64,000 nucleotides of DNA from Gemmatimonas sp. (GTDB lineage: Bacteria > Gemmatimonadota > Gemmatimonadetes > Gemmatimonadales > Gemmatimonadaceae), in assembly GCF_027531815.1 (NCBI RefSeq), contig NZ_JAPZSK010000009.1:62001-126000 (forward strand), in the 5' to 3' direction. Shown here piece after piece: positions 1-64,000 of this stretch (positions within the stretch are counted from its first letter, which is position 1; the number at the start of each line of letters is the position of its first letter). A program made the position numbers and the translations under genes. The notes under the pieces are model-generated. The model was given only the letters and a program-made list of their open reading frames with translations, did not search any database and was not told where the DNA came from.

Positions 1-732
1 AACTCCAACGAAATGGCGTGGCTGCTCAAGCTCGTGCCGCGCAGCGATGCCTCCCTGTACGGCGCCAACTGCGCCGGCTGTCACGGGGCCAATCGCAAGG
101 GCTCCGCGCTGGGCCCCTCCCTGCTGGACATTGCCAGCCGGCGCTCGCGCGAACAGATCGTGCAGATGGTGCGCGAAGGCACGGGACGCATGCCGGGCTT
201 CGGCGCCGCCATGGATGGTGGGGCCATCAACGACATCGTGAACTATCTCGTCACCGGCAAGGACGAAACCAAGGCTAAGGTCGCGGCCGCGCCCAGTCCG
301 TACGCGCTGCCCTATCGCACGGCGTACTTCGACATCTTCCTCGATCACGAGGGCTACCCTGGCGTGAAGACGCCGTGGGGCACGCTCAACGCCATCAACC
401 TCAACACGGGCACGATCGCGTGGTCGATTCCCTTCGGTGAGTACCCCAAGCTGGCCGCCAAGGGGGTGAAGAACACGGGCACCGACAGCTACGGCGGGGC
501 CATCGTCACCGAAAACGGGCTGCTCATCATTGCCGCCACCACCTACGACAACAAGATCCGTGCGTTCGACAAGGCCAACGGCGCCCTGCTCTGGGAAGCG
601 ACGCTCCCCTTTGCCGGCAACGCCACCCCGAGCACGTACATGGTGAATGGCAAGCAGTACCTCGTGATCGCCTGCGGTGGCGGCAAGAACGGCGCCCCCA
701 GCGGTGGCGTGTACGTGGCGTTCTCGCTCTGA
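1..732 (+). CDS. PQQ-dependent dehydrogenase with cytochrome c domain, C-terminal part (5' end outside window)
   Basis: The frame is open from base 1, so the start lies upstream. A c-type haem motif CAGCH at 70-84 is followed by MPGF, which supplies the likely Met ligand, so a cytochrome c domain covers about the first 85 residues. The remainder resembles the last blades of a PQQ beta-propeller (GTLNAINLNTGTIAW, then IRAFDKANGALLWE) and ends with a glycine-rich closing blade. A haem domain inserted before the final blades is typical of quinoprotein glucose or alcohol dehydrogenases acting in the periplasm and passing electrons from PQQ to haem. The substrate cannot be read. The stop codon overlaps the next start (TGATG at 730-734), so the two are co-transcribed and probably translationally coupled. 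Confidence 0.88.
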   Translation, partial: NSNEMAWLLKLVPRSDASLYGANCAGCHGANRKGSALGPSLLDIASRRSREQIVQMVREGTGRMPGFGAAMDGGAINDIVNYLVTGKDETKAKVAAAPSPYALPYRTAYFDIFLDHEGYPGVKTPWGTLNAINLNTGTIAWSIPFGEYPKLAAKGVKNTGTDSYGGAIVTENGLLIIAATTYDNKIRAFDKANGALLWEATLPFAGNATPSTYMVNGKQYLVIACGGGKNGAPSGGVYVAFSL

Positions 733-1775
733 TGTCCACCACGCCGCACGATCCGGGCGAGGAGGCCGCGGCACGGCCGCGCCCCAGCTCCTTCGCCACG
801 TCCAGCCCCGCCGAGTCCGACCTGGGCTTCGGTCGCGTCGTGGCGCAGTCGGTGCGCGGGCGCTTTCTCTCCCCCGACGGTCACTCCACCGCCCGCAAGC
901 TCGGCCTGCGCGGGCAGGCGGCTGAGCAGTTCTACCTGCGCGCGCTCGCCACACCATGGCCGCAGTTCCTGCTCTGGCTCGTGGGGGGCATCCTGCTGCT
1001 CAACGGCCTCTTCGCCCTCGCCTACCGGGCGCTCGGCGACGCCGCGCTGGTGGGCACCGACACCCTCGGCCTCACCGATCCGTTCCTGCGCGCCTTCGTG
1101 TACAGCGTGGGGGTGTTCACCACGACCGGCACCGACGGCGTACACGCAGCCGGCGCCACGGCCCACCTGCTCACCGTGACCGAGGCGCTGCTCGGGCCGC
1201 TCCTCGCCATGGTCGTGCTGGGCATCATCATTGCCCGGCTCACCCGGCCGCGCGCACAGATCCGCTTCAGCGAATCGGCGGTCATCGCGCCGTACGAAGG
1301 GGGGCGCGCGCTCATGTTTCGCATCGTGAACGAGCTGCCCAGCGAGCTCACCGATGTGCGCGCCGCCGTGAGCATGACGTGGTTCGAGAACATCGATGGG
1401 CCGCGCGAACGCAACTTCCACCAGCTCAAGCTCGAGCGGCGCGACGTCACGTTCTTTCCGCTGCACTGGACCATCGTGCACCCCATCGACGACGCGAGTC
1501 CGCTGCGCGGTGTCACGCCCGAGCGCCTGCGGCGTGGCGAGGCCGAAATCCTCATCCGCATCAGTGCGCACGAGGAGACCTTCTCCACGCAGGTGTCGGT
1601 GAGCCACTCGTACGCCTGGGACGAGGTCACCTGGGACGCGAAGTTCGCGAACGTCTTCATCGAATCCATCGACGGCGCGCTGGCCATCGATGTGGAACGC
1701 CTGAGCCGCTTCGATCGCCTCGCTGAAAACAGCACGCGGGCGCCGGCCTCGCACGAGGGGCCGCCGATCCCCTGA
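732..1775 (+). CDS. Inward-rectifier (Kir/KirBac)-like channel with non-canonical selectivity filter
   Basis: Protein of 347 aa. TM1 lies at about residues 79-99, a pore loop at 120-136, and TM2 at about 148-170, ending in RLTRPRAQI, which matches the KirBac segment joining the pore to the cytoplasmic domain. Residues from about 175 to 325 resemble the IRK C-terminal beta-sandwich. Kir channels carry T-(I/V)-G-Y-G in the filter; here residues 131-136 read T-T-G-T-D-G, so the GYG signature is missing. K+ selectivity is therefore doubtful, and another ion or a non-conducting role is possible. The first 70 residues are polar and low-complexity. The ATG overlaps the stop of the PQQ dehydrogenase. 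Fold assignment is fairly secure; ion specificity is unknown. Confidence 0.82.
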   Translation: MSTTPHDPGEEAAARPRPSSFATSSPAESDLGFGRVVAQSVRGRFLSPDGHSTARKLGLRGQAAEQFYLRALATPWPQFLLWLVGGILLLNGLFALAYRALGDAALVGTDTLGLTDPFLRAFVYSVGVFTTTGTDGVHAAGATAHLLTVTEALLGPLLAMVVLGIIIARLTRPRAQIRFSESAVIAPYEGGRALMFRIVNELPSELTDVRAAVSMTWFENIDGPRERNFHQLKLERRDVTFFPLHWTIVHPIDDASPLRGVTPERLRRGEAEILIRISAHEETFSTQVSVSHSYAWDEVTWDAKFANVFIESIDGALAIDVERLSRFDRLAENSTRAPASHEGPPIP

Positions 1776-1785
1776 GCGCTCCGGC

Positions 1786-1815
1786 GGTGCCGCCGAGCGC
1801 GGTGCCGCCGAGCGC
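1786..1815. repeat. Two tandem 15-bp direct repeats between convergent genes
   Basis: GGTGCCGCCGAGCGC occurs twice in a row, at 1786-1800 and 1801-1815, directly after the channel stop. The first copy together with the preceding bases forms the short palindrome GGCGGTGCCGCC. It sits in the 46-bp gap between two convergent genes and could contribute to termination, but there is no T-tract. Confidence 0.6.
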
Positions 1816-1821
1816 GAGGCC

Positions 1822-3399
1822 TCAGTGCGCGTGCGGCGCGGCCGTGGCCAACCGCAGCGCGTCGAGATCCAGCTCCTGTTCGAGCTCGCGCAGCACTTCG
1901 TCGGAAATGGCGCCCTCGTTGCGCAATCGCACGAGCATGCGTCGCTCCGCCTCCCGCATGCGTTGGCGCAGCAGGTGCCGCTCGCGTGCGCGCGAAGGGT
2001 CCTGCTGCGCCGCCATGCGATCGCGCAGTTCGGCGCGCAGCCACGATACATCGTCGGCACTGGTCACCCCGTCGGCGGCCGCGTCCTCGAGCACATCGGA
2101 CGCGCGCCGCAGCGCCTCGATGCGGGCAAAGCGCTCCTCCTGCGCATGGTGCGTTTCCGGCGTGAAGCGGAAGCGCCGGATGAGCGGTGCCAGCGTGCAC
2201 CCCTGCACCACCAGCGTGAACAGGATGACGGTCATCGTGACGTAGAGCAGCTCCTGCCGAAACGGGAACGGTTCGCCGTTGGCCAGCGTGAGCGGCAGCG
2301 CCAGCGCCGTAGCCAGCGACACAATGCCCCGCATGCTCGTCCAGGCCACGAGCGCCACTGCCCTGGGTTGTGGCAGGGGATCGCGCCGGGCAAGCCGTGG
2401 GCTGAGCCAGCGCGGCATCCACGTGGCAATGGGTACCCAGAGCAAGCGCACCACGACGCATACCGCACTGATCACCAGCCCCGGGGCCAGCAGCGACGGC
2501 AGCGCCGCCAGCGACGTGGCCTGGAGCAGTGCCGTGAACTGCATGCCGAGCAGCACGAAGATCATGGCGTTGAGCACGAAGACCACCAGATCCCACACGG
2601 CCTTGGACTGAATGCGCGAGCGCGGCCCCACCACGGTGGAGAAGTGCTGCCGCACGTACAGTCCGCCGGCCACGCACGCGAGCACCGCCGACACGTGCAT
2701 CTCTTCGGCAAGGATCCACGCGGCGTACGGACCCGCGAGCGTCAGCAGGATTTCCGCGAGCTCATCGTGCGTGCGCCGCAGCGCCCACACCAGCACCCAG
2801 CCCACGGCAAGCCCCACCAGCACACCCACGCCCGCATCCAGGAAGAAGCGCACCACCGACTCGCCAAGGCTGAACACGCCGGTCACGGCTGCGGCCACCG
2901 CCGAGCGATAGAGCACCAGCGCCGAGGCATCGTTGACCAGGCTCTCGCCCTCGAGCACCACGATCACGCGTCGCGGAACCGGCAGCCGCGAAACCACGGC
3001 CGCGGCGGCCACGGCATCGGGGGGAGAGACGATGGCGCCCAGCGCGACCGCGACCGCCCACGGCATGCCCGGAAAGAGTGCGCGCGCGGCGAACGCCACG
3101 CTCACGGTGGTCGCCACCACGAGTCCGATGGCCAGCAGCCCGATGGGACGGCGATTGGCGGTGAACTCGCGCAGGCTGGTGAAGAATGCCGCGGCCCAGA
3201 GAATGGGGGGCAGGAAGACGAAAAAGACGAGATCGGGCTGGAGCGTGGGCACAGTCACCCCCGGCAGCGCCGCGAGCACGAGCCCCGCCAGTACCTGCAG
3301 CACCGGTGCGGGGATCGGCAAGCGACGGCCGAACGCCGTGAGTGCCACCACCAGGGTGGCAAAGGCGAGGCCAACGAGGATGGGGGAGTGCGATTCCAT
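1822..3399 (-). CDS. Na+/H+ antiporter, CPA1 family
   Basis: Integral membrane protein of 525 aa exchanging cytoplasmic Na+ (or K+) for H+. About twelve hydrophobic segments fill the first 410 residues. The CPA1 core is visible: SPPDAV around residue 125 and EGESLVNDAS around 150-159, whose Glu and Asn-Asp belong to the ion-binding site. The C-terminal 110 residues are a charged cytoplasmic tail rich in Arg and Glu (RERHLLRQRMREAERR), probably helical, as in YjcE/NhaP-like members. An upstream in-frame GTG at 3417 would add six residues; the ATG at 3399 is preferred. The gene is divergent from the flavin oxidoreductase. Family is secure; the cation is not. Confidence 0.9.
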   Translation of the reverse strand: MESHSPILVGLAFATLVVALTAFGRRLPIPAPVLQVLAGLVLAALPGVTVPTLQPDLVFFVFLPPILWAAAFFTSLREFTANRRPIGLLAIGLVVATTVSVAFAARALFPGMPWAVAVALGAIVSPPDAVAAAAVVSRLPVPRRVIVVLEGESLVNDASALVLYRSAVAAAVTGVFSLGESVVRFFLDAGVGVLVGLAVGWVLVWALRRTHDELAEILLTLAGPYAAWILAEEMHVSAVLACVAGGLYVRQHFSTVVGPRSRIQSKAVWDLVVFVLNAMIFVLLGMQFTALLQATSLAALPSLLAPGLVISAVCVVVRLLWVPIATWMPRWLSPRLARRDPLPQPRAVALVAWTSMRGIVSLATALALPLTLANGEPFPFRQELLYVTMTVILFTLVVQGCTLAPLIRRFRFTPETHHAQEERFARIEALRRASDVLEDAAADGVTSADDVSWLRAELRDRMAAQQDPSRARERHLLRQRMREAERRMLVRLRNEGAISDEVLRELEQELDLDALRLATAAPHAH

Positions 3400-3405
3400 G
3401 CGTGA

Positions 3406-4580
<1,175 letters not shown>

Positions 4581-4592
4581 CTTGGCCGTGCG

Positions 4593-5141
4593 TCAGTCGA
4601 GGCCGCCCAGCTGACAGATGTGCGCCCACTCGGGCGCAGCAACCGGGACCACCGACAGCCGCCCCACCTTGATGAGCGCCATCTCGGTCAGCGCCGGGTC
4701 GGCCTTGAGCTGCGGCAGCGTGACCATGGTGCGAAACGGCTGCACCGCCTTCACATCGACCATGTACCAGGTCGGCATATCGGGGTCGCTCTTGGGATCG
4801 AAGTAGTCGTGCTGCGGATCCCACGCCGTCGGGTCGGGATAGCCCTCGCGCACGACCTCGCAGATGCCCACGATACCCGACGGCTCGGCGTTGGAGTGGT
4901 AGTAGAACGCGAGGTCTCCCTTCTTCATGCCGTCGCGCATGAAGTTGCGGGCGCTGCTGTTGCGTACACTGTCCCAGCACGTGGTCCGCTTGGGCGCCTG
5001 CAGCAGATCGCTCCAGGAGAACACGTCGGGCTCCGACTTGATGAGCCAGAAGCGTTGCTCGCCGGGCGTCCGCGGCGCAAACACGTGCGCCCACGCGCCC
5101 TGCTCGTAGGGCATCGACTTGGGGGCTTTCTTGGCCGGCAT
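4593..5141 (-). CDS. EVE domain-containing protein (thymocyte nuclear protein 1-like)
   Basis: Protein of 182 aa. After a basic 30-residue N-terminus, the EVE (PUA-like) fold begins at FWLIKSEPDVFSWSDL and continues through TCWDSVRNSSARNFMRDGMKKGDLAFYYHSN and SGIVGICEVV, all family hallmarks. EVE domains bind modified bases in DNA or RNA; the exact role of bacterial stand-alone members is unsettled. The ATG at 5141 (MPAKKAPKSM) is chosen because the long upstream extension shows no similarity. It lies 14 bp downstream of the FmdB-like gene on the same strand, so both are probably one transcript. Confidence 0.9.
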   Translation of the reverse strand: MPAKKAPKSMPYEQGAWAHVFAPRTPGEQRFWLIKSEPDVFSWSDLLQAPKRTTCWDSVRNSSARNFMRDGMKKGDLAFYYHSNAEPSGIVGICEVVREGYPDPTAWDPQHDYFDPKSDPDMPTWYMVDVKAVQPFRTMVTLPQLKADPALTEMALIKVGRLSVVPVAAPEWAHICQLGGLD

Positions 5142-5155
5142 GCGCGGAAGCCCCG

Positions 5156-5398
5156 TCAGTTCATGCAGCAGTTGCCACTGCCGCACCCGCCACGGGGCGG
5201 CCCGCTCGGCACGGCGCACGCGTCGCCGGACTGCCCGTGGGTGAACGTGACCAACCCGCCCGAAAGCACGCGACGCACCGGCAGCTGCGTCTCCGGATGC
5301 TGGGTGAGCGGCGCGTCGGCCATCGACTGGCGGACCTCGAACCGTTCGGGCACCGCATCGGGCGCCGCGGGGATGGTTTCGTAGACGTAGATGGGCAT
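5156..5398 (-). CDS. FmdB-like small protein lacking the zinc-ribbon cysteines
   Basis: Protein of 80 aa beginning MPIYVYE, followed by RFEVRQSMADAPLT and PVRRVLSGG, which line up with the FmdB/CxxC_CXXC_SSSS pattern (MPIYEY, RFE, Q-S, LT, PVRRV). The two CxxC knuckles expected after MPIYxY and after LT are replaced by TIPAAP and HPETQL. A different cluster, GGCGSGNCCMN, ends the protein. It may bind metal through the tail instead, or be a non-metal paralogue. Function unknown. It is the first gene of a likely two-gene unit with the EVE protein. Confidence 0.7.
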   Translation of the reverse strand: MPIYVYETIPAAPDAVPERFEVRQSMADAPLTQHPETQLPVRRVLSGGLVTFTHGQSGDACAVPSGPPRGGCGSGNCCMN

Positions 5399-5477
5399 GG
5401 CTGCAAGTTATCGTCGGCGTCAATTCCCGAAGGGACGCGCCGTGGCCCCCTGCGGGGCCGGGCTGTAGCTTCGCCCC

Positions 5478-7130
5478 ATGCGACCTCTCCCCCCTGTCAC
5501 CAGCGCCCTCGCCGCGCTCCTGCTGTGCACGACGGCCGCGCCGGCGTGGAGCCAGACGCCTGCGACCGCGCAGCTCACGGCCATTACCGACAAGGTCTTT
5601 GCGCCGTGGAACAGCACCCACTCGCCCGGCTGCGCCGTGGGCATCGCGCGCGGCGGCGTCACGCTGCTCGAGCGCGGCTACGGCATGGCCGATCTTGCCG
5701 GCGGACGCCCCATCACCCCCGCCACCATTCTCGAATCGGGGTCTGTGGCCAAGCAGTTCACCGCCACGGCGGTGATGCTGCTGGTGGCCGACGGCAAGCT
5801 CCGGTTGGAGGATGATGCGCGGCGCTACCTGCCCGAGCTGCCCACGTACGGGCGCACCATCACGGTGCGTCATCTGCTGACGCACACCAGCGGGCTACGC
5901 GAGTGGAGCAACCTCGTGGCCTGGCAGGGGTGGCCGCGCGGCACGCGCATGCACACGCAGGGCGATGCGTTCCGCATCATCACCAGCCAGCGCGCGCTCA
6001 ACTATCCGGTGGGTGACCACTATTCGTACACCAACTCGGGGTACCTGCTGGCGCGCACGCTCGTGGAGCGCGTGAGCGGCCAGGACTTCGAGACGTTCAC
6101 GGCCGAGCGCATCTTCAAGCCGCTCGGGCTCACGCACACATCGTGGCGTGGCAACTTCACGCGCGTGGTGCCCGGGCTGGCGCAGGCGTACCGGCGCCAT
6201 CGCGGCGAGTGGCAGCTGGACATGCCCAACGACCACGTCATTGCCGCCGGCGGTCTGTGGACCACGGTGGGAGACTGGCTCGCGTGGAACGAGCACCTCA
6301 CGAAGCGCGCGCTGGGCGCCGCCGTGGTGGACTCGCTGAGCCGCCGCATGCGCCTCACCAGCGGGATCGACATCGGCTATGCGCTGGGCCTCATGGTGGG
6401 CGAGTACCGCGGCACGCCGCAGGTTGCGCACTCGGGCTCGACCGCAGGGTACAGCACGTATCTGGCCCGCTATCCGCAGCTGGGCAATCTCTCCATTGCC
6501 GTGCTGTGCAACTCGGCCGGCGCACCGGCCACGAACTACACGCACGCCATCGTGGACGCCCTGCACCCGGAGTTACCGCGTGCGGCGGCGCGAGATACCG
6601 TGCCGGCCACGCTGCCAACCCTGCTCCCCTGGCGCGGCCTGTACGAAGACACACGGTGGCACAGCGTGGCCGTCATGGACACGGCCGGTGGGAGCATGCG
6701 TCTCGACGGCGCTCCCGTGCGGCCGCTGCGCGACGGCACCTATCTCGTGGGCAGCCAGGTGATGCGGTTCGCGATGGACGCGGACGGACGCACGCGCACG
6801 CTGCGTTCGACAACGAGCGACGGCGACAGCGTCGTGCACCGGTGGCGACAGGCGGAGCGCTGGAATCCCTCCGCGAGCGAACTGCAGGCGCTGATGGGAC
6901 GCTACGCCAGCAATGAAATCGGGGTCACATTCGATGTGGCCGTGCAGAACGGCACGCTCACGGTGAGCCCGCGCCCCGGGGTAGTGGATACCCTCACCCC
7001 CACGGCGCGCGACGCGTTCGCGGGGAGCGACAATGCCGTCTGGTTCACGCGTGGCCGCAACGGCGCGGGGCGCGAGATGCACTTCGGGGCGAGTCGCGCG
7101 TGGCACTTCACTGCGGTGCGCGTCCCGTGA
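5478..7130 (+). CDS. Secreted beta-lactamase-family serine hydrolase (class C-like)
   Basis: Protein of 550 aa with a Sec signal peptide ending near APAWSQ. Residues of about 30-370 form the PF00144 beta-lactamase/transpeptidase-like fold: SGSVAKQF gives the S-x-x-K nucleophile, YSYTNSGY the Y-x-N motif and HSGSTAGY the H-x-G triad element. The extra ~170 residues are beta-rich and resemble the C-terminal domain of related periplasmic esterases or peptidases. Reaction unknown: acyl hydrolysis of esters, amides or D-peptides is possible, and true beta-lactamase activity is less likely at this length. The end overlaps the SDR start. Confidence 0.85.
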   Translation: MRPLPPVTSALAALLLCTTAAPAWSQTPATAQLTAITDKVFAPWNSTHSPGCAVGIARGGVTLLERGYGMADLAGGRPITPATILESGSVAKQFTATAVMLLVADGKLRLEDDARRYLPELPTYGRTITVRHLLTHTSGLREWSNLVAWQGWPRGTRMHTQGDAFRIITSQRALNYPVGDHYSYTNSGYLLARTLVERVSGQDFETFTAERIFKPLGLTHTSWRGNFTRVVPGLAQAYRRHRGEWQLDMPNDHVIAAGGLWTTVGDWLAWNEHLTKRALGAAVVDSLSRRMRLTSGIDIGYALGLMVGEYRGTPQVAHSGSTAGYSTYLARYPQLGNLSIAVLCNSAGAPATNYTHAIVDALHPELPRAAARDTVPATLPTLLPWRGLYEDTRWHSVAVMDTAGGSMRLDGAPVRPLRDGTYLVGSQVMRFAMDADGRTRTLRSTTSDGDSVVHRWRQAERWNPSASELQALMGRYASNEIGVTFDVAVQNGTLTVSPRPGVVDTLTPTARDAFAGSDNAVWFTRGRNGAGREMHFGASRAWHFTAVRVP

Positions 7131-7903
7131 GCGGCGCTCTTGATGTTCCGGTCGTCCTCATCACCGGTGCCGCCACCGGCATCGGCGCCGCGTGCGCACG
7201 CGCCTTCGCCCGTGCCGGGTGGCGCGTGGCCGTTGCCACCCTGCCCGCCACGCAACGCGAGGCTGAGGCGGTGCAGGCCGAATGCACCGCACTGGGCGCC
7301 GACGCGCTGGTGGTGGACCTCGATGTCACCGACGACGCCAGCTGTCGCCGCGCCGCCGATCGCACCGAACAGCACTTCGGTCGACTCGACGGCCTGGTGA
7401 ACTGCGCCGGCGTGACGCGCTTCGTGCCGCACCATGACCTCGAGGCGCTGCCCTCGAGCGAGTTCGGGCGCACGAACGACGTGAATGTGCTGGGCACCTT
7501 CCAGATGATTCGTGCCTGCCGCGGTGCGCTCGAGCGCAGCGGACGCGGCGCCATCGTGAACTACTCGTCCATCGCCGGGCTGTCGGGGGTGGGGTCGAGC
7601 GTCGCCTACGCCGCCAGCAAGGGGGCCGTGATTGCGCTCACGCTCTCCACGGCCCGCTCGCTGGCGCCGCACATCCGCGTGAACGCCATTGCCCCGGGCT
7701 ATGTGGCCGGCGGACTCCCCAGCCGCGTTCTCGATCCCGCTGCGCTGGCAGCGGTGGAGGCCCGCTATCTCGAGACACAGCCCCTCAAGCGGCTGCTGCA
7801 CCCCGACGAAGTGGCGGCACTCACGCTGTTTCTCGTGGATGGACCGGTGGGCATCACCGGCGAAGTCATCCGCATCGACAACGGCCTGCACCTCAACGGC
7901 TGA
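7127..7903 (+). CDS. Short-chain dehydrogenase/reductase (classical SDR)
   Basis: NAD(P)-dependent oxidoreductase of 258 aa: TGAATGIG nucleotide-binding loop, NCAGV structural motif, and catalytic Ser (YSSIAG) with Y-A-A-S-K. Classical SDRs oxidise or reduce hydroxyl groups of sugars and hydroxyacids. The GTG at 7127 overlaps the previous stop (GTGA) and places the Rossmann fold 10 residues in; an in-frame ATG at 7100 would overlap the hydrolase by 31 bp and is less likely. With the next two genes it forms a tight operon of dehydrogenase, dehydrogenase and dehydratase, suggesting sugar-acid or polyol catabolism. Confidence 0.88.
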   Translation: MSGALDVPVVLITGAATGIGAACARAFARAGWRVAVATLPATQREAEAVQAECTALGADALVVDLDVTDDASCRRAADRTEQHFGRLDGLVNCAGVTRFVPHHDLEALPSSEFGRTNDVNVLGTFQMIRACRGALERSGRGAIVNYSSIAGLSGVGSSVAYAASKGAVIALTLSTARSLAPHIRVNAIAPGYVAGGLPSRVLDPAALAAVEARYLETQPLKRLLHPDEVAALTLFLVDGPVGITGEVIRIDNGLHLNG

Positions 7904-7908
7904 CCCCC

Positions 7909-8835
7909 ATGCACACGGCTCACGACGCCGAGATGGCCGACACGGTGCGCATCGGCTTCATCGGCCTGGGGCTCATCGGCGCCCCCATGGTGGAGCGGCT
8001 GCTCGAGTGCGGTCGCGATGTGACGATCTGGAACCGCTCGCCGGAAAAGTGCGCGCCGCTGGTGGCGGCGGGGGCGCGTCTGGCACCATCCGCGCAGCAG
8101 GTGGGGCGCGACACCGATATCGTGTGCCTCTGCCTCACCGACACGGCCGCCGTGCAGGACGTGGTCTTCGGGACGGGCAACGTGGTAGCCGGGCTGCGTG
8201 AGGAATCGCTGGTCGTGGACCTCTCCAGCATTGCGCCCGATGCCACGCGCACCATGGCGCACGCGCTCGATGACACCTGCGGGGCCTCGTGGCTCGACGC
8301 GCCGGTCTCCGGCGGCGTGCCGGCCGCCCGTGCGGGCAGACTCATCGTGTTTGCCGGCGGTAACGCCAACGATGTGGCGCGTGCCACGCCGGTATTCAGC
8401 GCGCTTGCCCAGCGGGTGACGCACATGGGCGGGCACGGGGCGGGACAGCTCGCCAAGAGCTGCAATCAGCAGATCGTGGCGTGCAACCTGCTCGTGATTG
8501 CCGAGATGCTCGCCTTTGCCGAACGCGCGGGCGTGGATGCGTCACGCCTGCCCGAGGCGCTCGCCGGCGGCTTTGCCGACTCGCTGCCGCTGCAGATCTT
8601 CGGCCCGCGCATGGTGCATGGCACCGACCAGCCACGCCTCGGCGCCGTCGGCACCTTCAACAAGGACATCGCGCAGGTGGTGCGACTCGCCGAGGAGGTG
8701 GGCGCGGCGGTGCCCCTCACGCAGGCCGCGCTGGCGCGCTACGCGGCGGCCCTGGCACACACAGAGATCGGGCACGACGCCGATGCCTCGCGGCTCATTC
8801 GCCTGGTGCAAGCGCCTGCGGATGGCGGCGCATGA
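7909..8835 (+). CDS. NAD(P)-dependent beta-hydroxyacid dehydrogenase (HIBADH/tartronate semialdehyde reductase family)
   Basis: Protein of 308 aa. The Rossmann motif [12 protein letters not shown] starts at about residue 17, followed by the family signatures [14 protein letters not shown] and [11 protein letters not shown], in which the Lys is catalytic. Members interconvert 3-hydroxyisobutyrate, tartronate semialdehyde or related C3/C4 hydroxyacids and their semialdehydes. An internal ATG at 7933 ([11 protein letters not shown]) fits the family start better than 7909, and neither has a clear ribosome site. The gene is 5 bp after the SDR, and its stop overlaps the next start as ATGA. Confidence 0.88.
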
Positions 8836-10523
8836 CGCGCCAATTCCGATCGAGCGCCATCTACGAGGGCACCCTGCGCACCACCACGCACGCGTTTCTG
8901 CAGGCGCTGGGGCAGGACGACGACGAAATTCGCCGGCCGCACATTGGGGTGTTTCACACGGGTGGCGAGATGAGCCCGTGCAACCTCAACCTCCGCGAAC
9001 AGGCGCTGCACGCGAAGACCGGCATCTACGCACACGGCGGCATGCCGCACGAGTGTCCCGTGGTCTCCGTCTCCGATGGCCTCTCGGTGGCGCACCCCGG
9101 GATGCGCTACTCCCTCGTGTCGCGCGAACTGATTGCCGATAGCGTGGAAGCCAGCACCGAAGCCCATCAGTGGGACGGGATCTTCGCCATTGGCGCCTGC
9201 GACAAGAATCTCCCGGGGCTCATGATGGGGATGCTGCGCTGCAACGTTCCGGCCGTGTTCGTGCACGGCGGGTCGGCGCTGCCCGGGCACTGGCAGGGGC
9301 GCGATACGCACGTGGGCGAAACGTACGAGACCATTGGCAAGGTGCTCGCGGGTGAGACGTCGGCGGAGACGCTGCAGGCGCTGGCTCACGCCTGTCTCCC
9401 CACGGCGGGGGCCTGTGCCGGCCAGTTCACGGCCAACACCATGGGCATGGTATCGGAGGCGCTTGGCCTCGCGCCCGTGGGGTCGAGCATGGTGCCGGCC
9501 GTGTACAGCGAACGGGCCCCGCTCATGCGGCGCGCCGCGGCCATTCTCATGCGCGCCGTCATGGCCGATGCCCCGCGACCGCGCGACATCGTGACCCGCG
9601 CCGCGCTCGAGAATGCCTGTGCGGCCGTTTCGGCCACGGGCGGATCCACCAACGCGGCGCTGCACCTGCCGGCGCTCGCGCACGAGGTCGGCGTGGAGTT
9701 CACGTTGGCCGACGTGGCCCGTGTGTTTGCGCGTACGCCACTCATTGCCGACCTGCAGCCGGGCGGCCGCTACTTCGCCCGTGACCTGCACCACGTGGGC
9801 GGGGCCGGTGTCGTGCTGCGTGCGCTGCTCGAGTCGGGGCACGTGGATGGCAGTGCGCTCACGGTGACGGGACGCACCCTGGCCGAGGAGTTGGCCACGG
9901 CACCGGCACCCGATGGCCGAGTGGTGCACACGGTGGCGCAGGCGCGATCCACGGATGGTGGCGTGACCGTGCTCACCGGCAACCTGTGTCCCAACGGCGC
10001 ACTGCTCAAGACGGCGGGACTCAACACGCTCGTGCACCGCGGTCCGGCGCGGGTCTTCGAGTGCGAGGAAGCGGCACAGGCCGCCGTGACGGCGCGAGCC
10101 TACGCGCTGGGCGATGTGCTGGTGATCCGCAACGAGGGGCCCCATGGCGGCCCCGGCATGCGCGAGATGCTGGGGATCACGGCGCTGCTCTACGGGCAGG
10201 GGGTGGGCGACCAGGTGGCGCTGCTCACCGATGGCCGCTTCAGCGGGGCAACGCGAGGGCTGTGCATTGGCCACGCCGGCCCCGAAGCTGCCGTTGGCGG
10301 GCCCATTGCCGCACTGCGCGACGGCGACATCATCGCCATTGATGCCAGGCCGGAGGCGCGCACGATTGTCGTGGAGCTGAGCGACGAAGCGCTCGCCATG
10401 CGACTGGCGGCGGTGACACCGCAGCCGCAGCCCGTGCGTGGCGGGCTACTGGAGAAGTACCGCGCCGTGGTCGGGCCGGCGCACCGCGGTGCGGTTACGC
10501 ACTCGGGGCCGGGTGCGCGGTGA
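8832..10523 (+). CDS. Dihydroxy-acid / sugar-acid dehydratase (IlvD-EDD family)
   Basis: Fe-S dehydratase of 563 aa that converts 2,3-dihydroxy acids to 2-keto acids. Three cysteine positions expected for the [2Fe-2S] cluster are present: Cys50 (SPCNLN), Cys123 (GACDKN) and Cys195 (GACAGQF). Further family motifs are [13 protein letters not shown] and [14 protein letters not shown]. The annotated start is the ATG at 8832, overlapping the previous stop (ATGA). No other ilv gene is nearby; companions are an SDR and a hydroxyacid dehydrogenase, so a xylonate/arabinonate/gluconate-type dehydratase in a non-phosphorylative pathway is as plausible as branched-chain amino-acid synthesis. Confidence 0.92.
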
Positions 10524-10547
10524 GCGGGTAAGGGGACAGCCGCCGCC

Positions 10548-11051
10548 TCACCGCTCCCGCGGCGCCGCGGGCATGACGGGGAGGCACATCACGTACGCGT
10601 GATAGCGCGTCTCCCCCGGCGCGAGCGCGCGCGCCAGATCCACGCGATCCTCGGCGTCGGTCATGAGCATCGCGTCGCCGTACACGTTGAACAGACAATC
10701 GGCCTTGCCCATGCGGAAACGCAGCGACGCTTCGCTGGGGGCATCGTACGGGTCGGGGGTGCGCACCCAGCCCACCGCCCGTACGCGCTCGTAGAAGGCC
10801 ACGGCTTCCGGCTGCACACCGCGCACCGTGCCCCCGGCCGCCGTGATGCGACAGCCGGTGAGCCGTTGTTTCGTACGCCAGTCGTCGAGCGTGTCCGGCT
10901 CCACCACCACGGCCATGTGGCGATCGGTCGTGAGGAACGCGGCGGCGTCAACGCACAGCGGCTGCGCGGCCGCCGCCGGACGCACCGGCGGTTGGTCGAT
11001 CATGGCCGACCACCATGTGGCGGCCCCGAACAGGAACGGAAGTGTATGCAT
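10548..11051 (-). CDS. Hypothetical protein, possibly exported
   Basis: Protein of 167 aa, not recognised. A short hydrophobic N-terminus (MHTLPFLFGAATWWSAM) is followed by a proline/alanine stretch and a mixed alpha/beta body with four cysteines, for example QPLCVD, LTGCRI, ADCLFNVYG and VMCLPV, which could form disulfides if secreted. It ends 24 bp from the convergent dehydratase. Codon use is like its neighbours. The frame has no strong competitor on either strand. Confidence 0.55.
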   Translation of the reverse strand: MHTLPFLFGAATWWSAMIDQPPVRPAAAAQPLCVDAAAFLTTDRHMAVVVEPDTLDDWRTKQRLTGCRITAAGGTVRGVQPEAVAFYERVRAVGWVRTPDPYDAPSEASLRFRMGKADCLFNVYGDAMLMTDAEDRVDLARALAPGETRYHAYVMCLPVMPAAPRER

Positions 11052-11120
11052 GACGCACGGAGAATGCGGAGTACGGTTGGCGTTCGCCAGTCATGTCGCG
11101 TACTGCGTACCGCTTCCCGT

Positions 11121-13346
11121 TCAGGGTGTACGCAGCACGGCGAACCACGTGGACGGCGCCGGCGACGGCGCCCCGCGCCACTGCAGCTCGGCGCGGTAGA
11201 GCCCCGGCGCAAGCACTCGCCCGGCACCGGTGCGCAGGTCCCACGTCACCGTACCGCCGCCGTTGGTGGGGACGGCCAGTTGCAGTGCGCCATCGGGGGT
11301 CGAGACCAATACGTACCCCTGCGGCGGCGTATTGGTGAAGTGCACGCGATCAGGCGCCGCTACCTGTACGCCGAAGGCCGTGGCGGCAGGCGCCGGTTGC
11401 ACGGCGGCCACCGGCGAGGGAAACGCCGCTGCGCGGCGCACCTTCTTGTCGCTGCCCTCAACAGCCACGAGCGCGGCGAGGGCCGTGCCGTAGGCCGGCT
11501 CCTGTCGTACGGCCTCCAGCAGCGCCTCCGCCGCCGGCGCCGTCTGCCGCTGGGCGAGCAGCACGAGGCCCAGGTTGAAGGAGGCGGCGGCGAGACTGGG
11601 CTGCTCGGCCAGGGCGGCGCGGTACTCGCGTGCGGCCCCGGCGAGATCGCCGTTGCGATGCAGCGCGTCGGCGTACTCCGCACGGATCCACGCGAGCGCC
11701 GGCTGCTGCGCCAGCGCCTGCACATACAGATCGCGCGCCTCGTCGTCATCACCGAGTTGCAGTTTGGCACGAGCGAGCGCGCGCAGCAGCTCCGGACGCT
11801 CGTCGCCCAGCGCGCGAGCGCGCTCGAAGGCCGCCACGGCGTCGGCCGCACGCCCGCGGGACTCGTGCGCCACCCCCAGCAGGAAGAACGCCTGCGGATG
11901 CGTGGTGTTGTCGGCCAGGAGCGGCTGCAGGGCGCTGGCCGCATCGTCGAACAGCTTGCCGTTGGCGGCGAGCGAGGCGAACACCACCGTACCCATGGCC
12001 CGGTACAAGGGCGCCTCGGCGCCGCTGCGATCACGCTCGAAGTAGGGATCGATGGGGCCCGCCGTGACGGACGTCGATGGCGTTGCGACCGCGGCGGCGC
12101 CGGGCACGCGAATCCAGTGATCGCTGAAGGTGCCATGCGGCACGGTGCGTTCCTTCACCACCGGCATGTGACACGACACACAATCACTTTGCGCAGCATG
12201 GGCGCGCTTCGAGGCGGCAACGGGAAAGCGCGACGCGAGCGACGCCGGGGTGTGGCAGGCCAGGCAGGGCTGGTTGCGCGTGGCCCGCGTGGGCGGCGGC
12301 GCGTGGGGATTGTGGCAACTGGCGCACTCGAGCGGTGCCTTGGAGGCAGCCGTGGCGCGGAAACAGGCACTCTGGCGCAGGCGGTCGGCGTGCGACACGA
12401 GGTCGATGTCCCCACCGTTCTTGTAGTACGCGTACTGCGCCGCCAGCTGCCGCGCCGGGGTGAAGTCGAACGCGTGACGCCCCGGTCGCAGCACCGCCAC
12501 CGAGGTGTGCACATGGCACTGCTCACACACGTCGAGGCGCCGCTCCAGCGGGAGGCGCCGCGGGTTCACGATGGTGGGGTCGAAGGCACTGTCCCCCGCA
12601 ACCGACGCACCCTGCGGGGCCGCGCGCCGCGCCTGCACATGCGCCGCCCCGGGACCGTGGCACCGTTCACAGCCAATGCCCGGGCGCAGCACCGGGTACT
12701 TGCCTTCAAGGTGCGGGGCCGGCACCGGATAGCTGGAGTGACAGGCAATGCAGCGGTCGGGGAGGAGACGCGAGAAGCGCGCGTTGTTGACCTCGTACCC
12801 GGGGCTGAAATCCCACCCGTGATCGGCATACCAGGTGAGGGGCAACTGAAACAGCCGCCCGTTCTCCGCGGTGAAGTAGGTGCGGGCCAGTCGACCGCTG
12901 CCCATGACGTAATCGATGCGGCGGCGCAGCTCGTGCGCCGGCCGTGCGGCGTCACCTGGACGGGTTTCCACCTGCCAGAGCGAGCCGGCGCTATCCACCA
13001 CGCGGTACGCATACCCCGTGGGCGCGTTGCGCAGCGCCTCGGCCATGGCCTGTTCCACACGGGAGTCGGGGGTCCAGGCGTGGAACGACCGCGCCATGCT
13101 GTGCTGGGCATACGATGCCGCCGCGGCGGCGTGACAGGAGGCACAGGAGGAGTCACCCACGTAGGCGGTGGGGGTCGCCACGTTGGCAAAGCGTGCCTCC
13201 ACCGAGTCCGGAGGGGCGGCGGCCGACCCTGATGGTCCGCGCGACGATGCCGACTCGTTGCACCCCCCCACGAGCAACGCGGCTAGCACCGCCTGGACCG
13301 ACCGCCTGGAGTATCCGGCCCCCACTGTCCATCCCGATTGCATCAT
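11121..13346 (-). CDS. Seven-haem cytochrome c lipoprotein with C-terminal TPR repeats
   Basis: Protein of 741 aa. A lipoprotein signal ends at Cys29 (LLVGGC). Seven CxxCH haem motifs follow in order: CASCH, CIACH, CERCH, CEQCH, CASCH, CLACH and CVSCH, spread over the N-terminal half with distal His candidates such as CHNPH. From about residue 500 onward four or five TPR-like repeats appear (FFLLGVAHESRGRAADAVAAFERA, SFNLGLVLLAQRQ). A short beta-rich domain closes the protein. This resembles cytochrome c554/NrfA-like modules fused to TPR, anchored in the outer membrane or facing the periplasm. The acceptor is unknown. The ATG at 13346 (or 13343) is set by the lipobox; the longer frame to 13508 lacks a signal. 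Confidence 0.88.
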   Translation of the reverse strand: MMQSGWTVGAGYSRRSVQAVLAALLVGGCNESASSRGPSGSAAAPPDSVEARFANVATPTAYVGDSSCASCHAAAAASYAQHSMARSFHAWTPDSRVEQAMAEALRNAPTGYAYRVVDSAGSLWQVETRPGDAARPAHELRRRIDYVMGSGRLARTYFTAENGRLFQLPLTWYADHGWDFSPGYEVNNARFSRLLPDRCIACHSSYPVPAPHLEGKYPVLRPGIGCERCHGPGAAHVQARRAAPQGASVAGDSAFDPTIVNPRRLPLERRLDVCEQCHVHTSVAVLRPGRHAFDFTPARQLAAQYAYYKNGGDIDLVSHADRLRQSACFRATAASKAPLECASCHNPHAPPPTRATRNQPCLACHTPASLASRFPVAASKRAHAAQSDCVSCHMPVVKERTVPHGTFSDHWIRVPGAAAVATPSTSVTAGPIDPYFERDRSGAEAPLYRAMGTVVFASLAANGKLFDDAASALQPLLADNTTHPQAFFLLGVAHESRGRAADAVAAFERARALGDERPELLRALARAKLQLGDDDEARDLYVQALAQQPALAWIRAEYADALHRNGDLAGAAREYRAALAEQPSLAAASFNLGLVLLAQRQTAPAAEALLEAVRQEPAYGTALAALVAVEGSDKKVRRAAAFPSPVAAVQPAPAATAFGVQVAAPDRVHFTNTPPQGYVLVSTPDGALQLAVPTNGGGTVTWDLRTGAGRVLAPGLYRAELQWRGAPSPAPSTWFAVLRTP

Positions 13347-13468
13347 GTGCCTACAGTAGCGCCCGGACCGTTGCCGCGACACGCACCAGCCGCAGGATGA
13401 GTACGGTTCAACGCGAGGGGGGCGGCAGCACGTTAGCTTTGCGCGGTCATCTCCATCCCGAGGCTCAC

Positions 13469-14545
13469 ATGGTTCGTCGCCTTCCGTTCGGTCTGTGCCT
13501 GGTGGCACTCACGGGCGCCTGCACGCTGCAGCGCAGCACCCCGTCCGCTCCCGCGTTCGCCCGCTCGTCGTCCACGCCGGGTAGCCTGGCCGCCCGGGGC
13601 GTGAGCAGCGACGAACACCTCGCTCACATGAATGCCGCCGATCAGGTGGCTCCCGCCCCGGCCGCCGCCGTCGGTCCGCAGGACCTGTCGCTGCCGCCCA
13701 GCAGCAACGGCGCGGCGGAACGCGTGAAGAACAGCCCGCGCCACGGTGAGTGGGTGAAGATCGCCTACGAGGCCGGATCCACTGACTCGCTCATGGCGTG
13801 GGTGGTGTATCCATTCAGCAAGACCGCCAGCCAGAAGGCGCCCGTGGTGGTGGTGGTGCACGAGATCTTCGGGCTTTCCACCTGGGTGCGCGGTGTAGCC
13901 GATCAGGTGGCCGCCGACGGCTTCATTGCCGTGGCACCGGATTTCCTCTCGCGGGTGCGCGGCGGCCCCAGCACGGTCGAGCTGTCGTCCGATACGGCGC
14001 GCCGACTCATTCAGGGGGTCAGCACGACCGAGCGCAACACCATCATCAAGGCGGCCGCCAACTACGCCATGATGCTCCCCAGCGCCCAGCCCCGGTACGC
14101 CGTCATTGGCTACTGCTGGGGCGGCACCACCACGTGGGCGCACGGCGTGAACGGCGGGCTCAAGGGCTTCTCGGGCGGCGTGGCGTTCTACGGGGCGCCG
14201 TATACCAGAGGCGGCGCCCCGGCCACCTCGACCACTGCGGCCGTTCCCGCGTCGGTAGATGCCGACTCCCTGGCCAGGATCTCGCAGCCCATCATGCTGC
14301 TCAACGGCTCCAAGGACGCGCGCATTGCCGCGCTCATGCCGGCCATCGACTCCGTGATGAAGGCCCAGAAAAAGACGTACACCGGCGTGAACTACGAGGG
14401 CGCCGTGCACGGGTTCCTGCGGGCGCAGAGCGATCCCCGCCCCGCCAATCGCGATGAGACCGAGGAGGCGGCCAACCTTGCCGCTACCCGCGACGCGTGG
14501 CCGCGCACCATCGCCTTCCTCCGCACGCAGCTCGGCGTGAAGTAA
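13469..14545 (+). CDS. Dienelactone hydrolase-family lipoprotein
   Basis: Alpha/beta hydrolase of 358 aa. The lipobox LTGAC lies about 18 residues in, so the mature protein is membrane-anchored. After a 70-residue low-complexity spacer the DLH fold runs from VVVVVHEIFGLSTWVRG. The triad is visible: Cys nucleophile in GYCWGG, Asp in NGSKDARI and His in AVHGFLR. Classical members open cyclic enol-lactones in chlorocatechol degradation, but extracellular lipoprotein versions act on unknown esters. It is divergent from the heptahaem cytochrome gene with a 122-bp gap and convergent with the Lrp regulator. Confidence 0.88.
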   Translation: MVRRLPFGLCLVALTGACTLQRSTPSAPAFARSSSTPGSLAARGVSSDEHLAHMNAADQVAPAPAAAVGPQDLSLPPSSNGAAERVKNSPRHGEWVKIAYEAGSTDSLMAWVVYPFSKTASQKAPVVVVVHEIFGLSTWVRGVADQVAADGFIAVAPDFLSRVRGGPSTVELSSDTARRLIQGVSTTERNTIIKAAANYAMMLPSAQPRYAVIGYCWGGTTTWAHGVNGGLKGFSGGVAFYGAPYTRGGAPATSTTAAVPASVDADSLARISQPIMLLNGSKDARIAALMPAIDSVMKAQKKTYTGVNYEGAVHGFLRAQSDPRPANRDETEEAANLAATRDAWPRTIAFLRTQLGVK

Positions 14546-14552
14546 GTCGCCA

Positions 14553-14972
14553 CTACAGCTTGTGGGTGGACAGCAGGAGACTGGTTTCCGTGTTGGCCAC
14601 CCCCTTCACCTTGCCGATGCGCCGCAGGACGTCGTCGAACTCCTGCAGCGTGTCGGTGGCGAGCTCCGCCACGATGTCCCACCGCCCGTTGGTGGTGTGC
14701 AGCGCCCGCACCTCAGGCAGGCCCCGCAACGTACGCAGCACCTGATCGGCGTCCCCCTCCGTGCGCACCATCGTGACCGCGCGAATGCGGTACGATGCCG
14801 CCTCGGGTGCGGTGCGCACCGTGAACCCCAGCAGCGTCCGCTCCTCGAGCAGACGATCGATGCGGTTCTGCACTGTCCCGCGTGAGACCTTGAGCAGCCG
14901 GGCGAGCGTCGCCACCGGCGTGCGCGCGTTCTCGCGCAGCAGGGCAATGAGGCGGGTATCGAGAGCGTCCAT
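14553..14972 (-). CDS. Lrp/AsnC-family transcriptional regulator
   Basis: Protein of 139 aa: N-terminal winged helix-turn-helix (ALDTRLIALLRENART, then LLKVSRGTVQNRIDRL) and C-terminal RAM/AsnC ligand domain with TTNGRWDIVAEL. Lrp-type proteins bind an amino acid and regulate nearby metabolic genes. It is transcribed away from arginase and ornithine aminotransferase, so control of arginine catabolism is a reasonable inference. The ATG at 14972 is used; a GTG at 14987 would add five residues. It lacks the C-terminal cysteine-rich extensions of some relatives. Confidence 0.92.
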   Translation of the reverse strand: MDALDTRLIALLRENARTPVATLARLLKVSRGTVQNRIDRLLEERTLLGFTVRTAPEAASYRIRAVTMVRTEGDADQVLRTLRGLPEVRALHTTNGRWDIVAELATDTLQEFDDVLRRIGKVKGVANTETSLLLSTHKL

Positions 14973-15005
14973 GACCGGGTGATCCACGCGCTGGGGGAAG
15001 GCGAT

Positions 15006-15020
15006 GCGACACTTTGTCGC
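15006..15020. promoter_or_regulatory. 15-bp dyad, candidate operator of the divergent Lrp-family regulator
   Basis: GCGACA-CTT-TGTCGC is a perfect 6-3-6 inverted repeat between the regulator start (14972) and arginase (15109). Lrp/AsnC proteins commonly bind 13-15 bp imperfect dyads in such divergent spacers. It is the only clear dyad in this spacer. Binding is inferred from position and symmetry only. Confidence 0.45.
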
Positions 15021-15108
15021 TTTCGGCCTATCAGAATGCTAGCCGTGCTGCATTACTTGCGCACTTTTCTGTCTTGTTGCTGGCACGGGTCGCCCGCATC
15101 GTGTGGGC

Positions 15109-16041
15109 ATGCCAACCGTCGCTTCCCCCGCCGCCAGCGCGCGCGCCGTCGAGATCATCGGCGTGCCGCTCGATCTGGGCGCCAGCCGCCGCGGCGTCGA
15201 CATGGGCCCGTCGGCCATGCGGCTCTCCAGCCTCGTGCGTCACCTCGAACGCCTGGGGTGCGCCGTGCGCGACACCGGCAATGTGCCGGTCCCCGACCGC
15301 GCCGCGCTGCCGCCCGTGCCCGGCGCCTTTCTGCAGGCCATCACGGCCGTCTGTGCCGATCTCGCGCGTCGCACCGCCGACGCCGTGCGCGCCGGCATCA
15401 CCCCGCTGGTGCTGGGCGGCGACCATTCCCTGGCGGCGGGCTCGGTGGCCGGCACCGCCACCGCGTTGCACGAGCGCGGACAACGGCTCGGGCTCATCTG
15501 GCTCGATGCCCACGCCGATCTCAACACCCCCGACACCAGCCTCAGCGGCAACGTCCACGGCATGCCGGTGGCCCACCTGCTCGGACTCGGCGATCCCCGC
15601 CTCGCCTCCCTGAGTCACGCCACGCCCGCCGTACGCCCCGAACACCTCGTCTACGTGGGGCTGCGCGATCTCGACGACGCCGAAAAGGCGTGCATACGCC
15701 AGCTGGGCATCCGGGCCTTCACCATGCGCGACATCGACGAGCGTGGACTGCGCGCCGTGATGGACGACGCGGTCACGATTGCCACCACCGGCACCGGTGG
15801 CGTGCATCTCTCGTGCGACGCCGACTGGGTGGACCCGCAGGAAGCCCCCGGTGTCGGCACCCCGGTGCGCGGTGGCGCCACGCTGCGGGAAGCGCATCTC
15901 GCCATGGAGATCATCCACGATGCCGGCGCGCTCCTCGCCATGGATCTCGTGGAGATCAATCCCATTCTCGACGCCGGCAACGCCACGGCGGAGCTCGCGG
16001 CGGAACTCATCGCCAGCGCCTTCGGCCGCCACATCCTCTGA
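15109..16041 (+). CDS. rocF: Arginase
   Basis: Mn-dependent hydrolase of 310 aa converting arginine to ornithine and urea. The metal-binding signatures are GGDHSLAAGS, DAHADLNTP and SCDADWVDPQEAPGVGTP, the last with the two Asp and the arginase-type APGxGTP tail that separates it from agmatinase. EINPILD near the end matches the conserved Glu region. The ATG at 15109 is preferred over the GTG at 15103. Twelve bases separate it from ornithine aminotransferase, so arginine passes through ornithine to glutamate semialdehyde. Confidence 0.93.
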   Translation: MPTVASPAASARAVEIIGVPLDLGASRRGVDMGPSAMRLSSLVRHLERLGCAVRDTGNVPVPDRAALPPVPGAFLQAITAVCADLARRTADAVRAGITPLVLGGDHSLAAGSVAGTATALHERGQRLGLIWLDAHADLNTPDTSLSGNVHGMPVAHLLGLGDPRLASLSHATPAVRPEHLVYVGLRDLDDAEKACIRQLGIRAFTMRDIDERGLRAVMDDAVTIATTGTGGVHLSCDADWVDPQEAPGVGTPVRGGATLREAHLAMEIIHDAGALLAMDLVEINPILDAGNATAELAAELIASAFGRHIL

Positions 16042-16053
16042 CGGACTCTCCGC

Positions 16054-17322
16054 ATGATCGATCGCGAGCACGCCACGACCATTCCCGTCCCCTCGTCATC
16101 CGTCGCGCTGCGCGGCACGTCCGGCGCACCGGTCTCCACGCGTGACGCGATTGCCCGCGAAGACGCGTGGGGGGCGCACAACTACCACCCGCTCGATCTC
16201 GTCATTGCCGAAGCGCGTGGCGCCTGGGTGACCGACGTGGAAGGGCGCCGATATCTCGACTGTCTGAGCGCCTACAGCGCGGTGAACCAGGGGCATTGTC
16301 ACCCGCGCCTGCTGCAGACCCTGATTGAACAGGCATCGCGCGTCACCCTCACCTCCCGCGCGTTTCGCAATGATCAGCTGGGCGGTTTCTGCGAGGAGCT
16401 CGCCCAGCTGTGCGGCATGGAGATGGTGCTCCCCATGAACACCGGCGCGGAAGCCGTGGAGACGGCCATCAAGGCGGCGCGGCGCTGGGGCTACCGCACG
16501 CGACAGATCCCCGACGGGCAGGCGCAGATCATTGCCTTCGAGAACAACTTTCACGGGCGCACGACCACCATCGTGGGCTTCTCGAGTGAGCCGGCCTACC
16601 GCGAACAGTTCGGGCCCTTCGCGCCGGGATTCGTACTGGTCCCCTTCGGCGACATCGAGGCCGTACGGCGCGCCATGACCGCCAACACCTGTGCGGTCCT
16701 CATCGAACCCATCCAGTGTGAAGCCGGGGTGCTCCTGCCGCCGGCCGGCTTCCTGCGGGCGCTGTCGGCCCTGTGTGCCGAGCGCGGCGTGCTGCTCATG
16801 GCCGACGAAATTCAGACGGGGCTCGGACGTACGGGCGCGCTGTTCGCCTGCGACCACGACGACGTCGTGCCGGACCTGTACATCCTGGGAAAGGCGCTCA
16901 GCGGCGGCTTCTACCCGGTGTCCGCCGTGGTGGCGCGGCGCGAAGTCCTGGGCGTCTTCGATCCGGGATCGCACGGCAGTACCTTCGGCGGCAATCCGTT
17001 GGGGTGTGCCGTGGCCCGAGAGGCGCTGCGCGTGCTGCGCGACGAACGATTGATCGAGCGCTCGGCCACGGAAGGCGCGTGGCTCCTGGAGCAGCTGCGA
17101 ACGTTGCGCCATCCGGCCATTGGTGCGGTTCGCGGTCGAGGGCTCATGTGCGCCATCGAGCTCACGGTGGCAGCGCGCCCCTTCTGCGAGGCGCTGCAGA
17201 AACGCGGGGTACTCTGCAAGGAGACGCACGGCACCGTCATTCGCCTCTCCCCACCGCTCGTGGTGGAGCGCCGTGATCTCGAGTGGGCGGTGACCCAGTT
17301 GCGCGCGGTGTTCGTGGATTGA
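16054..17322 (+). CDS. rocD: Ornithine aminotransferase
   Basis: PLP enzyme of 422 aa, class III. An extra ~35-residue N-terminus precedes AHNYHPLDLVIAEARGAWVTD, the usual start of the family. Features: MNTGAEAVETAIKAARRWGY for the cofactor phosphate, LLMADEIQTGLGRTG with the Asp that pairs with the pyridine N, and ILGKALSGGFYPVSAV with the Schiff-base Lys. The early YSAVNQGHCHPRL region is typical of OAT rather than acetylornithine aminotransferase. It is downstream of arginase and gives glutamate-5-semialdehyde. Start choice between 16054 and an internal site is uncertain because of the extension. Confidence 0.92.
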   Translation: MIDREHATTIPVPSSSVALRGTSGAPVSTRDAIAREDAWGAHNYHPLDLVIAEARGAWVTDVEGRRYLDCLSAYSAVNQGHCHPRLLQTLIEQASRVTLTSRAFRNDQLGGFCEELAQLCGMEMVLPMNTGAEAVETAIKAARRWGYRTRQIPDGQAQIIAFENNFHGRTTTIVGFSSEPAYREQFGPFAPGFVLVPFGDIEAVRRAMTANTCAVLIEPIQCEAGVLLPPAGFLRALSALCAERGVLLMADEIQTGLGRTGALFACDHDDVVPDLYILGKALSGGFYPVSAVVARREVLGVFDPGSHGSTFGGNPLGCAVAREALRVLRDERLIERSATEGAWLLEQLRTLRHPAIGAVRGRGLMCAIELTVAARPFCEALQKRGVLCKETHGTVIRLSPPLVVERRDLEWAVTQLRAVFVD

Positions 17323-17369
17323 GAAGCCAGACACCGCGCGAAGAACCCTTCGGGAGCTCGGACGACGAA

Positions 17370-17395
17370 AGGCACGACACTCCATCGTCGTGCCT
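17370..17395. terminator. 9-bp hairpin between convergent rocD and the DUF4397 gene
   Basis: AGGCACGAC (17370-17378) pairs with GTCGTGCCT (17387-17395) around an 8-nt loop. It lies 48 bp after the rocD stop and 54 bp before the stop of the opposite-strand gene, a good position for a bidirectional terminator. AAA precedes and CCGTCCTT follows. Confidence 0.65.
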
Positions 17396-17448
17396 CCGTC
17401 CTTCGCGCCCGTCGACGGGCCGTTCGCGCGGCCCCGGCGGCCGGCCGG

Positions 17449-18228
17449 CTAGCGGTTGATGCTGTTGTCGAGGAAGGGCCGGTTCACCGCCGTGCCTGTA
17501 CTTGGCAGCGTCATGTCGCCGCGCGCCGTGACCGTGTAGACGCGCCCTGGGAGAAAGGACACGGCCGTGCGCGTGATCACGACGGTGGTGCTGCCGCTGT
17601 TGCGCGTGGTCAGATCGTACGAGCCCGTCGGCACCCCTACGAAGGCCCCAGCCGCCCGGTAGGCAATGGCACCGCCCACGGTGATCTCCGTCCCGGCCAC
17701 GGGCTCACGCAACGTCAACTGCATGGGCTGCGCGTTCGGGCTCGCGTTCACGAAGCGGACGAGCGCCTGCGAGAAGTCAAGAGTGTCGGGGAAGTTGTCC
17801 TGCACCACGAACCCCTCGGCCTGCTTGGTCGCGGTGTTGTAGAACCCCGCGAGATACACGGAATACGCCTTGCGATCCTCGACGGTGGCCGGAATGGCCG
17901 CAATCGGCAGGTCCTTGTCCACCGCCGCCGAGATTCGTCCGGAGAAGGTGGTCTGCCCCGGAGGCATCGCGATGTAATTGTTACCGGCCGCCACAGCGCC
18001 GTACGCCACTCCCACCGTGGACTCGGTGCCGGTGGTGGAGGAGATGGCGGTGACCTTGGTGTTGCCAGCGTAGAAGTTCACCTGCGGCGCGTTGATACCG
18101 AAGTTGAAGAACTTCACGCGTGCCCCAACGACAGGGGCAGTGATGGAGCTGATCTGCACGGCGTCTTGGTCGCAGCCGGTGAGCGCGACGAACCCGAGCA
18201 GCAGCGCGAGGGAGCGGGAGGGCTTCAT
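17449..18228 (-). CDS. DUF4397-type lipoprotein, third gene of the SusCD operon
   Basis: Protein of 259 aa with lipobox LTGCDQ at about residue 19. Two beta-sandwich DUF4397-like repeats can be seen, with ARVKFFNFGINAPQVNFYAG in the first and ALVRFVNASPNAQPMQLTL in the second. Such domains occur in cell-surface lipoproteins of Bacteroidetes and Gemmatimonadetes; function is unknown, perhaps glycan or protein binding. The ATG at 18228 sits 5 bp after the SusD stop, indicating co-transcription. The start is fixed by the signal peptide; the upstream part of the frame lies within susD. Confidence 0.82.
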   Translation of the reverse strand: MKPSRSLALLLGFVALTGCDQDAVQISSITAPVVGARVKFFNFGINAPQVNFYAGNTKVTAISSTTGTESTVGVAYGAVAAGNNYIAMPPGQTTFSGRISAAVDKDLPIAAIPATVEDRKAYSVYLAGFYNTATKQAEGFVVQDNFPDTLDFSQALVRFVNASPNAQPMQLTLREPVAGTEITVGGAIAYRAAGAFVGVPTGSYDLTTRNSGSTTVVITRTAVSFLPGRVYTVTARGDMTLPSTGTAVNRPFLDNSINR

Positions 18229-18233
18229 CACGA

Positions 18234-19865
18234 TTACGGTTGAGTGATCCAGAGCGGTTTGGTGTGGAAATCGAGTGCGAGCCCACCGATCTTGTCGAGC
18301 GCCGCTCGATTCCAGACATATTCGGAGTTGAACCGCGCCCGGATGCGATGTACGATCTTCCCGTCGTTGTCTGGGAAGAGCACCGTCGGGATGGCGAAGC
18401 CGGGGAAGACCTGCTGCCCCGTCTGGGGATCGATGCCGGTGTAGTTGAAGCGGCGCATGTCCATCCACGTCTCCACGTGTGCCCACCCCCACTGGGCGAT
18501 GTACTTCTGCGTCATGATCTGCGTGAGCGTGAGACTCCCCACACTGGGCATGATGGCCGGACTCGCCAGAAACGCCGACCGTTCCGCCGCACTGATCTGC
18601 GCCACCGCCTGCCCATCATCGAGGTTGCGTGCGTTCACGAAGTCCAAGTGTGACGACACGCCGTTCGTGTACGCCTGCAGCGCCACCGCCCGGTTCCCGG
18701 AGCGGAACGCGGCTTCGGCTTTGATGAACTGCAGCTGACTGTACGTCATGATCGGGAACCGGCTCCGATCGGCGAACAGATACCGCGACGGCTGACCGGC
18801 TCCCGCCGTGCCCACGTAGCCGAAAAGATTGTTCGGCTGCTGCGCTGCCGGCAGCGCGGTGGTACCGACCTGATTGTCCCGCCCACGGAACTGTCCGTCG
18901 GGCGCCGGTGCCAGCATGCGGCTCAGCCGCGGGTCCACCACGCCACCGAAGACGGTGCCGTTCATCAGATTCACGACGAAGTTGGTCTGCCGGTAGTTCG
19001 TCAGGTTGTTGCGACGTGGGCCCCAGAAGTTGGCGTCGGCATTGTCCGCACTGGTGCCGCTGTAGGCCAGCAGGGCATCGTCGGCATTGCTCGTGAACGA
19101 CAGGTCCACCGCGGCGATCACTTCCTGCGGGCGATAGCTGCCCTTGTTGCTGTAGTGATTGAGTGCCATGGCCTTCAGGCCGTACGCGAAGCGCAACCAC
19201 CGCACCCGGTCGCCGCCGTAGACGCGATCGAAGCGGGCTAGAAACTGCTGACTCACTGCCCCATCGGTCCGCTGCAGGTTCTTGATCGCCTCGTCGAGCA
19301 GGCGGAGCGTTTCCTGATACGCGAACTCCTGCGTGTCGTAGTCGAAGGTAAAGCGGGTCTGGTCGAAGGCCTGCTTGATGATCAGTTCACCGTGCACGTC
19401 CGTGACCTTGAGCCATCCCCACGCCTGAATCGCCTGACCGATGCCGAGCAGGTCCCAGCGTTCCTCGGCCTTGGCAATCTCGATCATGTCGACCAGGTTC
19501 TGGCCGATGCTCCAATACACGTCACGCCAGAGCTGACCACCATTGTCGGAGGTGGGATCGTAGCCCATGCGATCCCACGTGCTGGCCAGGGTTGCCCCGG
19601 ACGGCAGGGTCCAGTTCTGCGTGTAGCGCCCGATGAATCGGCCGTCGAATTGCTCCGAGGTGGCCACCCAGTGCAGGATCGGCGGCAGATAGAGATTGGC
19701 CGAGACACGCTGCGGCGCGTTCGGATTCTCGTTCACGTCGAGGAAGTTCTGGCACCCGGCCGCGAGGGCGAGAGTACCACCCAGCAGGGCCGTGCGAAAG
19801 CGCGTGGCAGTCACGCGAATGGGAAGTCGCGTCGCGAGCGACGCCGTGGATTGAGTGCGTCGCAT
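18234..19865 (-). CDS. SusD/RagB-family nutrient-binding lipoprotein
   Basis: Protein of 543 aa. A signal sequence ends at AAGC (about residue 38), followed by NFLDVNENPNAPQ, a typical SusD-like start. TPR-type helices and the conserved segment WRDVYWSIGQNLVDMIEIA agree with the SusD_2 class. It caps a SusC barrel and captures oligomeric substrates (peptides or glycans) at the cell surface. It follows the SusC gene with a 2-bp gap and precedes the DUF4397 gene. No glycosidase or peptidase is adjacent, so the substrate is unknown. Confidence 0.92.
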   Translation of the reverse strand: MRRTQSTASLATRLPIRVTATRFRTALLGGTLALAAGCQNFLDVNENPNAPQRVSANLYLPPILHWVATSEQFDGRFIGRYTQNWTLPSGATLASTWDRMGYDPTSDNGGQLWRDVYWSIGQNLVDMIEIAKAEERWDLLGIGQAIQAWGWLKVTDVHGELIIKQAFDQTRFTFDYDTQEFAYQETLRLLDEAIKNLQRTDGAVSQQFLARFDRVYGGDRVRWLRFAYGLKAMALNHYSNKGSYRPQEVIAAVDLSFTSNADDALLAYSGTSADNADANFWGPRRNNLTNYRQTNFVVNLMNGTVFGGVVDPRLSRMLAPAPDGQFRGRDNQVGTTALPAAQQPNNLFGYVGTAGAGQPSRYLFADRSRFPIMTYSQLQFIKAEAAFRSGNRAVALQAYTNGVSSHLDFVNARNLDDGQAVAQISAAERSAFLASPAIMPSVGSLTLTQIMTQKYIAQWGWAHVETWMDMRRFNYTGIDPQTGQQVFPGFAIPTVLFPDNDGKIVHRIRARFNSEYVWNRAALDKIGGLALDFHTKPLWITQP

Positions 19866-19867
19866 GG

Positions 19868-22800
19868 TCAGTATCCCAGCGTGATGCCGAAGGAGAACCC
19901 GCGCGGCATCGGGAAGTTGCCGAAATCGATGCCCACCGCGCCCGAGCCGCCCACGGCAGCCGTGTTGCCGTTCACGATCGGGTCGAGGCCGGAGTAATTG
20001 GTGAACAGCAGGAGGTCGGTGCCGCGGATGAACGCGCTCGCGCGCCGGGCCCGCACGTAGTGACCGGGGAACTCCATGCGCAGGGTCACGTCGCGCAGTC
20101 GCACCCAGTGCACGTTCTTCTCGACGAACAGCTCCTCGCTCATACCCGTGTAGAACGCCGGCTGCACGGCGGGGATGACCACGATCCCGTTCGGGGTGGG
20201 GGTGGCCGAGTTCTCGCGCCCGTCACGCAGTACGCCAGGCACGATACGCGCCTGGTCGCGATCGAGCGTCTGCATGGAGAGTCCGCGCGTCGTGAGAAAG
20301 TGCTGCGTGGCGTTGAACACGTCGCCGCCGCGGCGGAAATCCCACAACATGGTGACCGACGCCCGCTTGTACTTCAAGTTGTTCGTGACACCCATCGTCC
20401 AGAGCGGCTGCCGGTCATAGCCCGCATCGATGAAGGTGGTGCTGCGGATGGGCAGGCCCGTCGTGGGGTCGATGAGCAGCTGCCCCTGGTTGTTCCGCTG
20501 ATAGAACAGACCCGTCATGGAGCGCGTGGACAGCCCTGGCGCTACCCCGTTGCGGATGTTGCCGTACAACCACGTGTCCGACACGTACGACTCGGGGAGC
20601 TCGTTCGGCAAGTTGAGGACCCGTCCGCGCGCCTGCTCGTAGTTGGCAATCAGTTCCCACGAGAGGTCGCTGGTCTGGACAGGTACGGCGCGTGCCACCA
20701 CTTCCACGCCGGTATTGCGGGTCCGTGCCCCGTTCAGGTTGAACAGGATGAAACCCGTGCCGTAGGACCCGCGGATGTCGTTGACGATCTGGTCTTTCGT
20801 TTCCTTGCGGTAGACCGTCACGTCGAGCCCAATCCGGTCGTTGAGACTTGCGAGCTCGAACCCGCCCTCACGTGAGGCGGCGAACTCCGGGCGCAATCCA
20901 AGGTTCGGGCCGGTAAAGCCGTAGCCGTAGCCGCCGCCGGTGGTGGTCTTCGACTCGAGGAACGGCCGATACGCGTAGGGTCGGGCGTCACGCCCCACCT
21001 CGGCGTAACTGGCCCGCACCTTGGCCGTCATGAACTTGCCTATGGCCGGCACGGCATCCGAAACGATCACCGAGCTCTGCACCGACGGATAGAAGAACGA
21101 GTTGCGCTCGATCGGGATCGTCGATGTCCAGTCGTTGCGTCCGGTCACGGTTACGAACGCCCAGTTGTTGTATCCGAGCTGCGCCTGACCGAAGGCGCTC
21201 ACCAGGCGGCGCTGCGCAATCGTGGTGCGGGCGAAGCGGGTGGCAATGTCGGTGTTGTTGATCGAGACGAAGTTCGGATCGAGAAAGTTGCGGCCGCTTT
21301 CGGCGTTCACCTCGCTCTTCGAGTCTGACAGGGCGTGACCCACCAGACCGCTCAGTGTGAAGCCCCTGCCGATCCGCTGCCGATTGATGTTGAAGATCGT
21401 CTGGGTGTTGATGTTGCGCGTCACATCCACGGCGTTGTCCATGATGCCGTTGTTCGTGAAGCCTACCGAGCTCTCGGGGTGCCGCAGGATCTGGTTCGAA
21501 TTCGTGTAGTTGTCGACACCGATGTTGGTCTTGATGGAGCCCCACGAGAACGGCGTGACGGTGAGCCCGAGATTCGGGAAGATGCGATTCGTACGCGCCT
21601 GGATCAGGTTTCGGCTCACGCTGAAGTACGGGTTGTCCACCTCCGCATTGGCCGCCAGGGCGGTGATGCGGCGGCGCGTACCGGCAGGAGAAAGGAAATC
21701 ACCCGCGTTGTCGGTCTGCGGCCAGAGCAGCAGACCGAGCAGCGGACCGTTGCCGCCCTTCTCCGGCTGGTCGTTGGTGGACTGCACGTAGAGCATGGAC
21801 AGGTCAGCGCGCACGTACTTGTTCACCTGCGCGTTCATGGCGCCGGTGAGGTTGATGCGCTGCAGCTGGGAGTTGGGAATGACGCCGAGATTGCGATTCA
21901 GGTTCCCCGAAATGCGGTAGCCGACCTTGTTGTCGCTGGTCGCGCCGCTGAACGTAAGCACGTGCTGCTGTGACACGGCGGTGCGGAAGAACCCGTCCAC
22001 ATTGTTGAAGAGCTGCACGCCCGGCGCATACGGCGCCCCGAAGTACTGGAACGACCCGAGTGTGGCCCCCGCCTGCGAGGTCGGGCCGTACACCCCCTGG
22101 ATCTCCGGCTGGGCGCGCGTGTTGTCGAGCCGCACCCAATTGCTGTACTCGAAGCCGCCGGTCCCCGCCTTGCCGCGCTTGGTGGTGATGACGATCGCGC
22201 CGTTCGCCGCGTCGATGCCATACAGCGCCGCCGCTTCCGGGCCCTTGAGCACGACGAGCGTCTCGATGTCCTCGGGGTTGATGTCGGCCGCACGATTGGT
22301 GAAGTCGATGCCGCGGTTGTTGAACGCGGTGGCCGAGCCGGGCGCGTCCGACGCGAGGACGTTGGTGTTGAGCGTCTTGTTGTCCAGCGGCAGGCCATCG
22401 ACGATCATGAGCGGCTGGTTGCTGCCGCTGATGGAACTCACGCCGCGGATGGTGATGCTCGACGACGAACCCGGCACGCCCGAGGAGCTCGTCACGTCTA
22501 CCCCGGCCACACGGCCGGCGAGCGCGTTGATGAAATTCTCACGGCCGGTCTGCGCCAGTTCGGCGCCGCTGACCGTCTGCTGGGCGCTGCCCAGTTCGCG
22601 TTTCGTGGCCGTCTGGCCAAGTGCGGTGACCACCATGGCATCGAGATTGGCCGCCGATTTCTCGAGCGACACATCGATGATGTTGGCGGCGCCGACCAGC
22701 CGTTCCTTGGGCACGTACCCGATCAGCCGGTACTGCAGGGTCTGGCCGACCCGGACGCTGATGGTGTAGATGCCACCGCTGCTGGTCTGGACGACCTGGC

Positions 22801-22945
22801 TGGTGCCTTTGACGACGACCGAAACGCCAGAGAGAGGTACATCGCCGTCGCGCGTGACGCGCCCGGTGACCGTCTTCTGCTGCGCCGAAAGCGGCGACAC
22901 GGACAGGACGGCACCCAGAAGCAACGCGAGGATGCGAATCTGCAT
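19868..22945 (-). CDS. SusC/RagA-family TonB-linked outer membrane receptor
   Basis: Protein of 1025 aa. Signal peptide MQIRILALLLGAVLSVSPLS, then a carboxypeptidase-like domain (TVTGRVTRDGDVPLSGVSVVVKG), then a TonB-dependent plug starting near LDAMVVTALG with RGVSSISGSNQPLMIVDG and AALYGIDAANGAIVITTK, the SusC signature. The remaining ~750 residues are a 22-strand barrel rich in aromatic/asparagine strands. It imports substrates with the SusD partner using TonB energy. The ATG at 22945 gives a proper signal peptide; the extension to 23035 runs through the promoter. A consensus promoter lies 28 bp upstream. Confidence 0.94.
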   Translation of the reverse strand: MQIRILALLLGAVLSVSPLSAQQKTVTGRVTRDGDVPLSGVSVVVKGTSQVVQTSSGGIYTISVRVGQTLQYRLIGYVPKERLVGAANIIDVSLEKSAANLDAMVVTALGQTATKRELGSAQQTVSGAELAQTGRENFINALAGRVAGVDVTSSSGVPGSSSSITIRGVSSISGSNQPLMIVDGLPLDNKTLNTNVLASDAPGSATAFNNRGIDFTNRAADINPEDIETLVVLKGPEAAALYGIDAANGAIVITTKRGKAGTGGFEYSNWVRLDNTRAQPEIQGVYGPTSQAGATLGSFQYFGAPYAPGVQLFNNVDGFFRTAVSQQHVLTFSGATSDNKVGYRISGNLNRNLGVIPNSQLQRINLTGAMNAQVNKYVRADLSMLYVQSTNDQPEKGGNGPLLGLLLWPQTDNAGDFLSPAGTRRRITALAANAEVDNPYFSVSRNLIQARTNRIFPNLGLTVTPFSWGSIKTNIGVDNYTNSNQILRHPESSVGFTNNGIMDNAVDVTRNINTQTIFNINRQRIGRGFTLSGLVGHALSDSKSEVNAESGRNFLDPNFVSINNTDIATRFARTTIAQRRLVSAFGQAQLGYNNWAFVTVTGRNDWTSTIPIERNSFFYPSVQSSVIVSDAVPAIGKFMTAKVRASYAEVGRDARPYAYRPFLESKTTTGGGYGYGFTGPNLGLRPEFAASREGGFELASLNDRIGLDVTVYRKETKDQIVNDIRGSYGTGFILFNLNGARTRNTGVEVVARAVPVQTSDLSWELIANYEQARGRVLNLPNELPESYVSDTWLYGNIRNGVAPGLSTRSMTGLFYQRNNQGQLLIDPTTGLPIRSTTFIDAGYDRQPLWTMGVTNNLKYKRASVTMLWDFRRGGDVFNATQHFLTTRGLSMQTLDRDQARIVPGVLRDGRENSATPTPNGIVVIPAVQPAFYTGMSEELFVEKNVHWVRLRDVTLRMEFPGHYVRARRASAFIRGTDLLLFTNYSGLDPIVNGNTAAVGGSGAVGIDFGNFPMPRGFSFGITLGY

Positions 22946-22979
22946 GTGAGGAGGGGGCCTGAGGAGGAGGGGATGGGCT

Positions 22980-23008
22980 ACCTTACCTGTGATGGTGAGT
23001 GCTGTCAA
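22980..23008 (-). promoter_or_regulatory. Sigma-70-like promoter of the SusCD operon
   Basis: On the minus strand, TTGACA at 23008-23003 is followed by exactly 17 bp and TAAGGT at 22985-22980. The -35 is a perfect match; the -10 matches at the three most conserved positions. Transcription would start near 22973, giving a leader of about 28 nt before the ATG. It is the best promoter-like arrangement seen in this window. Confidence 0.6.
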
Positions 23009-23074
23009 TTCAGGCCGCTCGTGTGACGCGTCCAATTCCGCTATTGTTTGCCCCCACCCGCCCGCGCCACGCTC

Positions 23075-24121
23075 ATGTCCGATTACCTGTCCGTCCCGTG
23101 TCCGCTCCCCCTGCCGGCGCTTCCGCCACGTCTGCCGTCACGCGTTCTCGTTACCGGGGGCGCCGGGTTCATCGGCAGCGCGCTGGTGTGGGCGCTCAAC
23201 GGCCTCGGCGTTGAACGCATTGTCGTAACCGACCGGCTGGGACAGGACGAAAAGTGGCGCAACCTCGTGCCGCTGCGCTTCGAGGACTATCTGGAGGCCG
23301 ACGACCTCATGGCCCCCCTCGAGCGGGGCGCCCTGGGGCGGTTCGACCTCGTCCTGCACCTCGGGGCCTGCTCGGCCACCACCGAACGTGACGCGAGCTT
23401 TCTGGCCAAGAACAACTTCGAGTACACCAAGCAGCTGGCGCACTGGGCGCTCGGGCACGAGGTCCGCTTCGTGTACGCCTCCAGCGCCGCCACGTATGGG
23501 GACGGCGCACAAGGGATGGACGACACCCACGACGAAACAGCCGCGCTCACGCGATTGCGGCCGCTCAACGCCTACGGGTACTCCAAGCACCTGTTCGACC
23601 AGTACGCCGCCGCCATGGGCGTGCTCCCCAATGTCGTGGGGCTCAAGTACTTCAACGTGTACGGCCCCAACGAGGCGCACAAAGGCGACATGCGCTCGCT
23701 GGTGCACAAGGCCTACGGGCAGATCGAAGCCACGGGACGCGTGCAGCTGTTCCGCTCGTACCGCCCCGAGTTCCGTGATGGCGAGCAGCGCCGCGACTTC
23801 CTCTACGTAAAGGATGCCGTGGCCATGACGTTGCACCTCGCCATGACACCGCAGGCCGGTGGCCTCTACAACATTGGCAGTGGGGAGGCGCACACCTGGC
23901 TCGCCCTCACCGGCGCGCTGTTCGCGGCGCTCGGCCGGGAGCCGCAGGTGGAGTTCATCGACATGCCGGACAGCCTGCGCGCCAAGTACCAGTATCACAC
24001 GCAGGCCGGTATCGCGAAGCTGCGCGCGACCGGCTACGACGCGCCCGTCACGCCGCTGGCGCTGGCCGTGCAGGACTACGTGCAGGGCTACCTCGTGGGG
24101 GACCGTCGGCTCGGTGACTGA
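23075..24121 (+). CDS. hldD: ADP-L-glycero-D-manno-heptose 6-epimerase
   Basis: NADP-dependent extended SDR of 348 aa epimerising ADP-D,D-heptose for lipopolysaccharide inner core. VLVTGGAGFIGSALVWALN starts at about residue 25; HLGACSATTERD, YASSAATYG and YGYSKHLFDQY (catalytic Tyr and Lys) are HldD-specific, as are NVYGPNEAHKGDMRS and FRDGEQRRDFLYVKD. Start at 23075 (MSDYLSVP). The extra ~20 N-terminal residues are unusual, and a later start is possible. Its presence supports an LPS-bearing organism. It is divergent from susC, and the ABC transporter gene follows 5 bp after its stop. Confidence 0.93.
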   Translation: MSDYLSVPCPLPLPALPPRLPSRVLVTGGAGFIGSALVWALNGLGVERIVVTDRLGQDEKWRNLVPLRFEDYLEADDLMAPLERGALGRFDLVLHLGACSATTERDASFLAKNNFEYTKQLAHWALGHEVRFVYASSAATYGDGAQGMDDTHDETAALTRLRPLNAYGYSKHLFDQYAAAMGVLPNVVGLKYFNVYGPNEAHKGDMRSLVHKAYGQIEATGRVQLFRSYRPEFRDGEQRRDFLYVKDAVAMTLHLAMTPQAGGLYNIGSGEAHTWLALTGALFAALGREPQVEFIDMPDSLRAKYQYHTQAGIAKLRATGYDAPVTPLALAVQDYVQGYLVGDRRLGD

Positions 24122-24126
24122 GCCTC

Positions 24127-25791
24127 ATGGCGGATAACCGGGCGCGATTCGCGCTGGCGCTCCTCGCCTTCGGTGTTGCGGCGTGCGGTGGTGAAGCCCC
24201 GGCACCGTCCGGCGCCGGGGCGACGGTATTGCGCTGGGGTGGCGACGCCGAGGGTGGCGCGCCGTTCGTGGAGGCCGACCCGTCGAATCCGTCGGTGGTC
24301 CGCGGCTTCGACGTGGAGATCGCCGAGCTGATGGCCCAGGGGCTCGGGCGTTCGGCGCGCTTCACCCAGGTGGCGTGGGCCAGTATCGAACCGTCGGTGG
24401 CGCGCGGCGACTTCGACGTAGGGATGTCGGGGGTCGAGGACCGGTCCGAGCTGCGGGCGCGCTTCGCGGTGAGCCTCCCGTACTTCGAGTTCCGGCAGGT
24501 GCTGGCGGTGCGCACGGCCGATACGGCGCGCTATCGCACGCTCGCCCAGCTTGCCGGTCGGCGCGTAGCCACGCTGGGTGCGACCGGCGCCTACCGACTG
24601 TTGCTGGCCGCGCAGCAGGCGCACGGCGTGGTGCCGGTGAGCTACGACGACGACGTGCACCCGTACACCGACCTCGTGGAGGGGCGCGTGGACGCGGTGC
24701 TGCTGGATCATGTGATCGCCGACCGGGCCTTGCAGCGCACGGGCGGATTCGTGATTCAGCCCGCGGAGGTGGCGCGGGGGGCCTACGTGGCGGTCTTCGC
24801 GCGCAACCAAGCCGCGCTGCGCGACTCGGCCAACCGCGTGCTCGCCGCGCGACTGCGTGACGGCACACTGGCGGCCGTGTTCCGGAAGTGGGGCGTGTGG
24901 GATGCCGAGCAGTCGGCGTATCAGCAGCGGCTGATCGCATCGCTCCAGCCAGGGTCGGGGTCAGGGTCGGGGTCAGGGTTGGGGTCAGGGTTGGGGTCAG
25001 GGTTGGGGTCAGGGTCGGGGTCAGGGTCGGGGTCAGGGTTGGGGTCAGGGTCGGGGTCAGGGTTGGGGTCAGGGTCGGGGTCAGAGCTGGGGTCAGAGCT
25101 GGGGTCAGAGCTGGGGTCAGAGCTGGGGTCGGAGCTGGGGTCGGGGACGGTCGGCGCCAGGTCGGTGTGGGCGTACGCGCCATCGCTGCTGCGTGCGGCG
25201 GCCATCACGCTGGGCATTTCGGTGGCCGCCATGCTGCTGGCCGTGCTGCTTGGCAGCGGCATCGCCGCCGGTCGGGTGTACGGCGGCCCCGTGACGCGCG
25301 GGGCACTGGCCACCTACGTGGAGATCGTGCGCGGCACGCCGGTGCTGCTGCAGCTGTTCGTGCTGTACTACGGCCTCAGTGCGGTGGTGCGGCTCCCGGC
25401 GCTGCTCGCCGCCATCATCGGTCTCGGGCTCAACTATGCCGCCTACGAGTCGGAGATCTACCGCAGTGCGCTGCAGGCGGTGCCGCGGCTCCAGCTCGAA
25501 GCCGCCCGCACCCTCGGGCTCAGCGAATGGCAGCTGTTCCGGCTCGTGCGCGGACCGCAGGCCTTCCGCCTCGCGCTGGCGCCCATGACGAACGATTTCG
25601 TGGCGCTGCTCAAGGACTCGTCGCTGGTCAGTGTCATCACCGTCGTGGAGCTCACCAAGCAAACGGCCATCTACGCCACCAACGTGGGGAGCTGGCTGGT
25701 ACCGGGGTTGGCCTGTGGTGCCATGTACCTGGCGCTGTCACTGCCCCTGTCGCGCCTGGCGCGCCGTCTGGAGGCGCGATGGAATCGATGA
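24127..25791 (+). CDS. Amino-acid ABC transporter: lipoprotein substrate-binding domain fused to permease through a Gly/Ser repeat linker
   Basis: Protein of 554 aa. A lipobox (FGVAAC) near residue 20 is followed by a SBP_bac_3 domain, residues ~35-275: GFDVEIAELMAQGL, then FDVGMSGVEDRSELR, typical of polar amino-acid binding proteins. Residues 276-341 are a repetitive Gly-Ser/Gly-Leu/Glu-Leu linker made from hexamer repeats. The permease half has about five TM segments from residue 350, with the EAA loop EAARTLGLSEWQLFRLVRGPQAFR. Fusions of binding domain and permease are known (GlnP-type), so architecture and substrate class are sound. The linker is the odd part. The ATPase gene overlaps the end of this one. 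Confidence 0.9.
   Translation: MADNRARFALALLAFGVAACGGEAPAPSGAGATVLRWGGDAEGGAPFVEADPSNPSVVRGFDVEIAELMAQGLGRSARFTQVAWASIEPSVARGDFDVGMSGVEDRSELRARFAVSLPYFEFRQVLAVRTADTARYRTLAQLAGRRVATLGATGAYRLLLAAQQAHGVVPVSYDDDVHPYTDLVEGRVDAVLLDHVIADRALQRTGGFVIQPAEVARGAYVAVFARNQAALRDSANRVLAARLRDGTLAAVFRKWGVWDAEQSAYQQRLIASLQPGSGSGSGSGLGSGLGSGLGSGSGSGSGSGLGSGSGSGLGSGSGSELGSELGSELGSELGSELGSGTVGARSVWAYAPSLLRAAAITLGISVAAMLLAVLLGSGIAAGRVYGGPVTRGALATYVEIVRGTPVLLQLFVLYYGLSAVVRLPALLAAIIGLGLNYAAYESEIYRSALQAVPRLQLEAARTLGLSEWQLFRLVRGPQAFRLALAPMTNDFVALLKDSSLVSVITVVELTKQTAIYATNVGSWLVPGLACGAMYLALSLPLSRLARRLEARWNR
24952..25149 (+). repeat. In-frame hexamer minisatellite encoding the transporter linker
   Basis: About 33 consecutive hexamers, mainly GGGTCA, GGGTCG and GGGTTG with later GAGCTG units, arranged partly as 12-mers. 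All units are 6 bp, so gain or loss of copies keeps the reading frame. All six frames are open across it, which explains several long false frames here. The encoded peptide alternates G-S, G-L and E-L. The 5' part mixes Ser and Leu types, while the 3' part is a clean G-S-E-L block, implying separate expansions. Confidence 0.95.
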
Positions 25792-26570
25792 GCCCCACGC
25801 CGTCAGTGGCCGGCGACCCGCTGCTGCAGGTGACGCAGCTGCGTCTCGCACGGCGGCATGCCGGGGTCACGCAGGATGTGCTGCGCGAGGTCTCGCTCGA
25901 TCTCGCCCCGGGGCGCGTGTGCGCGCTCATGGGGGTGAGCGGCGCAGGCAAGAGCACCGTGCTGCGCACGATCGTGGCACTCGAGCCGTTCGAGGCGGGA
26001 CGCATTGCGGTGGATGGCGTGACGCTCACGCCCGGTCCGCTGCCGCGCGAATCGGCGCTGCGTCCGCTGCGCCGCAGGGTGGGCATGGTGTTCCAGCAGC
26101 ACGCGCTCTTCCCGCACCTCACCGTGCACGAAAACGTCGCGCTGGCGCCGGTACACGCGCTCGGAGCCACCCGCGAGCACGCCGGCGGCGTGGCCGACTC
26201 GCTGCTCGCGTCGCTGGGCGTGGCCCATCGCCGTGCGGCGTATCCCGACCAGCTCTCCGGCGGCGAAGCGCAACGCGTGGCCATTGCCCGCGCCCTGGCG
26301 CTCGATCCACCCCTGTTGCTCATGGACGAGCCCACGGCGGCACTCGATCCCGCGCGGCGCGCGGCGCTGGCCGAAACGCTGCGCGCGCTGGCGGCCGCGG
26401 GGCGCACGCTGCTCATCACGACGCACGACATCGACTTCGCTACCGAGGTGGCCGACGAGGTGGCCATCATGGCGCACGGGGAGCTCGTGGAACGTGGACC
26501 CGCGCGTCACGTGCTGGAGCAGCCGCAGCACGAGGCCACGCGCGCCCTGCTGCGGTTTGGGGAGCGGTAG
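25779..26570 (+). CDS. Amino-acid ABC transporter ATP-binding protein
   Basis: Protein of 263 aa: Walker A GVSGAGKST, Q-loop FQQHALFPHLTV, signature LSGGEAQRVAIARAL, Walker B LLLMDEPTAALDP and switch His in TTHDIDF. It matches the GlnQ/HisP polar amino-acid type and should energise the fused permease. GGAGG at 25770-25774 lies 4 nt before the ATG at 25779; a second ATG at 25788 overlaps the previous stop as ATGA and is the alternative start. Translational coupling with the transporter gene is likely. Confidence 0.93.
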   Translation: MESMSPTPSVAGDPLLQVTQLRLARRHAGVTQDVLREVSLDLAPGRVCALMGVSGAGKSTVLRTIVALEPFEAGRIAVDGVTLTPGPLPRESALRPLRRRVGMVFQQHALFPHLTVHENVALAPVHALGATREHAGGVADSLLASLGVAHRRAAYPDQLSGGEAQRVAIARALALDPPLLLMDEPTAALDPARRAALAETLRALAAAGRTLLITTHDIDFATEVADEVAIMAHGELVERGPARHVLEQPQHEATRALLRFGER

Positions 26571-26882
26571 GGTCGCGGGCAACGCGTGCCCGCGGAGATC
26601 ACGGAGGAGGTGATCGGATTGCCGGAGGTCGGACATCGGATGAATGCCGGAGGGCCGATATCGGAAACCGCGTTCGGAAGTCGGAGGTCGGAGAGTCGTG
26701 CGGCACAATGGCGCGCGCAGCGCGAGTCCGACTTCCGATCTCCGAACGCGGTGTCCCGGCTCCGATTTCGGACATGAATCCGACCTCCGACTTCCGACTG
26801 GTCCGAATCAATCGGATGGATCCGACTCCCGGAGGTCGGACGTCGGATGAATGCCGAAGCTCCGCGCCGACAGCGCCGCGCG
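26571..26882. repeat. 312-bp spacer filled with a family A half-arm and a family B palindromic array
   Basis: 26583-26613 carries one family A arm (GCGGAGATCACGGAGGAGG). From 26620 to about 26860 is a family B array of CGGAGGTCGGA-type words. Two arms, 26667-26692 and 26727-26754, are inverted repeats around a 34-nt core containing GAGTCGTGCGGCAC. A 26-bp end segment recurs directly at 26624-26649 and 26831-26856 with one mismatch. No convincing gene; frames read through it are repetitive. Confidence 0.85.
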
Positions 26883-28328
26883 TCATCCCCGCCTGACGAG
26901 CCGCCGCGCCCACTCGTACACGCCCGCGTAGTGCTGGGCCGCGGTGTCCCACGAGTGGTCTTCGCGCATTCCCCGCTCCTGCACCAGCGCCCACGACGGC
27001 CGATCGCGGTAGCACTGGAGCGCGCGCCAGATCGCGTCGCCGAAATCCTGCGGGTCGAAGCGATGAAAGACGAAGCCGTTACCGTCGAGTCCCTCGCGCA
27101 CCGTATCCACGAGGCCGCCGGTGGCGCGCACGATGGGCACGCTGCCGTAGCGCAGGGCAATGAGCTGCCCCAGTCCGCACGGCTCGAACCGTGACGGCAT
27201 GAGAAAGGCGTCCGATCCGGCATAGATCTGCTGGGCCAGCGCGGCGTCGAAGCCGATTTTCGTGGCGATGCGCCCCGGATGCTGTTCGGCGCGGCGCAGG
27301 AAGGCCTCCTGCAGGTGTGCCTGCCCTGAGCCCAGCACCACCAGCTGCGCATCGGTCTCACGCATGAGCCAGGGCACGATGGCATGCAGCAGGTCCAGCC
27401 CTTTCTGCTCCACCAGCCGCGATACGATGCCCAAAAGCGGTCGCTCCGGGTCTACCGTGAGCCCCGCGCGCTCCTGCAGAGCGCGCTTGCACGCCACCTT
27501 GCCGGCCGGATCGCCAGCGTCGTACGCGGCGGCCAGATGCCGGTCGGTGCGCGGATCGAACACCCCCGTGTCGATGCCATTGAGAATGCCCACCAACCGG
27601 TCCTGACGGCGCCGCAGCAGCCCGTCGAGCCGTTCGCCCCCGTCGCTGCCCAGGATTTCCCGGGCATAGGTGGGGCTGACGGTGCTCACGACATCGGCGT
27701 AGAGGATGCCCCGGGCCATGCAGTTGAAGGAGTTGGCAATGCCCGCCCCCATGCCGTTCTCCACCAGTCCCCCCTCGTGCAGTCCGGCCAGCTGCGCCAC
27801 GTCGGGGTGCACCTGCCCCTGGTACGCCAGGTTGTGGATGGTGAAGACGGTGGCGATGTGCCCGAAGGTGTACGCGTAGTAGCTCTTGAGGTAGTTGATG
27901 ACCAGCGCCGCATGCCAGTCGTGGCAGTGCACCACGTCGGGCTGCCACCCCTCCACTTCGCGCAGGTGCTGCATGGCGTCGAGCACCCCCCGCGCGAACA
28001 GGATGAACCGGCGCGCGTCGTCGGGCTCGCCGTACACGGCCGAGCGCTCGAAGGCGGCCGGAATGTCGAGGAAGTACAGCGGTACGTTGCTCGCCGCTGC
28101 GCGCCAGACCCGCTGCTCCTCCGCCCGCACCCCGGCCGGGAGGAAGGAGGCGGCAATGGGGCCCGCCATGGGGATCCCCTGCTCGCGAACCGAGCGGTAC
28201 CGCGGCATCACCACGCGAACGTCGTGTCCCAGGCGCTGCAGCGCCGGCGGGAGCGCCCCGGCGACGTCCGCCAGACCGCCGGTCTTCACGTAGGGCGCCA
28301 CTTCGGCGGCAACAAAGAGAACGTTCAT
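26883..28328 (-). CDS. glgA: Glycogen synthase (ADP-glucose type)
   Basis: GT5 glucosyltransferase of 481 aa extending alpha-1,4-glucan from ADP-glucose. The N-terminal Rossmann half begins MNVLFVAAEVAPYVKTGGLADVAGALP, which holds the KTGGL substrate loop; HCHDWHAAL and FTIHNLAYQG follow. The C-terminal half has GIVSRLVEQKGLDLL and PSRFEPCGLGQLIALRYGSVPIVRATGGL, the catalytic E-x7-E region. Length is normal. It is divergent from glgC across a 90-bp spacer, so both glycogen genes may share control. Confidence 0.95.
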   Translation of the reverse strand: MNVLFVAAEVAPYVKTGGLADVAGALPPALQRLGHDVRVVMPRYRSVREQGIPMAGPIAASFLPAGVRAEEQRVWRAAASNVPLYFLDIPAAFERSAVYGEPDDARRFILFARGVLDAMQHLREVEGWQPDVVHCHDWHAALVINYLKSYYAYTFGHIATVFTIHNLAYQGQVHPDVAQLAGLHEGGLVENGMGAGIANSFNCMARGILYADVVSTVSPTYAREILGSDGGERLDGLLRRRQDRLVGILNGIDTGVFDPRTDRHLAAAYDAGDPAGKVACKRALQERAGLTVDPERPLLGIVSRLVEQKGLDLLHAIVPWLMRETDAQLVVLGSGQAHLQEAFLRRAEQHPGRIATKIGFDAALAQQIYAGSDAFLMPSRFEPCGLGQLIALRYGSVPIVRATGGLVDTVREGLDGNGFVFHRFDPQDFGDAIWRALQCYRDRPSWALVQERGMREDHSWDTAAQHYAGVYEWARRLVRRG

Positions 28329-28403
28329 CCCCCTACCTTACGCCAGACGTGCACCTGACGCAAAATCACGCCAGACCGCCACCGGCCGTCGCAGGCCCAC
28401 GCT

Positions 28404-28411
28404 GGAGAAGG
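28404..28411 (+). promoter_or_regulatory. Strong ribosome binding site of glgC
   Basis: GGAGAAGG lies 7 nt before the ATG at 28419. It is one of the few near-consensus Shine-Dalgarno sequences in this window and fixes the glgC start. Confidence 0.7.
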
Positions 28412-28418
28412 ATCACGC

Positions 28419-29681
28419 ATGACGCCGTATTCCCGAGGAATCATTGCCCGCAGTGCCATGGCGTATGTGCTCGCCGGTGGTCGCGGATCCCGATTGTACG
28501 AACTCACCGATCGGCGGGCCAAGCCGGCGGTGTATTTCGGCGGCAAGACCCGCATCATCGACTTCGCGCTGTCGAATGCCATCAACTCGGGGATCCGGCG
28601 CATTGGCGTGGCCACCCAGTACAAGGCACACAGCCTTATCCGGCACCTGCAGCGCGGCTGGAACTTCCTGCGCCCGGAGCGCAACGAAAGCTTCGATATC
28701 CTGCCGGCCTCGCAGCGCGTGAGCGAGACGCAGTGGTACGAGGGCACCGCCGACGCGGTATACCAGAACCTCGACATCATCGAGGCGTACGGGCCCGAGT
28801 ACATGGTCATCCTGGCGGGTGATCACATCTACAAGATGGACTACGAGCTCATGCTGCAGCAACATGTCACCCAGGGCGCGGACGTGACGGTGGGCGTGCT
28901 GGAGGTGCCGCGCATGGAAGCCACCGGCTTCGGGGTCATGCACGTGGATGCGCACGATCGCATCGTGCACTTCCTCGAGAAGCCGGCCGATCCGCCCGGC
29001 ATACCGGGGCAGCCCGACCTGGCCCTCGCCAGCATGGGGATCTATGTCTTCAAGACGAGCTTCCTGGCCGATCTGCTGCGGCGCGATGCGCGCGACACGA
29101 ATTCGTCGCACGACTTCGGCAAGGATCTCATTCCGTACGTCGTGGCGAACGGCAAGGCGGTGGCGCATCGCTTCCGTGACTCGTGCGTGAAGGCCAGTCG
29201 CGAAAGTGAGGCCTATTGGCGTGATGCGGGCACCATCGATGCGTACTGGGAAGCCAACATCGACCTGACCTCCGTGCTTCCCGGTCTCGACATGTACGAC
29301 CACGACTGGCCCATCTGGACCTACGCGGAAATCACGCCGCCTGCCAAGTTCGTGCACGCCGAGGAGGGGCGCCGCGGCTTTGCGCTCGACTCGCTCGTGT
29401 CCGGCGGGTGCATCGTGTCGGGCGCCGGGATCTTCCGCTCGCTGCTCTTCACGAATGTGCGGGTGCATTCGTACGCGCACCTCGACGGGGCCGTCCTGCA
29501 ACCCGATGTGGATGTGGGGCGCGGGGCGCGACTCACGAACGTTGTGGTGGATCGTGGGGTACAGATTCCCGCCGGTCTGGTCGTGGGCGAAGACCCCACG
29601 CTCGACGCCTCCCGGTTCCGCCGCACCGAGAAGGGGATCGTGCTGATTACGCAGCCGATGCTCGACCGGCTCACCCCCTGA
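28419..29681 (+). CDS. glgC: Glucose-1-phosphate adenylyltransferase
   Basis: Protein of 420 aa making ADP-glucose from ATP and glucose-1-phosphate, the committed step of glycogen synthesis. The nucleotidyltransferase domain shows [39 protein letters not shown] and [12 protein letters not shown]. The substrate region is [19 protein letters not shown] left-handed beta-helix ends the protein. LAGGRGSRL and the PAVYFGGK Lys are catalytic/allosteric positions. It is paired with the divergent glgA. Confidence 0.95.
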
Positions 29682-29692
29682 CCCGCCCCGTC

Positions 29693-30139
29693 ATGATGCC
29701 GTCGCTCCGCGCCTCGCTCCGCGCCTCGCGCCGCCTTGGCGGCCTGCTGCTGCTGGCCACACTGGCGGGCACGACGGCCTGCTTCAGCAAGAACGCCAGC
29801 GGCGCCGCCCAGGAAACCGTCATTCTGGTGGCCCACAACCGCGGCTTCTACGACGTGAACGTGTACGCCGTGCGCACGGCGCAGGCCTTGGGCCGCCGGC
29901 TGGGCACCGTCACGGGCAACTCCACCGCCACCCTCAAGGTGCCGGTGAGCGAGCTGCAGCCCGGCGGCATGCTCGTGGTGCAGGTCCGCTCGGTCGGCGG
30001 GCGGTTCAGCTGGTACAGCCCCGCAGTTCAGCTTGGCACCGGCATCATTGCCCGCCTGGACGTGATCCAGACGGCCAATGGCGCGCTCACCCAGAGCCAG
30101 ATGTATTCCCAGGTCGTCCCGCAATCGGACCCCCGCTGA
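29693..30139 (+). CDS. Small hypothetical lipoprotein
   Basis: Protein of 148 aa with a basic N-terminus, hydrophobic segment and lipobox AGTTACFS. The mature part (~115 aa) is beta-rich: ETVILVAHNRGFYDVNVYAV, then GTVTGNSTATLKVP and GMLVVQVRSVGGRF, compatible with a single immunoglobulin-like or transthyretin-like domain. No family recognised. It begins 11 bp after glgC and may be read through with it. Two tandem ATGs at 29693 and 29696 are possible starts. Confidence 0.7.
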   Translation: MMPSLRASLRASRRLGGLLLLATLAGTTACFSKNASGAAQETVILVAHNRGFYDVNVYAVRTAQALGRRLGTVTGNSTATLKVPVSELQPGGMLVVQVRSVGGRFSWYSPAVQLGTGIIARLDVIQTANGALTQSQMYSQVVPQSDPR

Positions 30140-30177
30140 CGCCGGTCTCGTCCGTCGGTGACGGACACCCCGAAGAC

Positions 30178-31095
30178 CTATGGGCGCCAGTGCGCCGCAA
30201 TGGCCTGACCGATGCGCGCAATGACGGCGTTCCCTTCGGCATCGGTCCAGTAGCGGGTGTCCTGGTTCTCCTTCGTGAGCACACAGGCCACCACGCGGGC
30301 CGGCAGGTAGAGCACGCCGCAGTCGGTGCGTGAGCGATCCACATCGCCCGTCTTGTGGGCCGCGCGCACACCGTAGTTGAAGCGCAGCAGCTTGCTGCTG
30401 TCTTCGTTGCGCTCGAGCATGGCCAGCATCGTGCTGTCGGCGCCGGGGTTCACCGCCCGCCCCTCTGCCAGCAGGACAAACAGCTGGGCCATTTCGTTGG
30501 GCGTCGTCACCCCCAGCCCGTACTTGGCCGAACTGTCCGGTGCCACGCTGGCAATGCGCGTCATGCTCCCCGAATGCACCTTGGTGCGTGGCAGCCCGAG
30601 GGATTCCATCTTCTGCCACACACGGCGGATCTTGATGCGATCGAGCACCAGATTGGTGGCGGTATTGTCACTGAGGGTGCTCATGAGCCAGGCCACGTCC
30701 CACAGGCGCAGCGTGAGCGGGGTCCGCAGGTACTGCAGTTGACCGGCGCCTCCCACCTTGTCGATCTCGGTGAGCACGACGGGGTCGTCGAGCGACAGCT
30801 GCCGCTGCGCGGCGAGGTCGAACAGTGCGACCAGCACCGGCACCTTGATGAGCGAGGCCGTGGAGAATGGCTCGTCCCCCAGCCGTTCGAGATGCTCGCT
30901 GGTTTCGAGATTGGTGATGCTGTAGCCCACCACCCCGCGGTGGGCATCGGCAAGGCTGTCGAGGGCGCGGCGCAGCGTGGCCAGCGAGCGCGCGGGCGCC
31001 GGAGTCGCAACCGGGGGACGCTGCTGCGCCGCCGCCCGCGCAGGACCATGGAGCGCCGCGAACAGCGCGCACGCAAGAACGGGGAGAAGTCGCAT
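30178..31095 (-). CDS. Exported class A beta-lactamase-like serine hydrolase
   Basis: Protein of 305 aa with a signal peptide ending near ARAAAQ. Class A fold motifs: STASLIKVP (S-x-x-K nucleophile), LSDNTATN (SDN), TTPNEMAQL, and HKTGDVDRSRTDCG (KTG). The E-x-x-L-N omega-loop expected about 36 residues after SDN is not visible; that region reads SGSMTRIASVAPD. Without the general-base Glu, efficient beta-lactam hydrolysis is doubtful, and a D,D-peptidase or penicillin-binding-like role is an alternative. Convergent with the small lipoprotein. Confidence 0.82.
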   Translation of the reverse strand: MRLLPVLACALFAALHGPARAAAQQRPPVATPAPARSLATLRRALDSLADAHRGVVGYSITNLETSEHLERLGDEPFSTASLIKVPVLVALFDLAAQRQLSLDDPVVLTEIDKVGGAGQLQYLRTPLTLRLWDVAWLMSTLSDNTATNLVLDRIKIRRVWQKMESLGLPRTKVHSGSMTRIASVAPDSSAKYGLGVTTPNEMAQLFVLLAEGRAVNPGADSTMLAMLERNEDSSKLLRFNYGVRAAHKTGDVDRSRTDCGVLYLPARVVACVLTKENQDTRYWTDAEGNAVIARIGQAIAAHWRP

Positions 31096-31483
31096 GCCGG
31101 GAAACTAGAGTGTCCCTCAGCGCCTCGCTCCCCGTTTGCCGTCCCGGTCGTCCCTCAACAACCGGGGCGCATCTCCCCGGCGCTTTGACACCCGAAGCGT
31201 GCACGCCCCTACGTTTCGCCGCTTGCCATTCGTGAATTCGGCAAGGAATCTCCCGGTACATCCCAGCAACCGGCCGGCCTCGAGCGTATCTTTGGGCAGG
31301 AACTTCACCCGGGGTGCGCCTGTTCAGGCACGCGGGGTGGCGTCCGTCCCTCCTTCCCTTACGTCACCGTCGGGAGTTTCACGAAGGACTCCCCGCGTGA
31401 TCGTGCACCCGCATCGCAGGGGACTCGCCTACCACCGACCGCGGTCCGTCGGTGCGCGCCGAGTTTCTTCAGCCCTCCTCGCC
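31096..31483. other. 388-bp spacer upstream of the nitronate monooxygenase-like gene
   Basis: No convincing gene, though a frame stays open from 31136 into the next gene. A TTGACA hexamer at 31185-31190 is followed 19 bp later by TACGTT at 31210-31215, a possible promoter with a long spacing, which would give a leader of about 260 nt. Within it CACCCGGGGTGCGCC is a short dyad. No known riboswitch was recognised. Unlike other long gaps here, family A and B repeats are absent. Confidence 0.4.
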
Positions 31484-32935
31484 ATGGCAACCGAACTGCC
31501 CACGTCAGCCCCGTCGCGCCCACGCATCATTCAGGGAGGCATGGGCATCGGCGTCTCCAACTGGCGGCTCGCCAATGCCGTGTCGCGGCTGGGGCACCTG
31601 GGCGTGGTTTCCGGAACCGTCATTGATACGGTGCTCGTGCGACGGCTGCAGGACGGCGATCCGGGCGGGCACATGCGGCGCGCCCTCGCGCACTTCCCCA
31701 TTCCGGGGGTGGCCGACGATCTGCTGCGCCGCTACTTCCTCCCCGAAGGGCGCCCGGCGGGGCAGTCGTACGAGCTGCTGCCCATGTACCGGCAGGTGGT
31801 CACCACGGCCCGGCAGCGCGTCACGGTGGCCGCGGCGTTCGTGGAAACGTGGCTGGCGCGCGAGGGGCATGACCACGCCGTGGGCATGAACCTGCTCACC
31901 AAGGTGCAGATGCCCAACCTGCCCACGCTGTACGGCGCCATGCTCGCCGGGGTGGCCACAGTCATCATGGGGGCCGGCATTCCGCGCGAAATCCCCGGCG
32001 CCCTCGACGCGCTCGCGATGCACGGCAAGGCCACCATGAAGTTCGATGTGGAGGGGCTGGCCCGTGACGAATCGCAGTGGCTCGCCTTCGATCCGGCCGA
32101 CGTTTGGCCCGACGGCATGCTCCCCACGGCGCCCCTGCGGCGCCCCGACTTCTTCCCGATTGTGTCGGCGGCGTCGCTGGCCGCCACCCTGGCCCGCAAG
32201 TCGAACGGCCGGGTAGACGGTTTCGTGGTCGAAGGCCCCACCGCCGGTGGCCACAACGCGCCGCCGCGCGGGGCACTGCAGCTCGACGAGACGGGACAGC
32301 CCATCTACGGCGAGCGCGACGTGGTGGACCTGACCAAGATGCAGGAGCTCGGGCTTCCCTTCTGGCTGGCCGGTGGCATGGGCACCCCCGAGGGGTTGTG
32401 TCAGGCGCTCGAATCGGGCGCCGCCGGCGTGCAGGTGGGCACGGTCTTCGCGTTCTGCGACGAGTCGGGGCTTGCCCCGGAGGTAAAGGCCGACGTGCTG
32501 CGCGGCGTGGCCGACGGTACGGCGTCCGTGCGCACCGACCCGCGCGCGTCGCCCACCGGCTACCCGTTCAAGCTCGTGCAGCTGCAAAAACATCAGGCAC
32601 TCGGCGCCAAGCGCGAGCGCATCTGCGACCTGGGCTACCTGCGCGAAGCCGTGAAGCGCGAGGATGGCCGCATTCACTACCGCTGCGCCGCCGAACCCAT
32701 CGACACGTATGTGAAGAAGGGGGGCACGGTGGCCGACACCGAGGGGCGCCGCTGCCTCTGCAACGGACTGCTGGCCGACATCGGCCTGGCGCAGGAACGC
32801 GACCACGTGGCCGAGCCGCCCATCGTCACCAGCGGCGACGACATCGCGTCGCTGGCGCAGCTGGCGAAGGACGGCCGCTACGCCGCCGCCGACGTCATCG
32901 AGTGGATCGGGAGCGGCATTCCGGCGCGGGTGTGA
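31484..32935 (+). CDS. Nitronate monooxygenase / 2-nitropropane dioxygenase-like FMN protein
   Basis: TIM-barrel flavoprotein of 483 aa, longer than the usual ~330. RIIQGGMGIGVSNWRLANAVSRLG matches the family start, VEGPTAGGHNAPPRG contains the phosphate/His segment, and PFWLAGGMGTPEG plus AAGVQVGTVFAF form the FMN phosphate site. The last ~100 residues carry several cysteines (RICDLGY, YRCAAEP, RRCLCNG) and could bind metal; this extension is not in classical NMO. An enoyl-ACP reductase (FabK-like) or PfaD-like role cannot be excluded. The ATG at 31484 matches the family start; the frame upstream lacks similarity. Confidence 0.85.
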   Translation: MATELPTSAPSRPRIIQGGMGIGVSNWRLANAVSRLGHLGVVSGTVIDTVLVRRLQDGDPGGHMRRALAHFPIPGVADDLLRRYFLPEGRPAGQSYELLPMYRQVVTTARQRVTVAAAFVETWLAREGHDHAVGMNLLTKVQMPNLPTLYGAMLAGVATVIMGAGIPREIPGALDALAMHGKATMKFDVEGLARDESQWLAFDPADVWPDGMLPTAPLRRPDFFPIVSAASLAATLARKSNGRVDGFVVEGPTAGGHNAPPRGALQLDETGQPIYGERDVVDLTKMQELGLPFWLAGGMGTPEGLCQALESGAAGVQVGTVFAFCDESGLAPEVKADVLRGVADGTASVRTDPRASPTGYPFKLVQLQKHQALGAKRERICDLGYLREAVKREDGRIHYRCAAEPIDTYVKKGGTVADTEGRRCLCNGLLADIGLAQERDHVAEPPIVTSGDDIASLAQLAKDGRYAAADVIEWIGSGIPARV

Positions 32936-32994
32936 GCGGGGGGCGGTGAGACGGTGAGAGGTCAGCGCGGGGAGCGGTGAGCCCAACGCCTGGC

Positions 32995-33106
32995 CACGGA
33001 GATCACCGAGGTGGTGGAGGGCACGGAGAACGGCATGATGCGTCGTGCAGTGCTCTTTTGCTTTTGCAGTTCTCCACGTTCCTCCACCACCTCCGTGATC
33101 TCCGTG
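32995..33106. repeat. Family A long imperfect palindrome (complete copy)
   Basis: Left arm 32995-33031 (CACGGAGATCACCGAGGTGG...) pairs with right arm 33069-33106 over about 37 positions with few mismatches. The 37-nt loop is AT-richer and contains TTTTGCTTTTGC. It starts 59 bp after the upstream stop codon and could fold into a long hairpin in RNA. Arms of the same sequence recur at 26583, 38338, 55984 and 56123. Confidence 0.85.
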
Positions 33107-33154
33107 AGGGCGCGTTACCCCCGACCCAGACGCCGACCCCCGACCTCAGTTGAG

Positions 33155-33355
33155 GAATCGGACTCGCTCTGCGCGCACCATCGCGCCGCACGACCCTCCG
33201 ACCTCCGACGTCCGAACGCCGTGTCCGGCATCGGACCTCCGGCATCCATCCGACTTCCGACGTCCGACATCCGAGTGTCCGACCATCGGACGTCCGAGGC
33301 CGGATGAGTGCCCGACGTCGGAGGCGGGACACCGCGTTCGGAGGTCGGATTCATC
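33155..33355. repeat. Family B array with conserved core (inverted relative to the 26.7-kb copy)
   Basis: CCGACCTCCGA/CCGACGTCCGA words in both orientations. The segment 33159-33200 (GGACTCGCTCTGCGCGC... GCCGCACGA) is the reverse complement of the core at about 26690-26730 with a few changes. The core is therefore a shared sequence unit and not a chance product of the short words. Confidence 0.8.
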
Positions 33356-33453
33356 ACCCGCAACACCGGCGTAGCCTCCGTGCGGCGGCGGGGTAGCTTA
33401 GAGAGTCGACTCGGCGCGGTCATGGCCGTGTGTCACCCCATCTCCACGTTCTC

Positions 33454-34965
33454 ATGCGTCCTGCATTGTTTCGTCGCGCCCTGCGCGCCGCCACCGGCAC
33501 CAGTCTGCTCATGGCCTCGCCCGTCGTGGCGGCGGCCGTCGTTCCCGCAACGGCGACCGCGCAGTCCGACACGGCCATCACGCGCGCGGAATTGGACGCC
33601 CGTCGCAGCGCGTTCGCCCAGCGCATCGGCAACGGCGTGGTGGTGGCATTCGGCGGACGCGCGCTGGTGCATGACTTCAGCACCTTCTATCAGCTCGCGG
33701 CGTTCCGGTACCTCACCGAGCTCAACGAACCCGATCACGCCTTCGTGATGGTGGTGCGCGACAAGGTGCCCAGCACCACGCTGTTCCTCACCAAGCTCGA
33801 CCCGCGCACGGCGTTCTACTATGGCCAGCGCACCGACTCCACCAACAGCGTGCCGCGCACGGGGCTGCCGGCGCGCTCGTACGACGCCATCTGGGGAGTG
33901 CTCGATTCGCTGGTGGCCACGGGGCTACCGTTCTACCACATCCCCGATGTGGAGACCATGGACTTCTCGCGCGTCGACACGCTCACGCGTGGTCAGGAGG
34001 CGGTGAAGGCGCTCGCGCGCAAGCATCCGCAGCTTACCGTGCGCAGCGCCATGCCGCACGTGCTGGCGGTGCGCGCGCGCAAATCGGCGGCCGAGCTCGC
34101 GCTCATTCGCCGGGCCGTGGAGGTCTCCAGTGAAGGGCACCGCGCCGCCATGCTCACGGCCAACCCGCAGCACGAGTACGAACTGCGCGCGGCGCTGGAG
34201 TACGAATTCACCAGGCGTGGCGCCGAGCGTCCGGCGTACGGCTCCATCGTGGGGTCGGGGTACAACGGCACGACGCTGCACTACATGAAGGACATGGACC
34301 CGGTAAAGCCGGGCGATCTGGTGGTGATGGACGCCGGCGCGGAGTACCGCGGCTACGCCGCCGACGTCACGCGCACCATCCCCGTGAGCGGCACGTACAC
34401 GGCCGACCAGCGCGCCATTTACCAGCTGGTGCTCGACGCGCAGAAGGCGGCCGAGCGCAACAGCAAGCCGGGGATGAGCATTCGCGCGGCGGCCGACAGC
34501 GCGGTGGCCGTACGCACGAAGGGGCTGGCGGCGCTGGGGCTCATCGAGAGTGAGGACGCCATGTACGATCCGCCCTGGCGCGTGGACTGCACCGCCAACC
34601 CCGCGTCGTGCAAGCAGGCGAACTTGTGGATGATTCACGGTATTTCGCACGGCATCGGGCTGGCGGTGCACGACCCGTTGCAGGGCGATCAGAATGGCGG
34701 ACGGTTCGCCGAAGGCGACGCGTTCACGATCGAACCCGGCGTGTATGTGAGCACGCGGGCGCTCGACGTGCTCCCCGACACCCCGCGCAACCGGCAGTTC
34801 AAGGCCAAGGTACTGGCCAAGGTAAAGCAGTACGAGAACACCGGCGTGCGCATCGAAGACGACTACCTCATCACCGAGAAGGGGCTGGAGCGCATTTCGC
34901 TGGTCCCGCGCGAGATCGACGAGATCGAGGCGCTCATGAAGCGGCGGCGGGCGATTCAGCCGTGA
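33454..34965 (+). CDS. Secreted M24 metallopeptidase, Xaa-Pro aminopeptidase (aminopeptidase P) type
   Basis: Protein of 503 aa with a signal peptide (about 38 residues, ending ATATAQ). An AMP_N-like domain covers residues ~40-190, and the pita-bread M24 domain follows. Metal ligands: the two Asp in MDAGAEYRGYAADVTRT, His in HGISHGIGLAVHD, Glu in TIEPGVYV and Glu in RIEDDYLIT. It removes N-terminal residues preceding proline from peptides in the periplasm. The ATG at 33454 gives a good signal peptide; an in-frame start at 33430 adds eight residues. A rearranged fragment of this gene lies 3.2 kb downstream. Confidence 0.92.
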   Translation: MRPALFRRALRAATGTSLLMASPVVAAAVVPATATAQSDTAITRAELDARRSAFAQRIGNGVVVAFGGRALVHDFSTFYQLAAFRYLTELNEPDHAFVMVVRDKVPSTTLFLTKLDPRTAFYYGQRTDSTNSVPRTGLPARSYDAIWGVLDSLVATGLPFYHIPDVETMDFSRVDTLTRGQEAVKALARKHPQLTVRSAMPHVLAVRARKSAAELALIRRAVEVSSEGHRAAMLTANPQHEYELRAALEYEFTRRGAERPAYGSIVGSGYNGTTLHYMKDMDPVKPGDLVVMDAGAEYRGYAADVTRTIPVSGTYTADQRAIYQLVLDAQKAAERNSKPGMSIRAAADSAVAVRTKGLAALGLIESEDAMYDPPWRVDCTANPASCKQANLWMIHGISHGIGLAVHDPLQGDQNGGRFAEGDAFTIEPGVYVSTRALDVLPDTPRNRQFKAKVLAKVKQYENTGVRIEDDYLITEKGLERISLVPREIDEIEALMKRRRAIQP

Positions 34966-35152
34966 TGATGGGTGATCAGCCGGCAGGCAGCGTGAGCGCG
35001 ACGGGTGGTCGAGCCTTACCAACTGCCCGTTCACAACGGTAGGACAGCGTTTCATCCTGTTACGCATTGACGTTGCCGGTCTCCACAGGCACGCTGGCAT
35101 GATTGCTGGAGTGTACTGACCGCCAATTGGAGTATTCACCATTTCTGCTCCA
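34966..35152. other. Spacer at the left edge of the decayed lower-GC region
   Basis: No gene, repeat or clear promoter seen. Base composition becomes visibly less GC-rich from here to about 38.2 kb. Confidence 0.4.
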
Positions 35153-36682
35153 TTGTTTCGCCGGCCTCGGCTGGCCGGTGTGTTGCCTATCGCGCTCCGA
35201 TCTGCCGTGTTGACGTTCGGCTGCGACGGGTCGTCGAGGCATGTCAGCGAACCAATTGAAGCGAGCGCCGATGGAGTTCTCTCGATCTGCGCTCCACTCT
35301 GCTCCGGCGAAGATCCTGTATCGCCGACCGCACCCGGCTATGGCCGCGTTCAGACGCCTCCTCCTGGAAACCGAGGAGGATTCGCGTACATGGCAATGCC
35401 GGGGGCATTCGCGGAGCCGACCTTGGTGTTTGCACGTGCAACACCACCAACCTCGGCTCGTCGCCGTCCCGTTCCCCCTTCGACACCACGTTCATCGTGG
35501 AGGGTAGCAACGGCCAGATCCGACGCCTCAATTCCATGGATACGGGCCCCAACTGCGGCTTCGCTGGGTATCCTGACTGCTTCGCGTATTCGGGCTTCCA
35601 GGTGGTAGAACTGGTCCCGCATCGACGCACTCTGCAGCTCGCTCCCCCTGTTGGTGAGATCGCCGAGGGCGACAGCGTGACCTTCACCGCCTCGTCGACC
35701 GACGGCCGCCCTGTCACGGTACGCTCGTGGCTCTGGCAGGACTCGCTCGGCGTTTCCTCGTCGCCCGCCTGTTCCATCAGTTCGCCAAGGTGTACCATCG
35801 TGGCGGGCGGCAGAGGGCGCATGCACGTACGCGCGCGGGTGGGGACGAACACGTTTGTGGAGCAGGCAGCGGCGGACGTGCAGCCTGTCCCGCTGGTTCT
35901 GCATCTGGTCGTGCTTCCTGGGTGGGTGAATAGCGGCGATACCGTAGGCGTGATCGGGATGTCGGAACCGCTGGTCGTCCGGTAACTGCTCTGGCCTTCT
36001 CACCGACTCTGGGTGCTGTGCAGGGCGTCTGTGAGCCCAGCGCGTGCGCCTTTCAGGTGAACAGCAACGTGCAGTTCTCAGGGACCGCCAAGGTGAACGG
36101 CGTGCCGAAGAGCGCTACGGTATCGCTCGCGCTGCTTCCGATCTGCCTCGGCACCCCGCAGCCACCATCCGTTCGTCGTCCGCAGACGGCACAAAGCGTG
36201 TCGTGTGCGCACGTGCCGTGTGACCCGTCGGACCTTCGAGTGCGTTGCTACGTCCCCCTGACGGGTGCGGACTCTCTTCTCCTTGTCTCGATCACGCAAT
36301 ACCTTCGCCCCTACAGCGAGATCCAGAACCCAGTGGCTCGTGCAGCGTGTGAGCAGGCATTTGGCGCCTTCACTCGAGAATTCCAGGAGGGTCGAGTTTT
36401 CCGAGGAGCGTTTGATGGTCCGCTTAGCGATGGCAGTCACCATTACGCAACGACATACAGGGACACCGTACATGTTGAACCATCGCTATTACGCAGCGCA
36501 CAATATCCACTCCAAGCTCTGCACCTAGTCGTCGAATGCTGCTGAGCACGCTTCTACACGAAGGCTTTCATCTAGCGGGGCGAACGCCGCACTCATCAAG
36601 CGACCCTCACTGGCAAGATGCTGATCCGTGGGTGTACACCAAAGTCATTTATCCATCAGGATCGAGTATCTGCGTAAAGTGA
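35153..36682 (+). pseudogene. Frameshifted remnant of an exported protein with a zincin-like HEGFH motif
   Basis: A plausible start (TTG at 35153) leads into a signal/lipobox-like stretch (SAVLTFGCDGS). Sensible sequence then moves between frames: near 35390 to GIRGADLGVCTCNTTNLG and TFIVEGSNGQ; near 35970 to VTALAFSPTLGAVQGVCEPSACAF; and near 36480-36540 to LLSTLLHEGFHLAGRTPHSSSDPHW, stopping at 36682. The middle part (GEIAEGDSVTFTASSTDGRPVTVRSW) looks like a bacterial Ig/PKD-type domain, and HEGFH...G...H resembles a metzincin zinc site. At least three frameshifts imply a pseudogene or assembly errors. Confidence 0.5.
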
Positions 36683-36963
36683 TATCGAACTGCGGTGCGA
36701 TCGCGCCGGCCGAGTCGCCATGATTCCGTGTCGGCCAACCAGGATTCCACCTCAAAGTGAACGTGCGTTTTCCTGCGCCAATCGCGACAGTGAGCTCGAG
36801 CCTGGAGGGCACCTTCAGTGGCCCCCACGCTTGAGTCGTTCACTGTGGCGGCCAGTCAGTGGTCTGATTATGTGCAAGCGACCCGTTATCCTCCCAAACG
36901 GCGACACGTTAGTTCTCGTCGATGACTCTGTAGCCTACTCGATTTGACGTGAGGCCCTAACTG
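36683..36963 (+). pseudogene. Short degraded coding remnants
   Basis: Protein-like fragments occur in different plus-strand frames: LKVNVRFPAPIATVSSSLEG within about 36750-36830, and KRPVILPNGDTLVLVDDSVA up to the stop at 36947. Neither has a start or a family match. They look like pieces of one or two former genes. Confidence 0.3.
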
Positions 36964-37479
36964 ATGAAGTCTGGCACAAAGACATGGATCACTCGCTTGC
37001 TCCTGATGTCAGCCATCGGCTGCAGTGCGAATGAAAAGCAGCGCGGAGAACCGGGCGCGTCCGCTGGCGTCAGTCCAACTTCGATTGTATCCAAAGCCGA
37101 CACGGGTCCCACGGGGTCGCACAAGGCTCAGTCGATTCTGGCGGTGCTGCGAAGCTTCATCGATCTTTCCGGTGCAGATTACGACCTCAGTGTGTGCGAA
37201 GAGGCTGGAGTAGCCACTGCAGAGATTCGCGACAGCCTTCAACGTGGGCACTTCGCCATGCTGCCGCGGTTGCTGCCGTGCAGGTCCGACATTGTGCCGC
37301 GCTTCGGCAAGGTGTGGGTCACGGCATCCACCTGCGCCGCGGGGAAGTGCAACGTCTCGGGGCGGTTTTTCAGGGGCAGCGCCAATTGGCAATTTGATGC
37401 GGAGACCTACAGTCTTGGCCGCACCGGCCGGCACTCGGTTCTGCGACTCACACTTTCGGGGATGATGACCGTCGACTAA
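36964..37479 (+). CDS. Four-cysteine lipoprotein (paralogue 1)
   Basis: Protein of 171 aa with lipobox MSAIGCSA near residue 20, then a 35-residue polar spacer and a globular part. It shares with the protein at 37592 the pattern C-x27-C-x17-C-x4-C (SVCEEAG, LPCRSD, STCAAGKC), the GK-V-V strand before the third Cys and the ending TVD. Two disulfides are likely. No known family. Codon use is less GC-biased than in the flanks, suggesting recent acquisition or relaxed selection. Confidence 0.6.
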   Translation: MKSGTKTWITRLLLMSAIGCSANEKQRGEPGASAGVSPTSIVSKADTGPTGSHKAQSILAVLRSFIDLSGADYDLSVCEEAGVATAEIRDSLQRGHFAMLPRLLPCRSDIVPRFGKVWVTASTCAAGKCNVSGRFFRGSANWQFDAETYSLGRTGRHSVLRLTLSGMMTVD

Positions 37480-37591
37480 GCCCTGGACTGTGATCCTGGC
37501 TGCGTAGAACCTCCAACAGGGGCGGGCGAGTGCTTGCGTCTCGCCGTAGATCTCGTCTGGATGGCTGCATGGACGTGAGGCTTTTCTCGTA

Positions 37592-38185
37592 TTGTTGGAA
37601 CAGAGAGGGATGATGTTCCTTCCAAGTGCACTGGGTCTTGCCGGAACGCGATGGTTGCGGCGATGGCGCCGCCACTCCGCTGGGGCCTCGTCTTTCGCTG
37701 TCTTTCTCGTATTGTTCACGGCGTGCTTCTCAGCGGACCCAGCGAGTGAAGGACCGCCCGTTGGCGACAAACCTTTGCAGCTGTCGGACACCACCGCATC
37801 ACGCGATAGCGCTTCGACGCAGACAAGGGCGGAGGCGGTCGTTGCTGTCAGCCTCGAGCTCAGTGCCATAAGTCGAGGGAAGCTGGGTATCGGCGTATGT
37901 GACGGCGCAAGCCCGCTGACGGCTGCACTTGTACACAGACTACGCGATCCTTTGGGACCATTCGCTGGTCGGACACTGGTGCCGTGTACATCGGACTCCG
38001 CGGCCGCCGAAGGGAAAATCGTGGTCCGGGCGATTGATTGCACGCGTGGTCGTTGTACGGTACGCGGCGAGTATCATCAGTACAGCTCAATATGGACATT
38101 GAAAGCCGTTACGCGGACGATCGACAAGGGTGGAGGGCAATTCGTGCAGCATACGATCCTCTCAGACAGAATCACCGTCGACTGA
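37592..38185 (+). CDS. Four-cysteine lipoprotein (paralogue 2)
   Basis: Protein of 197 aa. N-terminal basic stretch, hydrophobic segment and lipobox VLFTACFS (Cys near residue 46); starts at 37613 (MMFLPS) or 37610 are equally good. The mature region aligns with the preceding lipoprotein: GVCDGAS, VPCTSD, IDCTRGRC with spacing C-x28-C-x17-C-x4-C, and terminal TVD. A tandem duplication is the simplest explanation. Unknown function, perhaps a periplasmic inhibitor or immunity-like protein, but nothing here proves that. Confidence 0.6.
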   Translation: MLEQRGMMFLPSALGLAGTRWLRRWRRHSAGASSFAVFLVLFTACFSADPASEGPPVGDKPLQLSDTTASRDSASTQTRAEAVVAVSLELSAISRGKLGIGVCDGASPLTAALVHRLRDPLGPFAGRTLVPCTSDSAAAEGKIVVRAIDCTRGRCTVRGEYHQYSSIWTLKAVTRTIDKGGGQFVQHTILSDRITVD

Positions 38186-38197
38186 TACTCCGGCGAT

Positions 38198-38329
38198 TCC
38201 CCGTGAGCGGCACGTATACGGCCGACCAGCGCGCCATTTATCAGCTGGTGCTCAACGCGCAGAAGGCGGCCGAGCGCAACAGCAAGCCGGGGATGAGCAT
38301 TCGCGCGGCGGGCGATTCAGCCGTGATGC
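38198..38329 (+). pseudogene. Rearranged duplicate of the aminopeptidase P gene
   Basis: 38198-38311 is nearly identical to 34379-34492 inside the intact M24 gene, then jumps at a GCGGCGG sequence to the end of that gene (34943-34966, GGCGATTCAGCCGTGATG). About 450 bp between the two GCGGCGG sites are missing. The fragment marks the right border of the lower-GC region, directly followed by a family A arm. Confidence 0.85.
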
Positions 38330-38544
38330 GGCGCAGCAGTTCTCCTGCACCTCCACCACCTCGGTGATCTCCGTGAGGACGCGTTTCCCCCCGACCCCGA
38401 CTCCGACCCCGACCGGAACCCACCTCGCCCCTGCAGCATCTCCGCCCACGGCCGCGTCGTGCCGCACACCAGGCACGAGGCCCGGTTCTCTCCCACCAAC
38501 GCGAACTCGCTCTCCAGCCCGCACGCGTCGCAGGCGCCCGTCAC
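38317..38544 (-). CDS. Possible small zinc-ribbon protein with repeat-derived tail
   Basis: 75 aa from a GTG at 38544. The first ~45 residues (GACDACGLESEFALVG, then ASCLVCGTTRPWAEML) contain two CxxC knuckles spaced as in a zinc ribbon. The rest, GRGGFRSGSESGSGG and an Arg-rich end, is encoded by the (CCGACC)n tract and the family A arm. Either a truncated gene whose end was replaced by repeat DNA or a remnant. The start is weak. Confidence 0.4.
   Translation of the reverse strand: MTGACDACGLESEFALVGENRASCLVCGTTRPWAEMLQGRGGFRSGSESGSGGNASSRRSPRWWRCRRTAAPHHG
38338..38415. repeat. Family A right arm plus (CCGACC)n tract
   Basis: 38338-38384 (TTCTCCTGCACCTCCACC... CTCCGTGAGG) matches the right arm of the complete palindrome at 33069-33110. 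It is followed by CCCCCGACCCCGACTCCGAC-type hexamers at 38388-38415. No left arm is seen. Confidence 0.8.
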
Positions 38545-38666
38545 ATTCGTCCACTGCCCCCGATGAGAAGTCCGCGACGAATGTTCGGCGGTGCACGGTA
38601 TCCGTTCGTCAGGATCTTCGCCGGCCGCTGACACGGGAAACCGACAGACGGAGGTGTGAACTGACG

Positions 38667-40004
38667 TCAGCGCAGCGTCACGAACTCCGGCTTGGTCTCC
38701 CGCAGGATCTCCGTCACCGCCTGTCGCTCGGCCGCCGTCAGGTCGCTCGGTTCGCGCCCCTCGAGCAGGTCGGCCATGCGCGCGTACACCGCCCTCCGCG
38801 CCATGCGCGGCAGCGCGTCGAACGCCTCGGAATAGATCAGGAAGCTGGCGGGATACCTGAACAGCCGCTGCGCGAGATCGAAATCGCGCAGCGACCGCCC
38901 CGCGCGGTCGCGCACCCCACGCCGCGCAAAGTCCTGCGCAAAGCTCGTGGTCCCGCGCAGCGGCGCCGTGAGCCGCGCTTCCTTCACGAAGAGCAGCGCC
39001 CGCGTCAGGTTGTCCACCGCGCCGCGCAGGCGCGGCGTGACCGGCGCCTGCAGGCTGTCGGTGCGCACGGCGCCAATGGCCGCCTCCACAATGGCTTCGC
39101 GCGCCGCCTCGTGCACCGCCATGATGAGATTGTGCACGACCGTCTGGTGCGTGAGCACCATGAGCGCCACCACATCGCTCTGCCCATGCAGATACGCCGT
39201 GGTGTCGAAGAGCCCGGCCAGCGACGTGCGGGCGTTGCTGTCGGCCCGCTCGAACTGCAGCCGGAACCTGGCGCGGAAGGCCGGCTTGTCGTGCACCTCG
39301 TGCCCCAGCAGCGGCGCGTACACATTGCCGGCGTGGGGGCCGGTGCCGGTCACGTAGTAACCGCCGAAGCGCTGCGCCACCGGCGTGACGTCGCTGGTGG
39401 ACCCCTCGTGCACTCCGGTGATGGGATAGCCATGCCGGTCGGCCACGCTGCTGAGGACCATGAACCCCGGCACCCCGCCCGTCGCGCTCCTGGACGAATG
39501 GCACATGAGGCAGGTGGTGGCTTCCCGCTGGAAGGCGGCCCGCGGCCGTGGCTCCTGTGGCAGCGTATAGAACACGCCGCCCTTGGCCGGGTCCACGCTG
39601 CCGATCTCGAGGAACGGGCTCTCCAGCACGTAGCCCACGTACACGTCGTCGTTGAAGTAGAGCGCGCGCGGCGACCAGGGCGCGATGCGATCGGTCTGGA
39701 GGCTGGTGCGCGAAAAGACGAGCACCTGCGACGACACCGGGATGTCGAGCGCCCTGAGCAGCGCCGGCAGGTACCCCAGCACACGGTCGTGGGTGAGGGT
39801 CACCGCCCCGGCGTCGAGGCGCGCCTGCAGCCGCGCGATGGGATCGCGGGTCACGACGGTGTCGGCGCGTGATCTCACGGCGGGCGCCGCTTGCGCGCTG
39901 AAGGCGTCAGTAGAACGACTTGCCAGCGCCACCATAGCGGCACATGCCAGAAAAACAGGCACACGAACCGTTCGCAGACGGGCGATAGACCAGCGGACAG
40001 GCAT
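38667..40004 (-). CDS. Exported single-haem cytochrome c-like protein
   Basis: Protein of 445 aa with a signal peptide (MPVRWSIARLRTVRVPVFLACAAMVALAS). A single c-haem site CLMCHSS occurs in the middle, preceded by ALYFNDDVYVGYV and followed by GVPGFMVLSSV. This arrangement resembles large periplasmic cytochrome proteins of unknown role, perhaps peroxidase- or oxidase-like. The C-terminal half is helical and lacks further haem motifs. The start at 40004 gives a clean signal; 40037 is an alternative. Confidence 0.82.
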   Translation of the reverse strand: MPVRWSIARLRTVRVPVFLACAAMVALASRSTDAFSAQAAPAVRSRADTVVTRDPIARLQARLDAGAVTLTHDRVLGYLPALLRALDIPVSSQVLVFSRTSLQTDRIAPWSPRALYFNDDVYVGYVLESPFLEIGSVDPAKGGVFYTLPQEPRPRAAFQREATTCLMCHSSRSATGGVPGFMVLSSVADRHGYPITGVHEGSTSDVTPVAQRFGGYYVTGTGPHAGNVYAPLLGHEVHDKPAFRARFRLQFERADSNARTSLAGLFDTTAYLHGQSDVVALMVLTHQTVVHNLIMAVHEAAREAIVEAAIGAVRTDSLQAPVTPRLRGAVDNLTRALLFVKEARLTAPLRGTTSFAQDFARRGVRDRAGRSLRDFDLAQRLFRYPASFLIYSEAFDALPRMARRAVYARMADLLEGREPSDLTAAERQAVTEILRETKPEFVTLR

Positions 40005-40135
40005 GACGAACAGCGGGCGTCGGAGGGGAGTCGGCATCTTGGCGTGCCGGATACGGGAGTCTACCGAATCAGCGGCACCCGCCCACGAGGCATTCCCTGA
40101 CAGCGATGCCGGAGAGCCGACCCCGCGAACCCGCC

Positions 40136-40573
40136 TTACCGACTCTCGTTCCGGCGCTTCGACGCCATGGCCCCGGCCGCGATGAGCGCGAACGGGCTCA
40201 CGGTGGCCACGAACACGCTGGCGATGAACACCGACGTCTTGGCCGGAATGGTGGCCGGCGAATCGTCGGGCTCGCCGCGCACCAGCGTGATGCCCAGCAT
40301 GACCAGCGGCTGCACCGTCAGCAGCACGGTAGCCCAGCGCCACGCGCGGTCGGTATTGAGCCAGCCGCACAGCCCCGAGCCCACCATCACGAAGAGCAGC
40401 CACAGGAACTGGACGGCCCCCTGCGGAATGCCCTGCGCCGTAAACCAGGGGGTGGCATCGATGATGGCGTAGGCGACCACGCCGAGCGCCGCCGCGAGGC
40501 CGGCGGTCTGCAGCGGCGTCAGGCTGGCGGGGGCGGACTGAGAGGCGGACATGTCGAGCTGATCGAGCTGCAT
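40136..40573 (-). CDS. Small hypothetical membrane protein
   Basis: Protein of 145 aa with four predicted TM segments: LAAALGVVAYAIID, FLWLLFVMVGSGLCG, WATVLLTVQPLVMLGI and SVFIASVFVATVSPFALIAAG. The tail KRRNESR is basic. No family recognised. It is the only gene between the cytochrome and the Dph6-like ATPase; starts at 40600, 40573 and 40552 are possible. Confidence 0.65.
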   Translation of the reverse strand: MQLDQLDMSASQSAPASLTPLQTAGLAAALGVVAYAIIDATPWFTAQGIPQGAVQFLWLLFVMVGSGLCGWLNTDRAWRWATVLLTVQPLVMLGITLVRGEPDDSPATIPAKTSVFIASVFVATVSPFALIAAGAMASKRRNESR

Positions 40574-40677
40574 GGGAATGGCGACCGTTGGACGATGCAC
40601 TGCGTCCGTGAACCATAGCGACGGGGCGCCGTACGCGCCTTCCCCGGCCCCGGCACGCGACCGAATGATCCGGCTGG

Positions 40678-41421
40678 CTACGCCCCCGCCCCGGATGCCG
40701 CGCGCCCCGCCGGCCCCGGCGGAACTTCCACCAGATCGCAGTACTGGAACCGCTCATCGCGCAGCACCCGCTCCCCGGTGGCCACGGCGATCGGATGATC
40801 GAAGATGGGGCCGCCGGTCACGCAGGTATGGAACTCCCCGCGCTCGCCGCAGGGATCGACCGTGGCGGGCAGCGCGTCGAGCAACGCGTCGTCGTAGCGG
40901 CGCCCCGCAAACGCGCCGTCCAGCTGCTGCGTGTCCACGCAGGTGAGCGTGGCCTCGTACCCGCGCTGCACGAAGTACCGGGCCAGCGCGCCGGTCTCCT
41001 CGCCCCACAGCGGATACAGGCCGCGCCAACCAAGCCGCGCCAGCATGGCCTCGCGGTACGCGCGCACATCCTCCAGGAACAGATCCCCGAACGCCAGGCA
41101 CCGCGTGTCGGGATACGCCGCCTCGAGATGCTGCACCCCGCGGGCAAACGCGGCCTCATAATCCTCGTTCGAGGCGTGCGCACCCAGCGCCACCTCGAAG
41201 AGCGGCAGCCCCAGCGACGCAGCCTGCGCGCGCAGAATCGAGCGCCGCACTCCATGAATGCTCACGCGGTCGTACACCGTGGACACGGTCGTGAGCAGCG
41301 CCCGCACCTCCACGCGCTCGTCATGCAGCAGCCGCTCCAGCATGAGCGTGCTGTCCTTGCCCCCACTCCACGACACCACCACCGGCTGCGGCAACGCGCG
41401 CGCCGTTTGCCCCGACGCCAT
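40678..41421 (-). CDS. Dph6-like PP-loop ATPase (diphthine-ammonia ligase family)
   Basis: Protein of 247 aa with the PP-loop SWSGGKDSTLMLERLL near the N-terminus, then HGVRRSILRAQAASLGLPL and LAFGDLFLEDVRAYREAML, family features of PF01902. Eukaryotic members amidate diphthine; bacteria lack diphthamide, so the target is unknown, maybe another carboxyl group. GERGEFHTCVTGGPIFD is conserved near the end. The start overlaps the stop of the MFS gene (TGATG on the minus strand), so they form an operon. Confidence 0.88.
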   Translation of the reverse strand: MASGQTARALPQPVVVSWSGGKDSTLMLERLLHDERVEVRALLTTVSTVYDRVSIHGVRRSILRAQAASLGLPLFEVALGAHASNEDYEAAFARGVQHLEAAYPDTRCLAFGDLFLEDVRAYREAMLARLGWRGLYPLWGEETGALARYFVQRGYEATLTCVDTQQLDGAFAGRRYDDALLDALPATVDPCGERGEFHTCVTGGPIFDHPIAVATGERVLRDERFQYCDLVEVPPGPAGRAASGAGA

Positions 41422-42611
41422 CACGACGCCGCTCGCACCGATGCCGCCGATGCCGCCGATGCCGCCCGGCCCGTGGCCAGGGGAATGCGCCCCGCCCCCA
41501 GCATCAGTGCGAGACACGCCGCAATGAGGGTGCACAGCGCCCACGACAGGTTGCTGGCGTGCGCGATGGCGCCCACCAGCGGCGGACCGATCATGAACCC
41601 CACGTAGCCAATGCTCGACGCCGACGCGATTCCCGCCGCACGGCTCACGCCTGGCACCCGGGTGGCGGCGTTGTACAGAATGGGCACCACGGTAGCGAGC
41701 CCCACACCCACGAGGGCGAACCCCACCATGGCCACCGTCGCATCATGCGCCAACAACGTCGCCGCCATGGCGCTCATCGACAGCACGGCACCGGCCACCA
41801 GCACCGTACGCTCGGCAACCCGCGCCCGCACCCAGTCGCCGGCAAAGCGCATGGCCGCGGTGGCCCCGGAGAACGCCACGTACGCCAGCGCGGCACGCTG
41901 CGGCAGCGCCCCCAGCTCCTGCTGCACGTACAGCACGCTCCAGTTGTACATCACCCCCTCGGCCAGCATCCCCGCCAATATCAGCAGCCCAATGGTGAGC
42001 AGCAGCCCGCGCGGCCAGGCAAAGTGCGCGCTGTCGGCATCAGCCGGTGGATGCACTTCGAGCATCCCCTGCGCCGCCACCGTCATGGACACCACCACGC
42101 CGAGCCCTACCACCAGCAGCTGGGTGGCCGGGGAAACGCCGCTGCGAAAGAAGAGCGACGCCGCCCCGGCGCCCAGCATGGCACCCACGCTGAACATGGC
42201 GTGGAAACCGCTCATCACGGCACGCTGCCCCAGCAGCTCCAGCATGGAGCCTTCGGCGTTGATGGCAATGTCGTACAGGCTCTGCCCGGCACCGTAGAGG
42301 AACATGACCACGAAGACGAGCCACGGGCTGGGCAATTGCAGCAGCAGCATCAGCGACAGCACAAAGAGCCAGCCGGCGCCCACCGACGTGGCCCGCGCCC
42401 CCACGCGCCCAATGATGCGCCCCGCCAGCAGCAGCATCGTCACCGAGCCTGCAGTCGCTGCGAGCAGCGTGAGCGCGATGCGCTGTTCGTTCAACGCATA
42501 GCGCGCGGCGAGCGACGGTACATGTGCGCCAAAGAGCCCCGCGATGACGCCGAGGTGCAGGAACTGCGCGCGCGTGGCCCAGCGGGCACGCGTCAGGCGT
42601 CGCGTGTCCAT
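41421..42611 (-). CDS. MFS transporter
   Basis: Protein of 396 aa with about twelve hydrophobic segments in two bundles. A basic N-terminus (MDTRRLTRARWATRAQ) precedes TM1. AGRIIGRVGARATSVGAG is the loop 2-3 motif, and YGAGQSLYDIAINAEGSMLEL is near TM4-5. It belongs to the general drug/sugar efflux type without a clear substrate. The C-terminal AASAASAAS tail is repetitive. It is followed by the Dph6-like gene with a one-base overlap and lies 5 bp after the GNAT-like gene. Confidence 0.88.
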   Translation of the reverse strand: MDTRRLTRARWATRAQFLHLGVIAGLFGAHVPSLAARYALNEQRIALTLLAATAGSVTMLLLAGRIIGRVGARATSVGAGWLFVLSLMLLLQLPSPWLVFVVMFLYGAGQSLYDIAINAEGSMLELLGQRAVMSGFHAMFSVGAMLGAGAASLFFRSGVSPATQLLVVGLGVVVSMTVAAQGMLEVHPPADADSAHFAWPRGLLLTIGLLILAGMLAEGVMYNWSVLYVQQELGALPQRAALAYVAFSGATAAMRFAGDWVRARVAERTVLVAGAVLSMSAMAATLLAHDATVAMVGFALVGVGLATVVPILYNAATRVPGVSRAAGIASASSIGYVGFMIGPPLVGAIAHASNLSWALCTLIAACLALMLGAGRIPLATGRAASAASAASVRAAS

Positions 42612-42616
42612 GCGCG

Positions 42617-43069
42617 CTACGGGACCGCGTCGCCGGGGCGGTACTCGCCGTGATGCGCCGACGTGATACGGCGGTAGAAGAACGTGGTACCGCGCAGTTC
42701 GCCATGCGGCATGTACGCGTAGTCGGGCACCTCGCCCACGCGCACCCATCCTTCACGCTCGTAGAGCCGGTCGGCGTCACTGCCCGTGATGGTGTCCAGC
42801 ACCAGCAGCGACTTGCCCGCTTCACGCCCCACATGCTCGGCATCGTCGGCCACGATGAGCGCCCGATCGCCGTCGGCCACATCCTCGGCCACCATGCGCC
42901 AGAACGACAGCGCATGCTCGCGGGACAGCGGCGCCATGAAGCTCACCGATGCGCCGCCATCGACGCAGTCGATGAGCACATCGGCCAGCTGTTCCACTTC
43001 GGCGGCCGAGACGATGTACAAGCGGCGCAACGACCACGTTGGCGGCGCCAGCGGCGTTTCCACGGTCAT
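42617..43069 (-). CDS. GNAT-like acetyltransferase
   Basis: Protein of 150 aa. The central part (FWRMVAEDVADGDRALIVADD) and the C-terminal YEREGWVRVGEVPDYAYMPHGEL fit the beta5-alpha4 end of GNAT proteins acetylating an amine with acetyl-CoA. The R/Q-x-x-G-x-G/A loop is not obvious (EHVGREAGKSLLVLDTI), so the assignment rests on the N- and C-terminal parts. First gene of a likely three-gene unit with the transporter and Dph6-like protein. The ATG at 43069 is chosen over the upstream GTG at 43150. Confidence 0.65.
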   Translation of the reverse strand: MTVETPLAPPTWSLRRLYIVSAAEVEQLADVLIDCVDGGASVSFMAPLSREHALSFWRMVAEDVADGDRALIVADDAEHVGREAGKSLLVLDTITGSDADRLYEREGWVRVGEVPDYAYMPHGELRGTTFFYRRITSAHHGEYRPGDAVP

Positions 43070-43240
43070 TGAACAGGGGGTGGCTGGGAACTGGGGAATC
43101 AAGATTCTAGACGTCCGCCCCCGCCTCGCCAAGCCGCCCGCCGGGTCCACGCCCCCAGCATACCTGACCCCTTCTTCCTGCCCCCCGCCCCCTTATCTCC
43201 CATCCCCCGCCCCTCTCGCTCCAGCTGACCGGTATCCGTC

Positions 43241-43381
43241 TCACCCCGGAAAGATCCCCGTACTCAGGTACCGGTCGCCGCGATCGCACCCGGTGAACAC
43301 GATCGTGGCGTTGCGCACGTCGGCGGCCACGCGCAGGGCAATCACGCACGCGCCCCCGGCAGGCACGGTAGAATTGTGAGC
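43241..43381 (-). pseudogene. 3' fragment of a cysteine synthase-like PLP enzyme gene
   Basis: The minus-strand frame reads [20 protein letters not shown], then NATIVFTGCDRGDRYLSTG and IFPG before a stop at 43241. The ending matches cysteine synthase C-termini (G-I-V-x-x-x-x-D-x-G-x-R-Y-L-S-T). Nothing upstream continues the enzyme, so ~45 residues of a ~310-residue protein remain. It is a true remnant and not a start for a small protein. Confidence 0.7.
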
Positions 43382-43434
43382 GCGCTTCGCTACCGCGCGT
43401 CCACGCTGCCTTCCCCCCCAGAACCCTGCTGCCG

Positions 43435-44841
43435 ATGCACCGTTCACTCCTCACTCTCGCCCTGCTGGCACTGCTGCCTGCGGGCACCGCGTCGGCGCAG
43501 GACGCGCGCACACGCACACGGGTCAACGCGGCGCCGGCACCAAAGCGGTCGACGGCGGCCATGCGTGTCCCCGAGGCCGACCAGCTGCTTCCGTGGTCCC
43601 AGCAGATCGCCATACGCGAACAGTGGCTCACGAAGCGGCACGAGATGCTGCTCCCCATGATGCGCCGCCACGGCGTTGGCATGTGGATCGTGGTGAACGA
43701 GGAGTTCCACGACGACCCGCTGGCGCAGTACGTGGCGCCGCCGCGTCCGTACACCGGCAATCGGGACTTCTTCGTCTTCATCGACGCCGGCGCCGAAGGG
43801 CTCAGGAAGTACGCCATCACCGGCTACACCGAGGAAAACCTCGCGCGCTTCTTCGATGCCCCGTTCACCGAGCCGCGCCCGCCCGCGGCGACGCTGCGCG
43901 ACCTGTACGCCAAGTACCAACCGAAGACCGTGGGGCTGGGCATTCGCGGCACGCGCGGCCAGACGCGCTCCCTGGGGCACGACAGCTATCGCTTCCTGGC
44001 GGAAACGCTGGGCCCGGAGGCAGAAAAGACCTTCATGAGCGCCGGCGAGCTCACGCAGGAGTACCTCGACACGCGCATTCCGGAGGAAATGGAGCACTAC
44101 CGCACCGCGGTGGCCGTGACGGAAGCCATCGTGAAGCGGGCGCTCTCCAACGACGTGATCACGCCCGGCAAGACGACCGTAGGCGACGTGCGCCGCGCGC
44201 TGTTCGACATGCTCTGGGCCGCCGGTGTGCGCACGTGGTTCCAGCCCGACCTGCGCGTGCAGCGCGCCAGCGGTGATGTGGCCACCTCGCGCGGCTTCCT
44301 CGCGGTGGCGCCCGAGGGCACCGTGATCGAACGCGGCGATGTGGTGCACATCGACTTCGGCATCAGCTACATGGGCTTCGACACCGACTGGCAGAAGATG
44401 GCCTATGTGCTCAAGCCGGGGGAGAAGACGGTGCCGGCCGGGATCAGGCAGGCCATGGCGAATTCCAACACGCTGCAGGACGCGCTCATGAAGCGGCACG
44501 CCCGCCCGGGGCGCACGGGTGGCGCCGTGTTCAACGCCACCATGGCCGAGATGAAGGAACGCGGCATCGAGGCCATGATCTATTCGCACCCCATTGGCGC
44601 GCAGGGGCACGGCCTGGGCGCGTCCATCGATTTCCGCAGTGCGCTGCGCAGCGACACCACGGCGCAGAACTCGCGCCTCCGCCCGGGGTCGTACATCAGC
44701 ATCGAGCTCAATACCGCCACGCCCATTCCCGAGTGGGGCGGCAAGAAGCTGTTCGTGATGTTCGAAGACGACGCGCATCTCACCGACGAGGGCTTCGTGT
44801 TCTTCCGGCCGCGTCAGGAGCAGTTCTACCTCATTCGCTGA
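43435..44841 (+). CDS. Secreted M24-family metallopeptidase (Xaa-Pro peptidase-like)
   Basis: Protein of 468 aa with a signal peptide ([10 protein letters not shown]). An N-terminal creatinase-like domain is followed by the M24 domain: [17 protein letters not shown] carries two Asp ligands, [12 protein letters not shown] a His, ISIELNT and MFEDDAHLT the two Glu. It lacks the aminopeptidase P consensus HGxGHxxG seen in the other M24 gene, so substrate preference may differ. It is the second M24 peptidase in this window. TGATG joins it to the cyclase gene. Confidence 0.88.
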
Positions 44842-45509
44842 TGCCGCGGTACGTCGACCTGAGCCACGCCATCGCGCACGGTAACGTCTACTACAAGGGA
44901 CTGCCGGCGCCGGTGATCTGTGATTTTCTCAGTCGCGAGGCGTCACGCGCCTTCTATGACGAGGGCACCGAGTTCCACATCGGCAAGGTGGAACTCGTGG
45001 GGAATACGGGCACCTACATCGATTGTCCGTTTCACCGCTATGCCGAGGGACGCGACACGGCGGCCATGCCGCTCGAGCGCTTCGTGGAGGTGCCCGCCGT
45101 AGTCGTGCGTGCCACGGCGGCGCATGGCAGAAGCGGGCGCGCCATCACCGCCGCGTGGTTCGCCTCGCACGAGGTGCGCGGCAAGGCGGTGCTGGTGCAC
45201 ACCGGGTGGGATGCGCACTGGCAAACCGATCAGTACTTCGAGGGGCACCCGTATCTCACCGCCGACGCGGCCGAATGGCTGCGCGATGCGGGGGCGGTGC
45301 TGGTGGGCATCGACTCCATGAACATCGACTGCACCGACGGCGGCGCCCGCCCCGTGCACTCCATCCTGCTGCGTGAGGAGATCCTCATCGCGGAGCACCT
45401 CACCGGCCTCGCGCCACTGCCCGACGGACCGTTCTCTTTCAGCGCCGTGCCGCCCAAGCTGGTGGGCATTGGCACGTTCCCCGTGCGCGCGTACGCGACG
45501 CTGCCATAG
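44841..45509 (+). CDS. Cyclase-family (kynurenine formamidase-like) hydrolase
   Basis: Protein of 222 aa beginning VDLSHAIAHGNVYYKGLPAP, as in the PF04199 family. The metal motif H-x-G-T-H-x-D-x-P-x-H is altered to N-T-G-T-Y-I-D-C-P-F-H, so two His ligands are Asn and Tyr. The later segment VLVHTGWDAHWQTDQYFEGHPYLT is well conserved. Kynurenine formamidase activity is uncertain; a related amidohydrolase or a subgroup with a different metal site is likely. The start overlaps the previous stop (TGATG). Confidence 0.82.
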   Translation: MPRYVDLSHAIAHGNVYYKGLPAPVICDFLSREASRAFYDEGTEFHIGKVELVGNTGTYIDCPFHRYAEGRDTAAMPLERFVEVPAVVVRATAAHGRSGRAITAAWFASHEVRGKAVLVHTGWDAHWQTDQYFEGHPYLTADAAEWLRDAGAVLVGIDSMNIDCTDGGARPVHSILLREEILIAEHLTGLAPLPDGPFSFSAVPPKLVGIGTFPVRAYATLP

Positions 45510-45528
45510 CGCACGCGCACACCGGGCG

Positions 45529-47154
45529 TCAGGGCACAGGCGCCGCGAAGAAGCTGTTCGGGCGCCACGCCGGCCGCTTCGCCCGGTTGGCCACGCGAAT
45601 CGCAAGGTCGGCGTACATCTCGTTGAAGCCGGCCGCGGTGGAAAAGTTCACCGGCTGCGTGATGTCGTCACTGAGCTTGTGGTAGTGATCGCGCACCCAC
45701 GCCTGCCACGTCTTCTCCTCGGGCGTGCCGGTGCGATAGCCCACCTTGAAGGCCAGCGCCGGAATGCCGCGCCGGATGAAGCTGTACTGATCGCTGCGCA
45801 CGAAGCGATTTTGCTCGGGCTCCGGATCGGGGAGTACCGCGAGCCCGCGTGCCTTCGTCACCGCGTCGAGGTCGTCGGCCAGATCCGACTCTTCGTAGCC
45901 GTACGCGAACACGCCCGACAGCGGAATGAGCGGCAGGAACATGTCGGTGTTGAGGTTCGCCACCACGGTGCCGTCGCGCAGCGACGGATGCGCCGCGAAG
46001 TAGCGCGACCCCAGCAACCCCTTCTCCTCGGCGGTCACCCCCACGAACGCCAGCGTACGCTTGTTGCCGCCGCGCTTCGCCACCAGTCGGGCCGTTTCGA
46101 TGAGCGTTGCCGCACCGCTCGCGTTGTCCATGGCCCCATTGAAGATGCTGTCACCGGTGAGCACCGGCCCCTTGAAGGTACCGGTGTGATCGGTGTGCGC
46201 GGTGTACACCACGATCTCGTTGCGCAGCGTGGCGTCGGTCCCCGGCAGTACGCCCACCACATTGGGTGACGACAACGTCCGCCGTACGGTGGGGAGCGTG
46301 GCGCGTAGCGACACGTTGAGCGCGGCCGTGGGCAGCTTGTCGCCGCGCCGCACCAGGGCCACGATGCTGTCCCACGACAGCGCCGTGCCGACAAACAGGC
46401 GGCTCGCGAGTGCGGGATTGGCCGTGGCATTGAGACGCTGCCCGCGCGTGTCGTCGAGCATGGTGTCGGCCAGTGCTACCGCCACCCCGCCGGCACCGCC
46501 CGCGTCGTTCCACACACCACCCGCACCAATGGCAATGATCCCCACCGCGCCGGCCTGCTGCATGGCGGTCCACCGCGATCGCGTACCGTGCGCCTGCAGC
46601 GGTGCGGAGAGGCCCTTCGGCACCGCGTTCACATGCACCACGATCTTCCCCTTCACGTCCAAGCCGGCGAGGTCGTCCACCCCCGCCTGCGGCAGCGACA
46701 GGCCGTAGCCGGCGAACACCAGCGGGGCTTCGATGTCGCCCGTGGAGGGGCGCGGGGACAACCGCAGGTCACGCCCAACCGCCAGCGGGGCCCAGCTGCC
46801 TGTGGCAGCGCGCATGGCCAGCGTCACGCGCTCGGCGTCGAGCTTCACTTCCACGAAATCCACGCGCTGCAACCAGCCGTCGGTACCACCCGGTTTGAGT
46901 CCGGCGGCTTCGAACTGGCGCGCGATGTAGCGCACCGCGCTCTCGTGCCCGGGGGAGCCGGTGTCACGCCCCTTGAGCGAGTCGTGCGCCAGCACCTGCA
47001 CATGTCGCCACCACGCTTCGGCGGCGGAGCCGGCTGGCGGCGCCTGGGGAGGCGGAGCGGGTGCCGCCTGTGACGCCACCGGCGAGGGAGCGAGCACCGC
47101 GGCACTCACCAGCAGGGTGACCACGATGTGGCGGCAGTGGTGCAGCAGGCGCAT
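45529..47154 (-). CDS. Secreted M28-family zinc aminopeptidase
   Basis: Protein of 541 aa. Signal peptide from MRLLHHCRHIVVTLLVSAAV. A PA-like domain (AGYGLSLPQAGVDDLAGLDVKGKIVVHVNA) is inserted. Zinc ligands in order: His in HTDHTG, Asp in GAMDNASG, Glu in AEEKGLLGS, Asp in NLNTDM and His in DHYHKLSDD. It removes N-terminal residues or dipeptides outside the cytoplasm. The ATG at 47154 has AGGA 8 nt upstream, so the upstream ATGs at 47169 and 47181 are less likely. Convergent with the cyclase gene. Confidence 0.92.
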   Translation of the reverse strand: MRLLHHCRHIVVTLLVSAAVLAPSPVASQAAPAPPPQAPPAGSAAEAWWRHVQVLAHDSLKGRDTGSPGHESAVRYIARQFEAAGLKPGGTDGWLQRVDFVEVKLDAERVTLAMRAATGSWAPLAVGRDLRLSPRPSTGDIEAPLVFAGYGLSLPQAGVDDLAGLDVKGKIVVHVNAVPKGLSAPLQAHGTRSRWTAMQQAGAVGIIAIGAGGVWNDAGGAGGVAVALADTMLDDTRGQRLNATANPALASRLFVGTALSWDSIVALVRRGDKLPTAALNVSLRATLPTVRRTLSSPNVVGVLPGTDATLRNEIVVYTAHTDHTGTFKGPVLTGDSIFNGAMDNASGAATLIETARLVAKRGGNKRTLAFVGVTAEEKGLLGSRYFAAHPSLRDGTVVANLNTDMFLPLIPLSGVFAYGYEESDLADDLDAVTKARGLAVLPDPEPEQNRFVRSDQYSFIRRGIPALAFKVGYRTGTPEEKTWQAWVRDHYHKLSDDITQPVNFSTAAGFNEMYADLAIRVANRAKRPAWRPNSFFAAPVP

Positions 47155-47203
47155 GGAGGCGTTCCTCATGAGAGTGGCCATGGGTTCCGGTCGGTCATCG
47201 ATG

Positions 47204-48136
47204 TCAGTTGGCTCGTTCGCGCGCCAAGCGGGCCTCGAGCGCCTCGCGCGCCGTGGCGGCGAGACGACGGCAGGCGGCGCCATCGACCAGCGCGCCACGC
47301 TCGGCGCGGCCGAAGAGGTCGGACGCCGACGGATGCGGCGTAATGAGAATGTCGCAGGCGAGGCGCTCGAGCAGCGCATGTCCCTGCCGAAACGCGGCCA
47401 CGGCGCCCGGAAACGTGCGGTTGGCCGTGAAGCGGAAGCCGTCGGCGGAGATGGGCGTCTGGCTGTCGGCATACACCAGGTCGCGACAGACGTCGCCCTC
47501 ACACGAGCGCCAGCTCCACGTGGTGCCACCGGGGGTATGCCCGCCGGTGAAGTGCGCGGTGAGCGCGAGCGCACCCACGCGCACCACCTCGCCATCACGC
47601 AGGACGCGCACGCGCGGCACCGGCGGCATGAGCAGGTGAATGCCATACTGCGGATCGTCGGCGAAGCTGCTCCCGGCCTGCAGCCATCGTGCGCTCGCCG
47701 CACTCGCCGCCACCGTGGCTCCGCTCAGCCGGGCCAGCATGGCGATGCCGCCGGCATGATCGAAGTGCGCGTGCGAGTTGACGATGAGCTTGATGTCGCT
47801 CACCGAGAAACCCAGCGCTTCGATGTTGCGGCGAATGAGGGGCGCCGACTCGGGAAGCGCACCGTCCACCAGCACGTGGCCATCGGGCGACGTCACGAGC
47901 AACGCCGACAGCCCGTCCGTGCCCACGTAGTACGTATTGCCGAAGAGCCGCAGTGGGGCGTGCGGGCGGTTCCACTCGGCGCAGCTGCTGCAGTTGGGCG
48001 TGGGCGGGACCACCGGTTCCTGCTGGGCGCCGGCCACCTCGGCCGATGCAAGGAAGGCCGTCACGGCCAGAACCGACAACCAGCCGAGACCACACGGCCG
48101 GAGGGATGACCCGGGTGGGGGAAAGACGTTCGCCAT
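47204..48136 (-). CDS. Subclass B3 metallo-beta-lactamase-like protein
   Basis: Protein of 310 aa with a signal peptide ending near AEVAGAQ. NSHAHFDHAGG supplies H116, H118, D120 and H121; HFTGGHTPGGTTW supplies H196; and the C-terminal TPHPSASD supplies H263, a complete B3 set. The sequence around these (LLVTSPDGHVLVDGALPE) is typical of the B3/GOB/L1 group. Periplasmic hydrolysis of beta-lactams including carbapenems is possible, but environmental B3 homologues often have weak activity. No mobile element is attached. Same strand as the M28 and GNAT genes. Confidence 0.86.
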   Translation of the reverse strand: MANVFPPPGSSLRPCGLGWLSVLAVTAFLASAEVAGAQQEPVVPPTPNCSSCAEWNRPHAPLRLFGNTYYVGTDGLSALLVTSPDGHVLVDGALPESAPLIRRNIEALGFSVSDIKLIVNSHAHFDHAGGIAMLARLSGATVAASAASARWLQAGSSFADDPQYGIHLLMPPVPRVRVLRDGEVVRVGALALTAHFTGGHTPGGTTWSWRSCEGDVCRDLVYADSQTPISADGFRFTANRTFPGAVAAFRQGHALLERLACDILITPHPSASDLFGRAERGALVDGAACRRLAATAREALEARLARERAN

Positions 48137-48159
48137 GAGTGCGCGAGAAACGGGAGGGA

Positions 48160-48684
48160 TCAGCTGCGGGGAACGTACAGCCACACGGCGTCGGCGCCGG
48201 GGGCGGCCACGACCAGCGTACTCGGATGATAGCCCACGGCGTCGAGGACGCGAGCCGACTCGACATTGCCCGGGGAGACGATGGCCACCACGCGCGGAAG
48301 ACCGAGCGTGGTGCGGGCATGAGCGAGCACGCCGGTTACGGCTTCCTGCGCGTACCCACGCCCCCTGGCCGACGGCAGCAGGGCATAGCCGACGTCGGGG
48401 TGCGGCAACGTGTCGCGGCGCAGCAGCCCGCAGATACCGATCGCGCGGCCACCGTCACGCTCCTCCACACACCACAGTCCGTACCCGAACGCCACGTACG
48501 CGGTGAGCGGCCCCTCGTCGAGATACCGTCGCGCGTCGGCGGCACTGCGCACTCCACGGTCGCCGATGTTGCGCCGGAAGTCGTCGTCGTTGAGCAGCGC
48601 GACGAGGAAGTCCGCGTCGTCGTAGGTGAACTCGCGGAGCCGCAGTCGAGCTGTTTCGAGCACGACTCCGCGAGGGTCGGTCAC
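48160..48684 (-). CDS. GNAT-family N-acetyltransferase (RimJ/RimL-like)
   Basis: Protein of 174 aa starting at GTG 48684, which overlaps the previous stop as GTGA. ETARLRLREFTYDDADFLVALLND is the RimJ/RimL-type N-terminus. GYALLPSARGRGYAQEAV provides the acetyl-CoA loop (R-G-R-G-Y-A), and SPGNVESARVLDAVGY is the conserved tail. Modifies N-termini of proteins or small amines; target unknown. The longer frame to 48837 lies inside the neighbour gene. Confidence 0.88.
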   Translation of the reverse strand: MTDPRGVVLETARLRLREFTYDDADFLVALLNDDDFRRNIGDRGVRSAADARRYLDEGPLTAYVAFGYGLWCVEERDGGRAIGICGLLRRDTLPHPDVGYALLPSARGRGYAQEAVTGVLAHARTTLGLPRVVAIVSPGNVESARVLDAVGYHPSTLVVAAPGADAVWLYVPRS

Positions 48685-49136
48685 GATGTGGCGGCCTTGG
48701 CGGCGTCGAGGTGCGCCCGGACGCGCTTCCGGAACCGCTCGGCGATCTGCCGACCAAGCTCGGTTTCCTTGGCCACCCACTCCGCATTGCGGAAGGCCAG
48801 CGGGTTGCCCACATGCTGACGGTACTGCTCGAGCCATGGTTCGATTCGCGTGAAGAGCAGCAGCCCCTCACCACTGCTTTCCATGAGAAACTCGCCGTGC
48901 ATCACCCCGTGGCGGGCCATGGCATAGGCCATTTCCCAGTAGGTGGCGCACTGACGGAAGGCCGCATTGAGCGGATGATCGGGCTTCGTCACCGCCAGCA
49001 CATCGTCCCAACTCGCGGGGAGGAACTTGCTCACCAGCGCGGTGCGCGACTCGCGCATGACCGCTTCGCGGCGGAGGTCGTACAACTTGAGCGCCAGATC
49101 GGCGTCGTGATGGTCGGCGTAGTCCTTGAGCGGCAC
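48681..49136 (-). CDS. Hypothetical protein in the GNAT/VOC cluster
   Basis: Protein of 151 aa from a GTG at 49136 (PLKDYADHHDADLALKLYDLRREAVM). Helical, with EMAYAMARHGVMHGEFLMESSGEGLLLF in the middle and a basic end. No signal peptide or metal motif. Homology not recognised. It is 11 bp from the VOC gene upstream and overlaps the GNAT gene by 4 bp, so it is a real member of that unit. Confidence 0.65.
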   Translation of the reverse strand: MPLKDYADHHDADLALKLYDLRREAVMRESRTALVSKFLPASWDDVLAVTKPDHPLNAAFRQCATYWEMAYAMARHGVMHGEFLMESSGEGLLLFTRIEPWLEQYRQHVGNPLAFRNAEWVAKETELGRQIAERFRKRVRAHLDAAKAATS

Positions 49137-49146
49137 GGAGGAGGCG

Positions 49147-49536
49147 TCAGGTAGGAGGGAGGAGGAGTTCACGAAACTGCACCACGTTGCCTTCGGGGTC
49201 GCAGGCGTTGCAGGCACGGAACCGCCGCGCGCTGAACTCACGCTCACGCGGAAACAGGTACCCACCCAGCAGCGGCGCCATCTCGCGCGCGGCGGCCAGG
49301 CTGGGCACCACGAAGAACGGCTTGATGGCCGTGTCCTCCCGCGGGGTGGGCACCGTGCCCTCGGGGACCGGCGGCAGGATGTGCGGCGGGACCTGGTGGA
49401 TGACGAGTTCCGTCCGATCCGAGGCGATGACGCGTAGCCCCGTGTCGACGTGCACCGGCGACATGAGCAGCAGCACCTCGTAGAATCGCGCCACGCGGTC
49501 TACATTGGCCGCGAAGATCACCGCCCCACTGTTCAT
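49147..49536 (-). CDS. VOC-superfamily (glyoxalase-like) protein
   Basis: Protein of 129 aa with beta-alpha-beta-beta-beta modules: NSGAVIFAANVDRVARFYEVLLLM at the start and CDPEGNVVQFRELLL at the end, the usual E-x-x-x-x metal/substrate region. It is the single-subunit VOC type that dimerises to make the site. Function could be isomerase, dioxygenase or resistance. GGAGG lies 6 nt before the ATG at 49536. First gene of the run toward the M28 peptidase. Confidence 0.85.
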   Translation of the reverse strand: MNSGAVIFAANVDRVARFYEVLLLMSPVHVDTGLRVIASDRTELVIHQVPPHILPPVPEGTVPTPREDTAIKPFFVVPSLAAAREMAPLLGGYLFPREREFSARRFRACNACDPEGNVVQFRELLLPPT

Positions 49537-49608
49537 CGTTCCTCCCCTGGCGTGAGCGAACCCGCAGGCTCACATCAAGCTACCCGCCGGGGAGATCGGC
49601 GGCCACGT

Positions 49609-50862
49609 TCAGTAGTTGAACTGCGCCTGGATTCGGAGCAGGCGCCCGCGCTGCTCCCAGCTGGGCCGCAGCTTGTCTTCGAAGCGGCGGTTGCCCTGAT
49701 ACCACTCGGTCACCAGCTCGAACTTCGGATTGGGCTGCCACTCCACGCCGAACTCCACGTCGTTCACCGTGTGGCTGCGTGCATCGCGCTCGTGCTTCTT
49801 GCCGCCGTCGTACACCTGATAGCGCACGAACGGGAAGAAGATCTGCGTCCCACGCTTCAGCTGATACGTGGCCGTCACGAACCCGCCGCGCAGCGCCTGG
49901 GTCTCGATGCTGTCGCGCGCCGGATTGTATTCCGGCCCCCGCCCCACGTTGTACTCCGCGAGCAGGCCCAACGGACGTGGAGCAATGTTGAGTTGCACGA
50001 GGGCGCGCTCGTCGGCGTAGGTCCAGTCGCGGCGCCCCTTCACGCCGGCGCTCCGCTGCTCGGCGGTCACGGTATACTGTCCCCGGTAGCCGGCAATGCC
50101 CGGCTCCACCAACTGATTGCCGATCTTGAACGGATACGACAGGCGAGCCACCAACGTCTGGTTGTTGTTCGCATCGGCGCGATTGGCCGTCTGGCCGTTG
50201 AACGCGCCCACGGCGAACACGCCGTAGTCCCCGCTCCCCTTGCCGGTACCAGTGGCCAGCTCGGCGTAGCGCGCACGGGCAGTCTTGGGGGCCCACATGA
50301 AGAAGAGCCCCAGATCCCGCTCGTTGGCGTGCGCGCTGTTGGTCGCGTCGGCACGATCGAGCGGGAGTCGGTTGGAGCTGCTCTGCATGTTCTCGTAGCT
50401 GTAGGGCACCTTGCTCTGCCCCACCCGAAACCGGAACGCGTTGTCCTTGTCTACGCCAAGGTCCACGTACCAGTCCCGCAGCTGGGCCACGTTGCCGCTG
50501 GTGCCCACCGCGCTGGCGAAGTCCGGCTGCAGGTAAATGAACACCTGCGGGTGAATCTGCCCCTGCACGATCAGGCGCGCGCGACGAATGAAGAAGCCGC
50601 CCAGGTCTCCCCAGCTGCGGTCACACTGCTCACACTGGAACTGCGGGTTGCTTTCGAGCAGGCGGTTGTACCGGATCTGCCCGTAGCCCCGAATGCGGAA
50701 GGACTCGTACCAGGGCACCGGCTTCTGGACGGGGGCTGCGGTGGGCGCCGGAGGCGGGGCCCCCTGCGCGGCGACACGCTGCGGCTGGAGCAGCGCGACT
50801 GCCAACAGCAGGAGCGACAGCCCTGATAACGGAATATGGCGAAACGCCTGAGACAGCGGCAT
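49609..50862 (-). CDS. Phosphate-selective porin O/P-like outer membrane porin
   Basis: Protein of 417 aa. Signal peptide LLLLAVALLQPQRVAAQ, then RIRGYGQIRYNRLL and FFIRRARLIVQGQIHPQVFIYLQPDFA, which is the characteristic RRAR strand of OprO/OprP-like porins. A 16-18 strand barrel continues to the terminal aromatic residue (QFNY). A CEQC pair at about residue 77 lies in an early loop. The upstream Pho-box-like repeats support a role in uptake of phosphate or polyphosphate, but specificity must be tested. Confidence 0.86.
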   Translation of the reverse strand: MPLSQAFRHIPLSGLSLLLLAVALLQPQRVAAQGAPPPAPTAAPVQKPVPWYESFRIRGYGQIRYNRLLESNPQFQCEQCDRSWGDLGGFFIRRARLIVQGQIHPQVFIYLQPDFASAVGTSGNVAQLRDWYVDLGVDKDNAFRFRVGQSKVPYSYENMQSSSNRLPLDRADATNSAHANERDLGLFFMWAPKTARARYAELATGTGKGSGDYGVFAVGAFNGQTANRADANNNQTLVARLSYPFKIGNQLVEPGIAGYRGQYTVTAEQRSAGVKGRRDWTYADERALVQLNIAPRPLGLLAEYNVGRGPEYNPARDSIETQALRGGFVTATYQLKRGTQIFFPFVRYQVYDGGKKHERDARSHTVNDVEFGVEWQPNPKFELVTEWYQGNRRFEDKLRPSWEQRGRLLRIQAQFNY

Positions 50863-50937
50863 GTAAAGACTCGGGAACGCGTCGGTAACGATGCGGACCG
50901 CGGAGTCTACTCTGTCTGTTACATGTCACCGCTGGCC

Positions 50938-50964
50938 GTGACAGGACGGTTACAGTCGTTACAG
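50938..50964 (-). promoter_or_regulatory. Candidate Pho box upstream of the porin
   Basis: On the minus strand: CTGTAAC (50964-50958), GA, CTGTAAC (50955-50949), CGTC, CTGTCAC (50944-50938). The last two are 7-bp direct repeats with a 4-bp gap, the PhoB-box layout (CTGTCAT-N4-CTGTCAT). It ends 75 bp before the porin ATG. Confidence 0.5.
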
Positions 50965-50994
50965 AGGGGTTACCGCGACGCGGCAACCCCTCTG
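50962..50994. terminator. 10-bp perfect hairpin downstream of the esterase-like gene
   Basis: CAGAGGGGTT (50962-50971) pairs with AACCCCTCTG (50985-50994), 13-nt loop. It is 31 bp past the stop of the gene ending at 51026, so it probably ends that transcript before the porin promoter. No U-run on the minus strand. Confidence 0.55.
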
Positions 50995-51025
50995 ATTACT
51001 TTCGGCTTGTATACGGTCCGGAACG

Positions 51026-52783
51026 CTAGTAGCGCCAGCTGAGCGTGTCGGCACCGCGCGGCGCCCGGGCGCGCATCCGCTCGAGGATGCGCGGGATGTA
51101 CATCTGGTGATACCGCAGCCTGGAGTAGGCGTTGCTGCGCGTGGGATCGCCATTCCAGCAGTGTTCGGCGCGGTCGCCGTACGTGATCTCCCCGGTCCAC
51201 TTGGGGGTCGTGGTGCCCTTGAGGAAGTCCTCCACGAGATACACGGCGTTGTTGAGGTAGTAGTTGTCCATGTCGCCCACGTAGATGTTCAGCTTGTCGA
51301 ACACCTTGGGGCCCAGCGTCGCCCAGTCCCGGCGCAGGATGTACGAGAGGTCGAAATTGTCACGCCAGTAGCGCGCGACCTCCTTGTCGATCACCCCGGT
51401 CTTCTTGTCCCAGATGGGCTTGGGGTAGCCGTCGGGGCCCATGGGCGAGTAGGTGGCCTGCCAGATGTCCCACTGGTCGCCGCTGCGTCCCTTGCTGCCC
51501 AGCGCCGCCTCGCGACGGTTGGTCTCTTCCATGGTGGTCTGCACCTGCCCCAGATAGTTGCGGTGCGCCGGGCGCGGCGTGCGCTTCCACTTGCTGTCGA
51601 GGAAGAACGCGTTCGTTTCCTCGTACAGGTTGAACACCGTATTGGCACGGAAGTCGATCGGATCGGGGCAGGCGATGTACGCGCCGTTGAACTCGTCGGG
51701 GTAGAACATCTGCACGGCCATGGCTTCCCACCCACCGGTCGAGCCGCCGTAGGTAATGCGCGCCCACCCCTGCCCCAGCCCCCGGAACTGCCGCTCCACT
51801 TCGGGGATGAGCTCGTACATGATGGCGTCGCCCCACGGCCCCTGCGACGCGGAGTTCACGGCGTACGAGTCGTCGTAGTACGGCGTGGCGTGGCGCACCT
51901 CCATGAGCAGTACGCGCGGGAAGGTCGCGCTCGTCCAGTCCTTGTAGAACTGATGATTGAGCTCCTGCTGGATGCGGTTGTAGCCGGCGAGGTTGAAGCG
52001 CGCCGAGAAATCCGGCTTGAGGTTCGGGTCCGGTGGGGTCTCGCGGAACCCTTCGAAGGTGTACGGGAAGTGCCCGTGGTACACCACCAGCGGATAGCGC
52101 GCGTTCGGGTGCTCGTCGAAGCCTGCCGGCAGCAGCACGTTCGCGCCGATGAACATGTCGCGCCCCCAGAACTTCGAGAGCCGCTCACTGCGAATGGTGA
52201 CGTGCTTGATCCACTTCGTATCCTTCGGTGGGGCAATGGGCGCGATCTCGTTGTCGAGTGAGACCGTGGGGAGCAGGCGCTGACGCGCGTCGAGCGTGAC
52301 CCAGCGCGGGGTGCTGTACAGGTTGCCCGGCTTGCGCGCCCACTGCTGTCCTTCGCCCTTGTCGGGGGGCAGCTTCACCGTATGCCCCGTGCTCAGTCGG
52401 AACGTTTCGTAACGATTGAGCACCGCCTGCACCCAGTAGCGCCCGCGCGGCAGGTCGCGCAGCGACGCCAGGGGATAGGCGTCGGCGTTGTCGGTCACGG
52501 TGCGTGTGCTGCCGGGAGTCCACCCTTCCACGTCGGTGCCGAACACGAGCTGCGATTCCGGCCCGTCGCTGATCTGGAAGCGCGGCTCCCGCGTGCTGTC
52601 GGTGGAGACGAGCAGCAGCAGGCGCCCATCGAGGGGCGCGGTGGCCTTGGCCGTGGGCAACGCCACGCGCACCTGTACGGCGGGGGTGGAGCGCGCGGGC
52701 TGGGCGCGCAGCGGGGCGGCAGCGGTGGCCGCCGCCGCGGCCGTGGCCGCGGTGAGCAGGAGAGACGCGAGGGCACGAGGCAT
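51026..52783 (-). CDS. Secreted alpha/beta hydrolase (esterase/peptidase-like)
   Basis: Protein of 585 aa with signal peptide (ALASLLLTAATAAAAATAAA). Residues ~30-200 are an Ig-like beta domain; the hydrolase part begins VLLPAGFDEHPNARYPLVVYHGH, with ITYGGSTGGWEAMA as nucleophile elbow (Ser), YVGDMDNYY as likely Asp region and RAEHCWNGDPTR with the His. PF00756 esterase-like (Ig-fused) proteins of Gemmatimonadetes and Acidobacteria look like this. Substrate unknown. Confidence 0.8.
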   Translation of the reverse strand: MPRALASLLLTAATAAAAATAAAPLRAQPARSTPAVQVRVALPTAKATAPLDGRLLLLVSTDSTREPRFQISDGPESQLVFGTDVEGWTPGSTRTVTDNADAYPLASLRDLPRGRYWVQAVLNRYETFRLSTGHTVKLPPDKGEGQQWARKPGNLYSTPRWVTLDARQRLLPTVSLDNEIAPIAPPKDTKWIKHVTIRSERLSKFWGRDMFIGANVLLPAGFDEHPNARYPLVVYHGHFPYTFEGFRETPPDPNLKPDFSARFNLAGYNRIQQELNHQFYKDWTSATFPRVLLMEVRHATPYYDDSYAVNSASQGPWGDAIMYELIPEVERQFRGLGQGWARITYGGSTGGWEAMAVQMFYPDEFNGAYIACPDPIDFRANTVFNLYEETNAFFLDSKWKRTPRPAHRNYLGQVQTTMEETNRREAALGSKGRSGDQWDIWQATYSPMGPDGYPKPIWDKKTGVIDKEVARYWRDNFDLSYILRRDWATLGPKVFDKLNIYVGDMDNYYLNNAVYLVEDFLKGTTTPKWTGEITYGDRAEHCWNGDPTRSNAYSRLRYHQMYIPRILERMRARAPRGADTLSWRY

Positions 52784-53046
52784 CGGCAATTCCGGGGAAA
52801 GGGACCGCCGAAAGGTACGGCCCGGGCGACCACTGCACGTTGGCGCTCGGACAAATGCCGATTCGGAGCCCGGAAACCATGCTCGGAGCTCCGAGGCCGC
52901 ACGTACCCTACGCCCCCCAACGCCCCTCCGACTTCCGACTTCCGAACGCCGTTTCCGACATCGGATCTCCGGCATGCATCCGACCTCCGACCTCCGACCT
53001 CCGACCTCCGGACATCCGACCAATCCGACCGATCCGACCAATCCGA
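52784..53046. repeat. Family B array between the esterase and YeeE genes
   Basis: 263-bp spacer. From about 52922 to 53046 it consists of CCGACTTCCGA and CCGACCTCCGA words; four CCGACCT copies run in tandem at 52980-53010 and the end is CCAATCCGACCGATCCGACC. The first 130 bp include GCTCGGAGCTCCGAGGC, a short dyad. No coding potential except the esterase start. The array stops right at the stop codon of the next gene. Confidence 0.8.
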
Positions 53047-53514
53047 TTACCGCCGGGCCGTGAGTCCCTGTACCAGCGCCCCCATCGCGATCCCCGCGAT
53101 AGCCCACCCCAACTCGAAGCTCCCGGCACCAAGCCCCGCGATGGCCGGGCCCGGACAGACGCCACACAGTCCCCAGCCAATGCCGAAGATTGCCGCACCG
53201 ACAACCGTCGGACGATCGAGCACGGCAGCGCGCAGGGCAAACGCACCACCCAGCAACGGGCGCGTGAGCAGTCGCGGCGCGAGCTGATACGCCAGCATCG
53301 CCACGACCACGCCGCCACCCATCACCAGCATGAGCCCGAGATCGGTGAAGCGCAAGAAGCCGAGAACGATCTCGGGGCGAATCATCGTGGAGAGCGCGAG
53401 ACCGAACCCGAACAGCACACCAGCAGCGAGCGCGGCCGCCTGCACCGCGCGCGGCGACGCCTTGGTGATCGGAGCGCCGTCGCGCGTCGCGGTGGGAATG
53501 ATCGTGGAGGCCAT
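53047..53514 (-). CDS. YeeE/YedE transporter, C-terminal half
   Basis: Membrane protein of 155 aa with four TM segments and GIGWGLCGVCPGPAIAGLGAG, the second cysteine signature of YeeE/YedE. Together with the next gene it makes a two-subunit version of the thiosulfate/sulfur importer (TsuA-like). The pair is separated by 2 bp and reads in the order N-half then C-half. Conserved Cys in GLCGVC and QGCTSGHG should handle the sulfur ligand. Confidence 0.9.
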   Translation of the reverse strand: MASTIIPTATRDGAPITKASPRAVQAAALAAGVLFGFGLALSTMIRPEIVLGFLRFTDLGLMLVMGGGVVVAMLAYQLAPRLLTRPLLGGAFALRAAVLDRPTVVGAAIFGIGWGLCGVCPGPAIAGLGAGSFELGWAIAGIAMGALVQGLTARR

Positions 53515-53516
53515 AT

Positions 53517-54002
53517 TCACGCCCCGCCCAGCCGGGCCACGACGTTGGCGGTGAGGAACGCCGTGGCCATGAAGGTGAGCACCGCCACCAGCGAGGGGCG
53601 CGAGAGCGAGGCGAGCCCGCAGATGCCATGTCCCGACGTGCACCCCTGTGACAGCCGCGCCCCGTAGCCGACGAGCAGCCCACCCACGAACAGCTGCCAG
53701 GTGGGAATGCTCACCGCCACGCGCGTGCTCTGCCCCGACCACAGAAACCAGAGCAGTGCGCCAAACACGAGGCCGAGGGCGTAGGCCAACCGCCAGCCAC
53801 GGCTGGAAACGAGCGACGGCTGCCGGAAGAACGGGCGCGAGACGATGTACGACCAGGTGGAGGAGTACACCGAACTCATGCCGCCAATGAGGCCCGCGAG
53901 CACGAACAGCAGCGCCACGCCGCTCCCAATGAGCAGGCCACCCGCCAGATAGTGCTCCCAGCCGAAGGGGAACAGGCCACCGCCGTACCAGCCGCTGTTC
54001 AC
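53517..54002 (-). CDS. YeeE/YedE transporter, N-terminal half
   Basis: Protein of 161 aa with four to five TM segments and the core motif GYGARLSQGCTSGHGICGLAS, the sulfur-relay Cys of this family. Starts at 54002, overlapping the flavin-reductase-like gene (ATGA). Split forms like this are known in other bacteria. Suggests import of thiosulfate or other sulfur species; no sulfurtransferase is adjacent here. Confidence 0.92.
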   Translation of the reverse strand: MNSGWYGGGLFPFGWEHYLAGGLLIGSGVALLFVLAGLIGGMSSVYSSTWSYIVSRPFFRQPSLVSSRGWRLAYALGLVFGALLWFLWSGQSTRVAVSIPTWQLFVGGLLVGYGARLSQGCTSGHGICGLASLSRPSLVAVLTFMATAFLTANVVARLGGA

Positions 54003-54568
54003 GGCCGCCTCCGCGCCGGGCGCACGGCGGACGCACGCACCGTGAACGACTGCGGGCGCCAGGTGACCGCGTCACTCTCCACTCCCAGTTTGGGGCTCAC
54101 CACCTCCACACGCGCGGCCTCCACCACGATGAGCACCACGCCTTTTTCGCGGTCCGGGTAGAAGGCGGTCCAGGCGTCATCCCAGTGCGCATCCTGCGTG
54201 GCGCGATCGCGCACCACACGAGCCGTGCCCGTCACGGCCACGTAGCTCTGCGTGGCCGGATCGAAGTAGTGGAGCGCCACGGCCCCGCGGCGCTCCACCT
54301 GCTGCACCTTGCGGGTACGCGGGTTGGTGGCGAACCACACCGACCAGGTGCTGTCAGGGTGTCTCGGCTGGATGGTGCGCAGCTGCGGGCGTCCGGCGCC
54401 GTCCACGGTGGCCAGCGTGGCGTATCGCGCGGCCGTGACGATGCGGCGGGCAATGGAATCGAGCGCCGCGCGGGGAAGCGTCGGCGATGGCGACGCCTGC
54501 CCCTGTGCCTCTGCGGCGACGCCGGTGAGCAGCAGAGCGCCGAGGGCGGTGGTAAGGATGGCACGCAT
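53999..54568 (-). CDS. Exported pyridoxamine 5'-phosphate oxidase-like protein
   Basis: Protein of 189 aa with signal peptide ending AEAQGQ. RYATLATVDGAGRPQLRTIQPRH, then STWSVWFATNPRTRKVQQVERRG and VALHYFDPATQSYVAVTGTARVVRD match the split-barrel FMN-binding family (general stress protein 26 type). An exported FMN or haem protein is unusual; the ligand is unknown. First gene of the unit with the two YeeE halves. Confidence 0.82.
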   Translation of the reverse strand: MRAILTTALGALLLTGVAAEAQGQASPSPTLPRAALDSIARRIVTAARYATLATVDGAGRPQLRTIQPRHPDSTWSVWFATNPRTRKVQQVERRGAVALHYFDPATQSYVAVTGTARVVRDRATQDAHWDDAWTAFYPDREKGVVLIVVEAARVEVVSPKLGVESDAVTWRPQSFTVRASAVRPARRRP

Positions 54569-54633
54569 CCCTGAAAGCTAGTCGTCGACAGGCACGGCAA
54601 CGGAACGTCGGGCTGGTTCGTTCACCATGCCAT

Positions 54634-55929
54634 ATGCCGCCAACCCCGCCTCCCCGCCGTTGGACCATTCCGCTTGGGGCCGTGCTGGTGCACCTCGGCA
54701 TCGGCTCCGTCTACGCCTGGAGCACGCTCAATCGCCCCATCACCGCGGCCATGCCCTCGCTGCCGTGGTGGGCGAGCCCGCCGTACACCACGTTCACCAG
54801 CGCGCTCGTGCTGCTGGGGCTGAGCGCCGCCACCTGGGGTCCGTGGGTCGAGCGCCGCGGCGCCCGAATTGCGGCGCGACTGGCGGCCCTCTGCTTCGCC
54901 TCCGGACTTGCCGTGGGCGCCGTCGGGCTGCATCTGCAGCAGCCGCTGCTGCTTTTCCTGGGGCTTGGCATCCTGTGCGGCATGGGCTGCGGCATTGGGT
55001 ACATCGCCCCCGTGAGTACGCTGGTGAAGTGGTTCCCCGACCGGCGTGGTATGGCCACGGGGTTCGCCATCATGGGCTTTGGCGGCGGGGCCTTCGTGGC
55101 CGGGTACGCCAATGCCTTCCTCATCGAGCGCGTCGGCGTGGCCAACACGCTGTTCATACTCGGGGGCGTGTACCTGCTCGTCATGCTCGCGGGGGCCCAG
55201 CTGCTGCGCCCCGCTCCCATGCCCGATGCAGCCGGACCGGGCGCAGCCTCGGTGACTGGCGCGTTCGCGGCAGCTACGCACCCGCCCGCTGTCGCGGCGA
55301 GCCTGACCCGGCGCGAAGCGCTGCGCACCCCACAGTTCGCGCTGCTCTGGGGCATGCTCTGCATCAACGTGACGGCGGGCATCGGCATTCTCGCGCAGGC
55401 GAGCCCCATGATGCAGGACCTCTTCGGCCGCACGCCGGCGCAGGCTGCCGCCGTCGTGGCCATGATCAGCGTCTTCAATGCCGGCGGGCGCCTCTTCTGG
55501 AGCACCATCTCCGACCGCATCGGGCGCCGCAACACCTACCTCGTCTTCTTCGGCGCGCAGCTGGGGCTCTTTCTCATCATCCCGCAACTCGCACGTACCG
55601 GGTCGTGGTGGCCCTTCCTCGTCTGCCTGCTCACCGTGTTCACCATGTACGGCGGAGGCTTCGCCACCATTCCGGCGTTTCTTGCCGACCTGTTCGGCAC
55701 CGCGAACGTGGGCGCCATTCACGGCGCCCTGCTCACCGCCTGGAGCGTGGCCGCCGTACTCGGCCCCGTCATCATTACCGAGCTGTCCGAGCGTGCCCGT
55801 GCCGCACTCGCCCCCGGCATGTCGCGCGTGGCCATCTACGATCAACCGCTGCAGCTGCTGGCCGTCCTCCTGGGCGTGGGGCTGCTTCTCACGCTGCTGG
55901 TCAAGCCGCTGCGAGCCTCGCGTAGCTGA
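54634..55929 (+). CDS. OFA-type MFS transporter (oxalate/formate antiporter family)
   Basis: Protein of 431 aa, twelve TM segments. VHLGIGSVYAWSTLNRPI and GCGIGYIAPVSTLVKWFPDRRGMATG are OFA signatures, as is TAGIGILAQASPMMQDLF. Family members exchange small carboxylates; some plant-type relatives carry other anions. The loop between halves (GPGAASVTGAFAAATHPPA) is Ala/Pro-rich. Divergent from the PNPOx-like gene with a 65-bp gap. Confidence 0.92.
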   Translation: MPPTPPPRRWTIPLGAVLVHLGIGSVYAWSTLNRPITAAMPSLPWWASPPYTTFTSALVLLGLSAATWGPWVERRGARIAARLAALCFASGLAVGAVGLHLQQPLLLFLGLGILCGMGCGIGYIAPVSTLVKWFPDRRGMATGFAIMGFGGGAFVAGYANAFLIERVGVANTLFILGGVYLLVMLAGAQLLRPAPMPDAAGPGAASVTGAFAAATHPPAVAASLTRREALRTPQFALLWGMLCINVTAGIGILAQASPMMQDLFGRTPAQAAAVVAMISVFNAGGRLFWSTISDRIGRRNTYLVFFGAQLGLFLIIPQLARTGSWWPFLVCLLTVFTMYGGGFATIPAFLADLFGTANVGAIHGALLTAWSVAAVLGPVIITELSERARAALAPGMSRVAIYDQPLQLLAVLLGVGLLLTLLVKPLRASRS

Positions 55930-56269
55930 CGCGCCGGCCGCAACCATCTCGCTGGTGGCTCGAGAGACGAGCGCGACGCGCCATCACAGAGCGCACCGAG
56001 GCGGTGGAGGCCATGGAGAACCGCAACAAAGCACAGCCGCATTCGGCAGTTCTCCCTGGTATTCAGTGCACAGCCCGCTGCCCGATGGGTTCAGTCACCG
56101 CAAGGGTACGCCGGCATGCAGGCTGTTCTCCTTACCCTCGACCACCTCGGTGAGCTCGGTGAGGGCGCGGTGACCCCGACCCCGACCCCGACCAAGACCC
56201 CGCCCCGCACGTCAGCGACAGCGTCGACGCGGTGCTACATTCGCCGTTCCCTTCCCCGCGAGTGTGTCT
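55930..56269. repeat. Variant family A element with long loop and (CCGACC)n tract
   Basis: 340-bp spacer. Left arm 55984-56021 (CACAGAGCGCACCGAGGCGG...) and right arm 56123-56170 (CTGTTCTCCTTACCCTCGAC...) resemble the complete palindrome at 33.0 kb, but the loop is about 100 nt. GACCCCGACCCCGACCCCGACC follows at about 56171-56195. No coding sequence supported; the region ends at the hypothetical gene start. Confidence 0.75.
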
Positions 56270-56734
56270 ATGCGTGCAGGCTCCTGGCTCATCGGTACCC
56301 TGCTGTGGCTTGGCGCCGCGTCCGCAGCGACGGCGCAGTCGGGCAATCCTCGCTTCGGTCGCTGGTTGCTCAAGAGTGACGCGCCGGCGCCGACCAGCAA
56401 CATCATGACCTACGAGCCCCACGGCGCGGGCGGGATGCGCGTCACCATTCAGGCGGTGAACACCAAGGGTGACACCACGCGCTGGTGGTACACCACCGAC
56501 TTCGACGGACGCGACATGCCGGTGACCGGCAACGCCTCGCAAACGCACGCCGCCGTGCGCGCCCTCTCGCCGCTGGTGAACGAGATCGTGAACAAGAACA
56601 ACGGGCGCGTCACGCAACGCCTCACCAACGTACTGTCGCCCGATCACAACACGATCGGCGTCATGTACATGCGCGAGGACGCCGAGGGGCGCACGACCGG
56701 CGTGACCTTCGCCACCTATCTCCGCATCCCCTGA
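56270..56734 (+). CDS. Hypothetical exported protein
   Basis: Protein of 154 aa with signal peptide MRAGSWLIGTLLWLGAASAATAQ. Body is beta-rich: NIMTYEPHGAGGMRVTIQAVNTKGDT, then FDGRDMPVTGNA and a C-terminal RMTNVLSPDHN-like stretch. Related single-domain secreted proteins occur in the same kinds of genomes, but no family name can be given. 14 bp before the amidohydrolase start, so possibly co-transcribed. Confidence 0.7.
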   Translation: MRAGSWLIGTLLWLGAASAATAQSGNPRFGRWLLKSDAPAPTSNIMTYEPHGAGGMRVTIQAVNTKGDTTRWWYTTDFDGRDMPVTGNASQTHAAVRALSPLVNEIVNKNNGRVTQRLTNVLSPDHNTIGVMYMREDAEGRTTGVTFATYLRIP

Positions 56735-56748
56735 TCGCGAGCACCGCC

Positions 56749-58353
56749 ATGCACACCGTCCGCATTGCTTCGCCTGCTCGTCCTGTGGTGTTCGCGCTGC
56801 TCATGGCGTTCGCGGCCTCGAGCCTGCGCCCCACCGCGGTGCAGGCGCAGGAGGCGCCCTATGATCTCGTGCTGCGCGGGGGTACGGTGGTGGACGGCAC
56901 CGGTGCCTCGCCGCAACGCGCCGATGTGGCCATCCGCGGCGACCGCATCGTGCGGGTGGGCGCGCTCGGACGCACGCCCGCGCGCGCCGTGCTCGATGTG
57001 CAAGGGCGCATGGTGGCCCCCGGCTTCATCAACGTGCACAGCCACGCCGACGTGCGCGCCCTCGGCAGTGCCGCGAACCTGCTGACGCAGGGGGTCACCA
57101 CCGTGCTGCTCAACGCCGACGGTGGCGGGGCGGTGGACCTCGAGACCCAACTCACCAGCATTCAGAACAACACACCGGCGCTCAATGTGGCCATCAGCGT
57201 GCCGTTCAACAGCATCTGGAGCACCGTCGTGGGGCTGCGTGACGTGCGCCCGACCGACGCGCAGATCGAACGCATGCAGCGGCTCGTGGTGGCGGGACTC
57301 GGCGCCGGCGGCTTCGGCATCTCGGCCGGACTGGATTACAAGCCGGCGTACTTCGCCACGCGCGATGAGGTCGTTCGCGTCGTGTCCGTAGCGCAATCAC
57401 GTGGCACCTTCTTCACCAACCACGATCGTATCACCCCGGAGAGCGGATTCAGCTCGATCGTGGGGATGCAGGAGACCATGGCCATCGGTTTTGCCACGGG
57501 TATGGTTCCCGTGTTCACGCACATGAAGCTGCAGGGGCGTGAACAGGGGCGGGCGGCGCGCATGCTCGACACCATGCGCACGGAAACCCGCGCCGGGCGT
57601 TGGGTGGCCGCCGACGTATATCCGTACCTGTCGGGACAAACGATGCTGGCGGCGCTGATCATTCCGGGGTGGGCGCAGGACGGTGGCGTGACCGCCATGC
57701 GCGAGCGCTTCCGCGATTCCACGCTGCGCGCCCGCATCATGCGGGAGGCCGACGAAGCCATCGCGGCACGCTTCACCGGTGCGGCCGGCATCCTGTTGAA
57801 TGACGACGGCACCACGCTGCAGCAGGTCATGGATCGCGAGCGTATTGCCTCCGCCGGTGAAGCCGTGGTGCGCGTGCTCGAGACGCGCATGCCCAGCGCC
57901 ATCCTGGGGTTCGGCGCCGAAGCCGACCTCGTACGGCTCATCGCCGACCCCGACGTCGCGATTGCCTGCGACTGTGACGCGGCTCTGCCGGCCGGCGTGT
58001 CTCACCCCCGCTACTTCGGCACCTTCCCGCGTGTCCTCGGCCGCTACGTGCGCGAACAGCGTGTGCTCAGCTGGACAGCGGCCGTGCGCAAGATGACGTG
58101 GCTGCCGGCATCGCTCATGGGGCTGCCGGACCGTGGGCGCGTGGCCGAAGGCATGCACGCCGACCTCGTGGTCTTCGACAGCACCACGGTCGTGGATCAC
58201 GCGACCTTTGCCAACCCCACGGCGCCCTCGACGGGGATCGTGCACGTGGTCGTGAACGGCGCGCTCGCCGTACGTGATGGCGCCGTCACCGGCACCCGAG
58301 CTGGGCGCGCCCTGCGGCGCGCCCCCGACATGGTCAGCCGGCGTCCGCGATAA
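56749..58353 (+). CDS. Secreted D-aminoacylase-like amidohydrolase
   Basis: Protein of 534 aa with signal peptide ending AVQAQ. RGGTVVDGTGASPQRADVAIRGDRIVRVG is the composite N-terminal beta-sandwich; FINVHSHADV the HxH metal motif, VPVFTHMKLQGRE the Lys/His region and CDCDAA the later acidic site. PGFINVHSH and TWLPASLMGLPDRGRVAEGMHADLVVFD resemble N-acyl-D-amino-acid deacylases, so removal of acyl groups from D-amino acids in the periplasm is a likely reaction. The stop overlaps the convergent SnoaL-like gene by 20 bp. Confidence 0.88.
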   Translation: MHTVRIASPARPVVFALLMAFAASSLRPTAVQAQEAPYDLVLRGGTVVDGTGASPQRADVAIRGDRIVRVGALGRTPARAVLDVQGRMVAPGFINVHSHADVRALGSAANLLTQGVTTVLLNADGGGAVDLETQLTSIQNNTPALNVAISVPFNSIWSTVVGLRDVRPTDAQIERMQRLVVAGLGAGGFGISAGLDYKPAYFATRDEVVRVVSVAQSRGTFFTNHDRITPESGFSSIVGMQETMAIGFATGMVPVFTHMKLQGREQGRAARMLDTMRTETRAGRWVAADVYPYLSGQTMLAALIIPGWAQDGGVTAMRERFRDSTLRARIMREADEAIAARFTGAAGILLNDDGTTLQQVMDRERIASAGEAVVRVLETRMPSAILGFGAEADLVRLIADPDVAIACDCDAALPAGVSHPRYFGTFPRVLGRYVREQRVLSWTAAVRKMTWLPASLMGLPDRGRVAEGMHADLVVFDSTTVVDHATFANPTAPSTGIVHVVVNGALAVRDGAVTGTRAGRALRRAPDMVSRRPR

Positions 58354-58723
58354 AGGTTTCGCGCACGATCTCCCACCCCATCGCCCCCAGCGACCACTCG
58401 GCCGTGTAGCGCCCCGTCTGCTCGTGGGCGCGCCCCTTCTGGCGCCAGCGTCCTACCCAGTGTCCCACTTCGTGGGCAACACCAGCGGCCAGATCGACCG
58501 TGACCTGTTCCGGCGTGCGCACGTAGCCGCCAAAGCCGGGTGCCCGCATTTGCGCATCCCACGCATCGAAATTGGCCGCGCGCCCCTTGAGTACACTGCC
58601 CCCCGCCGCGGCCACCTCCACGGACTCGCTCATGAAGCTGGTCACGTAGTGCGCGTCGAGTGACGCGATGGCAGCGTTGGACTGCTTGCGCAGGGCCCGG
58701 ATGTCGGCGGCGTGATCTCGCAT
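58334..58723 (-). CDS. SnoaL/NTF2-like (DUF4440) protein
   Basis: Protein of 129 aa. SNAAIASLDAHYVTSFMSESVEVAAAGG and VAHEVGHWVGRWRQKGRAHEQTGRYTAEW fit the NTF2-like cone fold (DUF4440/SnoaL), with GMWEIV-like strand near the end (GWEIVRETF). Cytoplasmic; may bind a small ligand or isomerise it. The ATG at 58723 is used instead of the longer frame from 58813. Confidence 0.75.
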   Translation of the reverse strand: MRDHAADIRALRKQSNAAIASLDAHYVTSFMSESVEVAAAGGSVLKGRAANFDAWDAQMRAPGFGGYVRTPEQVTVDLAAGVAHEVGHWVGRWRQKGRAHEQTGRYTAEWSLGAMGWEIVRETFIADAG

Positions 58724-58841
58724 GGGTGCAATATGCCTGCGCCACGGGAGGCATGGCAGCGGAGAGATGACGGCGAAACCCGCACGGTGGCCAAGGGATT
58801 CTCCGCTGGCCATGTCGAGGCGTCCATCGGATCATGACGGC

Positions 58842-59474
58842 ATGAGTCCACTGCGTATCGTCGGCGTTCGCGTGTTCACGCTGCTGCTCGCTGTCCCCCA
58901 CGCCATCATGGCGCAAGCGTCGGGCGGTCCCCAACCACCGACCAGGGCGGCCATTGTCGGCGGTATCGGCTTCACCATCATGCATCTCCCGGCGTTCACG
59001 TACACGCGGGGATCGGCACGTGAGCCTGCGGTCGAGCCGGCCCAGGAGGGGGGTGGCCCGTCGCTGGCCGTCGGACTCGAGGTGCTGCGTGGCCGACTCA
59101 TCGCGGGCGGGCGCTACCAGTTCGTGGTGGAGCCCCTCACCGACAACTGGGCCGCGCACGTGGTCGCCGTGTACGCCGGCGTGGCGCGCCGGCGGCCGCG
59201 CTCGCAGCTCAGCGTCGCGATGGGGCCCACGCTGGTTCACCGGGAGCAGGTCACCCGACAGTTTGCCGCGAACGCCTGCTTCTACAGCGGGTGCCTGGAT
59301 GACACGCGCGCGAACCGGGATGGTGGCACTCTGACCACGCTGGGCCTGGTGGCGACGGGATCCGCCGAGCGTCGCCTTGGGCGCCATGTCGGTATCGGCC
59401 TCGAAGGCTTCGCCGCCATTGGCCGGCAGCGCTATGCCGGCCTCCAGGCCCGGCTGTCTCTCGGATCGCGCTGA
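58842..59474 (+). CDS. Hypothetical outer-membrane beta-barrel protein
   Basis: Protein of 210 aa with signal peptide ending AIMAQ. Alternating hydrophobic strands (ALEVLRGRLIAGGRYQFVV-type pattern, HVVAVYAGVARRR, GIGLEGFAAIGRQRYAGLQARLSLG) and a final aromatic-poor strand suggest a small barrel of about eight strands. ACFYSGCLDD has a Cys pair on a loop. No family recognised. Confidence 0.65.
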   Translation: MSPLRIVGVRVFTLLLAVPHAIMAQASGGPQPPTRAAIVGGIGFTIMHLPAFTYTRGSAREPAVEPAQEGGGPSLAVGLEVLRGRLIAGGRYQFVVEPLTDNWAAHVVAVYAGVARRRPRSQLSVAMGPTLVHREQVTRQFAANACFYSGCLDDTRANRDGGTLTTLGLVATGSAERRLGRHVGIGLEGFAAIGRQRYAGLQARLSLGSR

Positions 59475-59480
59475 ACGATC

Positions 59481-59519
59481 GCCGCGTGCGAGTGCCGCGT
59501 GCGAGTGCCGCGTGCGAGC
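59481..59519. repeat. Three tandem 13-bp repeats
   Basis: GCCGCGTGCGAGT at 59481-59493 and 59494-59506, and GCCGCGTGCGAGC at 59507-59519. It lies just after the barrel gene and before the DUF5916 stop; no gene crosses it. Confidence 0.8.
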
Positions 59520-59575
59520 GCCGCCGCGGAACGGCCAGCGGCCTCTGCGCCTCCCCTCCTCCGCGTCTCCCAAGC

Positions 59576-61891
59576 TCAGCCGCCCGTCCCGAACTGCCGC
59601 GTGAACTTCACGAACAGGCTGCGCTGCTGCGGGCGTACCCAGTCGAAGAACCCGGTGGCTTCACGTCCATCGTTGAGCACCACGAACAGCCCGGTTCCCG
59701 CGGTGTTGAGCCAGCCGAAGCGTACGTTGGCCGACCAGATCCGCTGCTGGTTGTTGTACTGCGTGAGCGTCTGCACGAAGATGCGCGGCGTGAAGAAATA
59801 GTTGAGCCGCACCGCCTGCAGCGTGCGCTTGAAGTTCCCCTCTGGCAGCCGCACGTCGTTGTGATCGATGGTGAGCGACCCTGAGAACGTCGCGCCGCGG
59901 CGCACGGTGAGCGTGCCGCTACCGCCGTTGCGCGTCCCCGTCCAGAATTGCCCGAAGTCGAAGCGGCCCGTGGCCGTGATGTTCTCGCTGGGGTCGGTGG
60001 TGTAGTCGAAGCCGAGCGTACCCCACTGATACTGGCCCGGCTGCAGAACCACGCCCGGCGCAATCTCGAAGGGCACCCGGATCCCCTCCTGCGAGATGTT
60101 CCACTCCGGACCGAAGCGCGAGCTGTTGGCGAACTCGATTTCGGTCACGTCGATGTGCCAGTAGCCCGTCTGGCGGAACCCGTCTTCAATGTCGTAGAAG
60201 CCGCGATAGCTCACATGCGGATTCCACTGGCGGAACCACCCCCACTCGGGCTTGCGCACGAGGTACATGGCCGTGGCGTCGAAGGTGCGATACCCCGCGG
60301 GCCGGCTCATGAAGCCCACCTCGGGGTTGAAGTCCTCGCCGATCTGTGCCACACGCGCGTTGGCGTTGAACACGTTGGTGGCGAACGCCACGCGCCCGCT
60401 GTAGGCGAAGTCGTCGCCCGTTCGACCGGGCGTGGTCGTCTTCGCCGCCCAGAGATCGCTCGTCCACTTCTGTCCCACACCAAGACGCCCGTCGATGGCA
60501 AAGGTGCGGTTCACATCGCCCGCATCTTCGGTGGAGAGACGCTGCACCGCCATGACACCGAAACGCGACCGCGCCCCCACTTCGCGCACGGCACGCGCCA
60601 CCGAGAACGACTGACCGGGCGAACCCTGCTCAGGAGAGTCCGTCACCATCTGCAGCAGCCCCACCGTGGTGCTCCCCACGCGCCCCGACAACCGGCCACC
60701 ACCGAGAATGGGTTGCGGCGTGCCATTGTCGGAAATGCCGATGCGGCGCGTGAAGAAGAGGTCCACGGCCTGCGGCGTACCCGCCGAGAACACACCGGCG
60801 TTCTCGAGGAAAAACGGGCGCTTTTCGGGGAAGAAGATGGGGAACCGGGTAAGGTTCACGCGCTGGTCATCCACCTCCACCTGCGCGAAGTCCGTGTTCA
60901 CGGTGAGGTCGAGCGTGAGTGCGGGCGTGACGCCGTACTTGATTTCGCCGCCGATTTCCGTGGGCGTGGTGGAGGACTTGACCCCGCGGGTCCAGTTCTG
61001 CTGGCTCGAGCTGAGCACGTACGGCGTGACCGTCTGGATGCGGCGCACCGGCGGCTGCAGCTGCGCCAGGTTTCCGGCCAGCGAGAGGCGGTACAGGTTG
61101 AACTGCCGCGGAATGAACGCCCAGTACAGCTCCTCGTTCTTGCGGCGGATCATGCGCGACACGTTGAGCCCCCACGTCTGCTCCCCATCCGCTGACTGGT
61201 AGCGGATGGTGGAGAAGGGGATGCGGAACTCCGCCGTCCACCCCAACGAGTCGATGTTGGTGGCCACCGTCCAGCTGGCGTCCCAGTTCACGTTGAAGCC
61301 GCCCATGGCGCCGCCCTGCATGCGGTTCTGCCCGGGCACATTGGCGCCGCCCCCTTCCCCTTCGCGAATCACCTGCCCGTCGTACTCGATGCCGGCCGGC
61401 GTGGTCCCGAACACGAACCCGTTCTGGTGGTCGTGATAGGTGTCGAAGATGAACGCCACGTAATCACTGTTGGCCAGCGTGACGTCGCGGATCTTCTCGC
61501 CGGGGATGATGAGTGACGGTTCCCGGTCGTAGAGGCGCGCACCGATGTACAGGTTCTTGCCGTCACTCGCAAAGCGCACTTCGGTGCGTTCCGATGCGGG
61601 CACCCCTTCGTTGAGCTCACGCTGTACGAACTCGGTGACCGGGGTGCCGCGCTGCCAGAGCCCCTCGGTGAGCTTGCCGTCGATCTCGGGCGCCTCCCCG
61701 TCCAGCTTGATGATGTTCACCGTGGGACGCGGCTTGGCGCGCGCCGCGCGGGCAAACGAGTCGGCCACGACGGCATCCAGCTTCATCCCGCCAGCGGGCG
61801 GGGTGGGCTGAGCGCCCAGCTGGTGGGGGGCAAGGCACACGGCAAGCGCGAGGCTCGCCGCACGGGCGACGCGGCTGGGAAACGACGGCAT
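59576..61891 (-). CDS. DUF5916 outer-membrane protein with CBM9-like domain
   Basis: Protein of 771 aa with signal peptide ending HQLGAQ. Residues ~50-230 are a carbohydrate-binding family 9-like domain (APEIDGKLTEGLWQRG, FASDGKNLYIGARLYDREP, AFIFDTYHDHQNGFVF). The rest is a DUF5916 barrel: RRKNEELYWAFIPRQ, FFPEKRPFFLENAGVF, SEVGFMSRPAGY-like segments and terminal FGTGG. Such proteins are abundant in Gemmatimonadota and Bacteroidota; role unproven. Divergent from the oxidase gene. Confidence 0.86.
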   Translation of the reverse strand: MPSFPSRVARAASLALAVCLAPHQLGAQPTPPAGGMKLDAVVADSFARAARAKPRPTVNIIKLDGEAPEIDGKLTEGLWQRGTPVTEFVQRELNEGVPASERTEVRFASDGKNLYIGARLYDREPSLIIPGEKIRDVTLANSDYVAFIFDTYHDHQNGFVFGTTPAGIEYDGQVIREGEGGGANVPGQNRMQGGAMGGFNVNWDASWTVATNIDSLGWTAEFRIPFSTIRYQSADGEQTWGLNVSRMIRRKNEELYWAFIPRQFNLYRLSLAGNLAQLQPPVRRIQTVTPYVLSSSQQNWTRGVKSSTTPTEIGGEIKYGVTPALTLDLTVNTDFAQVEVDDQRVNLTRFPIFFPEKRPFFLENAGVFSAGTPQAVDLFFTRRIGISDNGTPQPILGGGRLSGRVGSTTVGLLQMVTDSPEQGSPGQSFSVARAVREVGARSRFGVMAVQRLSTEDAGDVNRTFAIDGRLGVGQKWTSDLWAAKTTTPGRTGDDFAYSGRVAFATNVFNANARVAQIGEDFNPEVGFMSRPAGYRTFDATAMYLVRKPEWGWFRQWNPHVSYRGFYDIEDGFRQTGYWHIDVTEIEFANSSRFGPEWNISQEGIRVPFEIAPGVVLQPGQYQWGTLGFDYTTDPSENITATGRFDFGQFWTGTRNGGSGTLTVRRGATFSGSLTIDHNDVRLPEGNFKRTLQAVRLNYFFTPRIFVQTLTQYNNQQRIWSANVRFGWLNTAGTGLFVVLNDGREATGFFDWVRPQQRSLFVKFTRQFGTGG

Positions 61892-62020
61892 GAGGCGCGG
61901 AGGGAGGAGGGAGTCGAGGACTCCCAAAATACGCCGCGCTCCGGCCAACCGTTCGGATCTGGTCGGTCCGCGGGTGCTGGTGACTGGACAAGCCGCTCCA
62001 CAGGCTACCCATTCACGACC

Positions 62021-63334
62021 ATGGCTCTCGACCCGAATTCCCGCCGCCAGTTTCTGGCGTTTCTCGCCGGCAGCCCGCTGCTCGCCGCCGCCGGCCTCGA
62101 TGCCGATTGGCTGGCCTCACAGAGTCCACACCGGCGGGGCGACACCCTGCTGCACGCGGCCGATGAACTGGCGCGGTATGGCACACACCCCGTCCTGCAC
62201 CAGGCGCAACCGCCGCTCATCGCGAAAGCCGCCGACGCGCTCAACGTGTTCGACTTCGAACCCGTGGCGAAGCAGAACATCCCGGTCGCGCACTGGGGCT
62301 ACCTGATGACCGGCACGGACGACGACGCGACCATCGCCGCCAACCGCGCCGGCTTCGACCGCTGGGTGCTCAAGCCGAGGCGACTGATCGACGTGAGCAA
62401 GGTGGATACCCACCTGTCCATCTTCGGCTCGCGCTACGCGTCACCCATCGTGGTGAATCCGCTTGGCAGTCAGAAGGGATTCCACAAGGACGGGGAAGTG
62501 GCCACCGCGAAAGCGGCCAGGGCGCGCGATCACCTGATGGTGCTCTCCACCGTCGCCACGACGAGTATCGAGGACACCATTGCGGCCCGCGGCGGCCCGG
62601 TGTGGTTCCAGCTGTATCACCAGTCGGACTGGTCCATCACCAAGCAGATGGTGAAGCGGGTGGAACGGGCCGGCGCGCCGGCCATCGCGTTCACCGTGGA
62701 TCTGCTCGGCGGCAGCAATCGGGAAACGATGATCCGCGAGGCGCGCCGCGACACGCGCGACTGCATCAAGTGCCATCTGGGCGGCGCGCCACTTCCCGGC
62801 GTGAGCGGGCGTGTGGACGATCGCGATAATCGTCGCAAGCCCAATCTCGTGGGCTACGAGAAGCTGCCGCCGCAGCTCGAGAAGGGCACGCCCACCTGGG
62901 AGTTCGTCGATCGCCTCAAGCAATCCACCGGCATGAAGGTGCTGCTCAAGGGCATCGTCACCGAGGAGGACGCGGCACTCGCCATCGAACATGGAGTGGA
63001 TGGCCTGTTCGTGTCGAACCACGGTGGGCGCGCCGAGAACTCGCGTCGCGCCACCATCGTGTCGCTGCCGGAGGTGCTCAAGGGCACCGGCGGCCGCATC
63101 CCGGTGATCTGCGACGGCGGCTTCCGCCGCGGCACCGATGTGTTCAAGGCGCTGGCGCTCGGCGCCACCGCGGCCGGCATCGGTCGCCCGTACATCTGGG
63201 GGCTGGGCGCGTTCGGCCAGGAAGGGGTGGAAGCCGTGCTCGCGATCATGCACAAGGAGTTCGAGCTGACGATGAAGCAGAGCGGGGTGACTGCGTTGTC
63301 GCAGATCGCACTCCGGCACATCGCACCGGCGTGA
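62021..63334 (+). CDS. FMN-dependent alpha-hydroxy-acid oxidase/dehydrogenase with Tat-like signal
   Basis: Protein of 437 aa starting MALDPNSRRQFLAFLAG, a twin-arginine-like signal. The barrel shows VVNPLGSQKGFHKDGEVATAKA, LYHQSDWSITKQM, VLLKGIVTEEDAALAIEHGVDG and SNHGGRAENSRR with the catalytic His and Arg. It belongs to the L-lactate dehydrogenase/lactate oxidase/mandelate dehydrogenase group; a periplasmic location would allow direct electron transfer to a cytochrome. The ATG at 62021 gives the signal; the longer frame from 61823 does not. Confidence 0.9.
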   Translation: MALDPNSRRQFLAFLAGSPLLAAAGLDADWLASQSPHRRGDTLLHAADELARYGTHPVLHQAQPPLIAKAADALNVFDFEPVAKQNIPVAHWGYLMTGTDDDATIAANRAGFDRWVLKPRRLIDVSKVDTHLSIFGSRYASPIVVNPLGSQKGFHKDGEVATAKAARARDHLMVLSTVATTSIEDTIAARGGPVWFQLYHQSDWSITKQMVKRVERAGAPAIAFTVDLLGGSNRETMIREARRDTRDCIKCHLGGAPLPGVSGRVDDRDNRRKPNLVGYEKLPPQLEKGTPTWEFVDRLKQSTGMKVLLKGIVTEEDAALAIEHGVDGLFVSNHGGRAENSRRATIVSLPEVLKGTGGRIPVICDGGFRRGTDVFKALALGATAAGIGRPYIWGLGAFGQEGVEAVLAIMHKEFELTMKQSGVTALSQIALRHIAPA

Positions 63335-63344
63335 CAACGCGACG

Positions 63345-64000
63345 TTACCTGTCCGCCGCCGTCCGCGCCACCGCCTTGCGCGCCGCCCGCTGAGCAAAGA
63401 ACTCGTTCACGAGCTGTTCACGCTGCGGACTGCCCAGACAGGTGTGAAACGCCTCGGCCTCGACCGCGGCCCCGGCGGCATACGGCTGCTCCACCGCCGC
63501 CCGTACGCACCGGATGATCTGCTCCCGCGCCAGCCGATATGCGTCCTCGTCGGGCAGCTGCGCCGCCGCGGTGGCAATCGCCGTCCTCTGCGCGTCGCGA
63601 TCGCATAGCGCTCCGCCGTCACGCGCGCGCGGCAGCGGCGCACCACTCTCGATGAGCTGCAACGCCACGACCCGCGCGTGGCTCACCGGGTCGTCGTGGA
63701 GCACATCCAGCAGCCCCGCCTCCTGCGCGGCCGTCGCGCCGAGTCGCGTGCCCGTCAGCATGAGCGCGAGTGCGCGCGCTGCGCCACAGAGGCGCGGCGC
63801 GCGCTGCGTACCGCCCGCCCCCGGCAACAACCCCAGCAGCACCTCGGGAAAGGCCACCTCCACCCCCGGGGCCGCCACGCGGACGTGCGCCGCGAGGGCG
63901 ACCTCCAAGCCGCCCCCAAGCGCGGCGCCCTGCAGGGCCGCCACGACCGGCTTCTGGCACTGCTCCAGACGGTCGCACACCGCGGTGAGCAGCGGCTCCA
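63345..64000 (-). CDS. Enoyl-CoA hydratase/isomerase family protein, N-terminus outside window
   Basis: The frame continues beyond 64000 (upstream residues EPLLTAVCDRLEQ), so the first part is missing. The oxyanion-hole motif ALQGAALGGGLEVALAAHVRVA and the following FPEVLLGLLPGAGGTQR contain the conserved Glu and are FadB/FadJ-like. ~218 residues remain, ending in a basic tail; the hydroxyacyl-CoA dehydrogenase part of FadJ is not present downstream on this strand, so it is a single-function member or has an unusual order. Confidence 0.88.
   Translation of the reverse strand, partial: EPLLTAVCDRLEQCQKPVVAALQGAALGGGLEVALAAHVRVAAPGVEVAFPEVLLGLLPGAGGTQRAPRLCGAARALALMLTGTRLGATAAQEAGLLDVLHDDPVSHARVVALQLIESGAPLPRARDGGALCDRDAQRTAIATAAAQLPDEDAYRLAREQIIRCVRAAVEQPYAAGAAVEAEAFHTCLGSPQREQLVNEFFAQRAARKAVARTAADR

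Follow-up and report, generated by a model that had tools for sequence, protein, structure and literature searches.

Family A, a set of long palindromic repeats lying between genes in the 64-kb window (the whole stretch of DNA that was analysed, G000:C9:62001-126000, 68% G+C), probably represents the satellites of a selfish element that has the GxxExxY nuclease as its enzyme, a reading to which we give a probability of roughly 0.68. The association of heptamer palindromes with GxxExxY genes is well supported, and it comes with a set orientation of the heptamers, a conserved active site in the enzyme, a match between the dispersed repeats and the repeat beside the gene, and the in-place exchange of cassettes whose borders are sharp. 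No GxxExxY gene was found within the window itself, and for its copies the most likely partner is a gene elsewhere in the genome, at G000:C2:460700-461080.

Repeats in the window

A sequence-only reading of this DNA had described a complete palindromic element at 33 kb, a variant with a longer loop at 56 kb and single arms at 38338-38384 and 26583-26613, all placed between genes, and each of the four was recovered by a covariance model or by alignment (Table 1). The complete element has arms of about 45 bp, a core of CACGGAG-type heptamers and ends near ACGCGT. Folded as single-stranded DNA it reached -44.1 kcal/mol (z = -7.45), which was equalled by 0/200 shuffles, in agreement with the long hairpins that had been proposed. 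It is flanked by a nitronate monooxygenase ORF on one side and an M24 peptidase ORF on the other, and is present too at the orthologous site in the sister species G005. The long-loop copy, which is common to G000 and G005, lies upstream of an amidohydrolase ORF, and the arm at 26.6 kb, which abuts a family-B repeat and is too short to match the model, occupies the gap between ABC ATPase and starch/glycogen-synthase ORFs.

Table 1. Positions of family-A repeats in the window, with the evidence for each
Feature	Position	Strand	Evidence
Complete palindrome	32980..33121	.	Covariance model, E 2.7e-24 on +, 9.7e-21 on -
Long-loop palindrome	55970..56176	.	Covariance model, E 3.8e-20 on -, 6.6e-19 on +
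Lone right arm	38336..38385	+	Aligns to 33065-33145; weak model match, E 0.02
Lone truncated left arm	26583..26613	+	Found by alignment, including against G005

The lone right arm is adjoined by a 118-nt patch (window 38198-38315) that copies a fragment of the M24 peptidase gene (34379-34496), from which it is 3.8 kb apart and to which it is 97% identical; G005 has neither the arm nor the patch. The patch looks like filler DNA left by break repair. A second palindromic intergenic family, of the TCCGACTTCCGA/TCGGAAGTCGGA type, is present in the window at 26620-26864, 33158-33349 and 52920-53036. DNA searches with it gave many matches in G000 and G005 and none in other members of the genus, and its copies often directly adjoin family-A pieces.

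Copies, ends and insertion sites

A genome search with the arms, as had been proposed, placed the family well beyond the window copies. A 19-mer from one arm, allowing up to 3 mismatches, matched 27 places genome-wide against 0 for a reversed control pattern; some 20 of the 27 belong to recognisable elements, the remainder being chance matches inside genes. In the 4.3-Mb genome the covariance model gave 33 strand-matches, corresponding to at least about 17 near-complete elements, where 55 candidates were scored per genome and the family-A counts are therefore lower bounds. Alignment of the copies, also proposed earlier, yielded common ends (GGGAAACGCGT...ACGCGTTTCCC) and arms built of CACGGAG-type heptamers, and it supports the description of family A as non-autonomous units that are scattered between genes, form hairpins and have recognisable ends. 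The target duplications that such an alignment might have revealed were not seen in 29 copies, in which the best flanking repeat had a mean of 3.7 nt vs 3.4 nt in cross pairs, and a flanking repeat of at least 6 nt occurred in 2/29 copies vs 2.5% of cross pairs. Agreement between the arms of family A in G000 was only slightly higher within copies than between copies (0.73 vs 0.70; 318/20000 permutations as high).

G000 and G005 do not have the same satellites everywhere. Several sites are element-free in G005, but none of them has readable element borders, because whole intergenic stretches differ between the two genomes.

Elsewhere in G000, three family-A elements stand in tandem (L067 3258-3744, G000:C12:13757-14243) with a 180-bp period that includes about 50 bp of common intervening DNA. 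At two copies of G032 (L161 and L157) the palindrome runs 10-20 bp outward into copy-specific sequence, as if an older hairpin had received the element at its centre or fold-back copying had extended the palindrome; the outward extension is clear in these two copies only, and its mean effect is small.

Y1 transposases and REP repeats

The absence of a transposase from the window, reported in the sequence-only reading, holds for Y1 transposases, the family that was searched. A RAYT/TnpA-REP with matching ends had also been suggested, and such a gene mobilising family A as a REP/BIME/REPIN population would fit a repeat that is hairpin-forming, intergenic and dispersed, in a genome with one Y1_Tnp gene, and with family-A matches in 9/9 family-rank genomes that have a Y1 gene. 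Family-A matches occur as well in 16/28 family-rank genomes without Y1. The single Y1_Tnp (RAYT-type) gene found genome-wide in G000 (L028) has a 12-bp tandem repeat, unlike family A, on either side, and the Y1 genes of related genomes have still other flanking repeats; arrays of the CRCNRAG heptamer were present at 0/21 Y1 loci. RAYT mobilisation was rejected on the grounds of these differing flanks and missing arrays, and we regard it as highly improbable.

REPs are palindromes of 20-50 nt with a conserved GTAG (or CGTC) tag (PMC3733652, PMC8266576), and they are RAYT-linked and high in copy number (PMC3733652, PMC3116915, PMC8266576). Family-A elements measure 104-216 nt, have no invariant GTAG/CGTC tag beside the arms in the family-A alignment, and number at least about 17 vs hundreds, and an identity with REP, BIME or REPIN was therefore discarded. 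What survives of the earlier suggestion of non-autonomous mobile or REP/BIME-like units is their dispersed, non-autonomous and hairpin-forming nature.

Several Y1 genes (L028, L084, L089, L091-L093, L095) carry long inverted or tandem repeats of their own, for example AAGGGGTCAGAGTCGTTGAA and TTCAAGGGGACGGAGATCTTGAA, which are lineage-specific. Within the window, a 12-bp tandem array at 24940-25145 (CAGGGTCGGGGT, then CAGAGCTGGGGT) separates the solute-binding and permease domains encoded by one long ORF, and the unit of its second half is identical to that flanking the Y1 gene L028 on both sides.

GxxExxY genes and their arms

The most likely partner gene is a 127-aa ORF situated between family-A elements at C2:460555-460668 and 461169-461282. 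Its protein was identified as TIGR04256 (E 4.5e-32, 110.9 bits vs a curated cut-off of 35) and as PF13366 (PDDEXK_3; E 2.1e-32, 112.3 bits vs a cut-off of 22). In G003 (C104) a GxxExxY gene, 81% identical, is likewise enclosed by elements of this kind and occupies the equivalent chromosomal site, which follows a pyruvate:ferredoxin oxidoreductase-like gene; the gene is absent there in G021, G025, G016, G007 and G010.

GxxExxY was found in 34/61 related genomes. Inverted arms (score ≥20) bracket the gene at 19/72 GxxExxY loci in related genomes, and the same test returned 0/2000 for random placements, 0/44 for window genes and 0/442 for other places in the loci (0/2486). The arms vary by lineage on one theme (CACGGAG, CGCGGAG, CGCGAAG, CGCAAGG, CGCGGAA). 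Within the family-rank group, 23/26 genomes that carry group-I GxxExxY had family-A matches, compared with 2/11 that lack it (p 8e-5), and genus-level correlations of presence are confounded by descent, the genomes, which are drafts, sharing ancestry. Family-A matches without a group-I GxxExxY match occur in G009, G010 and G058, which are either draft genomes or cases of gene loss. A second GxxExxY subgroup (YNxLGxG type; L175, L240, L358) goes with a palindrome of the type ACCACGGAT..CACGGAA, and in G021 a palindrome of this type occupies the site where G000 has its GxxExxY gene.

An independent set was obtained by a scan of genome contigs, which gave 80 GxxExxY loci in about ten phyla, one archaeal, including Verrucomicrobia, Sphingomonas and other Proteobacteria, Bacteroidota, Planctomycetes, Chloroflexi, Acidobacteria, Ignavibacteria and others. 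Inverted arms were present around the gene at 24/75 loci, compared with 3/1090 random placements and 2/112 other ORFs, and 60/5550 cross-locus pairs of arms matched vs the same 24/75 within a locus. The median gap is 20 bp between the upstream arm and the start of the ORF and 14 bp between its stop and the downstream arm, and the unit of arm, gene and arm is 436-926 bp long (median 530 bp). Arrays of at least 3 CRCNRAG heptamers lie within 300 bp of the gene at 54/75 loci vs 28/751 control placements (Fisher 3e-46), a comparison for which the consensus was derived after viewing the same wide set; the inverted-arm test is motif-free. Upstream of the gene the heptamers are on the + strand in 44 cases vs 10, and downstream on the - strand in 27 vs 11, so that the purine strand points to the gene from both sides. 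Some GxxExxY loci have neither array nor palindrome nearby. With 5/72,556 plasmid records and 0/50,697 phage records carrying it, GxxExxY is not spread by plasmids or phages.

Satellites and cassette exchange

At one orthologous GxxExxY locus, where the flanks are 79-89% identical, the palindrome directly behind the gene differs between species. The palindrome from G029 recurs at about 20 places in that genome and has matches in G004, G001 and G022 and none in G021 and G028; the gene-adjacent palindromes of G004 and G001 are of the CGCAGAG type, as in G029. Conversely, the palindrome from G021 (CACAGAG type) recurs at about 20 places in G021, with one marginal match in G028 and none in G029, G004, G001 and G022. 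From these reciprocal tests it follows that the dispersed type in a genome is the type beside its GxxExxY gene. In G028 the dominant palindrome type did not turn up next to the resident GxxExxY genes, and a second GxxExxY gene of G000 (C14) has an adjacent palindrome with short partial matches and no full-length dispersed copies, so not every master has satellites.

Cassette replacement was observed between G000 and G005 at one locus (cassette mostly 66-80% identical, flanks about 90-98%) and between G017 and G006 at another. In the locus pairs L206/L207 and L238/L239 the flanks have an identity of about 0.9-0.98 and the cassette mostly 0.6-0.8, with a sharp change at the arms. A third locus (L205/L204, G000 and G005) has 0 substitutions from -15 to +438, a stretch of 453 bp covering the gene, and flanks that differ by about 6%. 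The pattern is the footprint that would be expected of in-place cassette copying; it could also, though less plausibly, stem from ordinary recombination within the flanks. Downstream of the identical GxxExxY gene at the third locus, the palindrome is single in G000 and gives three BLAST matches in a row in G005, where the row is a recent expansion.

The enzyme

Residues E27, D67, E77-x-K79 and Q91 are invariant in 36 aligned GxxExxY proteins, so the D...ExK core of PD-(D/E)XK nucleases is kept together with the E and Q motifs. The predicted structure (pLDDT 95) has a PD-(D/E)XK fold, and the nearest solved fold is that of the Cas4 protein SSO0001 (4ic1, Z 9.6). We are confident in predicting, from model and alignment, that the GxxExxY partner is a PD-(D/E)XK nuclease with an intact active site. 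At the level of sequence the similarity to Cas4 is marginal (E about 1e-3), and a role in anti-phage defence was set aside, with Cas4-like matches of that order and no better.

In the open-access journal literature searched, no earlier account of such a system and no function or repeat association for GxxExxY, PF13366 or TIGR04256 was found, and their mentions concerned one topic unrelated to repeats and otherwise algae and an algal virus. The heptamer sequences gave only an unrelated match within the same scope.

Proposed explanation and alternatives

In the proposed explanation, the enzyme-bearing form would consist of an arm of about 4 CACGGAG-type heptamers, a nuclease gene of ~125 aa and an inverted arm, or alternatively of the gene and, next to it, a complete palindrome. 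In satellites both arms would be kept, with a short loop in place of the gene. We infer that the palindromes are cut or copied by the nuclease, which would recognise the heptamer arms, be it in duplex, in cruciform or in single-strand hairpin form, and cut at the arms or at the allelic site; repair of the break may then copy in the arms, at times together with the gene, in a homing-like manner. Against this explanation stand the lack of target-site duplications and of clean insertion sites, the three genomes with family-A matches and no group-I match, the dominant type of G028, the GxxExxY loci with neither array nor palindrome, and the small difference between within-copy and between-copy arm agreement.

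The gene could instead be a passenger that persists perhaps because it is tolerated or regulated at such sites, with the palindromes spreading by host replication slippage, template switching or an unidentified recombinase. The lack of target duplications agrees with this, as do several loci with one adjacent palindrome in place of flanking arms and the genomes that keep palindromes without the gene. Against it, the arms hug the ORF in a fixed orientation across many phyla, the dispersed type equals the gene-adjacent type genome by genome, and the active site of the nuclease is kept intact, and we consider a passenger gene unlikely. Still less probable is an origin of the repeats as RNA or DNA structures useful to the host (terminators, stabilisers of mRNA 3' ends, protein-binding arrays) duplicated by ordinary recombination, with the copy after GxxExxY serving as a terminator. 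A palindrome does stand right after the stop codon in several orthologous GxxExxY genes, and two family-A copies have an internal G+C-rich hairpin, in one case followed by a T run; however, the T tract is inconsistent, arms are found upstream of the gene too, species-specific types replace one another at one site, and the 56-kb copy appears upstream of a gene. No match above the Rfam gathering score was found in the window or at the elements, tRNAs excepted.

The satellite reading places family A near several known systems. Like REPIN/RAYT (PMC3116915, PMC8266576), it has miniature repeats that form hairpins and are dispersed between genes, an enzyme gene on the chromosome with adjoining cognate repeats, a repeat type that tracks the enzyme-linked type, and few or no copies on plasmids and phages. 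The enzymes differ, being a PD-(D/E)XK nuclease for family A and an HUH/Y1 tyrosine transposase for RAYT, and so do the repeats, which here have long CRCNRAG-heptamer arms without the GTAG/CGTC tag, are swapped as cassettes at allelic sites and number at least about 17-20 copies vs hundreds. By analogy, we read family A as functionally like REPIN-RAYT with an unrelated enzyme. MITEs derived from DDE insertion sequences are likewise short elements that retain the terminal inverted arms of a gene-bearing unit, whereas here the matching arms belong to a PD-(D/E)XK nuclease gene and the 29 copies have no target-site duplication. Homing endonuclease genes, some of them PD-(D/E)XK, are also small and undergo sharply bordered replacement in situ between relatives, and the likeness lies in this expected footprint, in-place cassette replacement, alone; GxxExxY genes are in contrast free-standing and intergenic, outside any intron or intein, and have inverted heptamer arms and gene-less satellites. 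The partner genes themselves belong to TIGR04256/PF13366 above the curated cut-offs.

With slightly less assurance than for family A itself, we favour the view that heptamer palindromes and GxxExxY nucleases form one pan-prokaryotic selfish class, made up of autonomous arm-nuclease-arm cassettes and palindromic satellites, which would move by nuclease-induced copying or homing with ever-changing arms and an enzyme unrelated to transposase-based repeat systems. This suggests a possibly undescribed kind of selfish DNA, for whose spread a nuclease would be responsible and not a known transposase.

GxxExxY genes are frequent in environmental bacteria and essentially unstudied, and heptamer palindromes stand beside them in many phyla with no explanation in the literature searched. 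The link between gene and repeat provides a testable role for the protein and a candidate enzyme for the repeats. If the explanation is true, palindromic repeat populations would have had two or more origins, with enzymes as unrelated as HUH/RAYT and PD-(D/E)XK, and the cassettes in which arms and nuclease change jointly at a given site would offer a natural series for the co-evolution of a nuclease with its recognition sequence.
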